The notes beneath the pieces were generated by a model. The model was not told where the DNA came from. It searched no databases and saw only the letters and a list, made by a program, of their open reading frames with translations. The position numbers and the translations under genes are program-made. Below are positions 1-64,000 of a stretch of DNA of 64,000 nucleotides, piece by piece; the first letter of the stretch is position 1; each line of letters starts with the position of its first letter. The stretch spans positions 38,243 to 102,242 of the forward strand of contig JAEEKA010000006.1 in assembly GCA_016282135.1 (NCBI GenBank). The letters run 5' to 3'. The stretch is from Oscillospiraceae bacterium. Lineage in GTDB: Bacteria > Bacillota > Clostridia > Oscillospirales > Oscillospiraceae.

Positions 1-210
1 CAACGGTTTTTGTCTGATTACAGCCCATCGCTCAGAGCGAAAGTTAGCCTATATGTATTTTCATACTATCACAAAAAGGCGTTTTATGCAACGGATTTTC
101 AATTTACAATCGAACCATCCTGTGATATGATAAGGAAAACGGCGGGCGGCAGATTGCTGTCTCATCGTATTATGAACAATGAACTATGTGTTCAAGATGG
201 AGGTGCTCTT

Positions 211-2049
211 ATGCCCGGACCCGGCGGCGGACTCGGTCCGCGAGGCTTCCTCACCGATGAGGAAAAGCAAAACAAGCCAAAGGTTACAAAGGCGCTCCTG
301 CTTCGCATTCTCTCCTATCTCAAGCCCTATTGGCCCCAGTTTGTACTGGTCTTCCTGGCTATCCTGCTCTCGGCCACAGTGGGCCTGCTGCCCTCCATCA
401 TCACGGGCCGCATCGTAGACGAAGCCCTGGTGGGCAAGGACATGAAGCTGCTGGTTCAGCTTCTGCTGGCTGCCTTTGGGACTCTGACGGTCTCCCAAGT
501 GATCGGCGTGCTGGAAAGCTACATCAACGCCTGGATCTCCCAGCGGATTATCTTCGACATGAAGAACCAGATGTACGACCATCTGCAGCACATGCCCCAC
601 GCCTTTTTCACCTCGGAAAAGCAGGGCGACATCATTACCCGGATGAACACCGATATCTCCGGAGTCAGCTCTGTGATCTCCGGAACCCTGTCCAGCATCG
701 TCAGCAACGTGGCAACGGTGGTGACTTCCCTGATCGCTCTGTTTACCATGAACTGGCAGCTTGCCCTGGTGGGCATGGTGGTAATTCCGCTGCTGATTCT
801 CCCCACCCGCAGCGTGGGTCAGACCCGCTGGAAGCTGTTGACCCAGAGCCAGGCAAAAAACGACGAAATGAACCAGATGATCAACGAGACCCTGTCTGTC
901 AGCGGATCTCTGCTGGTGAAGCTCTTTGCTCGGGAGGAGCGGGAGTACGAGCGCTTTGTAGGGCTGAATGAAGAAGTCACCAAGCTCCACCTGAAAGAGC
1001 AGCGCAGCGGCAAGTGGTTCGGCGTCATCATGGGCATGTTCACTCAGCTTGGGCCCCTGCTGATCTATTTTGCAGGCGGCTGGCTCATTATCGCCAAGTC
1101 CGACTCCACCCTGACCGTGGGCACCATCACTGCCACGGTGGCCCTGATAAATCGGCTTTACCGTCCAGTCCAAAGCCTCCTGAACATTCAGGTTGACTTC
1201 ACCCGATCTCTGGCGCTCTTCACCCGAATTTTTGACTATTTTGATATGCAGAATCCCATCGTTTCCAAGGACAACGGCAAAAAACCTGATATGAAGCAGG
1301 CAGACATCCGCTATGAACACGTGGCCTTCTCCTACGACCCGGAAAAGCCTTTGCTGACAGACATCGACTTTACCGTCCCCGCCGGGAAGATGTACGCCAT
1401 CGTGGGTCCCTCCGGCTCCGGCAAATCCACGGTCGTCAACCTGCTGCCCCGGCTCTATGACGTGCTGGGAGGAAGCGTCACGGTGGGCGGCGTGGACGTG
1501 CGGGATATGGATCTGAAATACCTGCGCTCCAACATTGGCGTAGTGACCCAGGAGAGCTACCTCTTCAACGGCACCATTCGGGAGAACCTGCTCTACGCCA
1601 AGCCTGACGCCACCGCCCGGGAGCTGGAAGAGGCCTGCCGCATCGCCAACATTCACGGCTACATTGAAAGTCAGCCTGAAGGCTACGAGACTATCGTAGG
1701 CAACCGGGGGCTGAAGCTCTCCGGCGGCGAAAAGCAGCGGCTTTCAATTGCCCGGGTAATTTTGAAAGACCCGAAGATTCTCATTCTGGACGAGGCCACC
1801 TCTGCCCTGGACTCCATTTCGGAAAACGCCATTCAGGAGGCCCTGGAGCATCTGATGGAGGGCAGAACCAGCATCGTCATTGCCCACCGGCTCTCCACCA
1901 TCCTGAAGGCGGACCGCATCCTGGTGGTCAAAAACGGCTCCATCGCCGAATCCGGCGACCACGAAAGCCTGCTGGCGCAAAACGGCGTCTACCGGGAACT
2001 CTATGAGACCCAATTCCGGACCATTTTGGAATTGGAAGGCGCGAAATAA
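211..2049 (+). CDS. ABC transporter, fused permease/ATP-binding protein (multidrug/lipid exporter type)
   Basis: Walker A GPSGSGKST, signature LSGGEKQR, Walker B ILILDEATSALD, multiple TM segments. ATG at 211 preceded by GGAGG is a better start than the TTG at 10. Confidence 0.95.
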   Translation: MPGPGGGLGPRGFLTDEEKQNKPKVTKALLLRILSYLKPYWPQFVLVFLAILLSATVGLLPSIITGRIVDEALVGKDMKLLVQLLLAAFGTLTVSQVIGVLESYINAWISQRIIFDMKNQMYDHLQHMPHAFFTSEKQGDIITRMNTDISGVSSVISGTLSSIVSNVATVVTSLIALFTMNWQLALVGMVVIPLLILPTRSVGQTRWKLLTQSQAKNDEMNQMINETLSVSGSLLVKLFAREEREYERFVGLNEEVTKLHLKEQRSGKWFGVIMGMFTQLGPLLIYFAGGWLIIAKSDSTLTVGTITATVALINRLYRPVQSLLNIQVDFTRSLALFTRIFDYFDMQNPIVSKDNGKKPDMKQADIRYEHVAFSYDPEKPLLTDIDFTVPAGKMYAIVGPSGSGKSTVVNLLPRLYDVLGGSVTVGGVDVRDMDLKYLRSNIGVVTQESYLFNGTIRENLLYAKPDATARELEEACRIANIHGYIESQPEGYETIVGNRGLKLSGGEKQRLSIARVILKDPKILILDEATSALDSISENAIQEALEHLMEGRTSIVIAHRLSTILKADRILVVKNGSIAESGDHESLLAQNGVYRELYETQFRTILELEGAK

Positions 2050-2107
2050 TCGCAGCGTGCGAGTTGCGCGCTCCTCCCCACGATACAAAAAATTCACAAA
2101 ACAACAG

Positions 2108-2135
2108 TTGACAAACGAAACAAACATGTTATAAT
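2108..2135 (+). promoter_or_regulatory. Sigma-A type promoter of groESL
   Basis: TTGACA (2108-2113), 16-bp spacer, TATAAT (2130-2135), directly upstream of the CIRCE element and groES. Confidence 0.85.
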
Positions 2136-2171
2136 AGGTTAGCACTCAGAAATACAGAGTGCTAACCTATT
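2133..2171 (+). promoter_or_regulatory. CIRCE operator (HrcA binding site)
   Basis: TTAGCACTC-N9-GAGTGCTAA at 2139-2165 matches the CIRCE consensus; perfect arms extend to 15 bp each (AATAGGTTAGCACTC / GAGTGCTAACCTATT). Confidence 0.96.
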
Positions 2172-2241
2172 TTGTTTCTCCCCATGGCGCACAGCATGCG
2201 CCGGTACATCAATCTTGTAAATCTTTTAAGGAGGCATTCCT

Positions 2242-2526
2242 ATGAAGTTAAAGCCCTTGGCTGACCGTGTGCTGCTGAAAGCAACGGAGGCCGAAGAAAC
2301 CACCAAGTCCGGCATTATTCTCTCCACCGCCAACAAGGAAAAGCCCGTCGTCTCTGAGGTTGTGGCTGTTGGCCCAGGCGGCATCGTGGACGGCAAAGAG
2401 ATCGTCATGACCGTCAAACCCGGTGACAAGGTCATCGTGGCCAAGTACGCCGGCACCGAGGTCAAGCTGGACGGCGCTGAATACTCCATCGTCCGCCAGA
2501 ACGACATTCTGGCTATCGTAGAATAA
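2242..2526 (+). CDS. groES: Co-chaperonin GroES
   Basis: MKLKPLADRVLLKATEAEETTKSGIILS...; strong RBS; followed by groL. Confidence 0.98.
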   Translation: MKLKPLADRVLLKATEAEETTKSGIILSTANKEKPVVSEVVAVGPGGIVDGKEIVMTVKPGDKVIVAKYAGTEVKLDGAEYSIVRQNDILAIVE

Positions 2527-2538
2527 GCAGGAGGCTGA

Positions 2539-4188
<1,650 letters not shown>

Positions 4189-4232
4189 GCAATTGAAAAT
4201 TTTCAATTGACTTTTAAACGAGAAACGTTTCG

Positions 4233-4271
4233 CAGAAATACACACCGTCGAATCGGCGGTGTGTATTTCTG
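4233..4271 (+). terminator. Hairpin downstream of groL
   Basis: cagaaatacacaccg / cggtgtgtatttctg perfect 15-bp arms; only a short T stretch follows. Confidence 0.7.
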
Positions 4272-4340
4272 TTTGAGGTTAAGGTATCCTTAAGGTTTTT
4301 CCGATATTATAACGGCAAAACAATGAAAGCGGTGAGCTTT

Positions 4341-6263
4341 ATGAGACAGCTTTTTCAGCAGCTTGCAGTTTTTACGCTGGTTTTCGCTCTTCTTTTATCT
4401 CTGGCGGCCTGCGGGGAGAAGGACAGCCCGAAAGACACCGGCGCGGAACACGCGGCGGGCAGTACAGATGAACCCGGACAGCAGACCGAGACGGAAGCCT
4501 CAGCCCGAAACGAGTTCCGGACTGAGGCGGAAACCGTTTACAATGGGCTGTTTGACGACAAAGTGGTTCACGCCGTAGACGTGACCATTTCGGAGGATGA
4601 TTGGGCGGATCTGTTGGAACATCCCCTGGAAAAGACAAAATACAAAACCACCGTGATCATTGACGGAGAAACCATGGAGCAGGTATCCTTCGCCACCAAG
4701 GGAAACACCAGCCTGAGCTCTGTCGCAAGCGATCCGGACTCCGACCGATACAGCTTCAAGCTGAACTTCGGAAAATTCAACAAAGGACAGAGCTATCACG
4801 GCCTGGACAAGCTCAACCTGAACAATCTCTACGCAGACGCCACTTGCCTCAAGGACTGGCTCTGCTATCGTATCTTTCGGCAGGCAGGGGTGGACGCTCC
4901 CCTGGCCAGCTATGTCTGGCTGCGGATCAACGGCCAGGATCAGGGCCTCTATCTGGCCATCGAGGAAATCAGTGAATCCTGGCTGAATCGGACTCAGGAA
5001 GGCGAGGGCGTGCTTTACAAGCCCGAAACAGAGGAACAGAATCCACCTGATGGCTTGGGGATCGGGGAGCATGGAGCAAATAGCAAGCATCCGGGATCAG
5101 AGAATCCACCGACGGCCGAGGACAGTGACCGTCAAGGCGAGGAAAACGGCGAAAATTACGGCCAGAGCTGCTTCACGGGTAATCCGCCGCAAGGCTTCCC
5201 CGGAAACGGAGAAGGTCAGGGCGGTTTCCACGGTGGGCCCGGCGGCATGGGCTTCGGAGCCACTGCCAAGGGCGCCGATCTGCGGTACACAGACGACGAT
5301 CCGGACAGCTACTCCGACATCTTCGACAATGACGAAACAGTCATGGACGAAGGAGCCGAAGGCAGAGTCATCACCGCTCTGAAAGCGCTCTCCGAGGGCA
5401 AGCCCTCGGAAGCTCTGGACACGGATGAGGTCATTCGCTACTTTGCGGCACACAACTTCGTGCTGAATTACGACAGCTACACCGGCACCATGCTCCACAA
5501 CTACTACCTGTACGAAAACGACGGCAAGCTTTCCATGCTGCCCTGGGACTACAACCTGGCCTTCGGCGGTTTTGGCGGTGGCTTCGGCAGCTTCGGCGGC
5601 ATGGGCGGAAAAACTGGCATGGATTTCGCCAACGGGGAAGGAAATGATTCTCCCCAGCGGCCCAACGGCATGCGCGATGAAATCCCCGTCCCCGACAATA
5701 TGCCAAACTCTAGCGAGATGCCTATCTCCGGTAAAATACCTAATTCCGGTGAAACAGTCGAAGGAATGCCTGATTTTGGGCAAATGGGCGGCAGTGACGC
5801 AACATCTTTGGTGAACGTTGGCATTGACAGTCCCCTTTCCGGCGCCACGGAGGAAAGCCGTCCCATGTGGGCCTGGATTACCGCGGACGAAACATATCTT
5901 GCCCGGTATTACGCGGTTTTCGAAGAGCTGCTCAGCGGCTATTTTGAAAACGGGAGCTTTGAGGCTGAGCTGGATCAAATGATTGCCCTGCTCCGGCCCT
6001 ACGTAGAAAAGGATCCTACCGCTTTCTACTCCTTGGAGGAGTTTGACGCCGGGGTCAAGACTCTGCGGCAGTTCTGTGTCCTCCGGGCGGAGAGCATTCG
6101 CAAGCAGTTGGAGGGTGCGCTTGCTGCCCGTACCAAGGAACAGAACCAGGCCGCCCGGGTGGACGCCTCCGACATTGAGCTGCACGCCATGGGCGGCATG
6201 GGCGGCGGAAAAGACTCCATCCAGACGGACAGGCCGGACCGCGGCAGGGATCAGCGTCCATAG
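4341..6263 (+). CDS. CotH kinase family lipoprotein with Gly/Met-rich low-complexity inserts
   Basis: Signal peptide with lipobox LSLAAC; GLDKLNLNNLYAD...LKDWLCYRIFRQAGVDAPLASYVWLRING and LHNYYLYENDGKLSMLPWDYNLAFGG are CotH-like; Gly/Phe/Met-rich stretches between and after. Confidence 0.85.
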   Translation: MRQLFQQLAVFTLVFALLLSLAACGEKDSPKDTGAEHAAGSTDEPGQQTETEASARNEFRTEAETVYNGLFDDKVVHAVDVTISEDDWADLLEHPLEKTKYKTTVIIDGETMEQVSFATKGNTSLSSVASDPDSDRYSFKLNFGKFNKGQSYHGLDKLNLNNLYADATCLKDWLCYRIFRQAGVDAPLASYVWLRINGQDQGLYLAIEEISESWLNRTQEGEGVLYKPETEEQNPPDGLGIGEHGANSKHPGSENPPTAEDSDRQGEENGENYGQSCFTGNPPQGFPGNGEGQGGFHGGPGGMGFGATAKGADLRYTDDDPDSYSDIFDNDETVMDEGAEGRVITALKALSEGKPSEALDTDEVIRYFAAHNFVLNYDSYTGTMLHNYYLYENDGKLSMLPWDYNLAFGGFGGGFGSFGGMGGKTGMDFANGEGNDSPQRPNGMRDEIPVPDNMPNSSEMPISGKIPNSGETVEGMPDFGQMGGSDATSLVNVGIDSPLSGATEESRPMWAWITADETYLARYYAVFEELLSGYFENGSFEAELDQMIALLRPYVEKDPTAFYSLEEFDAGVKTLRQFCVLRAESIRKQLEGALAARTKEQNQAARVDASDIELHAMGGMGGGKDSIQTDRPDRGRDQRP

Positions 6264-6337
6264 GGCTGGCAATCAGAATTTTGGTCTTTTGAGAATTGTC
6301 AAACCCGGCAAATCAGAATATCTTCTTAAACATGATA

Positions 6338-6369
6338 AACGGCCTCAAGCGCAGCAGCTTGAGGCCGTT
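6338..6369. terminator. Inverted repeat between convergent genes
   Basis: aacggcctcaagc gcagca gcttgaggccgtt, 13-bp perfect arms. Confidence 0.55.
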
Positions 6370-6516
6370 ATGCTCTTTCATCAGGCGGTATGCAGGCATG
6401 GCACCACATCCGTTCCGGGAAGAAGGCTTTGGTTGGATACGGGGACACGGGCGACGTGTCGTCCCGGCAAGGCACGGGCCATAAGCTATGAGCCTATAAG
6501 TCATGCGCCGCAATCG

Positions 6517-7446
6517 TCAGTTGTACAAGCCATACCGATCCCGCAGGGAGTGAATCATATCTGTATAAATCTCCCGGCAGGCAGCGTTGTCTTCCGCCTG
6601 GAGAGCCTTATAGCAGGGGTTCAGCCAGTCCCGGCGGAGCTCGGCGCAGACCTTGGCTTCATCGTCGCCGTAGCGCATAGCAGCCACGATGGCAGGGGCG
6701 ATTTCATAGTATTCGCAGATCAGGGCGCTCCCCTGCTCTGTCTGCGACAACCAGCCGTCCCGAAATGCCCGGAAGGCCGTCAGCTCTGGGCAGTCATCCG
6801 GCTTGCCCTCGGCCTCGCAGACCGCGGTAGTGACGAAGCAAAAGCCGTGCTTCCGGAAGCCGGACTGAATCTCTTCATAAGTGCCCAGTTCAAAACGGTT
6901 GTCCGGATACTTTTCGTTGAAACGGTCCCGCAGCAGGGCAGGAAACTCCTCGCTGACGGAAAGGCCGAGGCCTCGGATGGCAGGAACCGTAAACCAGGCC
7001 AGGGTCAGCTTGTCGGAAAAAGCAAGCCGTTCCCGGGCTGCCTTGGTTTTCGCCTTGGGAGGATTCCGATGGATGTCTTCCCACTGGGCGATGAATTCTT
7101 CCACGAAGCCGGAAAGCAGGGCCTGCCGCTGGGTTGGCTGAGCGCAAATGTAGCGATCCATGGCCTCAAAAACGGGGCTCACGTCCTCTTTATAGTTCCG
7201 GTAGGCGGATTCATACAGCTTGCGGTTGAACTGCTTGAATGCATTGGGATAGTCTCGGACGCAGTCCAGAAGATGCTCCTTCACGTAGGCCAGGTCAGAC
7301 TCGTCAGAAGGCTGTGTGCTGACCGCATAGTACGACGCTGACAGCTTTGCGCCGCAGTAGACGCAGGAAAACGCGGAAAGCTCCGCCGGAACCTGGATCT
7401 CCTGACCGCAGCTCTTGCAGATTCGCGAAATCATTTCCGTTGCCAT
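6517..7446 (-). CDS. Hypothetical protein with N-terminal zinc-ribbon (CxxC...CxxC)
   Basis: MATEMISRICKSCGQEIQVPAELSAFSCVYCGAKLSAS...; full-length ORF; start trimmed to the internal Met next to engB. Confidence 0.75.
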   Translation of the reverse strand: MATEMISRICKSCGQEIQVPAELSAFSCVYCGAKLSASYYAVSTQPSDESDLAYVKEHLLDCVRDYPNAFKQFNRKLYESAYRNYKEDVSPVFEAMDRYICAQPTQRQALLSGFVEEFIAQWEDIHRNPPKAKTKAARERLAFSDKLTLAWFTVPAIRGLGLSVSEEFPALLRDRFNEKYPDNRFELGTYEEIQSGFRKHGFCFVTTAVCEAEGKPDDCPELTAFRAFRDGWLSQTEQGSALICEYYEIAPAIVAAMRYGDDEAKVCAELRRDWLNPCYKALQAEDNAACREIYTDMIHSLRDRYGLYN

Positions 7447-7459
7447 ATCATCACCTACC

Positions 7460-8050
7460 TTACTTGGCCTCACAGGCGGCAAGAATCTCCCGCAGAAGCA
7501 GGTCCCGCCCGTCTCCCTTCTCCGCGGAGAAGGGGATCAGAACGGTGGACTCAGAAAGAGACAGCGTCTGCCGGATCAGGGCCAGATTGGGCTCAATCTC
7601 AGTTTTTTTCAGCTTGTCCAGCTTGTTGGCCACCACCAGGAAGGGGCGGCCGGAGTTCTGAAAGTAGGACGCCATGGTGACGTCATTTTCCGTAGGCTTA
7701 TGCCGGGCGTCCACAATCAAGACGCCCAAGGCGATCCGCTCCGGCACGGAGAAGTACTGCTCCATCAGCTTGCCCCAGCGTTCCTTCTCCGACAGGGGAA
7801 CCTTGGCATAACCGTAGCCCGGCAGGTCTACGAAATAGGCCCGGTCGTCAATGCGAAAAAAGTTGATGTGGACAGTCTTGCCGGGGGTCTCCCCTACCCG
7901 GGCAAAGTTTTTCCGGTTCAGAACCCGGTTGATCACCGAGGATTTGCCCACGTTGGACTTGCCTGAAAAGGCAATCTGAGGCAGACCGTCTTTGGGGAGC
8001 TTGGCAATATCGGTGATTGAAGTGAGAAATTCAGCTTTTTGCAGGTTCAT
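7460..8050 (-). CDS. engB: Ribosome biogenesis GTP-binding protein YsxC/EngB
   Basis: AFSGKSNVGKSSVINRVLN, KTVHINFFRIDDRAYFVDLPGYGYAKV, NKLDKLKK motifs; linked to lon. Confidence 0.96.
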   Translation of the reverse strand: MNLQKAEFLTSITDIAKLPKDGLPQIAFSGKSNVGKSSVINRVLNRKNFARVGETPGKTVHINFFRIDDRAYFVDLPGYGYAKVPLSEKERWGKLMEQYFSVPERIALGVLIVDARHKPTENDVTMASYFQNSGRPFLVVANKLDKLKKTEIEPNLALIRQTLSLSESTVLIPFSAEKGDGRDLLLREILAACEAK

Positions 8051-8081
8051 GACGGCCTCCTTTCGGCAATGGGTACGCGCC

Positions 8082-8109
8082 ACTGATGACTGGTAACTGA
8101 TGAGTGGTG
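8082..8109. repeat. Degenerate 7-bp tandem repeat (4 units) between lon and engB
   Basis: ACTGATG ACTGGTA ACTGATG AGTGGTG, read by eye. Confidence 0.6.
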
Positions 8110-8117
8110 GCTATCCC

Positions 8118-10532
8118 CTACTGCCGGATATCCGGCTTGCGTTTCCGGGGAATGGGAGGGGTAGCCAACGGCAGATTCTTGGGATCGGCGGTCACGACCA
8201 GGGGAGCATCAGGCTGGGGGAAGCGCAGAGCGGTTTCCAGCACCGTATCGGCGGTGCGCACGGTCACAAAATTCAAAGCCTTGCGAACGGTCTGATCAAT
8301 CTCCTCCAGGTCCTTCCGGTTCTCCTCGGGAATAATGACGGTCTTAATCCCGTGGCGCAGGGCGGCCATTGTCTTTTCCTTCAGACCACCGATGGGGAGC
8401 ACCCTGCCACGGATGGAAATTTCACCGGTCATAGCCACGTCCCGGCGGACTTTAGCGCCGGTCAGTGCGGAGACCAACGCCGTGCAGACGGTAACGCCTG
8501 CGCTGGGTCCGTCTTTGGGCACGGCCCCCTCGGGGAAGTGGACGTGAATATCCTTCGTCTTATAGAAGTCCTCGGCTATACCCAGACTCTTGGCCCGGGA
8601 GCGGATAAAGCTCATAGCAGCTTGGACGGATTCCTGCATGACCTTGCCCAGGTTGCCCGTCAGCTCCAGCTTGCCGGTGCCCTCGACCACATTGCATTCT
8701 ACCTCCAGCATCTCGCCGCCCACGGAGGTCCAAGCCAAACCGTTTACCAGGCCCACAGGGTCCTCCTCCGGAAGACGGTCCGGCAGGAAGCGGCGGACGC
8801 CCAGGTACTTCTCCAAATTAGCGGAGGTGACAGTGATCCGGGACGTCTCGGGGTGTTCCAGCAGCTCCATATCCGCCCGGCGACAGATCTTTGCCAGTTC
8901 CTGCTCCAGGCGGCGCACGCCGGATTCTCGGGTGTAACAGGCGATAATCTCCCTCAGGGTGCTGTCCGGCACCCGGAGCTGGGATTTCTTCAGACCGTGA
9001 CGCTCCTTCTGCTTGGGCAGCAGGTGGTTCTTGGCGATCATCACCTTTTCTTCATCCGTGTAGGAATCCAGATGGATAACCTCCATCCGGTCCAGCAGGG
9101 GCCGGGGAATGGTATCGTCCGTGTTGGCAGTGGTGATAAACATGCATCTGCTCAGGTCGAAGGGCAGCTCCAGGAAGTTATCCCGGAAAGCGCTGTTCTG
9201 CTCCGGGTCCAGGACCTCCAGCAGAGCCGCGGAGGGGTCCCCCCGGTAGTCGGAGCCCAGCTTGTCGATCTCATCGAAGAGAATCAGCGGGTTGTTGCTC
9301 TTCACCTGGGTCAGGGCAGCCAGGATCCGCCCCGGCATGGCGCCGATATAGGTCTTCCGATGGCCACGGATCTCGGCCTCGTCATGGACGCCGCCCAGAG
9401 AGATTCGGGCCAGTTTTCGATTCAGGCAGGCGGCAATCGAGGATGCGATAGAGGTCTTGCCCACACCAGGAGGGCCTACCAGACAGAGGATCTGGCCCCG
9501 ATTCTCGGGGGCCATCTGCCGGACTGCCAGAAACTCCAGGATTCGGGTCTTGACCTGCTGAAGGCCGAAGTGATCTTGATCCAGCAGCTTCCGGGCCTGT
9601 TCTACGTTCAGCCGCTCCTTGGTGGATTCATTCCAAGGCAACTCCAGGGCCACGTCAAGATAATTGCGAATAACAGAGGCTTCGGAGGAACCGAAGGGCT
9701 GCTTCCGAAGACGCCTGACCTCCTTCAGCAGCTTCTCTTCGGATTCGGCAGGCAGGTGGAGGGCTTTGATCTTCTCATCGTAATCGTCGGCGTCGTCGTC
9801 CTCTTCCCCCAGCTCCTGGCGAATGGCCTTCATCTGCTCCCGCAGATAATAGTCTCGCTGGTCCTTGTTCATACTCTCCTGGGCCTTGTCCTGCATCTCT
9901 TCCTCAATGGAGAGGATGTCAAGCTCATGGTTCATCAGGTGATTGCATCGGAACAGCCGCTTGCCGGGATGCGTCTGATTCAGAAGCTGCAGCTTGTCTT
10001 CAAAACGGAAGGATGCTGCCTGGGCGGTAATATCGCTGACCTCGCCGGGGTCCTTGCTGGCCAGCATCCGGAGCATTTCCTCGTGGAGGGGCCGCTGGCT
10101 CACCTCCATATACTCCTCAAAGAGCCGATAGGCGGTTCGCATCATGGCCTCCAGCTTAGGGCCAACATTCAGCGGCTCGTCCGGCAAGGTGGCAATTCTA
10201 GCGCATAGGTAGGGCTCGGTTTTCAGTGCCGCGACAACCCGGGCACGGTTCAGACCGGTCACCAGCAGACGTGCAGCCTCCCCGGGCACCCGAACGATCT
10301 GCTTGATCTGGGCCACAGTGCCAACGGCATTCAGCGCATCAAAGTCGGGATCGTTGTCCAGCACAGAATGCTGGGGCAACAGCAGAACGCGCTGATCCGC
10401 CTTCATGGACTTCTCAATGGCCCGCAGAGATTTTTCCCGGCCCGCCTCAAAGTGCATAGTGGCATGGGGAAAGGCCACAAGTCCTCGCAGGGCAATCACG
10501 GGAAGCTGTTCGTATTCGATTCGTTCTTCCAT
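8118..10532 (-). CDS. lon: ATP-dependent protease Lon
   Basis: LVGPPGVGKTSIASSIA, PKDGPSAGVTVCTALVSALTG (Ser/Lys dyad region), full length. Confidence 0.98.
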   Translation of the reverse strand: MEERIEYEQLPVIALRGLVAFPHATMHFEAGREKSLRAIEKSMKADQRVLLLPQHSVLDNDPDFDALNAVGTVAQIKQIVRVPGEAARLLVTGLNRARVVAALKTEPYLCARIATLPDEPLNVGPKLEAMMRTAYRLFEEYMEVSQRPLHEEMLRMLASKDPGEVSDITAQAASFRFEDKLQLLNQTHPGKRLFRCNHLMNHELDILSIEEEMQDKAQESMNKDQRDYYLREQMKAIRQELGEEDDDADDYDEKIKALHLPAESEEKLLKEVRRLRKQPFGSSEASVIRNYLDVALELPWNESTKERLNVEQARKLLDQDHFGLQQVKTRILEFLAVRQMAPENRGQILCLVGPPGVGKTSIASSIAACLNRKLARISLGGVHDEAEIRGHRKTYIGAMPGRILAALTQVKSNNPLILFDEIDKLGSDYRGDPSAALLEVLDPEQNSAFRDNFLELPFDLSRCMFITTANTDDTIPRPLLDRMEVIHLDSYTDEEKVMIAKNHLLPKQKERHGLKKSQLRVPDSTLREIIACYTRESGVRRLEQELAKICRRADMELLEHPETSRITVTSANLEKYLGVRRFLPDRLPEEDPVGLVNGLAWTSVGGEMLEVECNVVEGTGKLELTGNLGKVMQESVQAAMSFIRSRAKSLGIAEDFYKTKDIHVHFPEGAVPKDGPSAGVTVCTALVSALTGAKVRRDVAMTGEISIRGRVLPIGGLKEKTMAALRHGIKTVIIPEENRKDLEEIDQTVRKALNFVTVRTADTVLETALRFPQPDAPLVVTADPKNLPLATPPIPRKRKPDIRQ

Positions 10533-10610
10533 GGATAAAACCTCCTTTCAGGAGAAAAAAGACGCAAAAAGGGAGAGACGCCCCCCTTTTCGCGTCATGC
10601 AGTGTTGATT

Positions 10611-11870
10611 TCAGGATGCGGGAATTCGCTTGGGCTCTCCCCGTTCCAGCAAGGGCCGATCTCCGCCACGGACCGAGGCCTCAGTAACGGTGACCTTGTT
10701 GATGGTCTTGTCGGAGGGGATTTCGTACATCACAGGGGTCAGAATGCCCTCCATGACAGCCCGCAGACCCCGGGCGCCGATCTTCCGCTCTACAGCCAGT
10801 TCTGCCACCGCCGTCAAGGCCTCAGGCGTGAACTCCAGCTCCACGCCGTCATAGGACAGCATCTGCTTGTACTGCTTGCACAAAGCGTTCTTGGGCTCTG
10901 TAAGGATACGGACCAGGTCCTCGGGGGACAGGTCGTGGAGACTGGTAATCACAGGCAGACGGCCCACCAGCTCGGGGATGATGCCGAATTTCAGCAGATC
11001 GTGCGGCTGGACCTGGCGGAAGAGCTCGCCGACCTTCCGGTCCTTCTTGCTGGACAGCTCGGAGCCGAAGCCCAGAGAGCTGCGATCCACCCGGCGCTCG
11101 ATGATCTTGTCCAGGCCATCGAAAGCGCCGCCGCAGATAAAGAGAATCTTGGAGGTGTCGATCTGGATGAACTCCTGTTGGGGGTGCTTCCGGCCGCCCT
11201 GGGGCGGCACGTTGGCTACCGTGCCCTCCACGATCTTCAGCAGCGCCTGCTGGACGCCCTCGCCGGAAACGTCACGGGTGATGGAGGTGTTTTCGCTCTT
11301 CCGGGCGATCTTATCCATTTCATCGATATAAATGATGCCCTGTTCCGCCCGTTCGACGTCAAAGTCAGCCGCTTGAATCAGCCGGAGCAGGATGTTTTCC
11401 ACATCCTCGCCCACGTAACCGGCTTCGGTGAGGGTGGTAGCGTCTGCAATTGCAAAGGGCACATCCAGAATCTTTGCTAGAGTCTGGGCGAAGAGCGTTT
11501 TGCCGGAACCAGTGGGACCAATCAGCAGGATATTGCTCTTCTGCATCTCCACGTCGGATTCCTCGCCGAAGTAGATGCGCTTGTAGTGGTTGTAAACCGC
11601 CACGGAGAGGGCAATCTTGGCCTCCTCCTGACCGATGATATAGTTGTCCATGTACTCCTTGATCTCCCGGGGGGTGGGGAGCTTCTCGGGGTCATGCTCG
11701 AAGCGGTTATCCGTCTCATAGAGGTCTTCGCGGATCAGGCTGTTGCACAAATCCACGCACTCATTACAAATATAGACGTTGTTGGGCCCGGACATCATTC
11801 GCTTGACCTGTTCTTGCCGCTTACCGCAGAAGGAACAGCGGACGCCTTTTTCATTTGCCAACAGAGTCAC
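10611..11870 (-). CDS. clpX: ATP-dependent Clp protease ATP-binding subunit ClpX
   Basis: N-terminal C4 zinc finger [38 protein letters not shown]+ domains. Confidence 0.98.
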
Positions 11871-11915
11871 TCCTTTCGGGCTTGCAGGCGCAAACGCTGC
11901 GCCGCTGCCGGGGAA

Positions 11916-12503
11916 TTAACGGTGGTCGATCACCTTATCGATGATGCCGTAGGCCAGGGCCTCCTGAGCGGTCATAAAGTTGTCACGCTCGGTATCGGCA
12001 GCGATCTGCTCCAAGGGCTTGCCGGTATTGGCAGCCAGAATCTGATTCAACTTCTGCTTCATGCTCTGGATGCGGCGGGCCTGGATCTGAATGTCCGTGG
12101 CCTGGCCCTGGGCGCCGCCGGAGGGCTGGTGGATCATGATCTCCGCGTTGGGCAGCGCCATACGCTTGCCCTTGGTGCCGGCGGAGAGCAGGAAAGCACC
12201 CATGGAGGCCGCCATGCCGATGCAGATGGTGGACACGTCGCACTTGATATACTGCATGGTGTCGTAAATGGCAAGGCCGGAGGTGATGACGCCGCCGGGG
12301 CTGTTGATATAGAACTGAATGTCCTTATCCGGGTCCTGGGCCTCCAAATACAGCAGCTGAGCCACGATCAGAGAGGCGGTAGTGTCGTTGACCTCCTCGG
12401 AAAGCATCACGATCCGGTCGTTCAGAAGGCGGGAGAAGATGTCATAGGACCGCTCGCCGCGGCTGGTCTGCTCGACCACGTAGGGGACTAAGCTCATGGT
12501 CAT
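11916..12503 (-). CDS. clpP: ATP-dependent Clp protease proteolytic subunit ClpP
   Basis: [45 protein letters not shown]. Confidence 0.98.
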
Positions 12504-12587
12504 TCTCCTTTCAAAAGTCGGGGCCGATGGAACGCATCGGCCCCGCCAAACTGATTGCTAATGCATTGTAACCTTGTGAGAGGCGAA

Positions 12588-13877
12588 TTATTCCTCCACA
12601 GGGGCGGTGGCTACGGCCTGAGCCACAATCAGATCCCGGGCCTTGCGGACCTTGAGGTCGGTGGTGATGTCCTCAGCAGGAACAGCGGCCTTGATCTTCT
12701 CGATCTCCATGCCGTACTGCTCGGCCAACTTCTGGTACTCGGCGTTCAGATCCTCCTCGGTTGCTTCGATCTTCTCGGCCTCGGCAATGGCGTTCAGCAC
12801 AACGCGCAGACGGACCTGCTTCTCGGCAGAGGGACGAATGCTGTTCTTGAAACCGGACAGGTCGCCGCCCAGCATCTTGCTGTACTGCTCCAGGCTCATG
12901 CCCTGAGAGCGGAGCTGGTAGTCGAAGTTCTGAAGCTCGGTGTTGACCTCGTCTTCCACCATGGCGGCGGGAAGCTCCACCTTGGCGGCCTCGGAAACCT
13001 TCTCCATCAGAGCGGACTCAAAGGCCCGATCGGCATCCTCATGCTGCTTCTGCTCCAGATTCTTGCGGATGTCGGCCCGGAGCTCCTCCAGGGTGTCGAA
13101 CTCGGAAACGTCCTTGGCCAGCTCGTCGTCCTTGGCGGGAACCTGAGTCTCCTTGACCTCATGAACCTTTACCTGGAAGACCACGGGAGCGCCGGCCAGT
13201 TCCTTGGCATGGTAGTCCTCGGGGAAGCTGATGTTCAGATCCTTCTCCTCGCCGGCGGAAACACCGATGATCTGGTCCTCAAAACCGGGGATGAAGGTAT
13301 GGCTGCCCAGACGCAGCTCATAGCCTTCCGCGGAGCCGCCGTCAAAGGCGACGCCGTCTTTCAGACCCTTGTAGTCGATGACAACCGTGTCGCCCTCCTG
13401 GGCGGGACGCTCCACGGTGACGATCCGGGCGACCTCATTGGCCTTCCGGTCCAGCTCAGCCTCCACCTGCTCGTCGGTAACGGCAACGGCGGTCTTGGGG
13501 GCCTCAACGCCCTTGTACTGGCCAAGCTCAACCTCGGGGTAGAGTTCGGTCTCGATGGTCAGTTCCAGAACGCCGTCCTCCCGGACGTTCATATCGGTAA
13601 CAGAGGGCTGACCCACGGTCTTCCAACCCTGGTCCAGGACAGCTTCCCGGAACACGTCGGGGAATATCTCTTCCACGGCGTCGGAGTGGAAAACCTGAGC
13701 GCCGTAGAGGTTCTCGATCATCTTCCGGGGCGCCTTGCCCTTGCGGAAGCCGGGAACTGCAATATACTTGCGGTTCTTCAAATAGGCCTTGGAAATACCT
13801 GCCTCGAAGACTTCCTTTTCAACCTCGACGTGGACGGTCAGCTTGTTGTTCTCTCTGTTTGCGCTTTTGACATTCAT
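12588..13877 (-). CDS. tig: Trigger factor
   Basis: AVPGFRKGKAPRKMIE, FKBP-like domain; upstream of clpP/clpX. Confidence 0.97.
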   Translation of the reverse strand: MNVKSANRENNKLTVHVEVEKEVFEAGISKAYLKNRKYIAVPGFRKGKAPRKMIENLYGAQVFHSDAVEEIFPDVFREAVLDQGWKTVGQPSVTDMNVREDGVLELTIETELYPEVELGQYKGVEAPKTAVAVTDEQVEAELDRKANEVARIVTVERPAQEGDTVVIDYKGLKDGVAFDGGSAEGYELRLGSHTFIPGFEDQIIGVSAGEEKDLNISFPEDYHAKELAGAPVVFQVKVHEVKETQVPAKDDELAKDVSEFDTLEELRADIRKNLEQKQHEDADRAFESALMEKVSEAAKVELPAAMVEDEVNTELQNFDYQLRSQGMSLEQYSKMLGGDLSGFKNSIRPSAEKQVRLRVVLNAIAEAEKIEATEEDLNAEYQKLAEQYGMEIEKIKAAVPAEDITTDLKVRKARDLIVAQAVATAPVEE

Positions 13878-13903
13878 AGTATTTTTTCCTCCTGTGTGGC
13901 GAC

Positions 13904-13980
13904 GTTCAGAGTTCAGGGTTCAAGGTTCAGAGCCCGCATCTCTCGTCTCCTGTTGCCTATTGCCTGTTCCCTATTGCCTA
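13904..13980. repeat. In-register 7-bp repeat tract upstream of tig
   Basis: GTTCAGA GTTCAGG GTTCAAG GTTCAGA GCCCGCA TCTCTCG TCTCCTG TTGCCTA TTGCCTG TTCCCTA TTGCCTA: two heptamer families in one continuous 7-bp register. Confidence 0.75.
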
Positions 13981-14037
13981 ATCCCATATATAGTAGCAGA
14001 AAAGCAGGAAAATGCAAGTATAATTTTATGAATTTTA

Positions 14038-14724
14038 TCAGGTTTTCACGGGAATCGGCGTAAAATTGACGTAATCCGCGGAAACCAGGCGAAAGTCAAT
14101 GCCCTCAAAGTCTCCAATGACTGCCAGGCGGTGGCTTTCCGCGTGCAGATGGCCGTACCAGCACTGCTTCACGTCGTAGCGGTGGAGCAGATCCAAAATG
14201 GGCTGACAGCGATAGCCCCGGTAGATGGGCGGGTAATGGAGAAAACAGATCTTCTCCCGGTCCCCTGCCGCCCGCAGAGAGCTTTCCAGCCGGATAAGCT
14301 CACGGTTCATAATCCTTTCGTCGTGGGCGGTGCCCTTCTCCTCCTCGAAAAACCAGCCCCGGGTGCCGCAGATGGCAGCATCGCCGTACTCGTAGCAGTT
14401 ATTGTTGAGGATCCAGAGATCAGAGAAAGACTGTTCGGCGCAGAATTTATAAAATTTGGAGGCGGTGGTCCACCAGTAATCGTGGTTTCCCTTCAGGATG
14501 ATCTTCCGGCCGGGGATGGCGCTGATAAACGCAAAATCATCTCTGGCCCGCTCCAGGTCCATGGACCAGCTCAGATCTCCCAGAAGCACGGTGGTATCTT
14601 CCGGGCAGATGCAGGAAAGCCCCGTCCGAAGTCGGTCCACGTAGCCCGCCCAGAGGGGCCCGAACACATCCATAGGCTTGTTCGCCTCAAAGGACAGATG
14701 CAGGTCGCCGATGGCGTAGAGCAT
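14038..14724 (-). CDS. Metallophosphoesterase
   Basis: MLYAIGDLHLSF, LLGDLSW, KGNHDYWW, YGHLH motifs. Confidence 0.92.
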   Translation of the reverse strand: MLYAIGDLHLSFEANKPMDVFGPLWAGYVDRLRTGLSCICPEDTTVLLGDLSWSMDLERARDDFAFISAIPGRKIILKGNHDYWWTTASKFYKFCAEQSFSDLWILNNNCYEYGDAAICGTRGWFFEEEKGTAHDERIMNRELIRLESSLRAAGDREKICFLHYPPIYRGYRCQPILDLLHRYDVKQCWYGHLHAESHRLAVIGDFEGIDFRLVSADYVNFTPIPVKT

Positions 14725-14748
14725 GGAAATCTCCTTTCCGTGGATTCG

Positions 14749-15723
14749 CTATCTCCCAACCCGGGATCTTTGCAGATGCTTCAAAGCAAAATGGACCGCG
14801 TTGTTATTGAACACGTTATTGACAGTCTCTTCCTCTTCCCCCTGCTGGAGTAGCCATCGGCCCAGATCGTTCCAACTCTCCACACCGGTAAAGCCCGTGG
14901 GTAGCCGGTCGCAGCCGTCCAGATCGCCGCCGACAGCCAAGTGATGAAAGCCGCCCAGGTCCAGGAAGTGATCCATGTGCCGCTTGAAATCAGAGAAGTC
15001 CGCAATCCCCTTCTCATTCAGGAAGGGGGCGTAGAGATTCAGACCTACCAAGCCTCCCAGGTTGCAGATCACCTTGAACTGCTCGTCGGTGAGATTACGG
15101 CTGTGGGCGCAAATGGCACGGCTGTTGGAATGGCTGGCGACAATCGGGGCGGTGGTTACGTCAATCAGATCCCAGAAGGCCTTCTCAGACAGGTGGCTCA
15201 CGTCAATGACGATTCCCAACTCCTGCGCCCGGCGGACGAAGGCCTTGCCCAGGTCTGTAAGCCCCTGATCCGTGCCTTGAGGGCCAGCCAGCGCGTTGGG
15301 ATAATTCCAAGTCAGGGTGGTCATCAGGAAGCCCAGCTCCTTCAGTTCCTCCAGCCGATCCGGGTCGCAGCCGATAGCCTCCGGGCCCTCCAGGGATAGA
15401 AACACCCCCTGCTTGTTCTCCTTCGCCGCGACGATCAGGTCTTCCACGTTCCGACAGAGCTTCGCAGTGGTATTGTTCTGCCCCAAATGGGAATAGAAGT
15501 CGGAAACAGCGTTCAAAAACCGTGCCTCCGCCAGGGGCGCCGGCAGGGGGAGCCCTTCTCTATCATAGACGCAGCAGAAGGCGTAAAACTGGTGGTGGGT
15601 CAGCAGTCTGCCCGCCCGTTCAAGATCGATGTGCAGATCGTTGGAAGCCCAGTCCTTATGCTGAAGGCTGAGCTCCACGGCAGTATCGCAGTGAAGGTCA
15701 AACACGGGAAACTGTTCTCTCAT
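14749..15723 (-). CDS. Membrane dipeptidase (peptidase family M19)
   Basis: FDLHCDTAVELS, IDVSHLSEKAFWD, PIVASHSNSRAICAHSRNLTDEQ. Confidence 0.93.
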   Translation of the reverse strand: MREQFPVFDLHCDTAVELSLQHKDWASNDLHIDLERAGRLLTHHQFYAFCCVYDREGLPLPAPLAEARFLNAVSDFYSHLGQNNTTAKLCRNVEDLIVAAKENKQGVFLSLEGPEAIGCDPDRLEELKELGFLMTTLTWNYPNALAGPQGTDQGLTDLGKAFVRRAQELGIVIDVSHLSEKAFWDLIDVTTAPIVASHSNSRAICAHSRNLTDEQFKVICNLGGLVGLNLYAPFLNEKGIADFSDFKRHMDHFLDLGGFHHLAVGGDLDGCDRLPTGFTGVESWNDLGRWLLQQGEEEETVNNVFNNNAVHFALKHLQRSRVGR

Positions 15724-16085
15724 TGAAACGCGTCCTCCAAATGATGAATGATTGGATTTTTTGTCTGCTCCCCCGCGGGGGCGTAAATCTCTACCACGTC
15801 AAAACGGGGCTGGAGCTCCGTTTCACGCTGACTCAGCCAGAGCTCGGCCGTGGTGCGAAGCCGGCTTTGCTTGCGAAAGTCCACAAACTCCGCGGCACGG
15901 GCCACAGCGGCGGACTTTCGGAGCTTCACCTCCACAAAAATCAGATAAGTCCGGTCGGCGACGATCAGATCAATCTCTCCAAAACGACAGGAAAAGTTCC
16001 GTTCCAGGATACGATAGCCCTGCTTTTTTAAATATTTCGCGGCCTGGTTCTCACCCCAGGCGCCAATCCCGTTACGCCGATCCAT
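15720..16085 (-). CDS. YraN family (UPF0102) endonuclease-like protein
   Basis: GAWGENQAAKYLKKQGYRILERNFSCRFGEIDLIVADRTYLIFVEVKLR. Confidence 0.93.
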   Translation of the reverse strand: MDRRNGIGAWGENQAAKYLKKQGYRILERNFSCRFGEIDLIVADRTYLIFVEVKLRKSAAVARAAEFVDFRKQSRLRTTAELWLSQRETELQPRFDVVEIYAPAGEQTKNPIIHHLEDAFQ

Positions 16086-16677
16086 GGTTTTTCAGGAAGG
16101 TCCGCCGGTGGATGGGGCAGAGCCCCAGCCGGTCGATGGCCGCATAATGGGCCTTCGTGCCGTAACCCTTGTGGATGGCAAAGCCGTAGCCCGGATAGAG
16201 ATCGTCATATTGAATCATAAGTCGATCCCGGGTGACCTTGGCCAGAACGGAGGCCGCGGCCACAGAAGCGCAGCTTGCATCCCCCTTCACAACGGTCCTG
16301 GTTGGCAGACCCAAACCGGGGTCCCGATTTCCGTCCACCAGGCAGAGATCCGGCCGCAGTCCAAGCTGCTCCACAGCCCCCCGCATGGTCCGATAGGTAG
16401 CCTGGAGGATATTAATCTCGTCGATGGTCTTCTCGTCCACAAGACAGACCGCCCAAGCAAACGCCTCGGCAGCAATCACGTCATAGAGCGCTTCTCTCCG
16501 CTTTTCTGAAAGCTTTTTGGAATCATTCAGCCCATCGATCACCAGGCCTGCCGGCAGAACGCAGGCCGCCGCGCAAACCGGCCCAGCCAGAGGCCCACGC
16601 CCCGCCTCGTCGATGCCGCAGAGAACGGCAAAGCCTTCCCTGCGAAGCTCAGCTTCATAATGGTACAAATCTGTCAT
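16072..16677 (-). CDS. rnhB: Ribonuclease HII
   Basis: CGIDEAGRGPLAGPVCAAACVLP, VKGDASCASVAAASVLAKVTRDR. Confidence 0.96.
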   Translation of the reverse strand: MTDLYHYEAELRREGFAVLCGIDEAGRGPLAGPVCAAACVLPAGLVIDGLNDSKKLSEKRREALYDVIAAEAFAWAVCLVDEKTIDEINILQATYRTMRGAVEQLGLRPDLCLVDGNRDPGLGLPTRTVVKGDASCASVAAASVLAKVTRDRLMIQYDDLYPGYGFAIHKGYGTKAHYAAIDRLGLCPIHRRTFLKNHGSA

Positions 16678-16696
16678 AGTACTCTCCGAGTGCGCG

Positions 16697-16717
16697 TGCA
16701 GAATGCAGAACGCATCA
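16697..16717. repeat. Short heptamer-type repeat upstream of rnhB
   Basis: TGCAGAA TGCAGAA CGCATCA. Confidence 0.35.
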
Positions 16718-16728
16718 TGCACGTTGAT

Positions 16729-17619
16729 TTACACGGGATGTTCCAAGGTAAAACGCCCCAGCTTGGAGCTTCTGTACTCTTCCAGCAGGACGTTTGCCAT
16801 TCGATCCATGTCCAACTGGCTGCCGGGAAGCAGGAAGCCCCGCTTTCTCGCCGCCTGTTCCATCAGGGCAAAGCCCCGGGCGGCGGGGGTCAACTCCGGG
16901 AAGTCCGCCGGGAACAGGCTGTCGTCCAGCTTGTAACGATCCCGCAGGGCCTGAGGATAGTCCTGCCAGAGCTGCGCCATAAGCCGGGCGGCGAGGGTTT
17001 CGGTATCCAGAATGTCATCCTTGACCGCTCCGGTCCAAGCCAGGCGAAGTCCCACCTCCGGGTCCTCGAACTTGGGCCAGAGGATGCCAGGCGTGTCCAA
17101 CAGCAAAAGGCCCTGGTCCACTGTGACCCACTGCTTGCCCCGGGTGACGCCGGGACGGTTTTCCGCCTTGGCGCCCTTCCGTCCCGCCACCTGGTTGATA
17201 AAGGTGGACTTTCCTACGTTGGGAATGCCCACAATCATGGCCTTGAGGGGCTTGCCCGCCATGCCCTTTTCCGCGTAGCGTCGGCGCTTCTCCGCCAGCA
17301 GCCGGTTCAGAGCGGGGGAAAAATCCGTAATCCCCTTGCGGGCTTTGCAGTCCGTCTGGATTACGGAAAAGCCCCGGGCTTTGAAATGGTCGGCCCAGGC
17401 TTTTGTCCGCGCCGGGTCGGCCATGTCGATTCGATTCAAAATGATCATGCGGGGCTTTGACCCACAGATGGCGTCAATATCCGGGTTGCGGGAGGAAATC
17501 GGGATCCGGGCGTCAATGATCTCGCATACCGCGTCTACCAGCTTCAACTCGGCTTCCATCATCCGCCGGGTTTTGGTCATGTGCCCGGGATACCATTGGA
17601 TGTTCATTTCATCAGTCAT
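16729..17619 (-). CDS. ylqF: Ribosome biogenesis GTPase YlqF/RbgA
   Basis: IQWYPGHMTKTRRMM, circularly permuted G motifs, VGIPNVGKSTFINQVAG. Confidence 0.95.
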   Translation of the reverse strand: MTDEMNIQWYPGHMTKTRRMMEAELKLVDAVCEIIDARIPISSRNPDIDAICGSKPRMIILNRIDMADPARTKAWADHFKARGFSVIQTDCKARKGITDFSPALNRLLAEKRRRYAEKGMAGKPLKAMIVGIPNVGKSTFINQVAGRKGAKAENRPGVTRGKQWVTVDQGLLLLDTPGILWPKFEDPEVGLRLAWTGAVKDDILDTETLAARLMAQLWQDYPQALRDRYKLDDSLFPADFPELTPAARGFALMEQAARKRGFLLPGSQLDMDRMANVLLEEYRSSKLGRFTLEHPV

Positions 17620-18331
17620 AGATGTCCCCTATTCTCTTCCAGTTCCTGGCGTTGCCCTGCTGGGTATCCTGCCCTGGGAAAAGCAGCCACAGTGCCTTGC
17701 CTGCGATAAAACGGCCATCCACCATGCCCACTTCCGGGGAACGGCTGTCCTTTGAGTCGTTGCGGTTGTCGCCCATGAGGAAATAACAGCCTTCCGGGAC
17801 CTGGACGGAATACCCATCCGAAGGAATGCCCCAGGGAAGCATGGGCTCGTTGATATAATCCTCCGGCTGCTTCTCACCGTCCACATAGACATGCATGCAC
17901 AGATCGTCCACCCCAATCCGAAAGGAAACGGTCTGTCCTCCTGTTGCAATCACTCGCTTCACAATCGGTTTCCCGTTTTCATAGCTGGGCACACAGGCCA
18001 CCACAATATCACCCTGCTCATAGGAAGAGCAGAGGAAATTGCTTCGGAGGATCAAATAATCTCCAAAATTGCCCACCATTTCATTCTCTCCTACCAGGGT
18101 GGGATACATGGAACTGCCGGACACGCCTACCAATCGCACCGCCAGCACGAAGGTAACAACAATCACAGAGAGCATGCATACCACATCGTGAACCACGGAA
18201 TACACCGTCCCCGTGAAGCCCTTGGCTTCAAAGGGGTCCGGCGCTTTTTTTGATTTTTTGCGCTTCGGAACCTTCAGCGCAAAGGATTCCGCTTCGCTCA
18301 TTTCGAGTTCATTGGATTCTGGTTCGCTCAT
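17612..18331 (-). CDS. lepB: Signal peptidase I (copy 1)
   Basis: VGVSGSSMYPTL (Ser), VKRVIATGGQTV (Lys), YFLMGDNRNDSKDSR. Confidence 0.93.
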   Translation of the reverse strand: MSEPESNELEMSEAESFALKVPKRKKSKKAPDPFEAKGFTGTVYSVVHDVVCMLSVIVVTFVLAVRLVGVSGSSMYPTLVGENEMVGNFGDYLILRSNFLCSSYEQGDIVVACVPSYENGKPIVKRVIATGGQTVSFRIGVDDLCMHVYVDGEKQPEDYINEPMLPWGIPSDGYSVQVPEGCYFLMGDNRNDSKDSRSPEVGMVDGRFIAGKALWLLFPGQDTQQGNARNWKRIGDIYD

Positions 18332-18389
18332 AGCAGCCTCCAGGGTGGTCGGGCAAAATGCCTGCCTGTTTGAGATGGCGATTCACTCG

Positions 18390-19079
18390 TCAGTCGTAAA
18401 TATTTCCGATCCTGCTCCAATCCCGGGCGTTCTCCTCCCATATGTTCTGCCCAGGGATAGTAAGCAGCAATGCTTTTCCCACGATGTAGCGCCCGTCAAC
18501 CATACCCACGTCGTCATATCGACTGTCCCAGGAATGGTTCCGATTGTCGCCCATCAGGTAATAGCAGTTCTCCGGCACCGTGACGGTATAGCCGTCACGA
18601 GCGTTTCCCACAGCGTGCATGGGTTCGTTAATGCGATCCTCGCTCTGGCGCACATCATCCACATAAACATGGAGAAAGCCGTCTTCCTCCTGCCGGAAGC
18701 TGACAGTCTGGCCGCCGCTCGCAATCACCCGCTTAACAATGGGCTCTCCCTCCTGAAAATAGGGAATGCAGGCAACAACGATATCCCCCTGCTCATAGTC
18801 GGAGCAGAGAAAATTGCTGCGGAGAATCAGATAGTCGCCCCCCGTGCCCAGATCCTTATCCTCTCCAACCAGAGTAGGATTCATGGAAATCCCGCTGACC
18901 CCAACCAACCGGGCGACAAACACAAATGCAACCACAATTATGGACAGAATGCAGATTACGTCGTGGACCACGGAATAAATGGATCCGGCAAAGCCCTGTG
19001 GTTCATAGGGATTGGGCTTTTTCTCTTTTTTCTTCGGGGTCTTCGATTCTACAGTTTCGTTGATGTTCAGATCGTCCAA
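18390..19079 (-). CDS. lepB: Signal peptidase I (copy 2), probable TTG start
   Basis: VGVSGISMNPTL, VKRVIASGGQTV, YYLMGDNRNHSWDSR; GGAGGCTGCT-TTG matches the leader of copy 1 (GGAGGCTGCT-ATG). Confidence 0.9.
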   Translation of the reverse strand: MDDLNINETVESKTPKKKEKKPNPYEPQGFAGSIYSVVHDVICILSIIVVAFVFVARLVGVSGISMNPTLVGEDKDLGTGGDYLILRSNFLCSDYEQGDIVVACIPYFQEGEPIVKRVIASGGQTVSFRQEEDGFLHVYVDDVRQSEDRINEPMHAVGNARDGYTVTVPENCYYLMGDNRNHSWDSRYDDVGMVDGRYIVGKALLLTIPGQNIWEENARDWSRIGNIYD

Positions 19080-19304
19080 AGCAGCCTCCTGATTATTCGG
19101 GCATTCAGCCCGCACTTATTTATTTTATATTATAAATCTTTTTGGCGCAAATGCCAAGCACTTTTTTCTAAAAAAAATGTAAACCTGCACAAAAAGCAAT
19201 GCCGATATTTGCAAAATCCGATAATTTCTTCTGGCAGAATTTCTATTGATTTTTTGCTTGCAACGGGGTAAAATAGAATCAGAAATCAAATGGAGGCAAA
19301 ATTC

Positions 19305-19586
19305 ATGAGCGAACTGTTCGGAGACGACTTTATCACCATCACCGACGAGGACGGCGTCGAATACGAGTTGGAGGTTCTTAGTTCTGTGGAATACCAAGGC
19401 AGCACTTACCTTGGCGTCTGTCCTGCCGATTCCGATGAAGACGCGGAGTTGGAGGTCAGCGTTCTCAAGGTTGTGATGGAAAACGGCGAAGAGATTCTGG
19501 AAGCTGTGACTGACGAAGACGAGTTAGCCGCCGTCTATGATCTCCTGCTGGACGAATACGAAGAAGAGCCGGAGGAAGACGAGTAA
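19305..19586 (+). CDS. DUF1292 family acidic protein
   Basis: DDFITITDEDGVEYELEVLSSVEYQGSTYLGVCPAD...; GGAGG 8 nt upstream of ATG 19305. Confidence 0.85.
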   Translation: MSELFGDDFITITDEDGVEYELEVLSSVEYQGSTYLGVCPADSDEDAELEVSVLKVVMENGEEILEAVTDEDELAAVYDLLLDEYEEEPEEDE

Positions 19587-19659
19587 ACGCAGTGCCCTGT
19601 GCTGCGTTCGGGGAAAGCCCTCGACGCCTGCACTGCAGCCATAATCAATAATACTTAAA

Positions 19660-19857
19660 ACACCCTGCTTGGTGCGTGATGTGCCCTTTTAGACCCACAA
19701 CATTTTTACGGGACGCTGGAACTTCCTTGGCGGATTGTAGACCTCCCGCGTGGCTTGCCCGCGGAAGCTGGGAACAGAGAAACCCTGGAGCGGCGACCCA
19801 CCTGCCAGTAACGTGCAGGTTATAAATGGGTGCACACGGCTTGAGCGGGGTTTTTTT
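19660..19857 (+). ncRNA. ssrS: Structured ncRNA, probably 6S RNA
   Basis: About 198 nt intergenic rod-like fold: 5' ACCCTGCT...CGTG.TGC pairs with 3' GCA.CACG...AGCGGGGT; internal hairpins ccgcgtggcttgcccgcgg and cctgccagtaacgtgcagg; ends in T7. Confidence 0.6.
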
Positions 19858-19916
19858 GCATTCTTTTCGGTCGATTCTGCAAAATGTGAACTTTTCACTT
19901 TTTCTCAAACTTTCTC

Positions 19917-19945
19917 TTGCAACTTGTACCAAATAGCTGTATAAT
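19917..19945 (+). promoter_or_regulatory. Sigma-A type promoter for the SurA_N-like gene
   Basis: TTGCAA (19917-19922), 17-bp spacer, TATAAT (19940-19945). Confidence 0.7.
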
Positions 19946-19997
19946 AAGCCACGATCGGCCCGAGTCAAATGGGCCACAGCAAATTTTGAGAGGATTG

Positions 19998-21539
19998 ATG
20001 AATCAAATGAGCGCATCTGCATCCAAAAGGAAGCGCAAAGAGCTGGAAGACCAGGGTCTTTCCGCAAAAAACGTTGTCGTAAAGAGAGAAAAAGAGGTAC
20101 GCAAAAAGACGACCCGAAACGTGCTGGTGTTTTTCCTTACTGCGGTTATCTGCATTGCGGCCATTGTGGCCGTCATCAAGCTGGTGAACCGTCCCAGCTT
20201 TGATTCCGGCGCCGCCGTCGTGACAGTAGGCGAAGAAAAAGTTAGCGTCCCCGTTTATAACTATTTCTACAGCATGACCGCAAACAACTTCCATTCATAC
20301 TATTCCCAGTATATTCAGCCCGGTGTTTCCGTTTCAAAGCAGCCCAATCTCTTTGGCAACGGTTCCATGGAGGACTACCTGATCGAGCAAACGAATACCA
20401 ATCTTCAGGAGGTTCTGAATGTTGTCGCCGAAGCCAAAAAGAACGGTTACAGCATTACCGAGGAGGACAAGGCTCAGATTGAAAGCAATGTGAAAGCCCT
20501 TGAAACTGATGCCGAGAGAAATAATTACAGCACTGAACGGTATATCCGTTCCCGCTTCGGCGAAGGCTGCAATCTGGATAACTATAGAGAATACCTGGAG
20601 CTCATGGCCATCTTCTCCGGCTATGCCCAGAAGCTCACCGAGGAGTTCAAGCCCACAGCGAACGATCTGGCGGCTGAATATCAGAAGGACCCCACCGCTT
20701 ATGATCTGGTTTCTTTCACCTACGCTTCCGTGTCCGCGGAATCCACCAAGATAGAAAACGACAAGGGCCTGACTCCCGTCAGCGCTACTGATCCCACAGC
20801 CAGCACGGAGCCCACCACCACTCCTACTACCTACACCGATGAAGCAAAGGCAGCAGCCAAGGAAAAAGCAGAAGGCTACGCCAAGGAGATGCCGGAGGAC
20901 GCCCAGACCGTGACCTACTCCATGAGTTATGTGTCTTCCCTATTCACTGAGGAGATCGCAACCTGGCTCTTTGACGAAGCCCGCAAGGAAGGCGACGTGA
21001 AGGTCTTTGCCAGAAACGAAGCAGGGACATACTATTACACCATCCGCTTCGACAACAGAGACACCAACGACTACTGCCTGGTGGACGCCAGCTTTGTCAC
21101 CATCACCAAGGACAAAGAAAACACAAAGATCGAGGAAGGCCAGAAGACCGCCTCCGAGAAGCACGACGCACTGCTGGCCGCCATTCGCGACGGCATGACC
21201 AACGAGGAGTTCCAGAAGGCCGTTGGAGACCTTGGCCTCACTGTTAACAACAGCACTATAACTCGTACCTACTCCATCAAAGAAATCCGCGAATTCCTCT
21301 ACGATTCCAGCCGGAAGGCCGGCGATCTGCTGACCTCCTATGAGGACGACACGACCTATTATGTGGTCCGCTACGTGTCCACCGCGGAGGAAACCTACCG
21401 GGATCAGCTGGTAAAATCCACTCTGTGGGAAGAGTACTACAGCAAGCTCACCAGCGCCAACAAGCTGACGACTGACGCAGACTTGATGCAGTACGCTTCC
21501 ACCGACCTGGCCTTCAGCAGCAGCTCCAGCGGAAGCTGA
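19998..21539 (+). CDS. Membrane-anchored SurA/PrsA-like foldase-type protein (SurA_N-like)
   Basis: Lys-rich N-terminus, one TM helix, helical SurA_N-like region, two parvulin-like repeats; ATG at 19998 with RBS-like GAGAGG. Confidence 0.65.
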   Translation: MNQMSASASKRKRKELEDQGLSAKNVVVKREKEVRKKTTRNVLVFFLTAVICIAAIVAVIKLVNRPSFDSGAAVVTVGEEKVSVPVYNYFYSMTANNFHSYYSQYIQPGVSVSKQPNLFGNGSMEDYLIEQTNTNLQEVLNVVAEAKKNGYSITEEDKAQIESNVKALETDAERNNYSTERYIRSRFGEGCNLDNYREYLELMAIFSGYAQKLTEEFKPTANDLAAEYQKDPTAYDLVSFTYASVSAESTKIENDKGLTPVSATDPTASTEPTTTPTTYTDEAKAAAKEKAEGYAKEMPEDAQTVTYSMSYVSSLFTEEIATWLFDEARKEGDVKVFARNEAGTYYYTIRFDNRDTNDYCLVDASFVTITKDKENTKIEEGQKTASEKHDALLAAIRDGMTNEEFQKAVGDLGLTVNNSTITRTYSIKEIREFLYDSSRKAGDLLTSYEDDTTYYVVRYVSTAEETYRDQLVKSTLWEEYYSKLTSANKLTTDADLMQYASTDLAFSSSSSGS

Positions 21540-21558
21540 CAAAGATTTATTCTAACAG

Positions 21559-21591
21559 CAAGAGGTATCGGCTTTGATCCGATACCTCTTG
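21559..21591. terminator. Convergent terminator
   Basis: caagaggtatcgg / ccgatacctcttg 13-bp arms followed by TTTTT. Confidence 0.85.
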
Positions 21592-21594
21592 TTT

Positions 21595-24500
21595 TTATAG
21601 CTCCGTCATGGAATCCGTAGCGAAGAAATATAGCAGCCTTCGAACCACAGGCCGTTCAAAAATTCGGCTGAGAGCAGAGGCGTAGGCATCCAACTGGGGT
21701 CGGTACTTCTCCCCTGCCCGGGCCTCTTCGCCAGGAACAACCCGGTCGGTTTTAAAATCAACTACGGTGATTAGTTCATCTCGGAACAGGCAGCAGTCCG
21801 TGACGCCCTGGAGGAGAATCCGCTCCCCTTTCGCATCAGGATACCATTTCTCCGCAGGTGTCAGGACGGAAAACTTGAATTCACGCAACACCCGGTCAGC
21901 CCCGCGGATCAAGTCTCCCAAGGGACCTTGAAAAACACGCAGGAGCTTAGCTGGGTCCACCGCCTCTGCCTGAGCCGCAGTGAGAAAGTCCTCCTCTACC
22001 ATTCGCCGAAGCTGAGATTGAATGTCCTCCAAACAATCTACACGGGAGAAATCCAGATACTGCATAGCCTGGTGGACCGCAGTTCCCTTCTGGGCCGGCG
22101 TCAACGGTTTCTCCCTCTGCATCAGCATTGGTCTGCGCAGGGACAGCCGGGAGTAATCCTCCCGGGGCGCGCCGTCGTCCGCCTCCCGGTCTAATTCCCG
22201 TCCTTTAAGCTGGGTCGCGGTCAGCTTGGAGGGAACAGTCTGTGCGGCAACATGGGAATAGCCGAAGCTGAGACTTTCCCGCAAGGCCTCGGCAGTAACT
22301 GTCCCCGGCAGCCGGGCAGGCCTTTCAGCCTGGATCGGCGATGCTGACTCTGCGGGAACCTCCTGCCAGGTAATCCGCCAAGGATAATCCGAAACAATGG
22401 TTCCCTCCGGCTTTCCAGCAACAGCGTGAAGCTCTCCTGCCTCCGTCCGAAGCAGTGCTGTTTGCAGCACCCAATCCCCGGGACAGGCGGCATCCGCCGC
22501 CAGTTGTTTGGCCGTCTCCGGGGTCAACTGGGTGACAAGGCTCTGGAGCTTTCCGTGAAGCTTTTCCCCGCAGCAGCTCATAATCAGCATATCTCTGGCC
22601 CGGGTCATAGCCACATAGAGAATTCGCAACTCCTCGGAGAGATTATCCTGCCTGAGTTGACGGGCGATGGCCGCCTTGGCAATGGAATGGAAGCGGATGT
22701 GCGCAGCTCTGTCATAAACCGAACAACCTGCTCCAAGGCTGCTATGGAAGAGGACGGGTTCCTTTAGGTCCTCCGTATTGAAGCGCCGGGACAGGCCGCA
22801 AAGCAGGACAACCGGAAATTCAAGACCCTTGGACTTGTGGACGCTCATGACGGTAACCGCGTTCCCCACCGGTTGGGATGTGGGAAGACCACCCCGGTCC
22901 CGGAGAGAATCCACATAGCACAAGAACTGATGCAGACTTTTCTGGCCGCCCTCGGAGAAGGAAGCCGACAACTCAAAAAAGGCCCAAAGCCTTCGCAGTC
23001 TGGCGGGGCCGTCCTTCATGGCACCGTAGACACCGTCCAAATCCACCGTCTTCCGAATCTTTTCCAGCAGAGCAGACAGCGAGAGGTCCCTTGACAGGAC
23101 GCGAAGATGCTCCAATGCGGACAGGGCAGCAGCAAGGGATGGTTCCTCCTGCGCCGCCGCAGAAAGAGCGTCCCATAGATCCGTGTCCCGGGAACCTCTT
23201 GCCCTGGCCAGCGTCCCGGCGGAAATCCCGAAAATGGGACTCAGCAGTGCCCCGGTGAGCGGTATATCCTGGTGGGCATTGTCCAGCACTTGAAGCAGAC
23301 ATAGCAGCGCCTGTATCTCTGAGGCGTTCAGCAGATCCTCGCCGGTATCGCTTGCAGCGGGAACTCCCAGGCGCTGTAATGCTTCCAGGTAGCTCTCAGC
23401 TACGTTTTTCGGGGATCGCAGAAGGATTACAATATCGCCGGGCTCCACCGGCCGGGTTTTGTCCCCGTCCCGGATGGGCGTTTGAGTTTCCAGCAGTTCC
23501 CGGATCCGTCGGGCAGCAAAAGCAGCCTCCACCCGGTTTTTTTCCGGGGTATCGGCATCTTCTTCATCCTGCGCCGTAGAGAGACAGTGAAGCTCCACCT
23601 GAGTCTGTGGCAGGGAGAGCATCTCCCGGCCGGGCCGAAGCGTCTCAAGAGGCCCGTAATCCAGGCCCCCCACCTGGGGAGACATGCACAGACGAAATAC
23701 GGAATTGACGGCCTCCAACACGGCTTCTCCGGAGCGGAAATTGTGGGAAAGCAGAATACGCTGTTTGGAAGTAGGATCTGTTGAATCTGCGTCTGGATAG
23801 CACTCGTATTTCTTTAAGAAAATGGCCGGATCGGCCAGACGGAAACGGTAGATAGACTGCTTCACATCCCCCACAAAAAAGCGGTTTTTACCGTCCCGGG
23901 ACAGCGCCCGGAAAATGGCGTCCTGAACCTGGTTGGTGTCCTGGTATTCGTCCACCATGATCTCCCGATATCGCTCCCCGATCCTTTGGGCCGCCGGAGT
24001 TGGCGACACGCCGTCGGGCTCCAGCAGCAGACGAAGGGCCAAGTGCTCCAAATCAGAGAAGTCCATTGCATGAATGCGGCGCTTTTCCGCAGAAAAGCGA
24101 TCCGAAAATTCTCTGGTCAGTTGAAAAAGAGCGCGAAGAGTCACTGCAGTTTCGGCCAAATCATTCAGAACCTCCAAGGAGGAACCCCGTAGTTCCTCGC
24201 CCCATTTGCGAATCCGGGACTTGGCCTGCTCCCGGATCACCTTGGCGCGTTCCTGGAGAGATGGGTCCTCGCAGCTTCGAACGGGAGGAAGCCGGCCGAA
24301 GTCTGTTGCGGTCGGAAACGCCACAAGGGTTTCATCCCAGGTCTCACAGGCGGCCAACGCCCGGAGACCGGCGGCATTCGCCGTGAAAAGGGAAGCATAT
24401 TTTGCCAGACCGTCACAGAGGCCCAGCTCTTCGGCGATCTTTTCCATCCTCTCGGCCTGATCCAGGGCACAAACGCGAAGGCCCTCCAGCAGGTACTTCC

Positions 24501-25143
24501 CCCAGACGGTTTGCTCCGCGCCGTTAATCTCCGAAAGATTCAGACGGGCTTCACAATCCGCCAGCCAACCCTTTGGATCAGGATAACACTGGGCAGTGTT
24601 ATAAACGCCCAAAATCAGAGTCGGAATCCTGCGGTCGTCTCTTCCGGCCCCGAGACTGTCTACCAACTGCCGCAGATCGAAATCCGACGCAATCTCGTTG
24701 TATCGCTCCTCCAGAAGATCATCCAGAATCTGTCCCTGCAAGAGCTCAGCCTCCGTCTGCTCCAACATGCGAAAATCCGCGGGAACGTCCAGCTCGTAGG
24801 AAAACTCCCGGATCATTTCCGCGCAGAAGGCATGGACGGTGGATATCTGGGTCAGGTACACCCGGCTCTGCTGCTTTTGCAGGTGACGGTTTTCCGGGTC
24901 CTCCGCAAGTCGTGCCGCCAACTCTCGGGCGATTCTGGCACGGAGCTCAGCGGCAGCTTTTTTCGTAAAGGTGATAATCAGAAAATCATTGATGGAGCAG
25001 TCCCGGTCGGTACGGAGGACCTGATCCATCAACCGTTCCACGATAACCTTCGTCTTGCCGGAGCCGGCGGCGGCGGCCACCAGGATCGGTCCGCCCGGAT
25101 TTCGAACAGCCTGGGCCTGGGCCTTCGTCAGGGTATCAGCCAT
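21595..25143 (-). CDS. addA: ATP-dependent helicase/nuclease subunit A
   Basis: LTKAQAQAVRNPGGPILVAAAAGSGKTKVIVERL, UvrD motifs, C-terminal nuclease (VVDFKTDRV). Confidence 0.96.
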   Translation of the reverse strand: MADTLTKAQAQAVRNPGGPILVAAAAGSGKTKVIVERLMDQVLRTDRDCSINDFLIITFTKKAAAELRARIARELAARLAEDPENRHLQKQQSRVYLTQISTVHAFCAEMIREFSYELDVPADFRMLEQTEAELLQGQILDDLLEERYNEIASDFDLRQLVDSLGAGRDDRRIPTLILGVYNTAQCYPDPKGWLADCEARLNLSEINGAEQTVWGKYLLEGLRVCALDQAERMEKIAEELGLCDGLAKYASLFTANAAGLRALAACETWDETLVAFPTATDFGRLPPVRSCEDPSLQERAKVIREQAKSRIRKWGEELRGSSLEVLNDLAETAVTLRALFQLTREFSDRFSAEKRRIHAMDFSDLEHLALRLLLEPDGVSPTPAAQRIGERYREIMVDEYQDTNQVQDAIFRALSRDGKNRFFVGDVKQSIYRFRLADPAIFLKKYECYPDADSTDPTSKQRILLSHNFRSGEAVLEAVNSVFRLCMSPQVGGLDYGPLETLRPGREMLSLPQTQVELHCLSTAQDEEDADTPEKNRVEAAFAARRIRELLETQTPIRDGDKTRPVEPGDIVILLRSPKNVAESYLEALQRLGVPAASDTGEDLLNASEIQALLCLLQVLDNAHQDIPLTGALLSPIFGISAGTLARARGSRDTDLWDALSAAAQEEPSLAAALSALEHLRVLSRDLSLSALLEKIRKTVDLDGVYGAMKDGPARLRRLWAFFELSASFSEGGQKSLHQFLCYVDSLRDRGGLPTSQPVGNAVTVMSVHKSKGLEFPVVLLCGLSRRFNTEDLKEPVLFHSSLGAGCSVYDRAAHIRFHSIAKAAIARQLRQDNLSEELRILYVAMTRARDMLIMSCCGEKLHGKLQSLVTQLTPETAKQLAADAACPGDWVLQTALLRTEAGELHAVAGKPEGTIVSDYPWRITWQEVPAESASPIQAERPARLPGTVTAEALRESLSFGYSHVAAQTVPSKLTATQLKGRELDREADDGAPREDYSRLSLRRPMLMQREKPLTPAQKGTAVHQAMQYLDFSRVDCLEDIQSQLRRMVEEDFLTAAQAEAVDPAKLLRVFQGPLGDLIRGADRVLREFKFSVLTPAEKWYPDAKGERILLQGVTDCCLFRDELITVVDFKTDRVVPGEEARAGEKYRPQLDAYASALSRIFERPVVRRLLYFFATDSMTEL

Positions 25144-28100
25144 GATGTTCCGCCTCCTCTTCCATTTCCTTCCAGAATTCACTGCGGCTTACAGCCCGAA
25201 GACGGCGCAAAGGGACTTCCCCGCCGTCCACCCGACATATGGAACGGTAGGGGCACCAACGGCAGGCGTTGTGTTCCTCTCCCCGCCAGTAGGGATCCGG
25301 CGCAATCACGCCCGACCAGACCGTGTCCGCCAGTTTCCCCAAGGTTTGCCGCACATGACGCTCCACCATCGAAAACTGCGCAGGACTGGCCAGGTCACCG
25401 GAACGCTCGCCGCTCTTTTTTGCAATTTGATAGGGCAGATAAATAGGCGGATTGCAGGGGTCCATTGCCTGCAAAACCTCCTCGTCATCCAGCAGCAGGC
25501 CCTTCCGCTTGAGTGCCTTTCTGTGGAGGATTTCCGCCTCCTCAGGAGTCAAACGGTTCTTGGCGGACTCCACGTCATAACGGGCCGGGAAATAAAGCAC
25601 GCCCGCAGGCAGCAGCTCCCGGTGGTAGAACCGGGCCGCTTCCCTGGTCAGGGCAAAGAGATAGATCAGCATTTGCATACCCATGCCGTAAAGAATATCG
25701 GTGTAGTCAAAATCCTTTCTCCCGGTCTTATAATCCACCACCCGCAGATAGGTTTTTCCGGAGGAGGTGTAGAGGTCCACCCGATCAACAATGCCGTTGA
25801 GCCATCCCACAGCCAGGTTGCCGGTGATGGGGATGGCGGTCTGATCCTTGAACGGAAGCTCAAACCAGGTGGGAATGAACCTGGAGGCAGCGAGCTCCCG
25901 GGCCATATCCAATACTACATGCTCCACCTCCTGAAAGCTCCGTTCCAACAGATAGGAGCCCCGACTGGTGTAATCTGCAAGGCCGCCCAGGTATTCCTCC
26001 ACAAAGCGGTCATACCAGATTCTTGCAAATGCGAGCACCCGTTCCTCAGAAACCGCGGCAAAGCCCCCCTCCGTTTCCACATCCTCCGCCGTATGCTGGA
26101 GCACGTAGTGGACCAGGGTGCCGTAGACAGCGGGATCCACCCGAGCTTCCTTCCGCTCCCGCAGACCCAGGCCGTACTGGAGAAAAAAACCGAACTTGCA
26201 GGCAGCCAGCCGATCCACCTTGGAAGCAGAAAAGCTGAGGCTGTCGCCGTAGAGATTGGAAACTGCGGCCCGGTCCAGAGTACCGGGCTCATATGCAGCC
26301 CGAGTTCGCAGAGCATCCGCAAAGGGCTTCAAAGAAGGCAGTGCCCGTAACAATTCTATGTCCGCTTCCCCGCCTCGGACTGCCAGGGCGGCAGCGTCTT
26401 TTTCTGTCTCTGGCAGCGGTCTGTGGCGCAGGTCCGTCCGCTCCGGGAAAATGGTGCAAAGACGGGTGAACAGATAACTGGGCGCCTCCCGATCACAGCA
26501 CAGGCAGATTGTATCGGTTGGGGATGTGAAGACCGTGTAGGCGGTCAGCAAATCCCGATCCAACTGATCCTCCGCATCCGGGGCGGCAGCGAGTCCGGCA
26601 GACTTCATCCGTCTGCGCTCGTCGTCGCTGAGCAGGCTTCCTGCTTTATCCCAGGCGGGAAGAAGCCCATCTGAGGCGCCCAGGACAATCAAATGCTTCA
26701 AGCTGGTATTACGCATGGCCGGGAGATTCCCCACTCGAAGGCAGTCCAGTCTGGCGGGAATTGTGGACACGCTGTTTTCCATCAAGGCCGCCCGGAAAAA
26801 TCGATAAAAATCCTCGGGACTTCTGCTTCCTTCTCCCAAAACTCCGTAAATCTGCTCCATGGTAGACAGCAGTTTTTCATAGATCTGAGTCAGCTCCCGG
26901 GCCCGCTGATCATCCCCCAACGCGGAAAGGGCGGACGCCGCAGAAGCAATCGCCCGATCCAAGCCGATGTCCTCCAGGAAAGACTCCAGCGCCTGAATCT
27001 GTCCAGCCGTCTTGGGAGAATCCCTCAGCGCGTTCCGAAGACGAAGCAGAGGTACGATCGCTTTTTCCCTGGCGTTATTCAGGGGGACGAGCCGGGCCTC
27101 AAGCTCTTCCGACGGAAGAGAATCGAGGGCGGAGCCCGTTGGATTTTTGTCAAAGGGCAGATCCCATCGACTGCCCCGCAGTTTCCAGATCAAGGCATAG
27201 TTTTCAAGCCGATCTGCCTCGGCCATGGACAGCGGAGCATAACCGGAATGAAGGTATTCGCAGACGGTTTCCGTCTCCATGCCGCACGCTGCGGCCTCCA
27301 GGGCAAAAACAACGCTTCGGACAACTCCGTGACGCAAAATCGTGCGCGCACCGGAGAAATAGGCAGGAATCCCGTACCGGTCCAGAATGCTCTCCAAAAC
27401 GGATTCGAACGCAGCGGCATCTGTGTAGGCTACGCCGATCTCCCGCCATCGTGCGCCGCCCCGGATCAGGGCCTGAATCCGACCGACAGCCAACTCGCAC
27501 TCCTCCGCAACGTCTGCGGCAGGCAGCAGCACAACCTGATCTGTCCCGTCTTCCCACGGTTGGAGCCGCGGGGAAAAAAGGTTTCTGGCCAAATGTGCGA
27601 GGGGCCCGAGATCCGCAGGCATAGCCTGGGCGGCGTCATGGAATCGAACACCTGCCCGGCGTGCCATATCCCGCAGGGCGGCGGCTGTGGACCTGGGCAC
27701 GGAAAACACCGTCTGTCCATCCCGAAGGCTGTCACAGCAGATCCATACCGTCACCTCGGCAGCCTCCCGACTCAGTGCCTCCAACACAGAAAGCTCCTGG
27801 GCAGTAAAGTCTGTGAAGCCGGAGACCACCACATGGAGATTCCTGGCATAATCACTGTCATAGAGGGCGTCTCGCAGCCGGTCCAGCAGCGTAGAAGGGT
27901 CCAGCGCAGACTTGGCGCAAACCGTGTCATAGAGTTCCAATACAAGGCAGAGCTCCTCCAGCTTGTCAGTGAGGGCCGCCGGCAGAGCCCCCCTGGCCTT
28001 TCGGATTTTCTGGGCGTCCAGACCGTAGGCGTGGAATTCATCCACGATTTGAAGCAGTTGACGAAGAAACTCCGGTCTGGAAATATAGGTTCCGTAGAGG

Positions 28101-28408
28101 CGGAGCTTGGGCCGCAGAAGTTCCAAGGCTCCCGCCATGGCTATCATCCGCCCGCTCTTATCCAGAGTTGGCTTGGCAATTCCTCCTGTCATAGAAAAAA
28201 CACGCGCCGCGAGGCGACTGAAGCTCAACACTTCCGCCCGACGGCAGACTGAATCTCCGCCCGCCTCACAAAGCGCCCACTCGACGTCAAAAGAATTCTG
28301 CTCCGGCACAATCAAAACACAGCGGCTTCCCTCGCCCAAAGTGCAAACCGAGGCGACAGCTCCCCGGGCATTGGCCCGACGATCCGGGCTGTATTTCACT
28401 GTCAGCAT
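25136..28408 (-). CDS. addB: ATP-dependent helicase/nuclease subunit B
   Basis: Overlaps addA; nuclease motif LRVVDYKTGRKDF, Fe-S cysteines CRWCPYRSIC. Confidence 0.94.
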   Translation of the reverse strand: MLTVKYSPDRRANARGAVASVCTLGEGSRCVLIVPEQNSFDVEWALCEAGGDSVCRRAEVLSFSRLAARVFSMTGGIAKPTLDKSGRMIAMAGALELLRPKLRLYGTYISRPEFLRQLLQIVDEFHAYGLDAQKIRKARGALPAALTDKLEELCLVLELYDTVCAKSALDPSTLLDRLRDALYDSDYARNLHVVVSGFTDFTAQELSVLEALSREAAEVTVWICCDSLRDGQTVFSVPRSTAAALRDMARRAGVRFHDAAQAMPADLGPLAHLARNLFSPRLQPWEDGTDQVVLLPAADVAEECELAVGRIQALIRGGARWREIGVAYTDAAAFESVLESILDRYGIPAYFSGARTILRHGVVRSVVFALEAAACGMETETVCEYLHSGYAPLSMAEADRLENYALIWKLRGSRWDLPFDKNPTGSALDSLPSEELEARLVPLNNAREKAIVPLLRLRNALRDSPKTAGQIQALESFLEDIGLDRAIASAASALSALGDDQRARELTQIYEKLLSTMEQIYGVLGEGSRSPEDFYRFFRAALMENSVSTIPARLDCLRVGNLPAMRNTSLKHLIVLGASDGLLPAWDKAGSLLSDDERRRMKSAGLAAAPDAEDQLDRDLLTAYTVFTSPTDTICLCCDREAPSYLFTRLCTIFPERTDLRHRPLPETEKDAAALAVRGGEADIELLRALPSLKPFADALRTRAAYEPGTLDRAAVSNLYGDSLSFSASKVDRLAACKFGFFLQYGLGLRERKEARVDPAVYGTLVHYVLQHTAEDVETEGGFAAVSEERVLAFARIWYDRFVEEYLGGLADYTSRGSYLLERSFQEVEHVVLDMARELAASRFIPTWFELPFKDQTAIPITGNLAVGWLNGIVDRVDLYTSSGKTYLRVVDYKTGRKDFDYTDILYGMGMQMLIYLFALTREAARFYHRELLPAGVLYFPARYDVESAKNRLTPEEAEILHRKALKRKGLLLDDEEVLQAMDPCNPPIYLPYQIAKKSGERSGDLASPAQFSMVERHVRQTLGKLADTVWSGVIAPDPYWRGEEHNACRWCPYRSICRVDGGEVPLRRLRAVSRSEFWKEMEEEAEHHG

Positions 28409-28533
28409 GTAATCAACTCAATTCTTTCCGGAATCCGGAGTCATAGTATTACGGGAACATCATAACACATTTTTGCTTCCATGAACAGTGTTTTTTTGCT
28501 GGGAGAAATTTTCACAGAATCTTTACAATCCAA

Positions 28534-28562
28534 TTGACAGGGTTTCTACACTGGTGTATAAT
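28534..28562 (+). promoter_or_regulatory. Consensus sigma-A promoter
   Basis: TTGACA-N17-TATAAT, exact consensus. Confidence 0.9.
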
Positions 28563-28631
28563 GTTGATGTTGCGGCATTTGGCCGCTAAGAAGAGTTAGA
28601 GTCATGTTTTTCCGAAATTGGAGGTCAAACG

Positions 28632-29147
28632 ATGCCGAGAACCACAGCAAAACTCAGGAAGACACGCTATCAGATCCGCAGAGAAGAGCTTGGACTGAGC
28701 AGAGAGAAGGCCAGCGAGCTGCTGGGAACGATCCCTCCGGAACGGATTGAGCGGATCGAGACGGGCAAGTACAGCGCCTATCCGGAAGAAGTGCTCACCA
28801 TGGCAGAAAAATACCACGAGCCCTTGCTCTGCAATTTCTATTGTGCCAACGATTGTGCTATCGGAAAGCAGTATGTTCCGGAGGTAAAAACCAGGGACCT
28901 TGCGCAGATCGTTTTGGAAATGTTGGCCTCTCTGAACTCCGTCAAAGAGCGGCAGGATCGGCTGATCGCCATTACTGCAGACGGAAAAGTCTCCGCAGAT
29001 GAAGTCGCAGACTTTGTCAGCATTCAGAATCAGCTGGAGCATATCTCCATTACTGTGGAAGCGCTGCAACTCTGGGCGGAGAAACAAATCGCCTACGGCG
29101 AAATCGATTTGGACGCATATCACACGGCAGTAAATCAGGAAAACTAA
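28632..29147 (+). CDS. XRE-type helix-turn-helix protein
   Basis: TRYQIRREELGLSREKASELLGTIPPERIERIETGKYSAYPEEVLTMAEKY (HTH_3-like), then NFYCANDC. Confidence 0.8.
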   Translation: MPRTTAKLRKTRYQIRREELGLSREKASELLGTIPPERIERIETGKYSAYPEEVLTMAEKYHEPLLCNFYCANDCAIGKQYVPEVKTRDLAQIVLEMLASLNSVKERQDRLIAITADGKVSADEVADFVSIQNQLEHISITVEALQLWAEKQIAYGEIDLDAYHTAVNQEN

Positions 29148-29308
29148 TCTGCAGTGTGGCTTGGCAGAAACGTCACTGTGAATTGCAGGGGCGTTTTTTG
29201 CAGTAATGGAAAAGTCCTTCCTTGAGAATTTCTGATCTGGTCTTGCAAACAGCTCGTTTCTCGTTTATAATACAAGCATTCCAATATGAATCGAGGAAGG
29301 GTTGGGGC

Positions 29309-30526
29309 ATGAAGATCGCAATTATCGGCGCAGGAGCCTCTGGCATGGCAGCAGCCATTACGGCCGCAGCCTCCGGGACCAACCAAGTGCTGCTCTTTGA
29401 GCGTCAGGCCCGGGTAGGGAAAAAGTTATCCGCCACCGGAAACGGACGCTGCAATCTCACCAACCGACATGCAAATCCGGACCGGTATCACGGGTCCAAT
29501 CCAGATTTCGTTCGCCCGGCCTTGGATGCTTTCCCCCCAGATAAAGTGCTGGAGTTCTTTCAGACTCTGGGACTCTATACTGTCACGGAGGGAGACGGAA
29601 AGGTTTACCCCTATTCCGACCAGGCAAATTCCGTGGTAGACGTGCTCCGCTTCGGGCTGAATCGCAGGAACATCCGGCTTCTCACCGGCACAGAGATTGT
29701 CAGCGTGAAAAAGCTCCCAGCTGGATTTCGGCTGAAAGCAGCCGACGGGCAGGTCTGGGAGCATGATGCCCTGATCGTGGCCTGCGGAGGCGCTGCCGGG
29801 ACGAAGCTGGGCGGCGGGCTCTCCGGCTACCAGCTCCTGCGGAGTCTGGGGCATCACTGCACGAAGCTCTGCCCCGCCCTGGTGCAGCTCAAAACTGATC
29901 CTGCTCTGGTTCGGGGTTTGAAGGGCGTCCGAGCCAACGCAGGGCTACGGCTCACCATTCACGACACGGTACTGGACAGTGCCTGGGGCGAGGTTCAGTT
30001 TACAGACTACGGCATCTCCGGTCCTGCTGTTTTTGAGATTTCCCGGGCCGCCGCCGCGTCGGAAGGCACCGTGCTGCATCTGGATCTTCTGCCTGGCTAT
30101 AGTGCGGACGATCTGCTCTCCGCACTCTGCATCCGAATCTCCCGATTCCCTGTCCTGGAAGCCGGAGATCTGCTCACTGGGATCCTTCACAATCGCCTGG
30201 GCAGGATGCTGGTGAGCGCCTGCGGGATTCCCTTGGATTTGCCGCTGACCGGGCTGAGCTGGAAGCAGTTGAGCGCTGTTGTGGAAAAGTGCCATACCTA
30301 CGTCCTGCCAGTTGTGGGCAACATGGGCATGGATGGTGCGCAGGTCACTGCGGGCGGTATCGTCACCCGGGAGTTTGGCCCGAACACCCTGCAAAGCCGA
30401 ATCATACCTGGCCTCTATGCCTGCGGCGAGGTGCTGGATGTGGACGGGGACTGCGGCGGGTTCAACCTGCAGTGGGCCTGGGCGTCGGGAATGCTTGCCG
30501 GACAGACCCGGCAAGGAACCGAATAA
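29309..30526 (+). CDS. NAD(P)/FAD-dependent oxidoreductase (HI0933/BaiN-like)
   Basis: MKIAIIGAGASGMAAAITAA, GNGRCNLTN, GGVVTREF-like AGGIVTREF, CGEVLDVDGDCGGFNLQWAWASG. Confidence 0.93.
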   Translation: MKIAIIGAGASGMAAAITAAASGTNQVLLFERQARVGKKLSATGNGRCNLTNRHANPDRYHGSNPDFVRPALDAFPPDKVLEFFQTLGLYTVTEGDGKVYPYSDQANSVVDVLRFGLNRRNIRLLTGTEIVSVKKLPAGFRLKAADGQVWEHDALIVACGGAAGTKLGGGLSGYQLLRSLGHHCTKLCPALVQLKTDPALVRGLKGVRANAGLRLTIHDTVLDSAWGEVQFTDYGISGPAVFEISRAAAASEGTVLHLDLLPGYSADDLLSALCIRISRFPVLEAGDLLTGILHNRLGRMLVSACGIPLDLPLTGLSWKQLSAVVEKCHTYVLPVVGNMGMDGAQVTAGGIVTREFGPNTLQSRIIPGLYACGEVLDVDGDCGGFNLQWAWASGMLAGQTRQGTE

Positions 30527-30551
30527 CAACAAAAAAATCGCGGAAAATAAA

Positions 30552-32201
30552 ATGATAAGAATACGAGATTTGATTCTGCCGCTGCGGCATGATCCTTCCA
30601 TGCTGTACTATTTGGCGGCCCAGGAGCTGGGAATACCGGCATCACAGCTGACGGATCTTAAAATCCGGCGCCGCTCCCTTGATGCCCGGAAAAAGCCGGA
30701 GCTGCGGTGGGTTTACACTGTTGATACAGCGACCCGGAAAAGTGAAAAGCAGATTCTTCGGGCCTGCCGCAGTCCAAAAGTCTGCACTGCCAAAGACATC
30801 TGGTACAAGCCGCCCAAGCCTTCGACTATTCCGAATGAGCGGCCAGTGGTGGTAGGCTTTGGGCCTGCGGGCATGTTTGCAGCCCTGGTTCTGGCCATGG
30901 CAGGCTTGCGTCCCATCGTACTGGAACGGGGCCGGGAGGCCGCTGCTCGGCATGAAGCGGTGCAGAAATTTTGGAACAGTGGGAACCTGGACCCGGAATG
31001 CAACGTCCAATTCGGTGAGGGCGGAGCAGGAACCTTTTCCGACGGAAAGCTCAACACTGGCACAAAAAACGAGCGCCAGGCTTGGATTCTGCGGCAGTTG
31101 GTCTCCTTCGGCGCTGACGAAAGCATTCTCTGGGACGCAAAGCCCCACGTAGGCACTGACATCCTCCTGGAAGTGGTACAAAAGCTCCGGGCAAGGGTCA
31201 TCGCTCTGGGCGGAGAGGTCCGCTTCGGCGCAAAGCTCACCGGCTTACGGTCCGAAAACGGAACGCTTTCCGGTGCGGAGATAATCGTAGATGGAAAAAA
31301 TGAGCTTCTTCCCTGCCACCATCTGATTCTGGCTCCGGGACACAGCGCGAGGGACACTTTCCGAATGCTGGACAGTCTTAGGCTCCCCATGGAGCCAAAG
31401 CCCTTTTCCATGGGAGTTCGCGTAGAGCATCTGCAAAGTAAAATCAACGCAGTACAGTTCGGCTTGGACGAACATTCTCCCGCAGCCGACATGCCTGCAG
31501 ACCCCGCTGTGACGGAATATTGCGAAGCCGACCTCCCCCCTGCGGATTACAAGCTCAACGTAAAACTGCCAGATGGCAGCTCCGCATACACCTTCTGCAT
31601 GTGTCCCGGGGGCTATGTAGTTGGCGCGGCCTCGGAGCCGGGCAGAGTCGTAACTAACGGCATGAGCAATTTTGCCAGGGAGGGCGAGAACGCCAACGCC
31701 GCCCTGCTTGTCACTCTGGAGCCAAAGGACTTTCCGGATCCCTCAGTCCTGGGCGGGGTGAACTGGCAAGAAGAGATTGAAGCCGCTGCCTTCCGGGCAG
31801 GGGGCGGCAACTACCTCGCACCCGCCCAACGCGTCGGAGATTTTCTTGCTCACTGCCCTACCGTGGAATGGGGCAGCGTACACCCCACATATCGGCCCGG
31901 GGTAACGCCGTGCGATTTGCATGAAGTTCTCCCGGACTGCCTGACCAGGGTATTGGAAGGGGCCATTCCCGCTCTGGGAAAGCTTTTGCGGGGCTATGAC
32001 GATCCTGACGCCGTGATGACTGCCCCGGAAACCAGGAGCTCATCCCCAGTCAGAATTCTCCGGAACGAAAGCCGTCAGTCTCCTTCCCTGTCCGGGCTCT
32101 ATCCCTGCGGAGAGGGCGCGGGTTATGCAGGCGGAATCATGTCCGCGGCAGTAGACGGGATACTCTGTGCGGAAGCATTGATGAAAGAAATTGGAGGTTA
32201 A
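30552..32201 (+). CDS. FAD-dependent NAD(P)-utilising dehydrogenase-like protein
   Basis: VVVGFGPAGMFAALVLA, ECNVQFGEGGAGTFSDGKLNTG, PCGEGAGYAGGIMSAAVDG. Confidence 0.9.
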   Translation: MIRIRDLILPLRHDPSMLYYLAAQELGIPASQLTDLKIRRRSLDARKKPELRWVYTVDTATRKSEKQILRACRSPKVCTAKDIWYKPPKPSTIPNERPVVVGFGPAGMFAALVLAMAGLRPIVLERGREAAARHEAVQKFWNSGNLDPECNVQFGEGGAGTFSDGKLNTGTKNERQAWILRQLVSFGADESILWDAKPHVGTDILLEVVQKLRARVIALGGEVRFGAKLTGLRSENGTLSGAEIIVDGKNELLPCHHLILAPGHSARDTFRMLDSLRLPMEPKPFSMGVRVEHLQSKINAVQFGLDEHSPAADMPADPAVTEYCEADLPPADYKLNVKLPDGSSAYTFCMCPGGYVVGAASEPGRVVTNGMSNFAREGENANAALLVTLEPKDFPDPSVLGGVNWQEEIEAAAFRAGGGNYLAPAQRVGDFLAHCPTVEWGSVHPTYRPGVTPCDLHEVLPDCLTRVLEGAIPALGKLLRGYDDPDAVMTAPETRSSSPVRILRNESRQSPSLSGLYPCGEGAGYAGGIMSAAVDGILCAEALMKEIGG

Positions 32202-32205
32202 GCTG

Positions 32206-32562
32206 ATGAAACGAATGATGATACTACTCCTGATTCTGGTTCTTTGTTTCAGTCTTGCAAGCTGCTCTAAAGCTGTAGGTGGGACCTACAAGCTTGAGTA
32301 TTGTACCTCAAAAGGCGTCCGTTTTCCGCCCTCCAACCTCGGCATAAACATCAGCTTTGAGCTGAACGAGGATGGAAGTGGCTCCGCCACCTTCGGCGCA
32401 GCGGAGCAGGAAATTACTTGGGTAGAGGATGGAGGTACCGTAGTGGTGAACAGTGCGGACAAAACGCTTGAATTCTCCAAGGACGGCGAAAACCTGGTCC
32501 TCCACGACGAGGGAACGATGCTTTTCTTCATGCTGCAGGAAGAAGAGGAAAATGACGATTGA
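32206..32562 (+). CDS. Small putative lipoprotein
   Basis: MKRMMILLLILVLCFSLASCSK lipobox; 118 aa. Confidence 0.75.
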   Translation: MKRMMILLLILVLCFSLASCSKAVGGTYKLEYCTSKGVRFPPSNLGINISFELNEDGSGSATFGAAEQEITWVEDGGTVVVNSADKTLEFSKDGENLVLHDEGTMLFFMLQEEEENDD

Positions 32563-32567
32563 GCATA

Positions 32568-32613
32568 AAATAATCCGTCCCGGGAAGAAGTCGCTTTCCG
32601 GGACGGATTATTT
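32568..32613. terminator. Convergent terminator
   Basis: aaataatccgtcccgg / ccgggacggattattt. Confidence 0.8.
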
Positions 32614-32619
32614 CTGCCT

Positions 32620-33504
32620 TTATTTCACCTTCACAAAATTTCCGAGGGTCTCGGAGACATCTGTAATGTAGGCGAAGCTGCCGGGATATTTGCTGATGAT
32701 GGCCTGAATATCGGCGATCTGGTGCTTATTGATGATGCAGATCACCAGGCTCTTCTGCTGATGGGTATAGCCGCCCTCGGCGGGGATCAGAGTCACGCCC
32801 CGATTGAGCTGCTTGGTCAAATCGTCGGAGAGCTCCTTGGGGTGCTGGGTGATGATCTCGAATTTCAGGGCCGACTTGGAGCCCCGCAGGACCTGATTGC
32901 CCACCAGGGAGAAAATAAAGCAGTAGACAATACAGCAGATGACCGGCTCAAACTTAAAATCATAGACGAAATAGGACGCGCAGGCAATGACGGCGTTAAT
33001 AGCAAAGGAAAGCCAGGCCACGTTGTACTCCGGACGATAATGCCGGATGCAGAAGCTCACCACGTCGGTACCGCCGGAGCTGCCGTGGCAGCGGAGGCTG
33101 AATCCGTAGAAGGCACCGTTGACAGCAGCTGCCGCAATAGGCGCCAGAATTGTGCTGGTGCCGTTGTCAGTGTGATAAGCAAACTTGGAGAAATCAAACT
33201 GATCCAAAATTACCAGGAATACAGAGAAGCTGAGAGTAAACAGGAAAGTCTTAATGACGAATTCCCGGTTCACCAGCTTCCAGGCCAAAGCAAGAATCGG
33301 AAGATTCAGCAGCAGGTTCAGATAGGCCGCACCGGAATTGATCTTGAACAAATGCTGTGCCATAGTGGCAATACCGCCAATGCCGGAAGGCGCAAAGTTG
33401 TTGGGGAAAATAAACAACTCATAAGAAAAAGCCATTGCAAGCGCGAACAGCGGGAACAGAATCAGCGTTTTGTATTCCGCCTTTTTCTGATTGGGATTAC
33501 TCAT
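32620..33504 (-). CDS. YitT family membrane protein (DUF161/DUF2179)
   Basis: FPNNFAPSGIGGIATMAQHLF, GSSGGTDVVS, C-terminal DUF2179-like domain. Confidence 0.9.
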   Translation of the reverse strand: MSNPNQKKAEYKTLILFPLFALAMAFSYELFIFPNNFAPSGIGGIATMAQHLFKINSGAAYLNLLLNLPILALAWKLVNREFVIKTFLFTLSFSVFLVILDQFDFSKFAYHTDNGTSTILAPIAAAAVNGAFYGFSLRCHGSSGGTDVVSFCIRHYRPEYNVAWLSFAINAVIACASYFVYDFKFEPVICCIVYCFIFSLVGNQVLRGSKSALKFEIITQHPKELSDDLTKQLNRGVTLIPAEGGYTHQQKSLVICIINKHQIADIQAIISKYPGSFAYITDVSETLGNFVKVK

Positions 33505-33658
33505 TGGCAAAACCTCCATAAAAATTCTTGGGGCATTGTAGCACAGCAAGCTTGGAAATGCAATCGGCAATGCGACGAAATTCGAGAAAAAAACCGGGAT
33601 AATTCGGGCATTTCCCACGAATGACCGTGCCGATGCCAGATCGGCACGGTCATTCCGT

Positions 33659-34975
33659 TCAACGAGCGCCGGAAATATTGCCGCCCAGAGATCCCCAGAC
33701 TTCTAAAATGACGTCGTCCCGATCACAAAGGGATTCTGTGACATGAACCTCCACCTGAACAGGCTGATAGGCAGACATCCTGGTAACGTTCAAATCCAAC
33801 AGCGTGCAGAAATCGCCCTCTGTCAACTCATAGGCCCCCATGAAAGTCCCGTTAACCGTCACGGAAACTGACTTCGCCAAAAGGGTTGGATTGTAAATGG
33901 TGATCCCCTTCAGATCCACGTACAGCGCCTCTCCGTCCTCATGACCCGGCGCAAGAATCCCCCACGTGTTGCCATTCTCCTGATAGTTATCGTATTGGGC
34001 GGAAAGTCTCTCGGAAATATTCCCGCTGCCAGAGTCATAGCTCTCATGGACACGGCCCAGCTCGAGGAAATAGGTGCCTTCATACATGTCGCCGTGATAA
34101 ATGGTATAGGCGGCAGAGTCGTCCCAAGCAGAAAGTGGAGAACAATAGTCGTAAATGGCTTTCCAGGGATCGATCCCGGCCCGATCTGCAGCCCGCAGAA
34201 GTCCGTACAACGGATTTGCGCCGAGAATCGACTCCAGCCATTCCGGATTGTCAATATCCGGAACACTGACGTCCAAGCTGGAGGCATGCGGATCAGCCAG
34301 AAATTCAAAGGCAGGAGTGCCATAGCGGCCGTTATATTCCAGCTCCATACTGGCCTCAGAACCATCTGGCGTCCGGACCATAAGCATCCAGGACGCGCCG
34401 CCCTCCGGCCGCTCCAGGGAGGCCGCATAACAGTCTCCGTTGTAGCAGACGGCGGAATAAACCGGGCCCTCCCGTCGAATGACTTCGCCGTTTTCACCCC
34501 GAATCAGCTTCCATGCGCTGACCTCGGAGCCCACCCAGCGGGGATAGATCACAAGACGGTCATACTCTCCCTCAGACCAAACAGATGTAGGCATGGGGGT
34601 TCCAATCGCATAGGGCGCGTTATACACAGCGGCCAGGATAGATCCGTCACAGGGACCAACCATCTTGAAAAACGCGGAATTGTCCGAAGAAAGCTCCGGG
34701 GCAACGGAGGGCTCCGTCGGCTCAATAAGGCTGGCTGTAACAGGAATCTCTGTAACAGACAGGGCAGCCTCTGTGGTAGTCTCTGGCTCAGTCTCCGACG
34801 CAGAAGCGTCGGTCGTCACGGGTTCCGTTGCAGCGGGTTCAGTGGTTTGCGCTTCCGTATACAGGGTATCAGTTTGCGTAGGGGTATCGGAATCAGTCGA
34901 ACTTGTGTACGGGCCGACGCAGCCTGCGATCAGCAGGAACAAGGCCAGAAAAAAGCATAAAAAACTTCTGCGCAT
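33659..34975 (-). CDS. Putative lipoprotein with Thr/Ser/Glu-rich linker
   Basis: MRRSFLCFFLALFLLIAGC lipobox, low-complexity T/E/S linker, unknown C-terminal domain. Confidence 0.7.
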   Translation of the reverse strand: MRRSFLCFFLALFLLIAGCVGPYTSSTDSDTPTQTDTLYTEAQTTEPAATEPVTTDASASETEPETTTEAALSVTEIPVTASLIEPTEPSVAPELSSDNSAFFKMVGPCDGSILAAVYNAPYAIGTPMPTSVWSEGEYDRLVIYPRWVGSEVSAWKLIRGENGEVIRREGPVYSAVCYNGDCYAASLERPEGGASWMLMVRTPDGSEASMELEYNGRYGTPAFEFLADPHASSLDVSVPDIDNPEWLESILGANPLYGLLRAADRAGIDPWKAIYDYCSPLSAWDDSAAYTIYHGDMYEGTYFLELGRVHESYDSGSGNISERLSAQYDNYQENGNTWGILAPGHEDGEALYVDLKGITIYNPTLLAKSVSVTVNGTFMGAYELTEGDFCTLLDLNVTRMSAYQPVQVEVHVTESLCDRDDVILEVWGSLGGNISGAR

Positions 34976-35042
34976 TTAAGAAGTCCTCCCTTCTTTCCTC
35001 GTATTATAGCATGAAGGGCCTCAGAATGCAACACAATATGCC

Positions 35043-35723
35043 CTACACCAGCTCCCGGCGCAGCTTTTCCAGCGCCCGCTTCTCAATCCGGGAGACGTAG
35101 CTTCTGCTGATGCCAAGCCTGACCGCCACGTCCTGCTGTCGAAACGGCGCGCCGCCGTCCAGACCGTACCGAAGCCGAACGACTGCCTTTTCTCGCGGGG
35201 TCAAGCATTTGTCAATGGCAGCGTGAAGCTTTCTCGCTTCTTCCTTGCGGGAGAGGTCCTCAAACAGGTCTTCATCTGAGGCAACCACATCCAGGACGGA
35301 AAGAGAAGTTCCGTCTTTTCCGGTTTCAATGGTATCGGACAGGGAAACATCACCGGCTGTTTTCTTTTGGCTGCGGAAATACATTAAAATCTCATTTTCT
35401 ACGCAGCGAGCGGCATAGGTGGCCAACCTCGCCCCTTTGGAGGTGTCGAAGGTCTCGATTCCTTTGATTAGGCCGATGGTGCCGATGGACAGCAGGTCCT
35501 CCTGGTCGGCGGACTGTGAATAGTACTTCTTCATAATGTGGGCCACCAGACGGAGGTTACGTTCGATGAGAATATTACGGGCGCTCAGGTCTCCTTGTGC
35601 AGCGCGTTCCAGGTAGATGCGCTCCTCTTTGGCAGAAAGGGGCTTTGGAAAGGAGCCGGGCTGGTCCAGACGCAGAGCGCAGAGCATGGACCCCAGGAGC
35701 AAAAAAACTGCTGCGGAAAGCAT
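35043..35723 (-). CDS. sigK: Sporulation RNA polymerase sigma factor SigK (unsplit, pro-form)
   Basis: Hydrophobic pro-like N-terminus MLSAAVFLLLGSML, FPKPLSAKEERIYLERAAQGDLSARNILIERNLRLVAHIMKKY, DLLSIGTIGLIKGIETFD; uninterrupted frame. Confidence 0.88.
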   Translation of the reverse strand: MLSAAVFLLLGSMLCALRLDQPGSFPKPLSAKEERIYLERAAQGDLSARNILIERNLRLVAHIMKKYYSQSADQEDLLSIGTIGLIKGIETFDTSKGARLATYAARCVENEILMYFRSQKKTAGDVSLSDTIETGKDGTSLSVLDVVASDEDLFEDLSRKEEARKLHAAIDKCLTPREKAVVRLRYGLDGGAPFRQQDVAVRLGISRSYVSRIEKRALEKLRRELV

Positions 35724-35838
35724 ATCATCACCTCTGGGAAAGTTTATTCCGATCCGGTTTGTCCATATTACCACAAGTGGGAAACTATCCTGGGGATGAA
35801 TCGGCCAAAACCGGGAATACTATCCCGGAGGTGATGGC

Positions 35839-36513
35839 ATGAGCATTACGGTGATTCGCACCGCGCTCCTCTACGGTCTTCTGATCCTGGCCGTACGTTT
35901 GATGGGAAAACGTCAGGTTGCGGAGATGGAGCCTGCGGAATTTGTGGTAACCATGCTGCTGGCAAATCTGGCGGCGGTTCCCATGCAGGATAACGGTCTG
36001 CCACTGGTATCCGGCGTTGCGCCGATCTTCACAGTCCTGGGCTTGGAACTGATTCTGGCGGTGATGTCTATGAAGCTGATGCCCGTTCGAAGACTGCTCA
36101 ACGGCGTCCCGACGCTTCTGATCCGGGACGGTCAGATCGACCAGAATGCTCTGGCTGTCAGCCGGGTCAGCCTGGATGAATTACAGCAGAAGCTCCGGGA
36201 AAAAGACGTCTTTGACTACAGTCAGGTAGCCTACGCCATTCTGGAGACTGACGGGGAACTGACAGTCGCCCTCCATCCAGATTTTCAGTCCGCCACGGCA
36301 AAGGACGTAGGGGCAAAGCACTCCCCTGCCGCTCTGTTTTACAACATTATCTCTGACGGTGTGGTCCTGCGGGACAATCTCCGTCTGGCCGGCTTCGATG
36401 AGGCCTGGCTGGGAAGGCAGCTGCAGAGCAGGAACTGCGGCAAGCGGGATGTCTTCTTGCTGGCCGTCAACTGCTATGGATCCGTACAATTTGTCAAGAG
36501 GGAGAAACGATGA
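35839..36513 (+). CDS. DUF421 (YetF-like) membrane protein
   Basis: MSITVIRTALLYGLLILAVRLMGKRQVAEMEPAEFVVTMLLANLA. Confidence 0.9.
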   Translation: MSITVIRTALLYGLLILAVRLMGKRQVAEMEPAEFVVTMLLANLAAVPMQDNGLPLVSGVAPIFTVLGLELILAVMSMKLMPVRRLLNGVPTLLIRDGQIDQNALAVSRVSLDELQQKLREKDVFDYSQVAYAILETDGELTVALHPDFQSATAKDVGAKHSPAALFYNIISDGVVLRDNLRLAGFDEAWLGRQLQSRNCGKRDVFLLAVNCYGSVQFVKREKR

Positions 36514-36878
36514 AATACTTTGTCATTGGACTTGGAATTCTCTGCCTGTTGGTGGGACTCTGCCAGTATGGAGAGCGGGAAATCGCAGAACGAACCCACC
36601 GGATTGCAGTCCCGCTGGAAATGACCCTGACCGCAATTCAATCCGGAAATGCAGCCCAGGCGCAGACATACATCGCCCTGGCAGCCCATGTATGGAGGGA
36701 AAACGAAGCAGCGCTGGCATCTCTCATCAACCACGATCATACCAATCGAATCGGTGAAAACCTGGCGCAGCTTCCCCGGACCCCGGTACACGAGCTGGGT
36801 TGGGCTGTGGAGGGCCTCCTGAAGCAGCTCCGGGACCTTGCAGAAATGGAGCGCGTCCTTTGGAAAAACATTTTGTAA
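36510..36878 (+). CDS. DUF4363-like small membrane protein
   Basis: Start overlaps the DUF421 stop; MKYFVIGLGILCLLVGLC N-terminal TM. Confidence 0.7.
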   Translation: MKYFVIGLGILCLLVGLCQYGEREIAERTHRIAVPLEMTLTAIQSGNAAQAQTYIALAAHVWRENEAALASLINHDHTNRIGENLAQLPRTPVHELGWAVEGLLKQLRDLAEMERVLWKNIL

Positions 36879-36888
36879 ACAATAAAAC

Positions 36889-36924
36889 ATTCCCCGGGAA
36901 ACGCCTTTGCATTTCCCGGGGAAT
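36889..36924. terminator. Convergent terminator
   Basis: attccccgggaaa / tttcccggggaat. Confidence 0.75.
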
Positions 36925-36935
36925 ATAATATTTGC

Positions 36936-37430
36936 TCAAAGCTCTAAATCGGATTCCGAAAGAATAGAATCGTCGTTGATCACCCATTCCTGGACGTTCT
37001 CAGCGTTATAGGTATCTTTTCCAGTGCGCATGACCACCCGCTTGATGCCGGAGTTGATGATGACACGGCGGCACATAGAGCAGGGCTCCACGCTGGCCAG
37101 ATACTCGCCGGTCTTGGCGTTACGACCCGCAAGGAAGAGCGTCCCGCCGATGCATTCGCTTCGGGAGGCAGAGATAATTGCGTTCATCTCCGCGTGGACG
37201 CTGCGGCAGAGCTCATAACGCTGGCCATGAGGAATATTCAACTTATCCCGCAGGCAGTAACCCATGTCAATACAATTTTCACGGCCACGAGGCGCTCCGT
37301 TATAGCCGGTAGAGACAATTTCATCATTGCGGACAATAATGGCGCCGTAATGAGAACGCCCACAGGTGGAGCGCTCCATTACCGTCTCGGCTATATCCAG
37401 ATAATAATTTTCTTTGTCGATCCTTCCCAT
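36936..37430 (-). CDS. dCMP/cytidine deaminase family protein
   Basis: VHAEMNAIISASR ... EPCSMCRRVIINSGIKRVV. Confidence 0.92.
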   Translation of the reverse strand: MGRIDKENYYLDIAETVMERSTCGRSHYGAIIVRNDEIVSTGYNGAPRGRENCIDMGYCLRDKLNIPHGQRYELCRSVHAEMNAIISASRSECIGGTLFLAGRNAKTGEYLASVEPCSMCRRVIINSGIKRVVMRTGKDTYNAENVQEWVINDDSILSESDLEL

Positions 37431-37564
37431 CGCCTGTAGCTCCTTATAGAAGAATTTGTGTCATTATACCACATGAATTCACAGACTTCAAGCCTTTTCC
37501 ACAAAATATACGGGCCTTTCGGCCAAAAAATCCATATATTTTGTGTTTTTTCCTCCACTTGGCG

Positions 37565-38938
37565 TCAAAACAGCAGGGGCAAATCCCGGGAAAGGTATTG
37601 CCCCCCATTGTCCTCCAGGACCTTTCCTTCCTCCACGGACAATCTTCCGCGGAGATAAACACGGCGGATGGAACCGGAGATTTGGAAGCCCTCATAAGGA
37701 TTATAGTCTACATTGGTCACAAGATCCTTTGCGTGAATCGTGTGTTTTCCTTTGGGATCATAGAGAATCAAATCAGCATCAAAGCCCTCCTGAATTGCTC
37801 CTTTTCTTCCCCAAAGGCCGTAGAGCTTGGCATTGTTTGCAGACAAAAGCTCCGCCAGCTTCTCTTTGGTAATCCGCCCGGCTGCTACGCCAAAGCTGTA
37901 CATCAGTTCAAACCGGGTCTCCACACCGGGAACGCCGCCGGGAATTTTGGTAAAGTCTCCCCTGCCCATCTCCTTTTGGGAAAGGGTAAAGGAACAGTGA
38001 TCGGTGTTGACGGTCTGAATCTCTCCGTTCGCAAGGGCTTCCCATAAACGCGCCTGATCCGCAGGCTTCCTCAGCGGCGGGGCGCAGACATAGCGGGCGC
38101 CCCTAAAATCCGGCAGACTGTAGCAGCTGTCATCCAGCAGCAGGTACTGGGGGCAGGTCTCCACGTAGACCTTTTGACCCAGGGCCCTGGCGGCTTCAAT
38201 CTCACACAGAGCAGCAACGCAGGTGGTGTGGACCGTTACCACGGGCGCATCGGCCAGGGCCGCGATTTTCAGGAGCCGCCCGACGGCCTCCGCCTCTGTG
38301 AGGTCCGGTCTGCACAGCGGATGAGAAGCAGGAGAAAGCTCACCTGCCGCTTTCTTTTCTGCAATCAGTGCGTCGATAATCCCCGCGTTCTCGCAGTGTA
38401 CGCCAGCCAGCGCGCCGTACTGCTTCAGCTCCCGGAGAGCCTGAAAGACCGCGCCGTCACCGATCATCATGGCAGGGTAAGTCAGATACATTTTGAAGGT
38501 GCTTACGCCCTGGGCAAGCATGGCAGGAATCTCCGCCCGTATCGATGTATTCCAGTCATCCAAGGTCATGTGGAAGCCATAGTCGCAGGCGGTGCGTCCG
38601 TCTGCTTTTTTATGCCAGAGGTCCAGACCGTATTGCAGGCTTTCCCCCTTGTTGGGGCAGGCAAAATCAATCACGGTGGTGGTGCCGCCCCGCAGTGCGG
38701 CCCTGCCGCCGGTGAGAAAGTCGTCCGCGGTGGTGGTGTTGGCAACATCCAAATCAAAATGGGTGTGAGCGTCAATTGCGCCGGGAAACAGCAAAAGACC
38801 GGTGCAGTCCACTACCTGGGCATCGGGGCTTTCAATATGATCCTCGATCAGCTTAATCTTGTCATTGCAGACCAGCACATCGCCAGTGCGGGAGCAGTCG
38901 GCATTGACAATGACAGCGTTCCGGAACAGGGTCTTCAT
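37565..38938 (-). CDS. Dihydropyrimidinase/hydantoinase family amidohydrolase
   Basis: FPGAIDAHTHFD, STFKMYLTYPAMMIGD, GVHCENAGIID, VVTVHTTC, NTDHCSF. Confidence 0.9.
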   Translation of the reverse strand: MKTLFRNAVIVNADCSRTGDVLVCNDKIKLIEDHIESPDAQVVDCTGLLLFPGAIDAHTHFDLDVANTTTADDFLTGGRAALRGGTTTVIDFACPNKGESLQYGLDLWHKKADGRTACDYGFHMTLDDWNTSIRAEIPAMLAQGVSTFKMYLTYPAMMIGDGAVFQALRELKQYGALAGVHCENAGIIDALIAEKKAAGELSPASHPLCRPDLTEAEAVGRLLKIAALADAPVVTVHTTCVAALCEIEAARALGQKVYVETCPQYLLLDDSCYSLPDFRGARYVCAPPLRKPADQARLWEALANGEIQTVNTDHCSFTLSQKEMGRGDFTKIPGGVPGVETRFELMYSFGVAAGRITKEKLAELLSANNAKLYGLWGRKGAIQEGFDADLILYDPKGKHTIHAKDLVTNVDYNPYEGFQISGSIRRVYLRGRLSVEEGKVLEDNGGQYLSRDLPLLF

Positions 38939-39056
38939 TGACTTCACTCCTTTGAGTTTTTATAATATTATATCACATTGAGATTTTTGATGCAACTTTT
39001 AATCCGCCTCATCCGTATGTATAGTACCTGATCAGGAAAACATTGGAGGTGATTGC

Positions 39057-39530
39057 TTGCAGGACAGGCAAGAATTAGAACGGCTGTACCGGCTGCATTT
39101 CAGGACGGTTTGGAATATATGCCTCACCTTTTTGAAAAACCCGTCGGACACGGAGGATGCTGTTCAAGAGACTTTTCTCCATCTGCTGCGGGAATGCACA
39201 CAGTTCGAAAGCGAGGAGCATAGTAAGGCATGGCTGATTCACACCGCAAAGAATGTGTGCCGGGACGAGCTGCGCCGCCACAGGCGGATGGACTTGCCCC
39301 TGGATGAAGCCCGAAATGCCTCGTCAAAAGAGATATACATCGACGAAACACTGGAGGCCGTTCGAGCTCTGCCAGAGCAGTATCGAGCGGCAATCTACTT
39401 ATTTTATTATGAGGACCTGCCTGTGGAACAAATCAGCAGACTGCTAAATCGACGGCAAAATACCGTACGAAGCGATCTGCGCCGAGGCAGAGCCAAATTG
39501 AAAAAGCTGCTGGAAAGGAGCGTACCATGA
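39057..39530 (+). CDS. ECF-type RNA polymerase sigma factor
   Basis: Sigma70 region 2 (LYRLHFRTVWNICLTFLKNPSDTEDAVQETFLHLL) and region 4; TTG start preceded by GGAGGTGA. Confidence 0.92.
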   Translation: MQDRQELERLYRLHFRTVWNICLTFLKNPSDTEDAVQETFLHLLRECTQFESEEHSKAWLIHTAKNVCRDELRRHRRMDLPLDEARNASSKEIYIDETLEAVRALPEQYRAAIYLFYYEDLPVEQISRLLNRRQNTVRSDLRRGRAKLKKLLERSVP

Positions 39531-40690
39531 AAGACGAAAAAATCATTCGCGCTTATGAAAAATCTGCGCCGGGCAGCGGTACGGAGGAAAGAATATGGCA
39601 GAATATTTTCTTAAAGGCCGATGCGCAAGCTATGAGCAATCGACATACGAACACAAGCAGGAAATTAAATACGGATGAACCGCCGATCCTGATTCAAGCC
39701 AGAAAAGACCATCCGATTTTACGGTTTTTCCTGTCCGCGGCAGCCTGCGTGGCTGTAATGGCAGCCGTATTATCATTGGGCTACGGCGCGTATCAGCGAT
39801 GGGGGCGGCTACCCTCCCACCCAAATGAAGCAAGTTTGACGCAACCCAGCATTTCTTCCCCAAACTCCGAACCTCTCACTCCGGCAACAACCCATGCGGA
39901 AACCGAAAACCTCGCTCCAACAGAGGGAAAGACGGAGTCATTCTTTCTTCAGCGGACATTGGAAATACTATCCGACGCAGGCTTCACGGTGTTGATTCCC
40001 GAGACCGAATCGTTTCGGATTCTGGAAAAATCAGATTCGCGTCTACGGGATGAAATCGAAGTCAGTTGGAAATCCGGCGGCGAAACGATTTCCGTTTTCT
40101 ACGATGCAGAGGACGGCGTTTTCCTTGGCATTACCGGCTTTGATTGGGCCTATTCTGATGCTGTCACCTGCGCTGATCAGGCCGAGGCGGACGCTCTCGC
40201 AACGCGGTTTTATGAATCCCTGCCTGTGGAACAAGATTACAAAATTGCCCACTGTGAAAAATATGACGAAGATTGCTGGACCTATGATTTTTGTCGGGAA
40301 GTGGAACCAGGGCTGTACTCTTGGTATGAATGTGTCCGTATCAACCTGAATCCTCAAACCGGAGAAGCCAAGCTGGTCAAAATCTTCTATATCCCTCTGC
40401 TGGATGAACATAAGCCGGAGGATGAGCCCTTGACTGAAGCAGCTGCTTTGGAGGCCGCCGGATTCTATCCACAGCTGGAGCAAAATCTTGAAAAGCTGGA
40501 GAGTGTCACAATAAAAAAGGCCGTAACTGTGCCGGATCGTGCTGATTCTTCCAATCGCTCCGACGTATCGAGAATCTGCTGGATGATAGAATACCACAAA
40601 AAAGAATCGGAAGACTATATTGCAGGAGGCGGCGTAAAATATGTGGATTACTACTCTGGTGAAGTAATCGGTTATGATGTTTTAAAATAA
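39527..40690 (+). CDS. Anti-sigma-like single-TM protein
   Basis: ATGA overlap with the sigma factor; cytoplasmic N-terminus, one TM (FFLSAAACVAVMAAVLSLGYG), large extracytoplasmic domain. Confidence 0.7.
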   Translation: MKDEKIIRAYEKSAPGSGTEERIWQNIFLKADAQAMSNRHTNTSRKLNTDEPPILIQARKDHPILRFFLSAAACVAVMAAVLSLGYGAYQRWGRLPSHPNEASLTQPSISSPNSEPLTPATTHAETENLAPTEGKTESFFLQRTLEILSDAGFTVLIPETESFRILEKSDSRLRDEIEVSWKSGGETISVFYDAEDGVFLGITGFDWAYSDAVTCADQAEADALATRFYESLPVEQDYKIAHCEKYDEDCWTYDFCREVEPGLYSWYECVRINLNPQTGEAKLVKIFYIPLLDEHKPEDEPLTEAAALEAAGFYPQLEQNLEKLESVTIKKAVTVPDRADSSNRSDVSRICWMIEYHKKESEDYIAGGGVKYVDYYSGEVIGYDVLK

Positions 40691-40713
40691 TCATAACCAA
40701 ACATCATAAAGAG

Positions 40714-40741
40714 GCGGCAGCGCTCAGATGAACGCTGCCGC
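40714..40741. terminator. Convergent hairpin
   Basis: gcggcagcg / cgctgccgc. Confidence 0.65.
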
Positions 40742-40753
40742 GATATTATTTGG

Positions 40754-41311
40754 TCAGCAAATTCCGTATGCCGCGGCGCCGAGAACTGCGGACACGGCGA
40801 TCAAGGCAATGGGAGACAGTCTGCGCTTGAACACCGGGCGAAAGCCGTAATACAATCCGGCCAGGGCAAGGGTCAGCGCAATTGCAGTTATGTCCGCACT
40901 GCCATCGGTCACAGCGTTGGCCAGGACCATTTCAAGCGCAGTGGCCAGGATCAGACCCGTCACGCAGGCTTTAAGGCCGGTCATAGCAGCCTTGACCCAG
41001 GGGTTGCTCACGAACCGGCGCAGAATCGCCATCAAGGCCAAAATGATACAGAAGGCCGGAAGCACCACAGCAAAGGTGGCAACCAACGCACCCAACGCAC
41101 CGGCCTGAGTGCTGCCCACATAGGTGGCAAGATTGACCATGACCGGACCTGGCGTGCTCTCGCTGACGGCAATGATGTAGGACAGCATATCCTCCGAAAG
41201 CCAGCCGTAGGACAGGACCACCTCGCGAATCAACGCAATGGCAGCGTAACCGCCGCCAAAGGAAAAACACCCTACCTGCAGAAATCCCAGAAAAAGCTCC
41301 AAAAGAATCAC
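40754..41311 (-). CDS. Chromate transporter family protein (single CHR domain)
   Basis: FGGGYAAIALIREVV...SESTPGPVMVNLATYVG; GTG start overlapping the upstream stop (GTGA). Confidence 0.9.
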   Translation of the reverse strand: MILLELFLGFLQVGCFSFGGGYAAIALIREVVLSYGWLSEDMLSYIIAVSESTPGPVMVNLATYVGSTQAGALGALVATFAVVLPAFCIILALMAILRRFVSNPWVKAAMTGLKACVTGLILATALEMVLANAVTDGSADITAIALTLALAGLYYGFRPVFKRRLSPIALIAVSAVLGAAAYGIC

Positions 41312-41880
41312 GGATTGCCGCCTCCCTTCCGGATTGCCCGAATCAAGAGGCAGGTCCCGGCTGCCGCCAACAGCAGGACAACAGAGGAGATACGAAGGGA
41401 AAAATAATGCATCGTCAAGGTACACGCAAGAGATACAAATAGAATCGTCAAGGGCAGCGGCTTCTTGGGCAGGCGGAGAAAGAGCCTCCGTCCCGCATCC
41501 AGGATTAGGATGCCCACCGCCAGCTTGATCCCGCGAAAGGCGTTGGCAATGACCCGGATCTCCAAAAAACGATCCAGGAATCTCGATACCGCAAAAATCA
41601 CCAAAAAAGAAGGCAGCACCATACCCAGAGTGGCGATCAGGGCCCCCGGCAGACCGCGCAGACGGGACCCAACATAGGTAGCGCAGTTGATGGCGATTGG
41701 ACCGGGAGTCGACTCCGCCACAACCACCAGATCATCCATTTCTTCCTGGGTGATCCAATGGCGTCGTTCCACACAGGCGTCCTCCATCAGAGAGATCATG
41801 GCGTATCCGCCGCCAAAGGTAAACAGGCCGATCCGGAAAAACACCGAAAAGAGCCGCAACAGAACGCTGTTTCGTTTCAT
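41308..41880 (-). CDS. Chromate transporter family protein (single CHR domain)
   Basis: FGGGYAMISLMED...AESTPGPIAINCATYVG. Confidence 0.9.
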   Translation of the reverse strand: MKRNSVLLRLFSVFFRIGLFTFGGGYAMISLMEDACVERRHWITQEEMDDLVVVAESTPGPIAINCATYVGSRLRGLPGALIATLGMVLPSFLVIFAVSRFLDRFLEIRVIANAFRGIKLAVGILILDAGRRLFLRLPKKPLPLTILFVSLACTLTMHYFSLRISSVVLLLAAAGTCLLIRAIRKGGGNP

Positions 41881-41888
41881 CACACTGA

Positions 41889-42680
41889 TTACCATGCGCC
41901 CACGTAGCCGATGGTGACAGCGGAGCAGGCGGACCCCGCATACATTCGCTCCTGGATGGAAAGCTTCCGAAGCGTAGCGTCCAGGAAGCCGGCTATAAAG
42001 CTGTCCCCGGCTCCAAGCGTGTCCACCACCGGGCAGTCAAAGGCGGGCTCTGAATAGAACCGTTCCCCGTCATAGGCCATGCTCCCCTTGGGACCGCGCA
42101 TAGCGACCACGATAGAGGGACCTTTGGCGAAGATTTCCTTCATCTTCTCCATGACTGTCTCGCAGGAGGCTTCATCGTTAGAGAAGAATGCGATGTCCGT
42201 GTTGGGAATCGCCCGCTGCGCGGCAGGATCGTCAGGCAGGTCTGCGCAGTCGAAAGCAACCGGGATTCCCAACGCCCGAATCTCCCCCAGCCTGTCCTCA
42301 CACTTTCCCCAAAGGTCAGAAACCGCCATTGCATGCTTGCCGATGAATTCCAGGTCTTTCGGGCGAAGCTGATAGGACTCCATGATGCCGGTCTCATAGC
42401 TGGTAAATACACGGTTTCCATGTTCCATCACAACCGTGGTGGTGGGCGTGGCGCCTTCCAGAATCTGGACATGGCTCACATCCACGCCCTTTTCCTCCAA
42501 GGCATGAAGTACCATGGCTCCGTCCGCGTCGGAGCCAACCGCCCCAACAAATGAGGAGGCTACGCCCAGGCGACGGAGGTAAACTGCGAAGTTGACGGGG
42601 TTTCCGCCGGGGAATTTTTGACCGAGGGCCTCGTAATGGTCCACACAACTGTCCCCGATACAGACAATGGCAGGGTTCAT
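41889..42680 (-). CDS. PfkB family sugar kinase (fructoselysine 6-kinase-like)
   Basis: GGNPVNFAVYLRRLG, DTLGAGDSFIAGFL (PfkB signature 2). Confidence 0.85.
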   Translation of the reverse strand: MNPAIVCIGDSCVDHYEALGQKFPGGNPVNFAVYLRRLGVASSFVGAVGSDADGAMVLHALEEKGVDVSHVQILEGATPTTTVVMEHGNRVFTSYETGIMESYQLRPKDLEFIGKHAMAVSDLWGKCEDRLGEIRALGIPVAFDCADLPDDPAAQRAIPNTDIAFFSNDEASCETVMEKMKEIFAKGPSIVVAMRGPKGSMAYDGERFYSEPAFDCPVVDTLGAGDSFIAGFLDATLRKLSIQERMYAGSACSAVTIGYVGAW

Positions 42681-42730
42681 AGCGGTTTTTCCTTTCTGTT
42701 TGGCCGCTCTACAAGCGGAACCGATGTTAC

Positions 42731-44551
42731 TTATTGATTCTGAAATTGATCAATCAAGGGATATAGTGCAAGATAGGGATCCGGAACTACCCGAATCTCA
42801 CTTCCAAGTTCCAAAACCTGATCCGGCGCTTCCTCCCCAGTAGGCCAGAAGGTCAATCCGTCGCCGTTGGGATTGCCGGTTTTCACGAAATTGGCATAGT
42901 ATGACAGCATTGCCCTGGAGAGCGCCTGGTCAGTCAGATCATAGTTCGACGGGTATTTGTCCAGATTGCCATAGAAATATGGCAGCTCACCGGCATGGTT
43001 GGAGCCAATGCCGCCGTTGTCCTTGGAAAAATAATAGGTGTACACCGGGATATTTTGCCCGACCAGCAGACGGGCCCAATTATAGTGGCTGTAGGTAAAC
43101 CACGCGGCGGATACCGCAAGATTGAAAGAGCCCTTGGCCGTACCGCCCCGATCAATCAGGTAGTGATAATACGGGACTTGGACGGCAGGCGGAAAGACGG
43201 CGGCAGCCGCCTCGGCTCCGTCTCCATAGAGGGGCCGCAGTGCTTCCACATAGTTCTCCGCGTCCACCTTGGTGGTCATGCAGAAGAAATCCGCTTCATG
43301 GACGTTGAAGCCCTGGAGCAGGGCGGTTTCGTGGTTGTTTCCCTTCTCGTAGGTCAAGTAAGGCTGCTCTGCGACGGCATAGCCGTCCACCGTCATGGAG
43401 TCGTTCGCGAAGGCAGTCTTCACGAGCTTGCTCGCAGGGATGCTTCGCAGTCCGGCAGAGTCGGATACTCCAAATTCAGATCGGATCGACGCGCCGGTTT
43501 GCAGCGCCTTTTCCATGGTGCGGAAGGTGTGATAGGGCCTTTTGGCCGTAATGCCGCTGGACTCCGCGATGGCCCGGGTAAACAGGCCCTCGCTCAAAGG
43601 ACTGACACAGAGGGCGTTAACGCTGGAAGCGCCGGCGGACTCCCCTGCAATCGTGACTTGGGAGGGATCACCGCCGAAAGCAGCGATGTTGTCACGAACC
43701 CACTCCAAAGCACGGATTTGATCCAGCAGACCGTAATTGCCGGTGGTTCCGTTGGGAGATTCCGCTGCCAGGTCCGCTCCGGCATAGTAGCCAAACACGC
43801 CCAGGCGATAGGCAAAGTTCACCACAATAATCCCCTGCCGGGCCAAAGCCTCACCGTTATAGGCGCTGTAGGAGCTCTGACCTGTCGTCAGCGATCCGCC
43901 GTGAATGTAGACAAGAACAGGAAGGCCGGAGACATCCCCTGCCGGTTTCCAGACATTGAGATACAGAGAGTCCTCGCTCATAGGCTCAATCCAATTATCA
44001 TGGAGACTGATTTCGAAGGTATGATAGCCAAATATCTCCATCAGGGAACTGACCACCGGATGGTTCCGGGGCTGCATGGACATTGGCGCAAAGGTATCGC
44101 AGGCGCGAATCCCCTCCCAGGGCTCCGGCGGCTGCGGCTCCTTCCAGCGAAGCTCGCCTACCGGGGGCTTGGCGTAGGGTATCCCGGCATAGACCTCCAC
44201 GCCGCCGTCCTCCGTGCAGACGCCGGTAAGCCGTCCTTCCTTTACGGTAACCACAGCGCTTGCTTTCGGGTTCTTGCCGGAAACTGCGGAGATTGGCCGC
44301 TCCGTCGGGCCGGAAACAACAAACAGAACGGCAAATATCGCCCAGGCTACCAGGAAGGAAAGCATGCGGACTCCAAGGCCGCATTCCGGCAAAACACGAA
44401 GCCGTAAGAGAACCCAGCCGAATAAAAGTCCAATCAACAGGGCCCAGCCCCAGAGGGTGTTCTTTCCCAGTTCAAACAGGACGATCCATAGCAGTGCCGC
44501 AAAAGCAAAGAAAAACCAAAATCCGAAGGTGTGAGAACGTGTTGGTGCCAT
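42731..44551 (-). CDS. Carboxylesterase type B with N-terminal transmembrane segments
   Basis: VYAGIPYAKPPVGELRWKEPQPPEPW, VTIAGESAGASSVNAL (GxSxG); hydrophobic N-terminal ~100 aa. Confidence 0.9.
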   Translation of the reverse strand: MAPTRSHTFGFWFFFAFAALLWIVLFELGKNTLWGWALLIGLLFGWVLLRLRVLPECGLGVRMLSFLVAWAIFAVLFVVSGPTERPISAVSGKNPKASAVVTVKEGRLTGVCTEDGGVEVYAGIPYAKPPVGELRWKEPQPPEPWEGIRACDTFAPMSMQPRNHPVVSSLMEIFGYHTFEISLHDNWIEPMSEDSLYLNVWKPAGDVSGLPVLVYIHGGSLTTGQSSYSAYNGEALARQGIIVVNFAYRLGVFGYYAGADLAAESPNGTTGNYGLLDQIRALEWVRDNIAAFGGDPSQVTIAGESAGASSVNALCVSPLSEGLFTRAIAESSGITAKRPYHTFRTMEKALQTGASIRSEFGVSDSAGLRSIPASKLVKTAFANDSMTVDGYAVAEQPYLTYEKGNNHETALLQGFNVHEADFFCMTTKVDAENYVEALRPLYGDGAEAAAAVFPPAVQVPYYHYLIDRGGTAKGSFNLAVSAAWFTYSHYNWARLLVGQNIPVYTYYFSKDNGGIGSNHAGELPYFYGNLDKYPSNYDLTDQALSRAMLSYYANFVKTGNPNGDGLTFWPTGEEAPDQVLELGSEIRVVPDPYLALYPLIDQFQNQ

Positions 44552-44576
44552 CCGACAAATCTCCTATCCGTTTTGA

Positions 44577-45344
44577 TCAGCTCACCAGTTCCGATATAAC
44601 TCGTATCATCAGCAGCCCGATCACCACAAGGATCACAGGGCGGACAATTTTCGATCCGTTCCGGATCGCAAGGCCGGCTCCAAGATAATGTCCGGCAATG
44701 GAAAAGCATGCGGCCACCGCGCCAACGCCAATCAGCACCTTACCGGCCATCAGGGAAGTAGCCAGAGCGCCCATGTTGGAGGAAAAATTCACAAGCTTGA
44801 CGTTGCCGGAGGCAGTCCGCACATCCAGCTTTGCCAGCATGCAGAAACAAAGCAGCAAAAAGGTCCCGGTGCCGGGGCCATAGAACCCGTCGTACACGCC
44901 GATGACAAGAGAAGGAATCCATACTCCAAAACGGCGTTTCCAGATGGGCAGCTCCCCTTTTGTTTCTGGCAGACTCTTCTTCCGCATAAGGACGACGGCG
45001 GCCAGGGGCAGCACCAAGAGCAGCAGATATTTCAAAATTCGCTCATCTGCCATTAACTGTAGGGTCGTACCGATATAAGCGCCGCCGACAGCCAAAAACA
45101 CGGATGGGATGCCAAGGGACCAATCCACGTATCCCTTCTTCAGGTAACGGATGGTAGACGCCGCGGTGCCAATGCCGGAAGAGAGCTTATTGGTACCCAA
45201 AGCCTGATGTGTGGGAAGCCCGGCCAGCAGATAGACCGGGACAGAAATAATGCCGCCTCCGCCGCCAATGGCGTCGACAAAGGAGGCGGCGAATACCCCA
45301 AGGCTGATCAGCAGGACCACCCAAAGCGGATAACCGTTGATCAT
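44577..45344 (-). CDS. TSUP family (TauE/SafE) membrane permease
   Basis: FAASFVDAIGGGGGIISVPVYLLAGLPTHQALGTNKLSSGIGT. Confidence 0.93.
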   Translation of the reverse strand: MINGYPLWVVLLISLGVFAASFVDAIGGGGGIISVPVYLLAGLPTHQALGTNKLSSGIGTAASTIRYLKKGYVDWSLGIPSVFLAVGGAYIGTTLQLMADERILKYLLLLVLPLAAVVLMRKKSLPETKGELPIWKRRFGVWIPSLVIGVYDGFYGPGTGTFLLLCFCMLAKLDVRTASGNVKLVNFSSNMGALATSLMAGKVLIGVGAVAACFSIAGHYLGAGLAIRNGSKIVRPVILVVIGLLMIRVISELVS

Positions 45345-45382
45345 GGCTTCGTCGCCTCCTTTCGTTCCAGTTTGAAAGACAT

Positions 45383-46657
45383 TTAATTCTCCATCATGAG
45401 CTGGATAATTTCTTTATCCGTCTGCTCCATACCAAAGCGGGCAAGCTTACCCACAGTGGCAATCGTATTCTCCACGCCTTTCTTGACAATTCCGTCTCCG
45501 CCGAAGAACTGGTTGCCGTTTTCATACATGGCAAGTCCCAGCAGGCCTGCGTCAACGGCGGCCGCGATCTTGGCTGCGCAGCTTGCCTTGGCGCCATCGC
45601 AGATAATACCGGAGGTAACCGCCACAGCGTTGACTACGGTATGGGCAATCATTTCATAACGGCCGCCCTTAATGAAAGCGAGGCCGGCACCTGCCCCCAC
45701 GCCGGCGCTGACCGCGCCGCAGTAGGCGGAGAGCCGCCCGATACCGGTTTTCAGGTGGGTGGTCACCAGATTAGAGACACAGAGGGCCCGCAGCAGCTCC
45801 TCGTGCGACTTCCCGGTATGACGAGCATAGACAATCACAGGCACGGAAGCCGTAATACCCTGGTTGCCGCTGCCGGAATTAATCACCACCGGCAACTCGC
45901 AGCCATTCATTCTGGCGTCGCTGGCCGCGGCGGCATAGGCACGCATCACATAGTTGATGTCGTTCTCCCGATGGAGCAGAACCGTTTTACCGATATTCGC
46001 GCCGTAGTCACCCCGGAGGCCCTCCTCGGCGATGGCCATGTTGTAGCTAATCTGCCGTTCCAGGGTCTCCCGTATATCCTCCAGCTCCACAGACTCGGCA
46101 AAGTCTACGATCTTCTCAACGGTAAGACAGCAGCGGTCCGTCAGCCCGTCCGCTTGGGTCACGCAATCCTTTTCCAGCAGAACCTCCTGATTGCGCAGAA
46201 CACAGACCACATTCGTGTGGTAATCCACGATGCGAACAAATGCGGAGTCCTCCCCATGGAAGGCAGTCAGTTGAATGTCAAAGATATGCGCGCTGTCCGC
46301 GCAGCAAACCTCAATGGGAACCGAGCGCAGGTATTCGGCAGTGGCTAAAATTTCTTCCGCCGTCACGTTGGAGATTACCTCCAGCTCCGCGTCTGGGTCA
46401 CCCGCCACGGCGCCAACCGCAGCGGCAGCAGGAATGCCACGAAGTCCACCGGTATGGGGCACAACCACGCTTTTGACATTTTTGATAATATTGCCGCTGA
46501 CCTCCACCAGCAGACGATCCGGGAGAGTTCCCAGAACGGCCCTGGCCTTGGCAGCGGCATAGGCTATGGCGATGGGCTCCGTACAGCCCATGGCCGGACG
46601 GAGCTCTTCTTTTAAAATTTGAACAAACTTCTGATAACAGGAATCGGTTTTTTTCAA
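45383..46657 (-). CDS. UPF0597 / L-cysteine desulfidase (CyuA-like), Fe-S serine-dehydratase alpha family
   Basis: LRPAMGCTEPIAIAYAAAKAR, SGSGNQGITASVPVIVYA, KASCAAKIAAAVDAG. Confidence 0.88.
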   Translation of the reverse strand: MKKTDSCYQKFVQILKEELRPAMGCTEPIAIAYAAAKARAVLGTLPDRLLVEVSGNIIKNVKSVVVPHTGGLRGIPAAAAVGAVAGDPDAELEVISNVTAEEILATAEYLRSVPIEVCCADSAHIFDIQLTAFHGEDSAFVRIVDYHTNVVCVLRNQEVLLEKDCVTQADGLTDRCCLTVEKIVDFAESVELEDIRETLERQISYNMAIAEEGLRGDYGANIGKTVLLHRENDINYVMRAYAAAASDARMNGCELPVVINSGSGNQGITASVPVIVYARHTGKSHEELLRALCVSNLVTTHLKTGIGRLSAYCGAVSAGVGAGAGLAFIKGGRYEMIAHTVVNAVAVTSGIICDGAKASCAAKIAAAVDAGLLGLAMYENGNQFFGGDGIVKKGVENTIATVGKLARFGMEQTDKEIIQLMMEN

Positions 46658-46703
46658 GCTTATCTACTCTCTTTCCAAGCTGGAATCATTCAACGGAACA
46701 AAA

Positions 46704-47324
46704 TCATTCCTGACGGGACTCCTGCGCAAAAAAACGCTTCGCAAGCTCCGCTACCGCCGGCGCAAGGGCTTTAATCTCCCAGTCCGTTGTATTGACAATC
46801 ATGTGATAGCAGGATCTGCAGCCCCAGCGATCCCCGGCCATCAGTTCCCGCGTAGCAGCGCGGCCCTTATCAATTCGCTTAATCTGTCGCTCTATTTCCT
46901 TGTCAGTAATCGACGCGGGATCTGCGGCTCGCTCGCGGCAGCGACGGATCTTTGCCTCCCGATCAGCGCAAACAAAGATACGGAACGGTGCAAATCTGCG
47001 CAGGAAATAATCCGCGTTCCGGCCGACGATAATACAGTTCCGTCCGGAGTCGGCAATTCGCTCAATAACCTCTTTCTCCTTGACAAGCAGATCCGTATTC
47101 GGCGCTGTAGAGACAGTAAAACTTTGGTGGAAACTGATTGGGACCGTCCACCACTCATGACGCTCCAGGACGGCCTGGACGTAGTTTGCGTCCAGGCCCT
47201 CCTCGTTTGCCACAGTTTCGATGATCTCACGATCATAATAGTCCCAGCCCAGAACATCCGCCATCCGTTTGCCCAGTTCGCGACCGCCGCTTCCGAATTC
47301 ACGGCTGATGGTGATAATATTCAT
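46704..47324 (-). CDS. Cytidylate kinase-like family protein
   Basis: MNIITISREFGSGGRELGKRMADVLGWDYYDREII. Confidence 0.88.
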   Translation of the reverse strand: MNIITISREFGSGGRELGKRMADVLGWDYYDREIIETVANEEGLDANYVQAVLERHEWWTVPISFHQSFTVSTAPNTDLLVKEKEVIERIADSGRNCIIVGRNADYFLRRFAPFRIFVCADREAKIRRCRERAADPASITDKEIERQIKRIDKGRAATRELMAGDRWGCRSCYHMIVNTTDWEIKALAPAVAELAKRFFAQESRQE

Positions 47325-47342
47325 GGCTGCCTCCTGCTAAAA

Positions 47343-50300
47343 TTATTCCGCACAGGCCTTATAGAGGAACGTGACGACCTCCGCACGAGTGCATAGCTTC
47401 TTGGGACTAAAGGTATTCGGGCCGGTTCCGCCGGTGACGCCTAGTTCAACAGCCCAGCGGACTGCCGTGGCGTAGTAGGCGTTGGCGGAAACGTCCTGGA
47501 AGGGATTCTCGGTTTCCGCAGGCTCCGGAGACCCGGCATTTCGCCAAAGGAAGGTGACGATCTGCTCCCGGGTGCAATACTTGCCCACACCGAACAGACT
47601 CTCGCTGATTCCGTTGGTAATTCCCTGCTCTCTGGCCCAAAGAACTGCCTCGTAATAGTACTTGCCAGCCTTCACATCCGTGAAGGGCACACCGTTCCCC
47701 TCGGGTGCTGGCTTTCCGGCCGCTGCCCAAAGGAAGAACACAATCTGCTCGCGAGTGCATGGGGCATTGGGTGAGAAGTGGGTGGCGTCGGTGCCGCTGG
47801 TAATTCTGGGATCGTGATAATAGGCCCACAAGACAGCGTCATAGTAATACTTGCCTTCCGCAACGTCCACAAAGGGATTGGTCTGGTTCAGTCTTGGAAT
47901 CACTTCGGTACGAGTCGCTCCGCAGCGCAGGCAGGTGTAGAGCCGTTCACCGTCCTCGTTTTCAGTAGGCTCCAGGGTCACAACGCCCTCGTCCCAGTTA
48001 TGGCCCAGCGGGTTGACAGCGCTGTCAGTGTAGCTGTCGCCGCAGCGGGAGCAGGTGTGGGTCGTATAGCCTTCCTCGGTACAGGTGGGCTCGGTAACCA
48101 CAGCCGAATAGTCGTGGCCGAGAGGATCCACGGACTGAGTCTCAGTCTCGCTGCAGCGGGTGCAGGTACGGGTTTTCACACCGGCTTCCGTACAGGTAGG
48201 CTGGGCGGTGACAGCCCAGTCGCCGAAGGAATGCCCCAGCGCCGGGACAGAATCGCCCTGGTAGCTGTAGGAGCAGACCATGCAGGTGTAGGTGGTGTAG
48301 CCCGCCTCAGTGCAGGTGGGTTCCGTCACAGCGGAATTGTAGCTGCAGTTGGCGGTCTCCACGTTTCCGCAGACGGAGCAGCTGCGCTTATGGGTGCCGT
48401 CGTTGTTGGAGCTCCAGCCGCCGTAGCTGTGAACGCCCGTGGCGGGGATCAGGGTGCTTTCCAGAGTAATCTCATGCTGGCAGGCCTGGTCAGAGAAGTA
48501 CAGGCCGCAGCCGGTGCAGTAATAGTAGGCGGTATTGCCCGCGTCCACGCAGGTAGGCGCCTGGGCAGGCACGTACTCCGGCGTGTGCACATGGGTACCG
48601 GCTATGGGTTCGGTCCAATAGATAATGACAGATTCAGATGTCTCTTTCCAAAGCTGGGTCTTGCGGGAGGTATAAGCATTGCTGAGACAGAACTGGTCAT
48701 ATCCGTCCACCACCAAATAGATATAATCGTTGCAGGCCACGTTGGAAATGTTCATGCAGGAATTGGTAGAATCATAGGAGACCTTCCAGTCAGCGAAACT
48801 TGCCTCACAGTTTGACAAGTTGTACAGCCAGCCATCCCTCGAGCCGATCCAGTAGTTGGTAGGACTCTTGATGGTGTAGTAATTGCCCCTCTTGGCAAGG
48901 GTGAAGACATAGTCGTCGGCGACATTCCGCAGAACGGAACCGTCCTGGGTGATGCCCGTGTTATTGATGTTCGCAGAGACGGGCGCGTCATTATTTTCAA
49001 TCTGCTGCTCTCCATCAATTCCCTTGAAAACAACCAGATTATTCTTGCCAGGGCCGGTAATGACGTATTTTCCGGACCAGTCGACGGGAGCGGCCGTCAC
49101 CAGCTCGTAAGCACTGTTAGCGCTGCCCTCCGTCTTGGTAAACACGGCGTAGAGCGTGGTATTGCCCATCACGGTATAAGCGGCGCCGGGGGCATAGAAG
49201 ACTGGCTCATCCGTGGTCTGAGATGGAATACGAGTCTCAGTCCAGCCGGAGAATGTCCAACCCTCGGGATCCACGCTGACAGAATTGGGAAGGGTGATCT
49301 GATTGTAAAGCAGTGCGCTCTGGCTGCCCTCCAAAGTACCGGAAGCCATAAACTGCACGGTACAGGTGGGCTTGGCAGCGAAGATGACGCGGATGGTACA
49401 ATCGGATTGCGGAGTAACAGTAATGGTGTTAACGTCGATTACAGCGGTAGCGCTGCCGGAAATAACCTCATAGTCGGCAACATAGTAGCCCGCAGCAGGA
49501 GTAGCATGGATCACGTTGCCCTCTACGGTAACAGTACCCCAGGCAGTGTTGTTGGAAACAGCACTGACATTGAAATGGGAATCATCGGTGTAGGCCTTGA
49601 TGCGGTAGTCGCCGTTGTCCGGGCAGTCGGTCCAGGCCCCGCCGGGCTCCTTGTAGAAGGAAGTTGCACCGTGGTCGGCATGGGTCCAGGCACACCAGTA
49701 AACCACGTCCTCGTTATTGAAGCTTGCGTCGTAAGGGGTATGGATGCCGGATGATCCATTTGCGACATTCTGCGTAATCACTACGGAGAAGGTATCTCCG
49801 GCGGAAAGCTGAACCGAAGTATCCAGCGGAATGGTGTAGTAGCCGCAGAATGCGATCGTGCCGGATTTTGTGGCCACCAAGGTACCGGAGGACGGATTCC
49901 CTTCCGTGGGATTCCGGTAGATCTCCACTGTGTAGCTAAGACCTTCATCCCAACTGCAGAAGGAAACCGCTTTCAGCGATTCAAATCCATTGGCAGTAAA
50001 GACATTTGCCACCTTGGTGTTATTGGCCATGGGCTCAAAGTAACCGATAGATTCGCTCCAGCCCTTGCCGTAGCTGGCCAAATTGCAGGTGCCGTCGTAC
50101 TGGTAGTTATGCTGATAGTTGTCAATGGACTCCGCATCGAAGAAGTAGATGTAGCCCTCGCTCATGGAGGTGTCTTCGTAGGAAATATAGCAATAGCCGC
50201 CGTCAAAATAGTTGGTACCCCAACTGTTCTTGCAGATCCAGGCGCCGGGACTGGAGGGTCTGTTGGGAGAGAATTTGGAAGCGGAGATGGAATCATCCCA

Positions 50301-51155
50301 ACCGACGACAGTGATGGAGTGGTTGGCCCACTTGTGATTTTCGCTTTCCTGACTGGTGTTGTCGATATTGCAAATGTAGCTGTTGTAATTATCGTCCTCG
50401 TAGTAGCTGATGTTGCCCGCGCCGTATTCCATGATAGCGCGTTTGACAGCTTCTACATTCGTGCCGGGGATCCACTCAGAGTTCTGGACATGGCATACGT
50501 TATACTGATAAGCGTATTGGCTGCCCAGGCCGGAGTAGTTTACCGCAGCAGCGTTGCTGTAATGCAGGGCGTCCTGGGTCTCGTCAGCGGCTCCCTCCCA
50601 ACGCATCAGGGTATAGGCAGACATTTCACCGTTGCCGCCCTGATCCAGACAAGGGTCGTCGGGGATGGACCTGTCGCCGGTCAGCATGCCCTCTGCGTCA
50701 TAGGCGTAGGTGTAGTTGAACCAGCAGTGCTGGGACTCAGAGAGGTTTAGGCTGGTGGTAGCGGCTGTACCGTTTCCGACAGGAATGTGATTCTTGATCA
50801 TATAGCTCTCAATGCTGGCCATGGCAGCATGGGACCAGCAGGAGCCGTAGGGGTTTTGATTTTTTACGGAGGTAACTATATTGTAATCACGGCTGTCATA
50901 TTTGGAAGGCAGCGGATCCTTATTGCCACCGCCGGTAAACCGCTCATAGGTCGCACGGTCTCCGGACAGATAGGCGTCAGTCACGGCTCTTCCCGCAGGG
51001 TGTGTGACGGGAAGGAATCCGTTGCTGCGCTCCGAAGGCTTTGGCTCTTCTTCCTGTCCTCTTGATTCGACGCCCAAAACAGTCACGGGAAACAGGCACA
51101 GAATCATTGTGACAGTCAGAAGGAGCGCCAGCATCCTTTGCATCTTGTGTTTCAT
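47343..51155 (-). CDS. Secreted papain-like (C1) peptidase with CxxC/ALGH repeats and three C-terminal SLH domains
   Basis: Signal peptide; VKNQNPYGSCWSHAAMASIES (Gln/Cys), NHSITVVGWDD (His), WICKNSWGTNYFDGGYCYISY (Asn); SLH modules starting NPFVDVAEGKYYYDAVLWAYYH. Confidence 0.9.
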   Translation of the reverse strand: MKHKMQRMLALLLTVTMILCLFPVTVLGVESRGQEEEPKPSERSNGFLPVTHPAGRAVTDAYLSGDRATYERFTGGGNKDPLPSKYDSRDYNIVTSVKNQNPYGSCWSHAAMASIESYMIKNHIPVGNGTAATTSLNLSESQHCWFNYTYAYDAEGMLTGDRSIPDDPCLDQGGNGEMSAYTLMRWEGAADETQDALHYSNAAAVNYSGLGSQYAYQYNVCHVQNSEWIPGTNVEAVKRAIMEYGAGNISYYEDDNYNSYICNIDNTSQESENHKWANHSITVVGWDDSISASKFSPNRPSSPGAWICKNSWGTNYFDGGYCYISYEDTSMSEGYIYFFDAESIDNYQHNYQYDGTCNLASYGKGWSESIGYFEPMANNTKVANVFTANGFESLKAVSFCSWDEGLSYTVEIYRNPTEGNPSSGTLVATKSGTIAFCGYYTIPLDTSVQLSAGDTFSVVITQNVANGSSGIHTPYDASFNNEDVVYWCAWTHADHGATSFYKEPGGAWTDCPDNGDYRIKAYTDDSHFNVSAVSNNTAWGTVTVEGNVIHATPAAGYYVADYEVISGSATAVIDVNTITVTPQSDCTIRVIFAAKPTCTVQFMASGTLEGSQSALLYNQITLPNSVSVDPEGWTFSGWTETRIPSQTTDEPVFYAPGAAYTVMGNTTLYAVFTKTEGSANSAYELVTAAPVDWSGKYVITGPGKNNLVVFKGIDGEQQIENNDAPVSANINNTGITQDGSVLRNVADDYVFTLAKRGNYYTIKSPTNYWIGSRDGWLYNLSNCEASFADWKVSYDSTNSCMNISNVACNDYIYLVVDGYDQFCLSNAYTSRKTQLWKETSESVIIYWTEPIAGTHVHTPEYVPAQAPTCVDAGNTAYYYCTGCGLYFSDQACQHEITLESTLIPATGVHSYGGWSSNNDGTHKRSCSVCGNVETANCSYNSAVTEPTCTEAGYTTYTCMVCSYSYQGDSVPALGHSFGDWAVTAQPTCTEAGVKTRTCTRCSETETQSVDPLGHDYSAVVTEPTCTEEGYTTHTCSRCGDSYTDSAVNPLGHNWDEGVVTLEPTENEDGERLYTCLRCGATRTEVIPRLNQTNPFVDVAEGKYYYDAVLWAYYHDPRITSGTDATHFSPNAPCTREQIVFFLWAAAGKPAPEGNGVPFTDVKAGKYYYEAVLWAREQGITNGISESLFGVGKYCTREQIVTFLWRNAGSPEPAETENPFQDVSANAYYATAVRWAVELGVTGGTGPNTFSPKKLCTRAEVVTFLYKACAE

Positions 51156-51199
51156 ACTATGACCCTCCTTTGGTCAGTTTGCAGGAAAACGGGTTAGCT

Positions 51200-54100
51200 T
51201 CAGGAATTGACAGAACACACGATCGGGGGTTCATAATGCACGTTCAGCATTTCGTAGCGGTACAGGAAAGTGATTACTTCAGCGCGGGTGCAAAGTTTCT
51301 TGGGGCTGAAGGTATCCTTGCCGGTGCCGCCGGTAACAGCATTCTCCACAGCCCAGCGGACAGCCTTGGCGTAGTAGGCACGGGCGGGAACGTCGCTGAA
51401 GGGATTCGTTACGGTCTCGGGCTCCGGAGATTCTGCAGCGCGCCACAGGAAGGTGACAATCTGCTCACGGGAGCAATACTGGCCGACACCGAAGCAAGTC
51501 TCGGAAATACCTCCGGTGATTCCATTCTCCTGGGCCCAGAGCACAGCCTTGAAGTAATACTTGTTTTCCTTCACATCCGTAAAGCTCGTGGAGGTGGCTG
51601 CAGGCTCCGGCTTGCCGGATGCAGCCCAGAGGAAGAATACGAACTGCTCTCTGGTGCAGGGCGCTTTGGGAGAGAAGTGGGTCTCGTCGGTGCCGCCGGT
51701 GACCTGGGGCGCATGGTAGTAGGCCCAAATAACAGCGTCATAATAGTATCTGCCATAAGCGACGTCCACAAAGGGATTCGCGTACTGCAGCACAGGAATC
51801 ACCTCGGTGTGCGTCTCGCCGCAGCGGGCGCAGGTGAAGAGCATCTCACCTTCCGTCTCAGTGGTGGGTACCACAGTCACAACGCCGTTGTCCCAGTCGT
51901 GACCAAGCGCGTCAACGGTTCGGGTTTCCGCATTCTGGCAGCGAGAGCAGGTGCGGGTCTCCTGACCGGGCTCTGTGCAGGTGGGAGCGGTGGTAACAGT
52001 CCATTCGCCGTAGTTGTGGCCCAGCGGATTGGTTGCGCTGTCGGTATAGCTGTCGCTGCAGCGGGAGCAGGTATGGGTGGTGTAGCCTCCCTCGGTGCAG
52101 GTGGGCTCGGTGACCACTGCGTCGTAGTCATGGCCGAGGGCCGCCACCGATTCGGTCTCAACCGTATTGCAGCGGGAGCAGGTATGCTGCTTCTCACCCT
52201 GCTGCGTGCAAGTCGGAGCAACAGTCTGGGTCCAATCACTCCAATCGTGGCCAAGGGCGGCAACGGGATTTCCCTGGTAGCTGTAATCACACACAGTGCA
52301 GATATAAGTGGTGTAGCCGTCCTCGGTACAGGTGGGAATCGTCACGGCGTAATCATAGGCGCAGGCTTGGGACTCGCCGTTACCGCAGACGGAGCAGTTG
52401 CGGGTGTGGGTGCCGTTGTTGTTGGAAGTCCAATCACCATAGCTATGATTGCCGGTGGCAGCAAGCACAGTACTCTGCTGGGTGATCTCATGCTCGCCTG
52501 CTTCGTCGGAGAAGTACTTGCCGCAGACGATGCAGCGGTAGTACTCGGTATTGCCGGCGTTGCCGCAGGTGGGAGCAACAGCCTCAACATGCTGCATATT
52601 GTGCTCATGCACAATGTTGCCGGGATTGGTGGAGTAAATCTTGGTCCCGGATTCCGCTTCCTTCCACAGACGGACGGAGGTATTCGGAGAGGTATAGATC
52701 CAGAAGTAGTTCGAGCTGGTGCTGAAGCTCAGATAGGGATAGCTGCCGCCATTGGCCAATTCCATGCTGCTGAAATTCTCGCCGACACCGGGCGTCCAGT
52801 CGCATTTTCCGGAGGTGTAGGCCGTGTAGACCGCAAAGAAGCTTCCCTCCACGCCGAGATAGGCCTCAGTGGAAACATTCTGCACCGAGTAGTAGTTCCC
52901 ATGGTCTTCCATGGCGAAGACGAACTGATCGGGGACCTCAGCCAGCGTTTCGTCATCCAGAGTAGCTCCGGAATCAGAGAACTTGCCGGCGTTGGCGGCG
53001 ATCTCGATGTGCATGCCGTTGGAGGTGGGCGTCACGCCCTTCAAAAGGTACATGTTGCTGTCGGTGCCGTAGGTAATGACATAGTTGCCGTTCCAATCGC
53101 CAGGATCGTCCGACACAAGCTCGTAGATCACTTCACCGCCGCTGGTTCCTTCCACGCGGTAGTACAGAGCGTAGATAACGGTATCGGCTTCAGGCGTAAA
53201 GGCCGCGCCTGGCTTCAGGAAAGCGGGCTTTTCAACCGTCTCCTCGATTGCGTCGAGAACCCAGGCTTTAAAAGTCCAGCCTTCCACCTCGGGTGCGGTG
53301 GTCGGGAGCGTCACGGGATCGCCCACATAGCCAGGGGCAGTGGAATAGACTGAACCGTTGGCCACATAGGTCACAGTTGCGGGAGTCTTGGCAGCAAAGT
53401 TGATCTGAACGGTGCAGTTCGAAGATGCTTTGACTACGAACTTGTTGCCGTTCTGAGTTACCGTGGCGTCGCCTTCCAGAACAGTATATCCGGCGGCGTA
53501 GTAGCCCTCAGCAGGCTCTGCAGTGATGGAGGAGCCACGAACAGAAACAGTACCCCATTCGGTATTGTTGGAAACAGCAGAAACCTCATAGTTGGTGCCG
53601 AAAAGAGACCAGGAAGAATAGACGTCCTGCAAATCGTCCACATTGCCGTGTCCGGGGTAGGGATCCTCGGAAGAAACAACGATGGGGAAAGCGCAATCAT
53701 CGTTGCGCGCGCTCTCAATGGTGGGATGGGAGCTGTAGTAGTCCCAGGGGCCGACGGATTCCTTGGCAGCGGAAACCGCAGTGGCAAGGTCGTCGCCATT
53801 CTTAAGCGCACCGTTGACAGCACTCATGTAGGCCATATCGCCCACAAAAGAAACGGACTGAGAATAACCGTAGACAGCCTCAACGCCCTTATCGCGCAGA
53901 CCGGCCTCCATGCCATCGGTAGCCATACCCAGGCAGATACCCATGTAGAGGTAGCTGTTGGGGGCGTAGTCGGTCATATGGTTGGCAATGCAGGTGCCGC
54001 TGACGTAGGCGCCGCTGCCGCTTCTGATGCAATGATAGTAGGTGCCGAACTCGCCCTGCTGGGGCTCCGTATCAGCGGAGGTAATGCCGGTGCTGGTGGT

Positions 54101-54886
54101 CAGGCAGAGATAGGAGCAGTTGGCGCGGGAGGTGTAGTCACCGCCGGAGGAGTAGTCCGTCGTGCCGTGGGAATCGAACATCACGAAGCCGCATTCGCTC
54201 ATGGCGTGGGCGATGTTGTCCACGGTAGCGGTAGACATGGCATAGCGAAGGCCTTCTCCGCCGGTGGTCTCATAGAGAGACTGCCACAGGGCCTTGTACT
54301 GGGGGGAATAGCTGTTGAAAGAGCTGTCGGCGTAATTGGAGGAGGACTCCCAATAGGGCTGAATCAGGCCGATATTCATGGAATTGGGACCACCCTTCAC
54401 GGGATAGATCTCTTCCAGCATCGCCTGGGCCGCAGCCTCGGCCTTGGCGATCTCTTCCGGGGTGGGATCATTCTCGGTGTTATAGAGCTCAGCCTCCATT
54501 CTGGGGTCGTAGCAACAAGGAATGCCGATTGTCGTTTCCCAGACAAGGAAATTGCCGTTTTGCTGCAGGGTACCGGGAACGTAGGTTTCAGAATTCTTGA
54601 CTGTATCGATCACCTGGGGAACCAGGTCGATGTAGTCCTGCTCGGTCATTTGGCTGATGCCGCCAAGTTTATTGGCGGCTTTTGTTTTAACAGTTTCGAT
54701 CTTGGCAAAGACATCGCGGTCAATGGCAGCGTTGTCTTCTTCGGTATACACATAGACGGATTTGGGAGCATCCGCCTGCTGCTTATCTGAAGAGACTGCG
54801 GCCGCCGGGAGAGGCAGCATTCCGATCATCAAAGCCAACATCATCGTGAGGGCGACGAACCGAACGAATGATTTTTTCATTGTCAT
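51200..54886 (-). CDS. Secreted protein with candidate clan-CD-like Cys peptidase head, CxxC/ALGH repeats and three C-terminal SLH domains
   Basis: Signal peptide; CGFVMFDSHGTTD (His240-Gly) and SYLYMGICLGMATDG (Cys318); C-terminal ~700 aa paralogous to the adjacent C1 protein. Confidence 0.8.
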   Translation of the reverse strand: MTMKKSFVRFVALTMMLALMIGMLPLPAAAVSSDKQQADAPKSVYVYTEEDNAAIDRDVFAKIETVKTKAANKLGGISQMTEQDYIDLVPQVIDTVKNSETYVPGTLQQNGNFLVWETTIGIPCCYDPRMEAELYNTENDPTPEEIAKAEAAAQAMLEEIYPVKGGPNSMNIGLIQPYWESSSNYADSSFNSYSPQYKALWQSLYETTGGEGLRYAMSTATVDNIAHAMSECGFVMFDSHGTTDYSSGGDYTSRANCSYLCLTTSTGITSADTEPQQGEFGTYYHCIRSGSGAYVSGTCIANHMTDYAPNSYLYMGICLGMATDGMEAGLRDKGVEAVYGYSQSVSFVGDMAYMSAVNGALKNGDDLATAVSAAKESVGPWDYYSSHPTIESARNDDCAFPIVVSSEDPYPGHGNVDDLQDVYSSWSLFGTNYEVSAVSNNTEWGTVSVRGSSITAEPAEGYYAAGYTVLEGDATVTQNGNKFVVKASSNCTVQINFAAKTPATVTYVANGSVYSTAPGYVGDPVTLPTTAPEVEGWTFKAWVLDAIEETVEKPAFLKPGAAFTPEADTVIYALYYRVEGTSGGEVIYELVSDDPGDWNGNYVITYGTDSNMYLLKGVTPTSNGMHIEIAANAGKFSDSGATLDDETLAEVPDQFVFAMEDHGNYYSVQNVSTEAYLGVEGSFFAVYTAYTSGKCDWTPGVGENFSSMELANGGSYPYLSFSTSSNYFWIYTSPNTSVRLWKEAESGTKIYSTNPGNIVHEHNMQHVEAVAPTCGNAGNTEYYRCIVCGKYFSDEAGEHEITQQSTVLAATGNHSYGDWTSNNNGTHTRNCSVCGNGESQACAYDYAVTIPTCTEDGYTTYICTVCDYSYQGNPVAALGHDWSDWTQTVAPTCTQQGEKQHTCSRCNTVETESVAALGHDYDAVVTEPTCTEGGYTTHTCSRCSDSYTDSATNPLGHNYGEWTVTTAPTCTEPGQETRTCSRCQNAETRTVDALGHDWDNGVVTVVPTTETEGEMLFTCARCGETHTEVIPVLQYANPFVDVAYGRYYYDAVIWAYYHAPQVTGGTDETHFSPKAPCTREQFVFFLWAASGKPEPAATSTSFTDVKENKYYFKAVLWAQENGITGGISETCFGVGQYCSREQIVTFLWRAAESPEPETVTNPFSDVPARAYYAKAVRWAVENAVTGGTGKDTFSPKKLCTRAEVITFLYRYEMLNVHYEPPIVCSVNS

Positions 54887-55067
54887 TACTCCTTTGTGCC
54901 AATTTCGGGGTGTGACGCTTTTCTTAATCGTGCATCATCCACTCTTCCAATATAGGATTATATCATACTTTCTTAACAAATCCAATCTTTTTTTGTGTTC
55001 TTTTGTGAAATTTTTACAAGAAATTGTCTTTACTTCCCTATTTTGCCACAGGATATACGTCAAAAGA

Positions 55068-55097
55068 AAAAGAACAGCCCAACAAGGCTGTTCTTTT
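55068..55097 (-). terminator. Rho-independent terminator of the ABC-F gene
   Basis: agaacagcc caacaa ggctgttct with flanking A/T runs. Confidence 0.85.
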
Positions 55098-55110
55098 CCA
55101 GAAAAAACAA

Positions 55111-56712
55111 TCAGAATTCCTGTTCCCGCTTCCAGGCCAGATAGTCGTCGTAGCCGCAGAGCCTGTCGAGAATCTTCCCGTTGGGCAGGAACTCGATAAT
55201 TCGGTCAGCGGTGGTGGATAAAAGCTCATGGTCGTGGGAGGCGATGAAAACATTTCCCGGGAAAGCGGAAACGCCCTTGTTGACCGCCTGAATAGATTCC
55301 ATATCCAGGTGGTTGGTGGGCTGATCCAGCAGAATGCAGTTGGCTCCGGAGAGCATCATTCGGGATAGCATCATCCGGACCTTTTCGCCGCCGGAGAGTA
55401 CAGAAACCGGCTTAAACACCTCGTCGCCGGAGAAGAGCATCCGGCCCAGGAAGCCCCGGAGATATACGTCGTCCTTTTTTTCGGAGAATGGCCGCATCCA
55501 GTCCACCAAAGATTCGGAATGCCCCTCAAAGTAAGCGGTGTTGTCCTTGGGGAAATAGCTCTGGGAGGTAGAGACGCCCCACTTGATGGTGCCCTCGTCC
55601 GGCTCCATCTCCCCCATCAGCAGCTTGAACATCACGGTCTGGGCCAGCTCGTTTTCGCCCACAAAGGCAATTTTCTCGTTGCGGTTGGCAATGAAGCTCA
55701 CCTTATCCAAAAGCTTGACGCCGTCCACGGTCTTGCTGACGTCGGTGACAAAGAGCACGTCCTTGCCCACCTCCCGCTCCCGGGTGAAGCCCACGAAGGG
55801 ATAGCGGCGGGTGGAGCAGGGAATCTCTTCCACGGATATTTTATCCAACAGCTTCCGGCGAGCCGTGGCCTGCTTGCTCTTGGACTTGTTGGCGGAAAAA
55901 CGGGAGATAAAAGCCTGCAGCTCTGCAATCTTTTCCTCGTTGCGCTTGTTCTTGTTTCGCAGCAGTGCTTGGACCAGCTGGCTGGATTCATACCAGAAGT
56001 CGTAGTTACCCACGTACATCTTAATCTTGCCGTAGTCGATGTCGACAATATTGGTGCAGACGGTGTTCAGGAAGTGGCGGTCATGGGAGACCACGATGAC
56101 CGTGCCGGGATAATCCAGCAGAAAGTCCTCCAGCCAGTTGATGGACTCGATGTCCAGGTTGTTGGTGGGCTCGTCCAGCAGGATGATGTCCGGGTTCCCG
56201 AAGAGGGCCTGGGCCAGCAGGACCTTCACCTTGTCACGGGGATCTGTGTCGGCCATTTGGTCGTAGTGCTTGCTCACGTCGATGCCCAAGCCCTGCAAGA
56301 TCCGGCTGGCGTCAGACTCCGCCTCCCAGCCGTTCAGCTCCGCGAACTCCGCTTCCAGCTCCGCGGCCCGGATGCCGTCCTCGTCGGAAAAGTCAGCCTT
56401 CTCGTAGATGGCGTCCTTTTCCTTCATGATCTCATAGAGGTGCGGATTGCCCATAATCACCGTATCCATCACGGAGTAGGCGTCATACCGGAACTGGTCC
56501 TGCTTCAAAACCGACATCCGGACGCCGGGCTTGATGGCTACATAGCCCTTGGTGGGCTCCAGCTCGCCGGAAAGAATTTTGACCAGCGTGGATTTGCCCG
56601 CGCCGTTGGCGCCGATAACGCCGTAGCAGTTGCCTGCCGTAAATTGCAGGTCCGCGTGCTGAAACAGAACGGAACCCGCAAATTGCATGCTGAGATCAGA
56701 TACTGTGATCAT
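55111..56712 (-). CDS. ABC-F family ATPase
   Basis: Two ABC domains (GANGAGKST; LSGGEKVRMMLSRMML), LLDEPTNNLDIESINWLE, no TM segments. Confidence 0.93.
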   Translation of the reverse strand: MITVSDLSMQFAGSVLFQHADLQFTAGNCYGVIGANGAGKSTLVKILSGELEPTKGYVAIKPGVRMSVLKQDQFRYDAYSVMDTVIMGNPHLYEIMKEKDAIYEKADFSDEDGIRAAELEAEFAELNGWEAESDASRILQGLGIDVSKHYDQMADTDPRDKVKVLLAQALFGNPDIILLDEPTNNLDIESINWLEDFLLDYPGTVIVVSHDRHFLNTVCTNIVDIDYGKIKMYVGNYDFWYESSQLVQALLRNKNKRNEEKIAELQAFISRFSANKSKSKQATARRKLLDKISVEEIPCSTRRYPFVGFTREREVGKDVLFVTDVSKTVDGVKLLDKVSFIANRNEKIAFVGENELAQTVMFKLLMGEMEPDEGTIKWGVSTSQSYFPKDNTAYFEGHSESLVDWMRPFSEKKDDVYLRGFLGRMLFSGDEVFKPVSVLSGGEKVRMMLSRMMLSGANCILLDQPTNHLDMESIQAVNKGVSAFPGNVFIASHDHELLSTTADRIIEFLPNGKILDRLCGYDDYLAWKREQEF

Positions 56713-56749
56713 AGACTAACTCCTTGTTTGTTACTTTCAATACGACTGG

Positions 56750-57313
56750 TTACTGAAAAAAACGGTAGGTTTTGTAGAATGGCGCCAGGTCGGTCTGGCC
56801 CAGGTAATACTGGAGCAAACCGGCGCAGGCTTTGGTATCGCTGAGGGCGTTGTGATGCTGCAGAGGCAGATCCAGCAGCTCCGCCAGTGTGTTCAGCCGA
56901 TGGTTTCCCGCCTGGGGGAGCAGCTTCCTGCCCATCTGACAGGTACAGACGTATTTCGCAGAAGGCTTCCAGTCGATACCGTAGTCCCGCAGGCACTTGC
57001 TCAAAACGCCCAGGTCGAAGACGGCGTTATGAGCGCAGAGGATGCCCCGGTCCAGAAGGGGACGCAGCAGCTCCCAAAGCACCGGGAAGGTGGGCTGATT
57101 GCGAACCATCCGGGGCGTGATGCCGGTAAGATTGATGTTGAAAGCGTCAAAGGGCTCCTCTGGGTTGACCAGAGAATAGAAGTTCGTTGTCTTTTCCCCG
57201 TCCTCCACCACCACGACGCCAATGGCGCTCAAACGGTCGTTTCGGCTGTTGGGAGTCTCCACGTCAAAGGCCACGTAGGTATCATACATTGGGCGCGATT
57301 CCTCCGGGTTCAT
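56750..57313 (-). CDS. DnaQ-like 3'-5' exonuclease
   Basis: YVAFDVETPNSRNDRLSAIGVVVV, LCAHNAVFDLGVLSKCL, HNALSDTKACAGL (DEDDh). Confidence 0.92.
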   Translation of the reverse strand: MNPEESRPMYDTYVAFDVETPNSRNDRLSAIGVVVVEDGEKTTNFYSLVNPEEPFDAFNINLTGITPRMVRNQPTFPVLWELLRPLLDRGILCAHNAVFDLGVLSKCLRDYGIDWKPSAKYVCTCQMGRKLLPQAGNHRLNTLAELLDLPLQHHNALSDTKACAGLLQYYLGQTDLAPFYKTYRFFQ

Positions 57314-57705
57314 CAGTCGTCATTCAGATAGACTTCGATTTCGATTTGCAGCCAGTCTCCCTGCCACTGTTTCGACAAGATTCTGGCGTAGAGCAGCTTT
57401 CCGGCGTCCATGAGCCGGGCCAGAATATGATTCTCCTTCCGTGGAACATAGCCCAGCTTTACCCGGTCCCGGGTATAGATCTTGATGGCATTGGGGTCGG
57501 AGGGGTTGTCCGGAATCCGGATCAGCTCCAGCCGATCCCCTGGCTTCAAAAACGGTTCCAGTTCTTCAATCCCGACTACATGCGTCGTTCCGGCTATCAT
57601 GGTCTGCAGCAAAAGCACATCAGAAGAATAGGGTGCGGGCGTATTCAAGTCCGCGTGCAGACTTTTCAGCAGGCTGCCCGATGGAGTTTTGGCCAGTTCC
57701 TTCAC
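57313..57705 (-). CDS. HIRAN domain protein
   Basis: GTTHVVGIEELEPFLKPGDRLELIRIPDNPSDPNAIKIYTRDRVKLGYVPRKENHILARLMDAGK. Confidence 0.88.
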   Translation of the reverse strand: MKELAKTPSGSLLKSLHADLNTPAPYSSDVLLLQTMIAGTTHVVGIEELEPFLKPGDRLELIRIPDNPSDPNAIKIYTRDRVKLGYVPRKENHILARLMDAGKLLYARILSKQWQGDWLQIEIEVYLNDD

Positions 57706-58538
57706 AGCGTGTCCTCCTCTCCATCTTCCGGGTTCATCAAATTGGAAATCTCTGCTTCATACCGAGCGGTCCGATCCCGAAGCTCCCGGAGCTGCTTTCT
57801 CAGCTCCGCCTCCCGGGCACGGCCCTGTTCTTCGTCCTCCAGGTAGACGCGGGCGCTGTATGGATATTTCGATTTGATGTCCTCCAGCTGCTCATCAAAG
57901 GACCGAATTCCGGCGCGAAGCCGCTTTGCCTCCGCCCGAAGCTCGTCCAAAGTGGAGGCTGCGGCCTCCGGCGCAGGATCCAGAGAATCACAAATCGTCC
58001 GAAGGGTTTCAATATCTCCGGCCCGATAGGCCCGCATGGCCTGGTCCAAGGTCTTTCCCCGCTCCTCCCGGTCATCTCCCGGGTGAAGGTCAGGGTGCAA
58101 GGCCTTCACAGCCTGCCGATATAGGTTCTTCAACTCCTTCTGTCCCCGCTGACTCAGGCCGGGACCCTCCCGCCGTTCCATAACGCCCTCTACCCTGCGA
58201 AAGCGGTTTGTCAACTCTTCCCGGTATTCGGCAAGCTCCTGGTCCAACGTGGCCTCGATCTGTTCCTCATCCGCCTGCTCCCGGCGATTGCGGCAGGCAC
58301 GAATCATTTTGGCCTTCCGCTTCGCCCGCAGACAGTCGCACCAGCATTCATAAACCTTGAGCTCCAGCGCACCGAAGCGGCGCAGATAGGCGGCCTCAAT
58401 TCGTTTGCACTGAATCAGCAGCAGCTCGTCCTTTTGCAGCAAAAGGGCGGTCAGAGAGGCCCGAAGCCGGGCAATCTCCTCACGCAGGGCAAGATCCTCT
58501 GGGTGCGGCTCCATATCGTGATAATCATTCGTATTCAT
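57702..58538 (-). CDS. Coiled-coil protein with J-domain-like HPD motif
   Basis: LKNLYRQAVKALHPDLHPGDDREERGKTLDQAMRAYRAGDIETLR, flanked by coiled coils; overlaps the HIRAN gene start. Confidence 0.7.
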   Translation of the reverse strand: MNTNDYHDMEPHPEDLALREEIARLRASLTALLLQKDELLLIQCKRIEAAYLRRFGALELKVYECWCDCLRAKRKAKMIRACRNRREQADEEQIEATLDQELAEYREELTNRFRRVEGVMERREGPGLSQRGQKELKNLYRQAVKALHPDLHPGDDREERGKTLDQAMRAYRAGDIETLRTICDSLDPAPEAAASTLDELRAEAKRLRAGIRSFDEQLEDIKSKYPYSARVYLEDEEQGRAREAELRKQLRELRDRTARYEAEISNLMNPEDGEEDTL

Positions 58539-58652
58539 TATGCCGCTCCCCTTTCCCTCGATGTTTCGAATCTTTTCTGTCTTATACATTAGCCGACAGA
58601 AAAAGATTTGTCAAGGTATTTCGGCGGTGGTGACAATACGAACCCTGAAAGT

Positions 58653-59777
58653 CTACAGTTCAAAATCCGGAAACAGTCCGTTTTTTACGCAGGCAACGAT
58701 TTTTTCAACTTCATCCACAGCGCGCTTTCTGCCGACTTCGGATTCCATCCAGTTGTCGCGCCGCGTATGGGTATCTTCCGCCGGGCAGGGCAACACCTCA
58801 ATGTGCGCTGGAAACAAGTATCTTGCAAGGCAAAGACTTCTTCGCATGTGAAACGAGGTAGTCACAAGAAGCACCTTTTTCACCTGGTCAATGCAAAACT
58901 CCCGCTGTAATTCCATCAGCGAACCCAGTATGTTTTCTACTGTGTTCCTGGCGTAGGTATCCATAATCAGATCCTCCGGCCTCACACCCCGGGCAATCGC
59001 GTGAAGACGCATGTGCTCGGCCTCACACATTTCCCCCTCCGGAAAGGCCTTCACCTTTCCACCGCTGAGCAGTATTTTGGGCGCACGCTGATTCCGGTAA
59101 GCCTCTTCCGCAACGGGAATCTTATACTGCGAAGCCTTTGTGCTTCCCAAAACCACAACACAGTCCGCCCGCTCCCCGGTATCTTCCAGGCCACGGTACA
59201 AAATCCGATCCACGATTTCGTCAGTCAGATTATCGCTGTTGATTTTTGACACCATCATACGATTATCGTTCACAATCGCATACACGTAGGTATCCTTCCA
59301 CTTTGGCATACCCATCCCGTCAGTGTGAAAAAAGATATTCTGCAGGAAGTGCGCCTCCCTGCGCATGCCGACCTTTTCCAACAGCTTCCATGACGGGGTG
59401 TTTCTGGGATCACATTCGGCATAGACCCGATGAACGCTAGATTTGAACGCGTGGTCAATCACCGCGGAAAGGGCTTCGGCCCCGTAGCCGTTTCTCTGGA
59501 ACGACTTGTTGACGATGTAGCCGACTTCTCTCGCCGCATACTCCCGAATTCCGCAGTAGATATTCCCGATCACCTTTCCGGTAGCGGAAAGCACAATCGC
59601 GTAGTATTCCTCAGACCCAAGACGGGCCCGCAGCTGTTCTCTGCCGCATTCATAGGTAATGCCGAGGTAGCCCTCAAATTCATCGTCCCGCAGCTGAGAC
59701 AAAAACTCGTACAAATCATCGTAGTCCGCTTCCGTGAAAGGCCTCAAAAGCAGGCGAGCTGTTTTGATTTCTCTCAT
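58653..59777 (-). CDS. GNAT (RimJ/L-like) acetyltransferase fused to DUF218/YdcF-like domain
   Basis: TARLLLRPFTEADYDDLYEFL..GYIVNKSFQRNGYGAEAL..CDPRNTPSWKLLEKVGM, then ADCVVVLGSTKASQYKIPVAEEAYRN..LLSGG..TSFHMRRSLCLAR. Confidence 0.85.
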   Translation of the reverse strand: MREIKTARLLLRPFTEADYDDLYEFLSQLRDDEFEGYLGITYECGREQLRARLGSEEYYAIVLSATGKVIGNIYCGIREYAAREVGYIVNKSFQRNGYGAEALSAVIDHAFKSSVHRVYAECDPRNTPSWKLLEKVGMRREAHFLQNIFFHTDGMGMPKWKDTYVYAIVNDNRMMVSKINSDNLTDEIVDRILYRGLEDTGERADCVVVLGSTKASQYKIPVAEEAYRNQRAPKILLSGGKVKAFPEGEMCEAEHMRLHAIARGVRPEDLIMDTYARNTVENILGSLMELQREFCIDQVKKVLLVTTSFHMRRSLCLARYLFPAHIEVLPCPAEDTHTRRDNWMESEVGRKRAVDEVEKIVACVKNGLFPDFEL

Positions 59778-59807
59778 CTGATTGTCCCTTTCTGACTCAA
59801 TTCCGGC

Positions 59808-60590
59808 TCACTTTTTGCGCAGAATGTCCAGTGTGTGATGGGACGCGCCGATCAGGTCCTGACGCTCGCACACCGCAAAATGGTACTCCATCCATTTTTT
59901 AAACGTCGCATCGTCCATCCCGTCGATATACTCGCGCTTGTAATTCGTCGCCCCGTCCGACGCAATCAGCTTGACCCTTTCCACTGAAAATGCTGCGTTC
60001 AACGCGGCAATATCCTCGGTTCTGTACAGTTCAAAAATCTCTTTCGGCTCACTGACGCAGTGCCAGTCCGGCGTAAGCATGTGGAGCTCCATCACCTCAC
60101 GGAGCTTGTTCATCCCGAACACATACTGTATGACCGTCGGCTCATTCATGCAGTAGGCCACCAGGATATATCCGCCCGGTCTTGTCACCCGGACCGCCTC
60201 GGACAGGGCCTGCAGCTTGTCCGCCTCGGTGTACAGGTGGTACATGGGCCCCAGCTCCATGGTCAGGTCGAACGACGCATCCGGGAAGGCGGACAGATCC
60301 AGCGCATTGCCCTGGAGCGCCCGGATCGGCTCTGTGCCGTCCAGCTTGGAACGCAATATTTCCAGGTTGCGGGCAACCAATTCCACAGCGGTCACATGAA
60401 AACCCTGTTTTGCAAGGGTCACGCTGTACCGACCCGTTCCGGCGCCCACCTCCAGCAGCCTCGGTTCCGACATGCCGGAAAGGCACTCGGAGATATATTT
60501 CATCGTGGTCAGGTACTCCACCTGCCCGTGGCGGGAAAGGAGTCTCCCCTCCTCGTCATAACTGTTGTAGTACTGTTCCAGAAAGCTCAT
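59808..60590 (-). CDS. Class I SAM-dependent methyltransferase
   Basis: LLEVGAGTGRYSVTLAKQGFHVTAVELV, FDLTMELGPMYHL. Confidence 0.9.
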   Translation of the reverse strand: MSFLEQYYNSYDEEGRLLSRHGQVEYLTTMKYISECLSGMSEPRLLEVGAGTGRYSVTLAKQGFHVTAVELVARNLEILRSKLDGTEPIRALQGNALDLSAFPDASFDLTMELGPMYHLYTEADKLQALSEAVRVTRPGGYILVAYCMNEPTVIQYVFGMNKLREVMELHMLTPDWHCVSEPKEIFELYRTEDIAALNAAFSVERVKLIASDGATNYKREYIDGMDDATFKKWMEYHFAVCERQDLIGASHHTLDILRKK

Positions 60591-60604
60591 GGCACCTTTC
60601 CTTC

Positions 60605-61066
60605 CTACTCAATATTCGCCAATCCTTCATACAGATCGTTGAAGGATTTGCCCCGGCTGCACCTGCCGTAGGACAGGCTTTTGTTGTTTCCGAATTCCAG
60701 CAAAAAGCACTTGGTCAATTCTTCCACCGTCTGTTCCAGGGCATTGAAAAACTGCTGATAGGCAAAATTGCTGGCGGCGGAGCCTTCCTCAAAGCTGTTG
60801 ACGATCAGGGATTCCGTTACCTGGTCCAGCGGATACATCTTGATATGCATCAGCTCATGCACGATGACCTCTTCCAGGTTTTCCTGCTTGGGGTTGACCG
60901 CGTTCAATAGCAGGATGGCCTTTCGGTCGTCGCAGTCGATTTTGAAATCCCCTGTCTTACGCCACGTCGGGTCCTCCACAAACTCCAATTTGACGTCCCA
61001 GGCGGGGGTGATGCGCAGCTTCTTGACGTATTTGTCAAATAGTGCGGTGATTTCATTTCTGTCCAT
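60605..61066 (-). CDS. Small protein with HExxH metallopeptidase-like motif
   Basis: EEVIVHELMHIKMYPLDQ. Confidence 0.65.
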   Translation of the reverse strand: MDRNEITALFDKYVKKLRITPAWDVKLEFVEDPTWRKTGDFKIDCDDRKAILLLNAVNPKQENLEEVIVHELMHIKMYPLDQVTESLIVNSFEEGSAASNFAYQQFFNALEQTVEELTKCFLLEFGNNKSLSYGRCSRGKSFNDLYEGLANIE

Positions 61067-61086
61067 ACTCGTCACCTTTCTTTTTC

Positions 61087-61737
61087 TCATTTTGAAAGAA
61101 ACGGTTCCCGCTGTTTAACAAGCCATTCAACCGTTTCCAGACTGCCATTGGCAAGGATATAATCCAAAACGTCTCGTTTCTTGAGAATCGTTTCGATAAG
61201 AGGCTGCTCCAGACGGTCCAGGAACTGGGCAAAGCTCACTTGGGAACTGCGCCGCAGCTCTTTCAAGCGCAGCGTATCCCGCTTTTTGCGTTCCGCCTCG
61301 CCCTTTGGGTAGCCCTGGCCGAAGGGCTCAGAAAACAGCTTGGCAATGGTCTGTTCAAAGTTTTCGCAGCCCGTCCAGGTGTATTCCTCTCCCAAGGGGA
61401 TGGAGATCGCGTTTCCATCGTTGATCTGTGCGAACAAATACGCGTCCATCGGTGATGGGGCATACCCGCACAGAACGCCGGGGATACTGTTGCAGGCCAG
61501 CATCATGCCCTGCCCGGAGGAACAGCCGGTAACAACAAAGTCAACCGAACCGCTCCCAAGCAGCAGCCCGACCAACACGGATATTTCCACATAACTGAAT
61601 CGCTGGACCTCATCCGGTTTGCACCCGAGGTTGACAACTTGGCTGCAAGGTGCATATCTCTTTACCGTCTCGTACAGCAAATTATTCTTGGCTGCCTGGG
61701 AGCTTGCCTGGATTACGCCGATTTTCATTCGTTTCAC
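61087..61737 (-). CDS. RpiB/LacA/LacB family sugar-phosphate isomerase-like protein
   Basis: MKIGVIQASSQAAKNNLLYETV, GSGSVDFVVTGCSSGQGMMLACNSIPGVLCGYA. Confidence 0.82.
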   Translation of the reverse strand: MKRMKIGVIQASSQAAKNNLLYETVKRYAPCSQVVNLGCKPDEVQRFSYVEISVLVGLLLGSGSVDFVVTGCSSGQGMMLACNSIPGVLCGYAPSPMDAYLFAQINDGNAISIPLGEEYTWTGCENFEQTIAKLFSEPFGQGYPKGEAERKKRDTLRLKELRRSSQVSFAQFLDRLEQPLIETILKKRDVLDYILANGSLETVEWLVKQREPFLSK

Positions 61738-62183
61738 CTCACGGAAAGTGTCCAGTTGTCGTTTGAAATCAAATACTGAAACTCCGTAAGCGCGGGAAAT
61801 TTTATCACATTTATCAACTCTTCCAAATCATCAACGGTTTTAACTTTGGAAAGATTGCCGTAAGAAACCCACTCCATTTGTCCTTCCTCAGAGGAAACAA
61901 GGTCTCCGGTCCATTGTGTTGCTTTGAAAAGCAGTACGACATATCTCCCCTGTTCAATCGGAAACTGCTTTACCCCGGCCAGTCTCGGTTCCAAAATCGT
62001 CAATCCGGTTTCCTCCTTCATTTCCCGGATCACCGCGTCAACAAAGGATTCCCCCGGTTCCACATGGCCGCCGGGCAATGCGTACCCATGCCAATCTTTT
62101 TTCACCCTGTTTTGAAGAAGCACTTTATCTCCATCCTCGATCAGGCAGAGTACGGTCAACTCCACATTCTCTGTTCTCCTCAA
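61734..62183 (-). CDS. NUDIX hydrolase (8-oxo-dGTP diphosphatase-like)
   Basis: Nudix box GGHVEPGESFVDAVIREMKEETGL. Confidence 0.93.
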   Translation of the reverse strand: MRRTENVELTVLCLIEDGDKVLLQNRVKKDWHGYALPGGHVEPGESFVDAVIREMKEETGLTILEPRLAGVKQFPIEQGRYVVLLFKATQWTGDLVSSEEGQMEWVSYGNLSKVKTVDDLEELINVIKFPALTEFQYLISNDNWTLSVR

Positions 62184-62187
62184 ACGA

Positions 62188-63120
62188 TCACTCCCCTAAA
62201 TCTGCATTGTGCTTCGCCCGGTTCAAAGTCATTCTGATCCCCACTGCGCCAACAGTTTGGCTCAACTTTTCTTTCCCGTCCGCGACAAAGCCGCATTTCT
62301 GATAGAAACGGAAGGCGCGCTGATTGTCCTTCAGAAGCCACAGGCGTATCTGTGAATAATCACGAAGCTGCTCCAAGCCGGCATTCATCAGGAGAAGACC
62401 GACGCCAGTTCCGTAATACTCCGACAAAACATACAGCGCGAAAATCTCTCCGGCCTCCGGGCCCTCTTCGCCGCTCTTTCCATAACCGACGAAGCCCACG
62501 ACACGGTCTCCATCCTTGGCCACAAGGATATTATCCGGCCATTGGAAGGCAATCTCCTCACACTTTTTCAGGGTCAATTTATCCAGATACGCCTGACTGA
62601 CAATGCCGGAGTATGCCTCATGCCAGGCGCGCCAGTGAACAGAGGCCTTTCCTTTGATTTCTTCCGGGGTTTCCATCTTTTTGATCGCAATATTCATTTG
62701 GGAAGCCTCCTTGGTTTCTTTGCGGGCTGACAGTCCGCGCTGCAGGTTGTTTACAAAAGCCTCGATCAGTGCAATGTCCCGCAGGTCCTTCTCCCGGCTA
62801 AGGGACTCTTTCATCAGGATAAGGCCCTTCAGGGAAATCACCGGAAATCCGTCAACCGTTTCTACCCGGTCATAGAGCCAATCCTCAAACAGTTCCACAT
62901 CGTCGCCGATTTGGATTTTTCTGGTTCCGTCCGCCAGGCGCTCTGTGTGGTAGCCCGCCGCTTCCAGCCTGTCAGCCAACTGCTTCGTACAGCCCAGGTC
63001 AATATCACTGGTTTGCTTCCGGATGCCGTAAAGGACCATCGCGCCGCCGGTGATGACCCAGTACTCGGTTTTGGGAAGAGCAAGGCCATCAATCCTTTGT
63101 ATCATTTCTTGTTTCGTCAT
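62188..63120 (-). CDS. Nucleotidyltransferase-fold domain fused in frame to a GNAT acetyltransferase
   Basis: N-terminal GGAMVLYGIRKQTSDIDLG; C-terminal MNIAIKKMETPEEIKGKASVHWRAWHEAYSGIVSQAYLDKL..FALYVLSEYYGTGVGLLLMNAGL; internal AAGGAGG-N8-ATG at 62712-62695. Confidence 0.85.
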   Translation of the reverse strand: MTKQEMIQRIDGLALPKTEYWVITGGAMVLYGIRKQTSDIDLGCTKQLADRLEAAGYHTERLADGTRKIQIGDDVELFEDWLYDRVETVDGFPVISLKGLILMKESLSREKDLRDIALIEAFVNNLQRGLSARKETKEASQMNIAIKKMETPEEIKGKASVHWRAWHEAYSGIVSQAYLDKLTLKKCEEIAFQWPDNILVAKDGDRVVGFVGYGKSGEEGPEAGEIFALYVLSEYYGTGVGLLLMNAGLEQLRDYSQIRLWLLKDNQRAFRFYQKCGFVADGKEKLSQTVGAVGIRMTLNRAKHNADLGE

Positions 63121-63176
63121 TTCTCAGAAACCCAATTTCTTTATGTTTTGTGGCAATCGGTATGTGATCAGCCCAA

Positions 63177-63205
63177 ATTATACCGGAAAAACGACAGAAT
63201 TGCAA
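63177..63205 (-). promoter_or_regulatory. Sigma-A type promoter for the accessory operon
   Basis: On minus strand TTGCAA (63205-63200), 17-bp spacer, TATAAT (63182-63177). Confidence 0.75.
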
Positions 63206-63293
63206 TGTTTTTAACAGATGGATTCGTATTCACAAGGAATAGAAAATAATATTCACCTCCCAAACTGCGAAGCGCAATTTCACTCGGTGTAAT

Positions 63294-63521
63294 GCAGCGC
63301 CTATTTCCATTATCCTCAGCGTTTATCCGTTTGAAGCGTTGTACTACGGCTGGGTTAAAACGACGCTTGGAAAGTATCTGGGCGAAGGCGGGCGCGAGTA
63401 CGTGGAGGCCGACATTGCCGCCCGTGTTGCACAGGATTTTGACGCGAACCGCTACCGCCCCGGGCAGAAGGGCACCGTGGCAGACCGGCTTGTGGCAAGC
63501 GCGGAAAACCGGAGACCATGA
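63294..63521 (+). pseudogene. Possible truncated gene remnant
   Basis: Protein-like frame SIILSVYPFEALYYGWVKTTLGKYLGEGGREYVEADIAARVAQDFDANRYRPGQKGTVADRLVASAENRRP* without a convincing start; ATGA overlap with a 25-codon ORF. Confidence 0.3.
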
Positions 63522-63714
63522 GGTCCGTGTACGACTTTCTCCACCATCGTCAGACGGATGAGGCAACGGTAATCCGCGTCATAAGGAGATGTTAAGGCGC
63601 CGACCCTATGCGTTTTTCGTGATCGTTTTGCGGGAATATTCTTGCAAAAAACTAAGCAACTTTGCGTAAATATCGTAACGCAGAAAAAGCCTTACACACT
63701 CAAAAAGCAATAAT

Positions 63715-63758
63715 CAAGTAAACCTCTTTTGCCTTGGTAGACAAAAGAGGTTTACTTG
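63715..63758. terminator. Long inverted repeat, probable terminator
   Basis: caagtaaacctcttttg / caaaagaggtttacttg, 17-bp perfect arms, 10-nt loop. Confidence 0.75.
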
Positions 63759-63850
63759 TTGTGTAAGAGCGCGTAAAAGTACACCAAACCATAGAAAGAA
63801 CGCCTAAAAGACATTCCTCAAACACTTTCAGAAAAAAGCGTTATCCGAAT

Positions 63851-64000
63851 TTATACGTTTTCCAAATCAAAGAAGTATCCAAGCGTATCGACAAGTTCGC
63901 CGTTATCGAACAGCTCTTTTATTGCAGCTTTATTCATCCAGATTGTCTTTGCTACTTCTTTCGTCGTCGCTGAGCGAAGATCAACTTCACCATCATAATC
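63851..64000 (-). CDS. C-terminal part of a gene cut by the window end (NUDIX-like tail?)
   Basis: ...DYDGEVDLRSATTKEVAKTIWMNKAAIKELFDNGELVDTLGYFFDLENV*, open for 49 codons to the window edge. Confidence 0.45.
   Translation of the reverse strand, partial: DYDGEVDLRSATTKEVAKTIWMNKAAIKELFDNGELVDTLGYFFDLENV

Follow-up and report, generated by a model that had tools for sequence, protein, structure and literature searches.

A putatively exported clostridial protein family with unrelated hydrolase heads on one shared stem, probably reshuffled by recombination

Layout of the window gene pair

The window is a stretch of 64,000 nucleotides from an Oscillospiraceae bacterium, an uncultured clostridium of rumen type. 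It carries two adjacent genes on the minus strand, P0001 (gene 1, upstream) and P0002 (gene 2, downstream). Both open reading frames named in the preliminary description are present at the coordinates listed here and share one C-terminal module order, as it had claimed.

51200 to 54886, minus strand: gene 1, P0001, 1228 aa; clan-CD-like head, stem, Cys/LGH repeats and three SLH repeats
54794 to 54886, minus strand: predicted signal peptide of gene 1, residues 1-31 (charged start, hydrophobic core, AAA; read by eye)
53594 to 54793, minus strand: head of gene 1, residues 32-431, unclassified clan-CD-like domain (AlphaFold2 and Foldseek)
54164 to 54169, minus strand: His240-Gly241, predicted catalytic His and its Gly, after a predicted strand; invariant in 88 of 88 heads
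53933 to 53935, minus strand: Cys318, predicted nucleophile, after a predicted strand; invariant in 88 of 88 heads
52622 to 53593, minus strand: stem of gene 1, residues 432-755; two small beta domains, then a beta-trefoil (about 581-755) (alignments, AlphaFold2, Foldseek)
51782 to 52600, minus strand: Cys/LGH repeat region of gene 1, five C-x9-C-x2-C units
51251 to 51778, minus strand: three SLH repeats of gene 1, residues 1037-1212 (PF00395, three stretches)
51156 to 51199, minus strand: 44-nt intergenic gap, with a Shine-Dalgarno-like aaaggaggg before P0002
47343 to 51155, minus strand: gene 2, P0002, 1270 aa; papain head, lectin-like domain, stem, Cys/LGH repeats and three SLH repeats
51069 to 51155, minus strand: predicted signal peptide of gene 2, residues 1-29 (read by eye from the sequence)
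50172 to 50912, minus strand: papain (C1) domain of gene 2, residues 82-328, with Q100, C106, H279 and N310 (PF00112, E 3.8e-14)
49587 to 50063, minus strand: lectin-like domain of gene 2, residues 365-523 (PF18560, E 4.4e-24)
48606 to 49577, minus strand: stem of gene 2, residues 527-850 (sequence comparison)
47889 to 48587, minus strand: Cys/LGH repeat region of gene 2, four units
47352 to 47879, minus strand: three SLH repeats of gene 2, residues 1093-1268 (PF00395, three stretches)

The gap between the genes contains the Shine-Dalgarno-like sequence and a search of its 44 nt gave no terminator-like site, so co-transcription is likely; the tandem is probably made from one transcript. By BLASTP, the two proteins align from residue 431 of P0001 and residue 526 of P0002 to the C-terminus, with 50% identity over 784 residues and 740 bits. 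The onset of similarity is sharp and falls at the end of the heads, while head against head BLASTP finds no convincing similarity. Identity climbs toward the C-terminus, from 34% in the stem to about 62% in the Cys/LGH stretch and 73% in the SLH triplet. The common C-terminal part thus exceeds generic SLH similarity, which the BLASTP alignment rules out as its explanation. The Pfam scan finds SLH in both proteins, and Peptidase_C1 and Lectin_like in P0002. Both window proteins combine three SLH repeats with a signal-like N-terminus, as judged by eye. The CTRxx motif described for the SLH repeats occurs in all but one of the six; the exception reads CSREQ.

The stem is modeled by AlphaFold2 with a pLDDT of 94.3 and a pTM of 0.73. 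Its third unit, 'DW-G-YVIT', is a predicted beta-trefoil. Nearly all Foldseek matches of this unit are trefoils, with a target TM reaching 0.76; they comprise lectins and non-lectins, and the profile of the unit matches HA17, fascin and FGF. The two units ahead of the trefoil are similar to InlB-type and Listeria-Bacteroides repeats; the likeness is weak in the window, and some paralogues score above cut-off. In the region that follows, each C-x9-C-x2-C unit is succeeded by LGH, save in the first copy of each protein, which is without it. The bacterium's own genome contains 109 SLH-domain matches and two genes for polysaccharide pyruvyl transferases of PF04230, a family broader than CsaB, the enzyme type that would make the pyruvylated wall polymer expected for SLH anchoring. 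The SLH repeats are predicted to anchor the proteins to the wall, and the trefoil may be a binding domain, possibly for carbohydrate.

Two unlike heads

The head of gene 2 is a Cwp84-like papain. Both PF00112 and PF18560 score over cut-off, and the complete Gln/Cys/His/Asn set that had been noted for one of the two heads is made up of Q100, C106, H279 and N310, positions that are invariant in 30 of 30 papain heads compared. Its best match in the PDB is Cwp84 (9.2e-23). In Cwp84, as in gene 2, a lectin-like domain comes after the protease domain (PMC4089489), and the Cwp proteins of Clostridioides difficile are likewise surface enzymes with varied functional domains on one common anchor. The differences lie in the remaining parts. 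Cwp84 is anchored by cell-wall-binding repeats (CWB2, PF04122), whereas the window proteins have SLH repeats, a beta-trefoil stem sits between their head and anchor, and the window-type stem also bears several other hydrolase classes.

The head of gene 1 shows its affinity in predicted structure. The His-Gly and Cys blocks pointed out for it in the preliminary description are His240-Gly241 and Cys318. Its AlphaFold2 model, made with 62 input sequences, has a pLDDT of 91.9 and a pTM of 0.90, and strands 203-208 and 280-286 (fragment numbering) lead into the His and the Cys. Foldseek matches are mostly to clan CD, namely CHAT, separase, metacaspase, gingipain R and caspases, at modest TM-scores of 0.3-0.5. 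The head thus models as a clan CD (caspase-like) fold and is not unrelated to peptidases, the outcome on which the idea of a second catalytic head hung; it is a putative peptidase. The likeness to the clan CD families (caspase C14, clostripain C11, gingipain C25, separase C50 and the CHAT type) consists of a His-Gly and a later Cys, each after a core strand. In contrast to these families, the gene 1 head has Ile rather than Ala or Gly before the Cys and a long His-Cys spacing of 78 residues, and it has no detectable sequence similarity to any of them. No family scores above cut-off in Pfam and none is found in NCBIfam, and neither the single sequence nor a 62-row profile matches PDB sequences. 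Clostripain is characterized by the motif His-Gly-(X)n-Ala-Cys (PMC12445089). Assignment of the gene 1 head to MEROPS C11 is rejected, because Ile and not Ala precedes its Cys and there is no profile match (hhalign against ten C11 domains gives a probability of 0.4%). A true C11 gene is present separately in the same genome, on contig C100. CHAT was also searched for in 81 genomes of the phylum; the single weak match obtained is not enough to build a profile. Two distant homologues of the CD head (L211 and L212) have quite different architectures; they keep DSHG and the Cys and have lost much else.

Distribution of the stem and likely role of the heads

The own genome is a metagenome-assembled genome (MAG) split into 120 contigs that total 2.5 Mb, with 85.6% completeness and 4.4% contamination. 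The stem has 20 matches in it, spread over about a dozen proteins; this census is a minimum because many stem copies run off contig ends. Papain heads on the stem are found in the window and on C4 and C113, CD heads in the window and on C86, C5, C72, C101, C73 and C95, and M30-like heads on C4 and C34. A stem protein on C117 is headless and keeps a short remnant similar to the beginning of a protein with a CD head. For the M30-like head the match is lugdulysin (PDB 7bb8, 2.9e-16 over 332 residues), and HExxH and the downstream Glu are invariant in 10 of 10 such heads. Unlike lugdulysin, the M30 heads ride on the shared stem, in tandem after a papain gene.

Outside the own genome, the stem is present in 22 of 22 other genomes of the genus searched. 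A class-wide sample has the stem in the own genome only and the CD head in 3 of 391, two of these distant; a few other genera of the family carry both stem and CD head. Most named relatives of the CD head are MAGs of rumen and other gut Clostridia. The preliminary description had proposed that one C-terminal part carries different heads, and the survey bears this out with at least six types on the same stem across the genus: papain, CD, lugdulysin-like M30, S8 subtilase, endonuclease I and Cthe_2159. In one protein (L147) a papain and an M30 head are placed one after the other. All heads checked keep their catalytic motifs (88 CD, 30 papain, 10 M30 and 10 S8). Some of the heads on the stem are not proteases. 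Mixed tandems come in two orders only, CD followed by papain and papain followed by M30, with four cases of each; their gaps are 44-135 nt except for one CD-papain case at 5.2 kb. SLH repeats occur in 21 of 49 complete stem-bearing open reading frames; the other 28 are without them, so surface anchoring is not general in the family.

The export signals (read by eye), the SLH repeats, the preserved catalytic residues and the variety of hydrolase heads together suggest that the role of the heads is likely protein digestion at the cell surface. Held on the cell wall by their SLH repeats, the window proteins would cut proteins there, mainly for nutrition. The main rival to this role is envelope processing, in which the heads would be maturation proteases of the S-layer or envelope, acting on the cell's own SLH proteins as Cwp84 does on SlpA, and not on food. 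In its favour, Cwp84, a protease investigated for its part in S-layer maturation (PMC4089489), is the nearest solved structure to the papain head, and the own genome has the 109 SLH-domain matches given above. Many paralogues and three peptidase classes are present in one genome, however, and relatives have nuclease and Cthe_2159 heads, so that digestion of external polymers fits better than one processing step. The many family members without SLH also speak against envelope processing, and we regard it as unlikely.

Evidence for exchange of heads and stems

Recombination between heads and stems has three lines of support. Within the own genome, a CD protein (L023) and an M30 protein (L022) have stems that are 86% identical in protein under unrelated heads, while L023 and another CD protein (L029) have heads that are 91% identical and stems that are only 44% identical. 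The head of L028 is 61-64% identical to window-type heads and 45% to that of L027, whereas its stem is 76% identical to the stem of L027. The same pattern is visible in DNA. The stems of L022 and L023 are 85.2% identical from 2 nt inside the stem, and an M30/CD pair in another MAG (G156) is 85.3% identical over 1761 nt. An S8/papain pair has 79.5% identity over 2449 nt, and for an M30/papain pair the figure is 80%, beginning 21 nt into the stem. In the opposite arrangement, like CD heads on C86 and C95 are 88% identical in DNA over the head, the similarity stops 10 nt short of the stem, and their stems differ. Unlike heads have no homology and their alignments must therefore stop at the head/stem boundary. 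What is informative is the high identity of stems under unlike heads, together with the loss of similarity between like heads at that same boundary.

The stem tree conflicts with head class as well. It contains 16 head-class changes, against a minimum of 6 and a mean of 50 after shuffling. In AU tests, a single stem origin is rejected at p 4e-4 for M30, and at p no greater than 1e-6 for CD, papain and S8. The groups tested are named from the heads and not from the tree. The tree comes from a quick search and has some long branches, so the overall rejection of a single origin is firmer than any one placement. Head class also clusters strongly on it, so exchange is occasional. At the level of the genus, the proposed swapping of catalytic heads on a shared chassis is upheld by the DNA exchanges within one genome and the rejections on the stem tree.

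The window pair itself has another history. The CD-then-papain tandem also occurs at one locus in a sister species (L032/L113). Gene 1 is identical to its sister-species copy by 90% in the head, 91% in the stem and 76% in SLH, and gene 2 by 74%, 60% and 86%, respectively. The identities of both genes rule out a recent swap within the pair, which by this comparison is an old combination common to the sister species. The greater closeness of the SLH triplets than of the stems within the pair could reflect C-terminal conversion or stronger constraint.

This retention of the window pair as a unit, like the clustering of head classes on the stem tree, would be expected if each head had joined the stem once, followed by duplication and divergence with no later exchange. 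Such a history of old fusions only is improbable, given the AU rejections for four head classes and the one genome in which near-identical stems have unrelated heads and near-identical heads have different stems. Still less probable is that the mixed genes are due to a contaminating genome or are chimaeras misassembled across stem repeats. The genomes are fragmented MAGs, the own MAG with the completeness and contamination given above; stem copies often lie at contig ends, the ends of C34 and C86 share 141 nt, and C113 and C34 overlap by 94 nt. Against this, the stems of the M30/CD pair differ by 15% in DNA and are therefore not one sequence joined twice. The same M30/CD combination lies inside an 88-kb contig of an independent MAG (L118), and genes of the C86/C95 type have counterparts, 94-97% identical and in tandem, in G152. 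The independent copy and the stem divergence rule out assembly artefact as the sole cause. A kinship with polymorphic-toxin effectors aimed at competitors, suggested by the constant part and a variable catalytic part that includes nucleases, is hardly credible, as most heads are secreted-type proteases and the variable end here is N-terminal, while polymorphic toxins vary at the C-terminal toxin domain (PMC3482391).

We therefore consider it probable that the window proteins belong to a genus-centred exported family with an exchangeable hydrolase head and a shared stem, reshuffled by recombination, whose heads digest protein at the surface. Each member would be built from an N-terminal head and a C-terminal stem in which a beta-trefoil comes after two small beta domains; Cys/LGH repeats and an SLH triplet often come behind the stem. 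Recombination would end at the head/stem junction, and its simplest form would be gene conversion or crossover between homologous stems of paralogues. Conversion in stems would swap the stem beneath a resident head and halt where homology ends, which matches the pattern seen. Stem exchange under resident heads appears to fit the data at least as well as head insertion, which would leave similar traces in them.

Modular surface enzymes on a common anchor are already known from the Cwp proteins and from cellulosomal systems. Cellulosomal and other modular surface hydrolases share with this family, as do polymorphic toxins, varied catalytic modules on a conserved delivery or anchoring part. Unlike in cellulosomal systems, Pfam scans of the stem proteins find no dockerin or cohesin. 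Among open-access papers, we found articles on Cwp84 and on clan CD but no account of this head/stem family, which is weak evidence of novelty. As far as our searches reach, the unclassified clan-CD-like head family, the trefoil stem under at least six head classes and the DNA-visible exchange appear to be new.

If this reading is true, the family would be a clear natural case, with DNA junctions, of bacteria recombining unrelated hydrolases onto a common surface stem, their surface enzymes assembled as if from interchangeable parts, and it would add a candidate new clan CD peptidase family. The head/stem pairs would be a ready test set for the contribution of the stem to enzyme location. Rumen protein breakdown affects nitrogen loss in livestock, and the family would point to a way in which uncultured clostridia of the rumen and gut might break down protein at their surface. 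More tentatively, stem-directed recombination between paralogues may be a standing means by which this uncultured clostridial genus diversifies its surface enzymes, repeatedly joining unrelated hydrolase heads to a common trefoil stem and, independently, to varied C-terminal ends; one main head would then belong to a peptidase family that has no entry in Pfam, NCBIfam or PDB sequences.

Order of heads and possibly derived paralogues

All eight mixed tandems (at loci L112, L113, L114, L118, L128 and L021 and in the window) run from CD to papain or from papain to M30 heads, and the reverse order occurs in none of the eight. The assembly is broken at the stem repeats, as seen at the contig ends of L022, L023 and L026. 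There is a 94-nt overlap between the end of contig C113, with a papain head, and the start of C34, with an M30 head, which points to another tandem of papain and M30 genes across these contigs; the ends of C34 and C86 (CD head) have 141 nt in common. In a single 1868-aa protein, L147:500-6103, a papain head and a partial stem are followed by an M30 head with a second stem, such as would arise if the genes of the usual papain-M30 tandem were fused.

The 2475-aa paralogue on C117 (L025:8280-15704) has no head, and comprises a short N-terminal remnant, four stem copies, a long Cys/LGH array and SLH repeats. The remnant still resembles that of CD-head proteins, and the whole looks like a former CD-head protein that lost its head.

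Repeats and C-terminal ends

51782-52600 (-), C-x9-C-x2-C...LGH repeats, gene 1
47889-48587 (-), C-x9-C-x2-C...LGH repeats, gene 2
51251-51778 (-), SLH repeats, gene 1
47352-47879 (-), SLH repeats, gene 2

The Cys/LGH repeats of both genes have no above-cut-off match to any Pfam family. Each unit contains three Cys and one His, and this content would suit a putative small zinc site. The copy number is far greater in the C117 paralogue than in the window genes.

Usual SLH repeats have a hydrophobic residue before the TRAE-type motif, whereas in the window and in other SLH proteins of the genus Cys directly precedes it (CTRAE, CTREQ) in nearly all repeats. Some family members (L128, L136, L138, L147, L177 and L184) end instead in a short helix-like tail, e.g. 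NALLHYVDAAKAAYGN, which replaces SLH or a bare trefoil and is possibly another attachment or sorting signal.

Other heads and distant relatives

Endonuclease I heads (PF04231) are joined to the same stem as in the window genes at L175, L184, L185 and L186; these proteins are apparently secreted nucleases. Two distant CD-head relatives occur in a different taxonomic family of the class:

L211:1713-4304, distant CD-head relative
L212:1143-3872, distant CD-head relative

Both proteins combine zinc-ribbon and membrane-type segments with CarboxypepD_reg or VWA domains, and would point to a broader uncharacterised clan-CD-like group beyond the CD head of the stem proteins.
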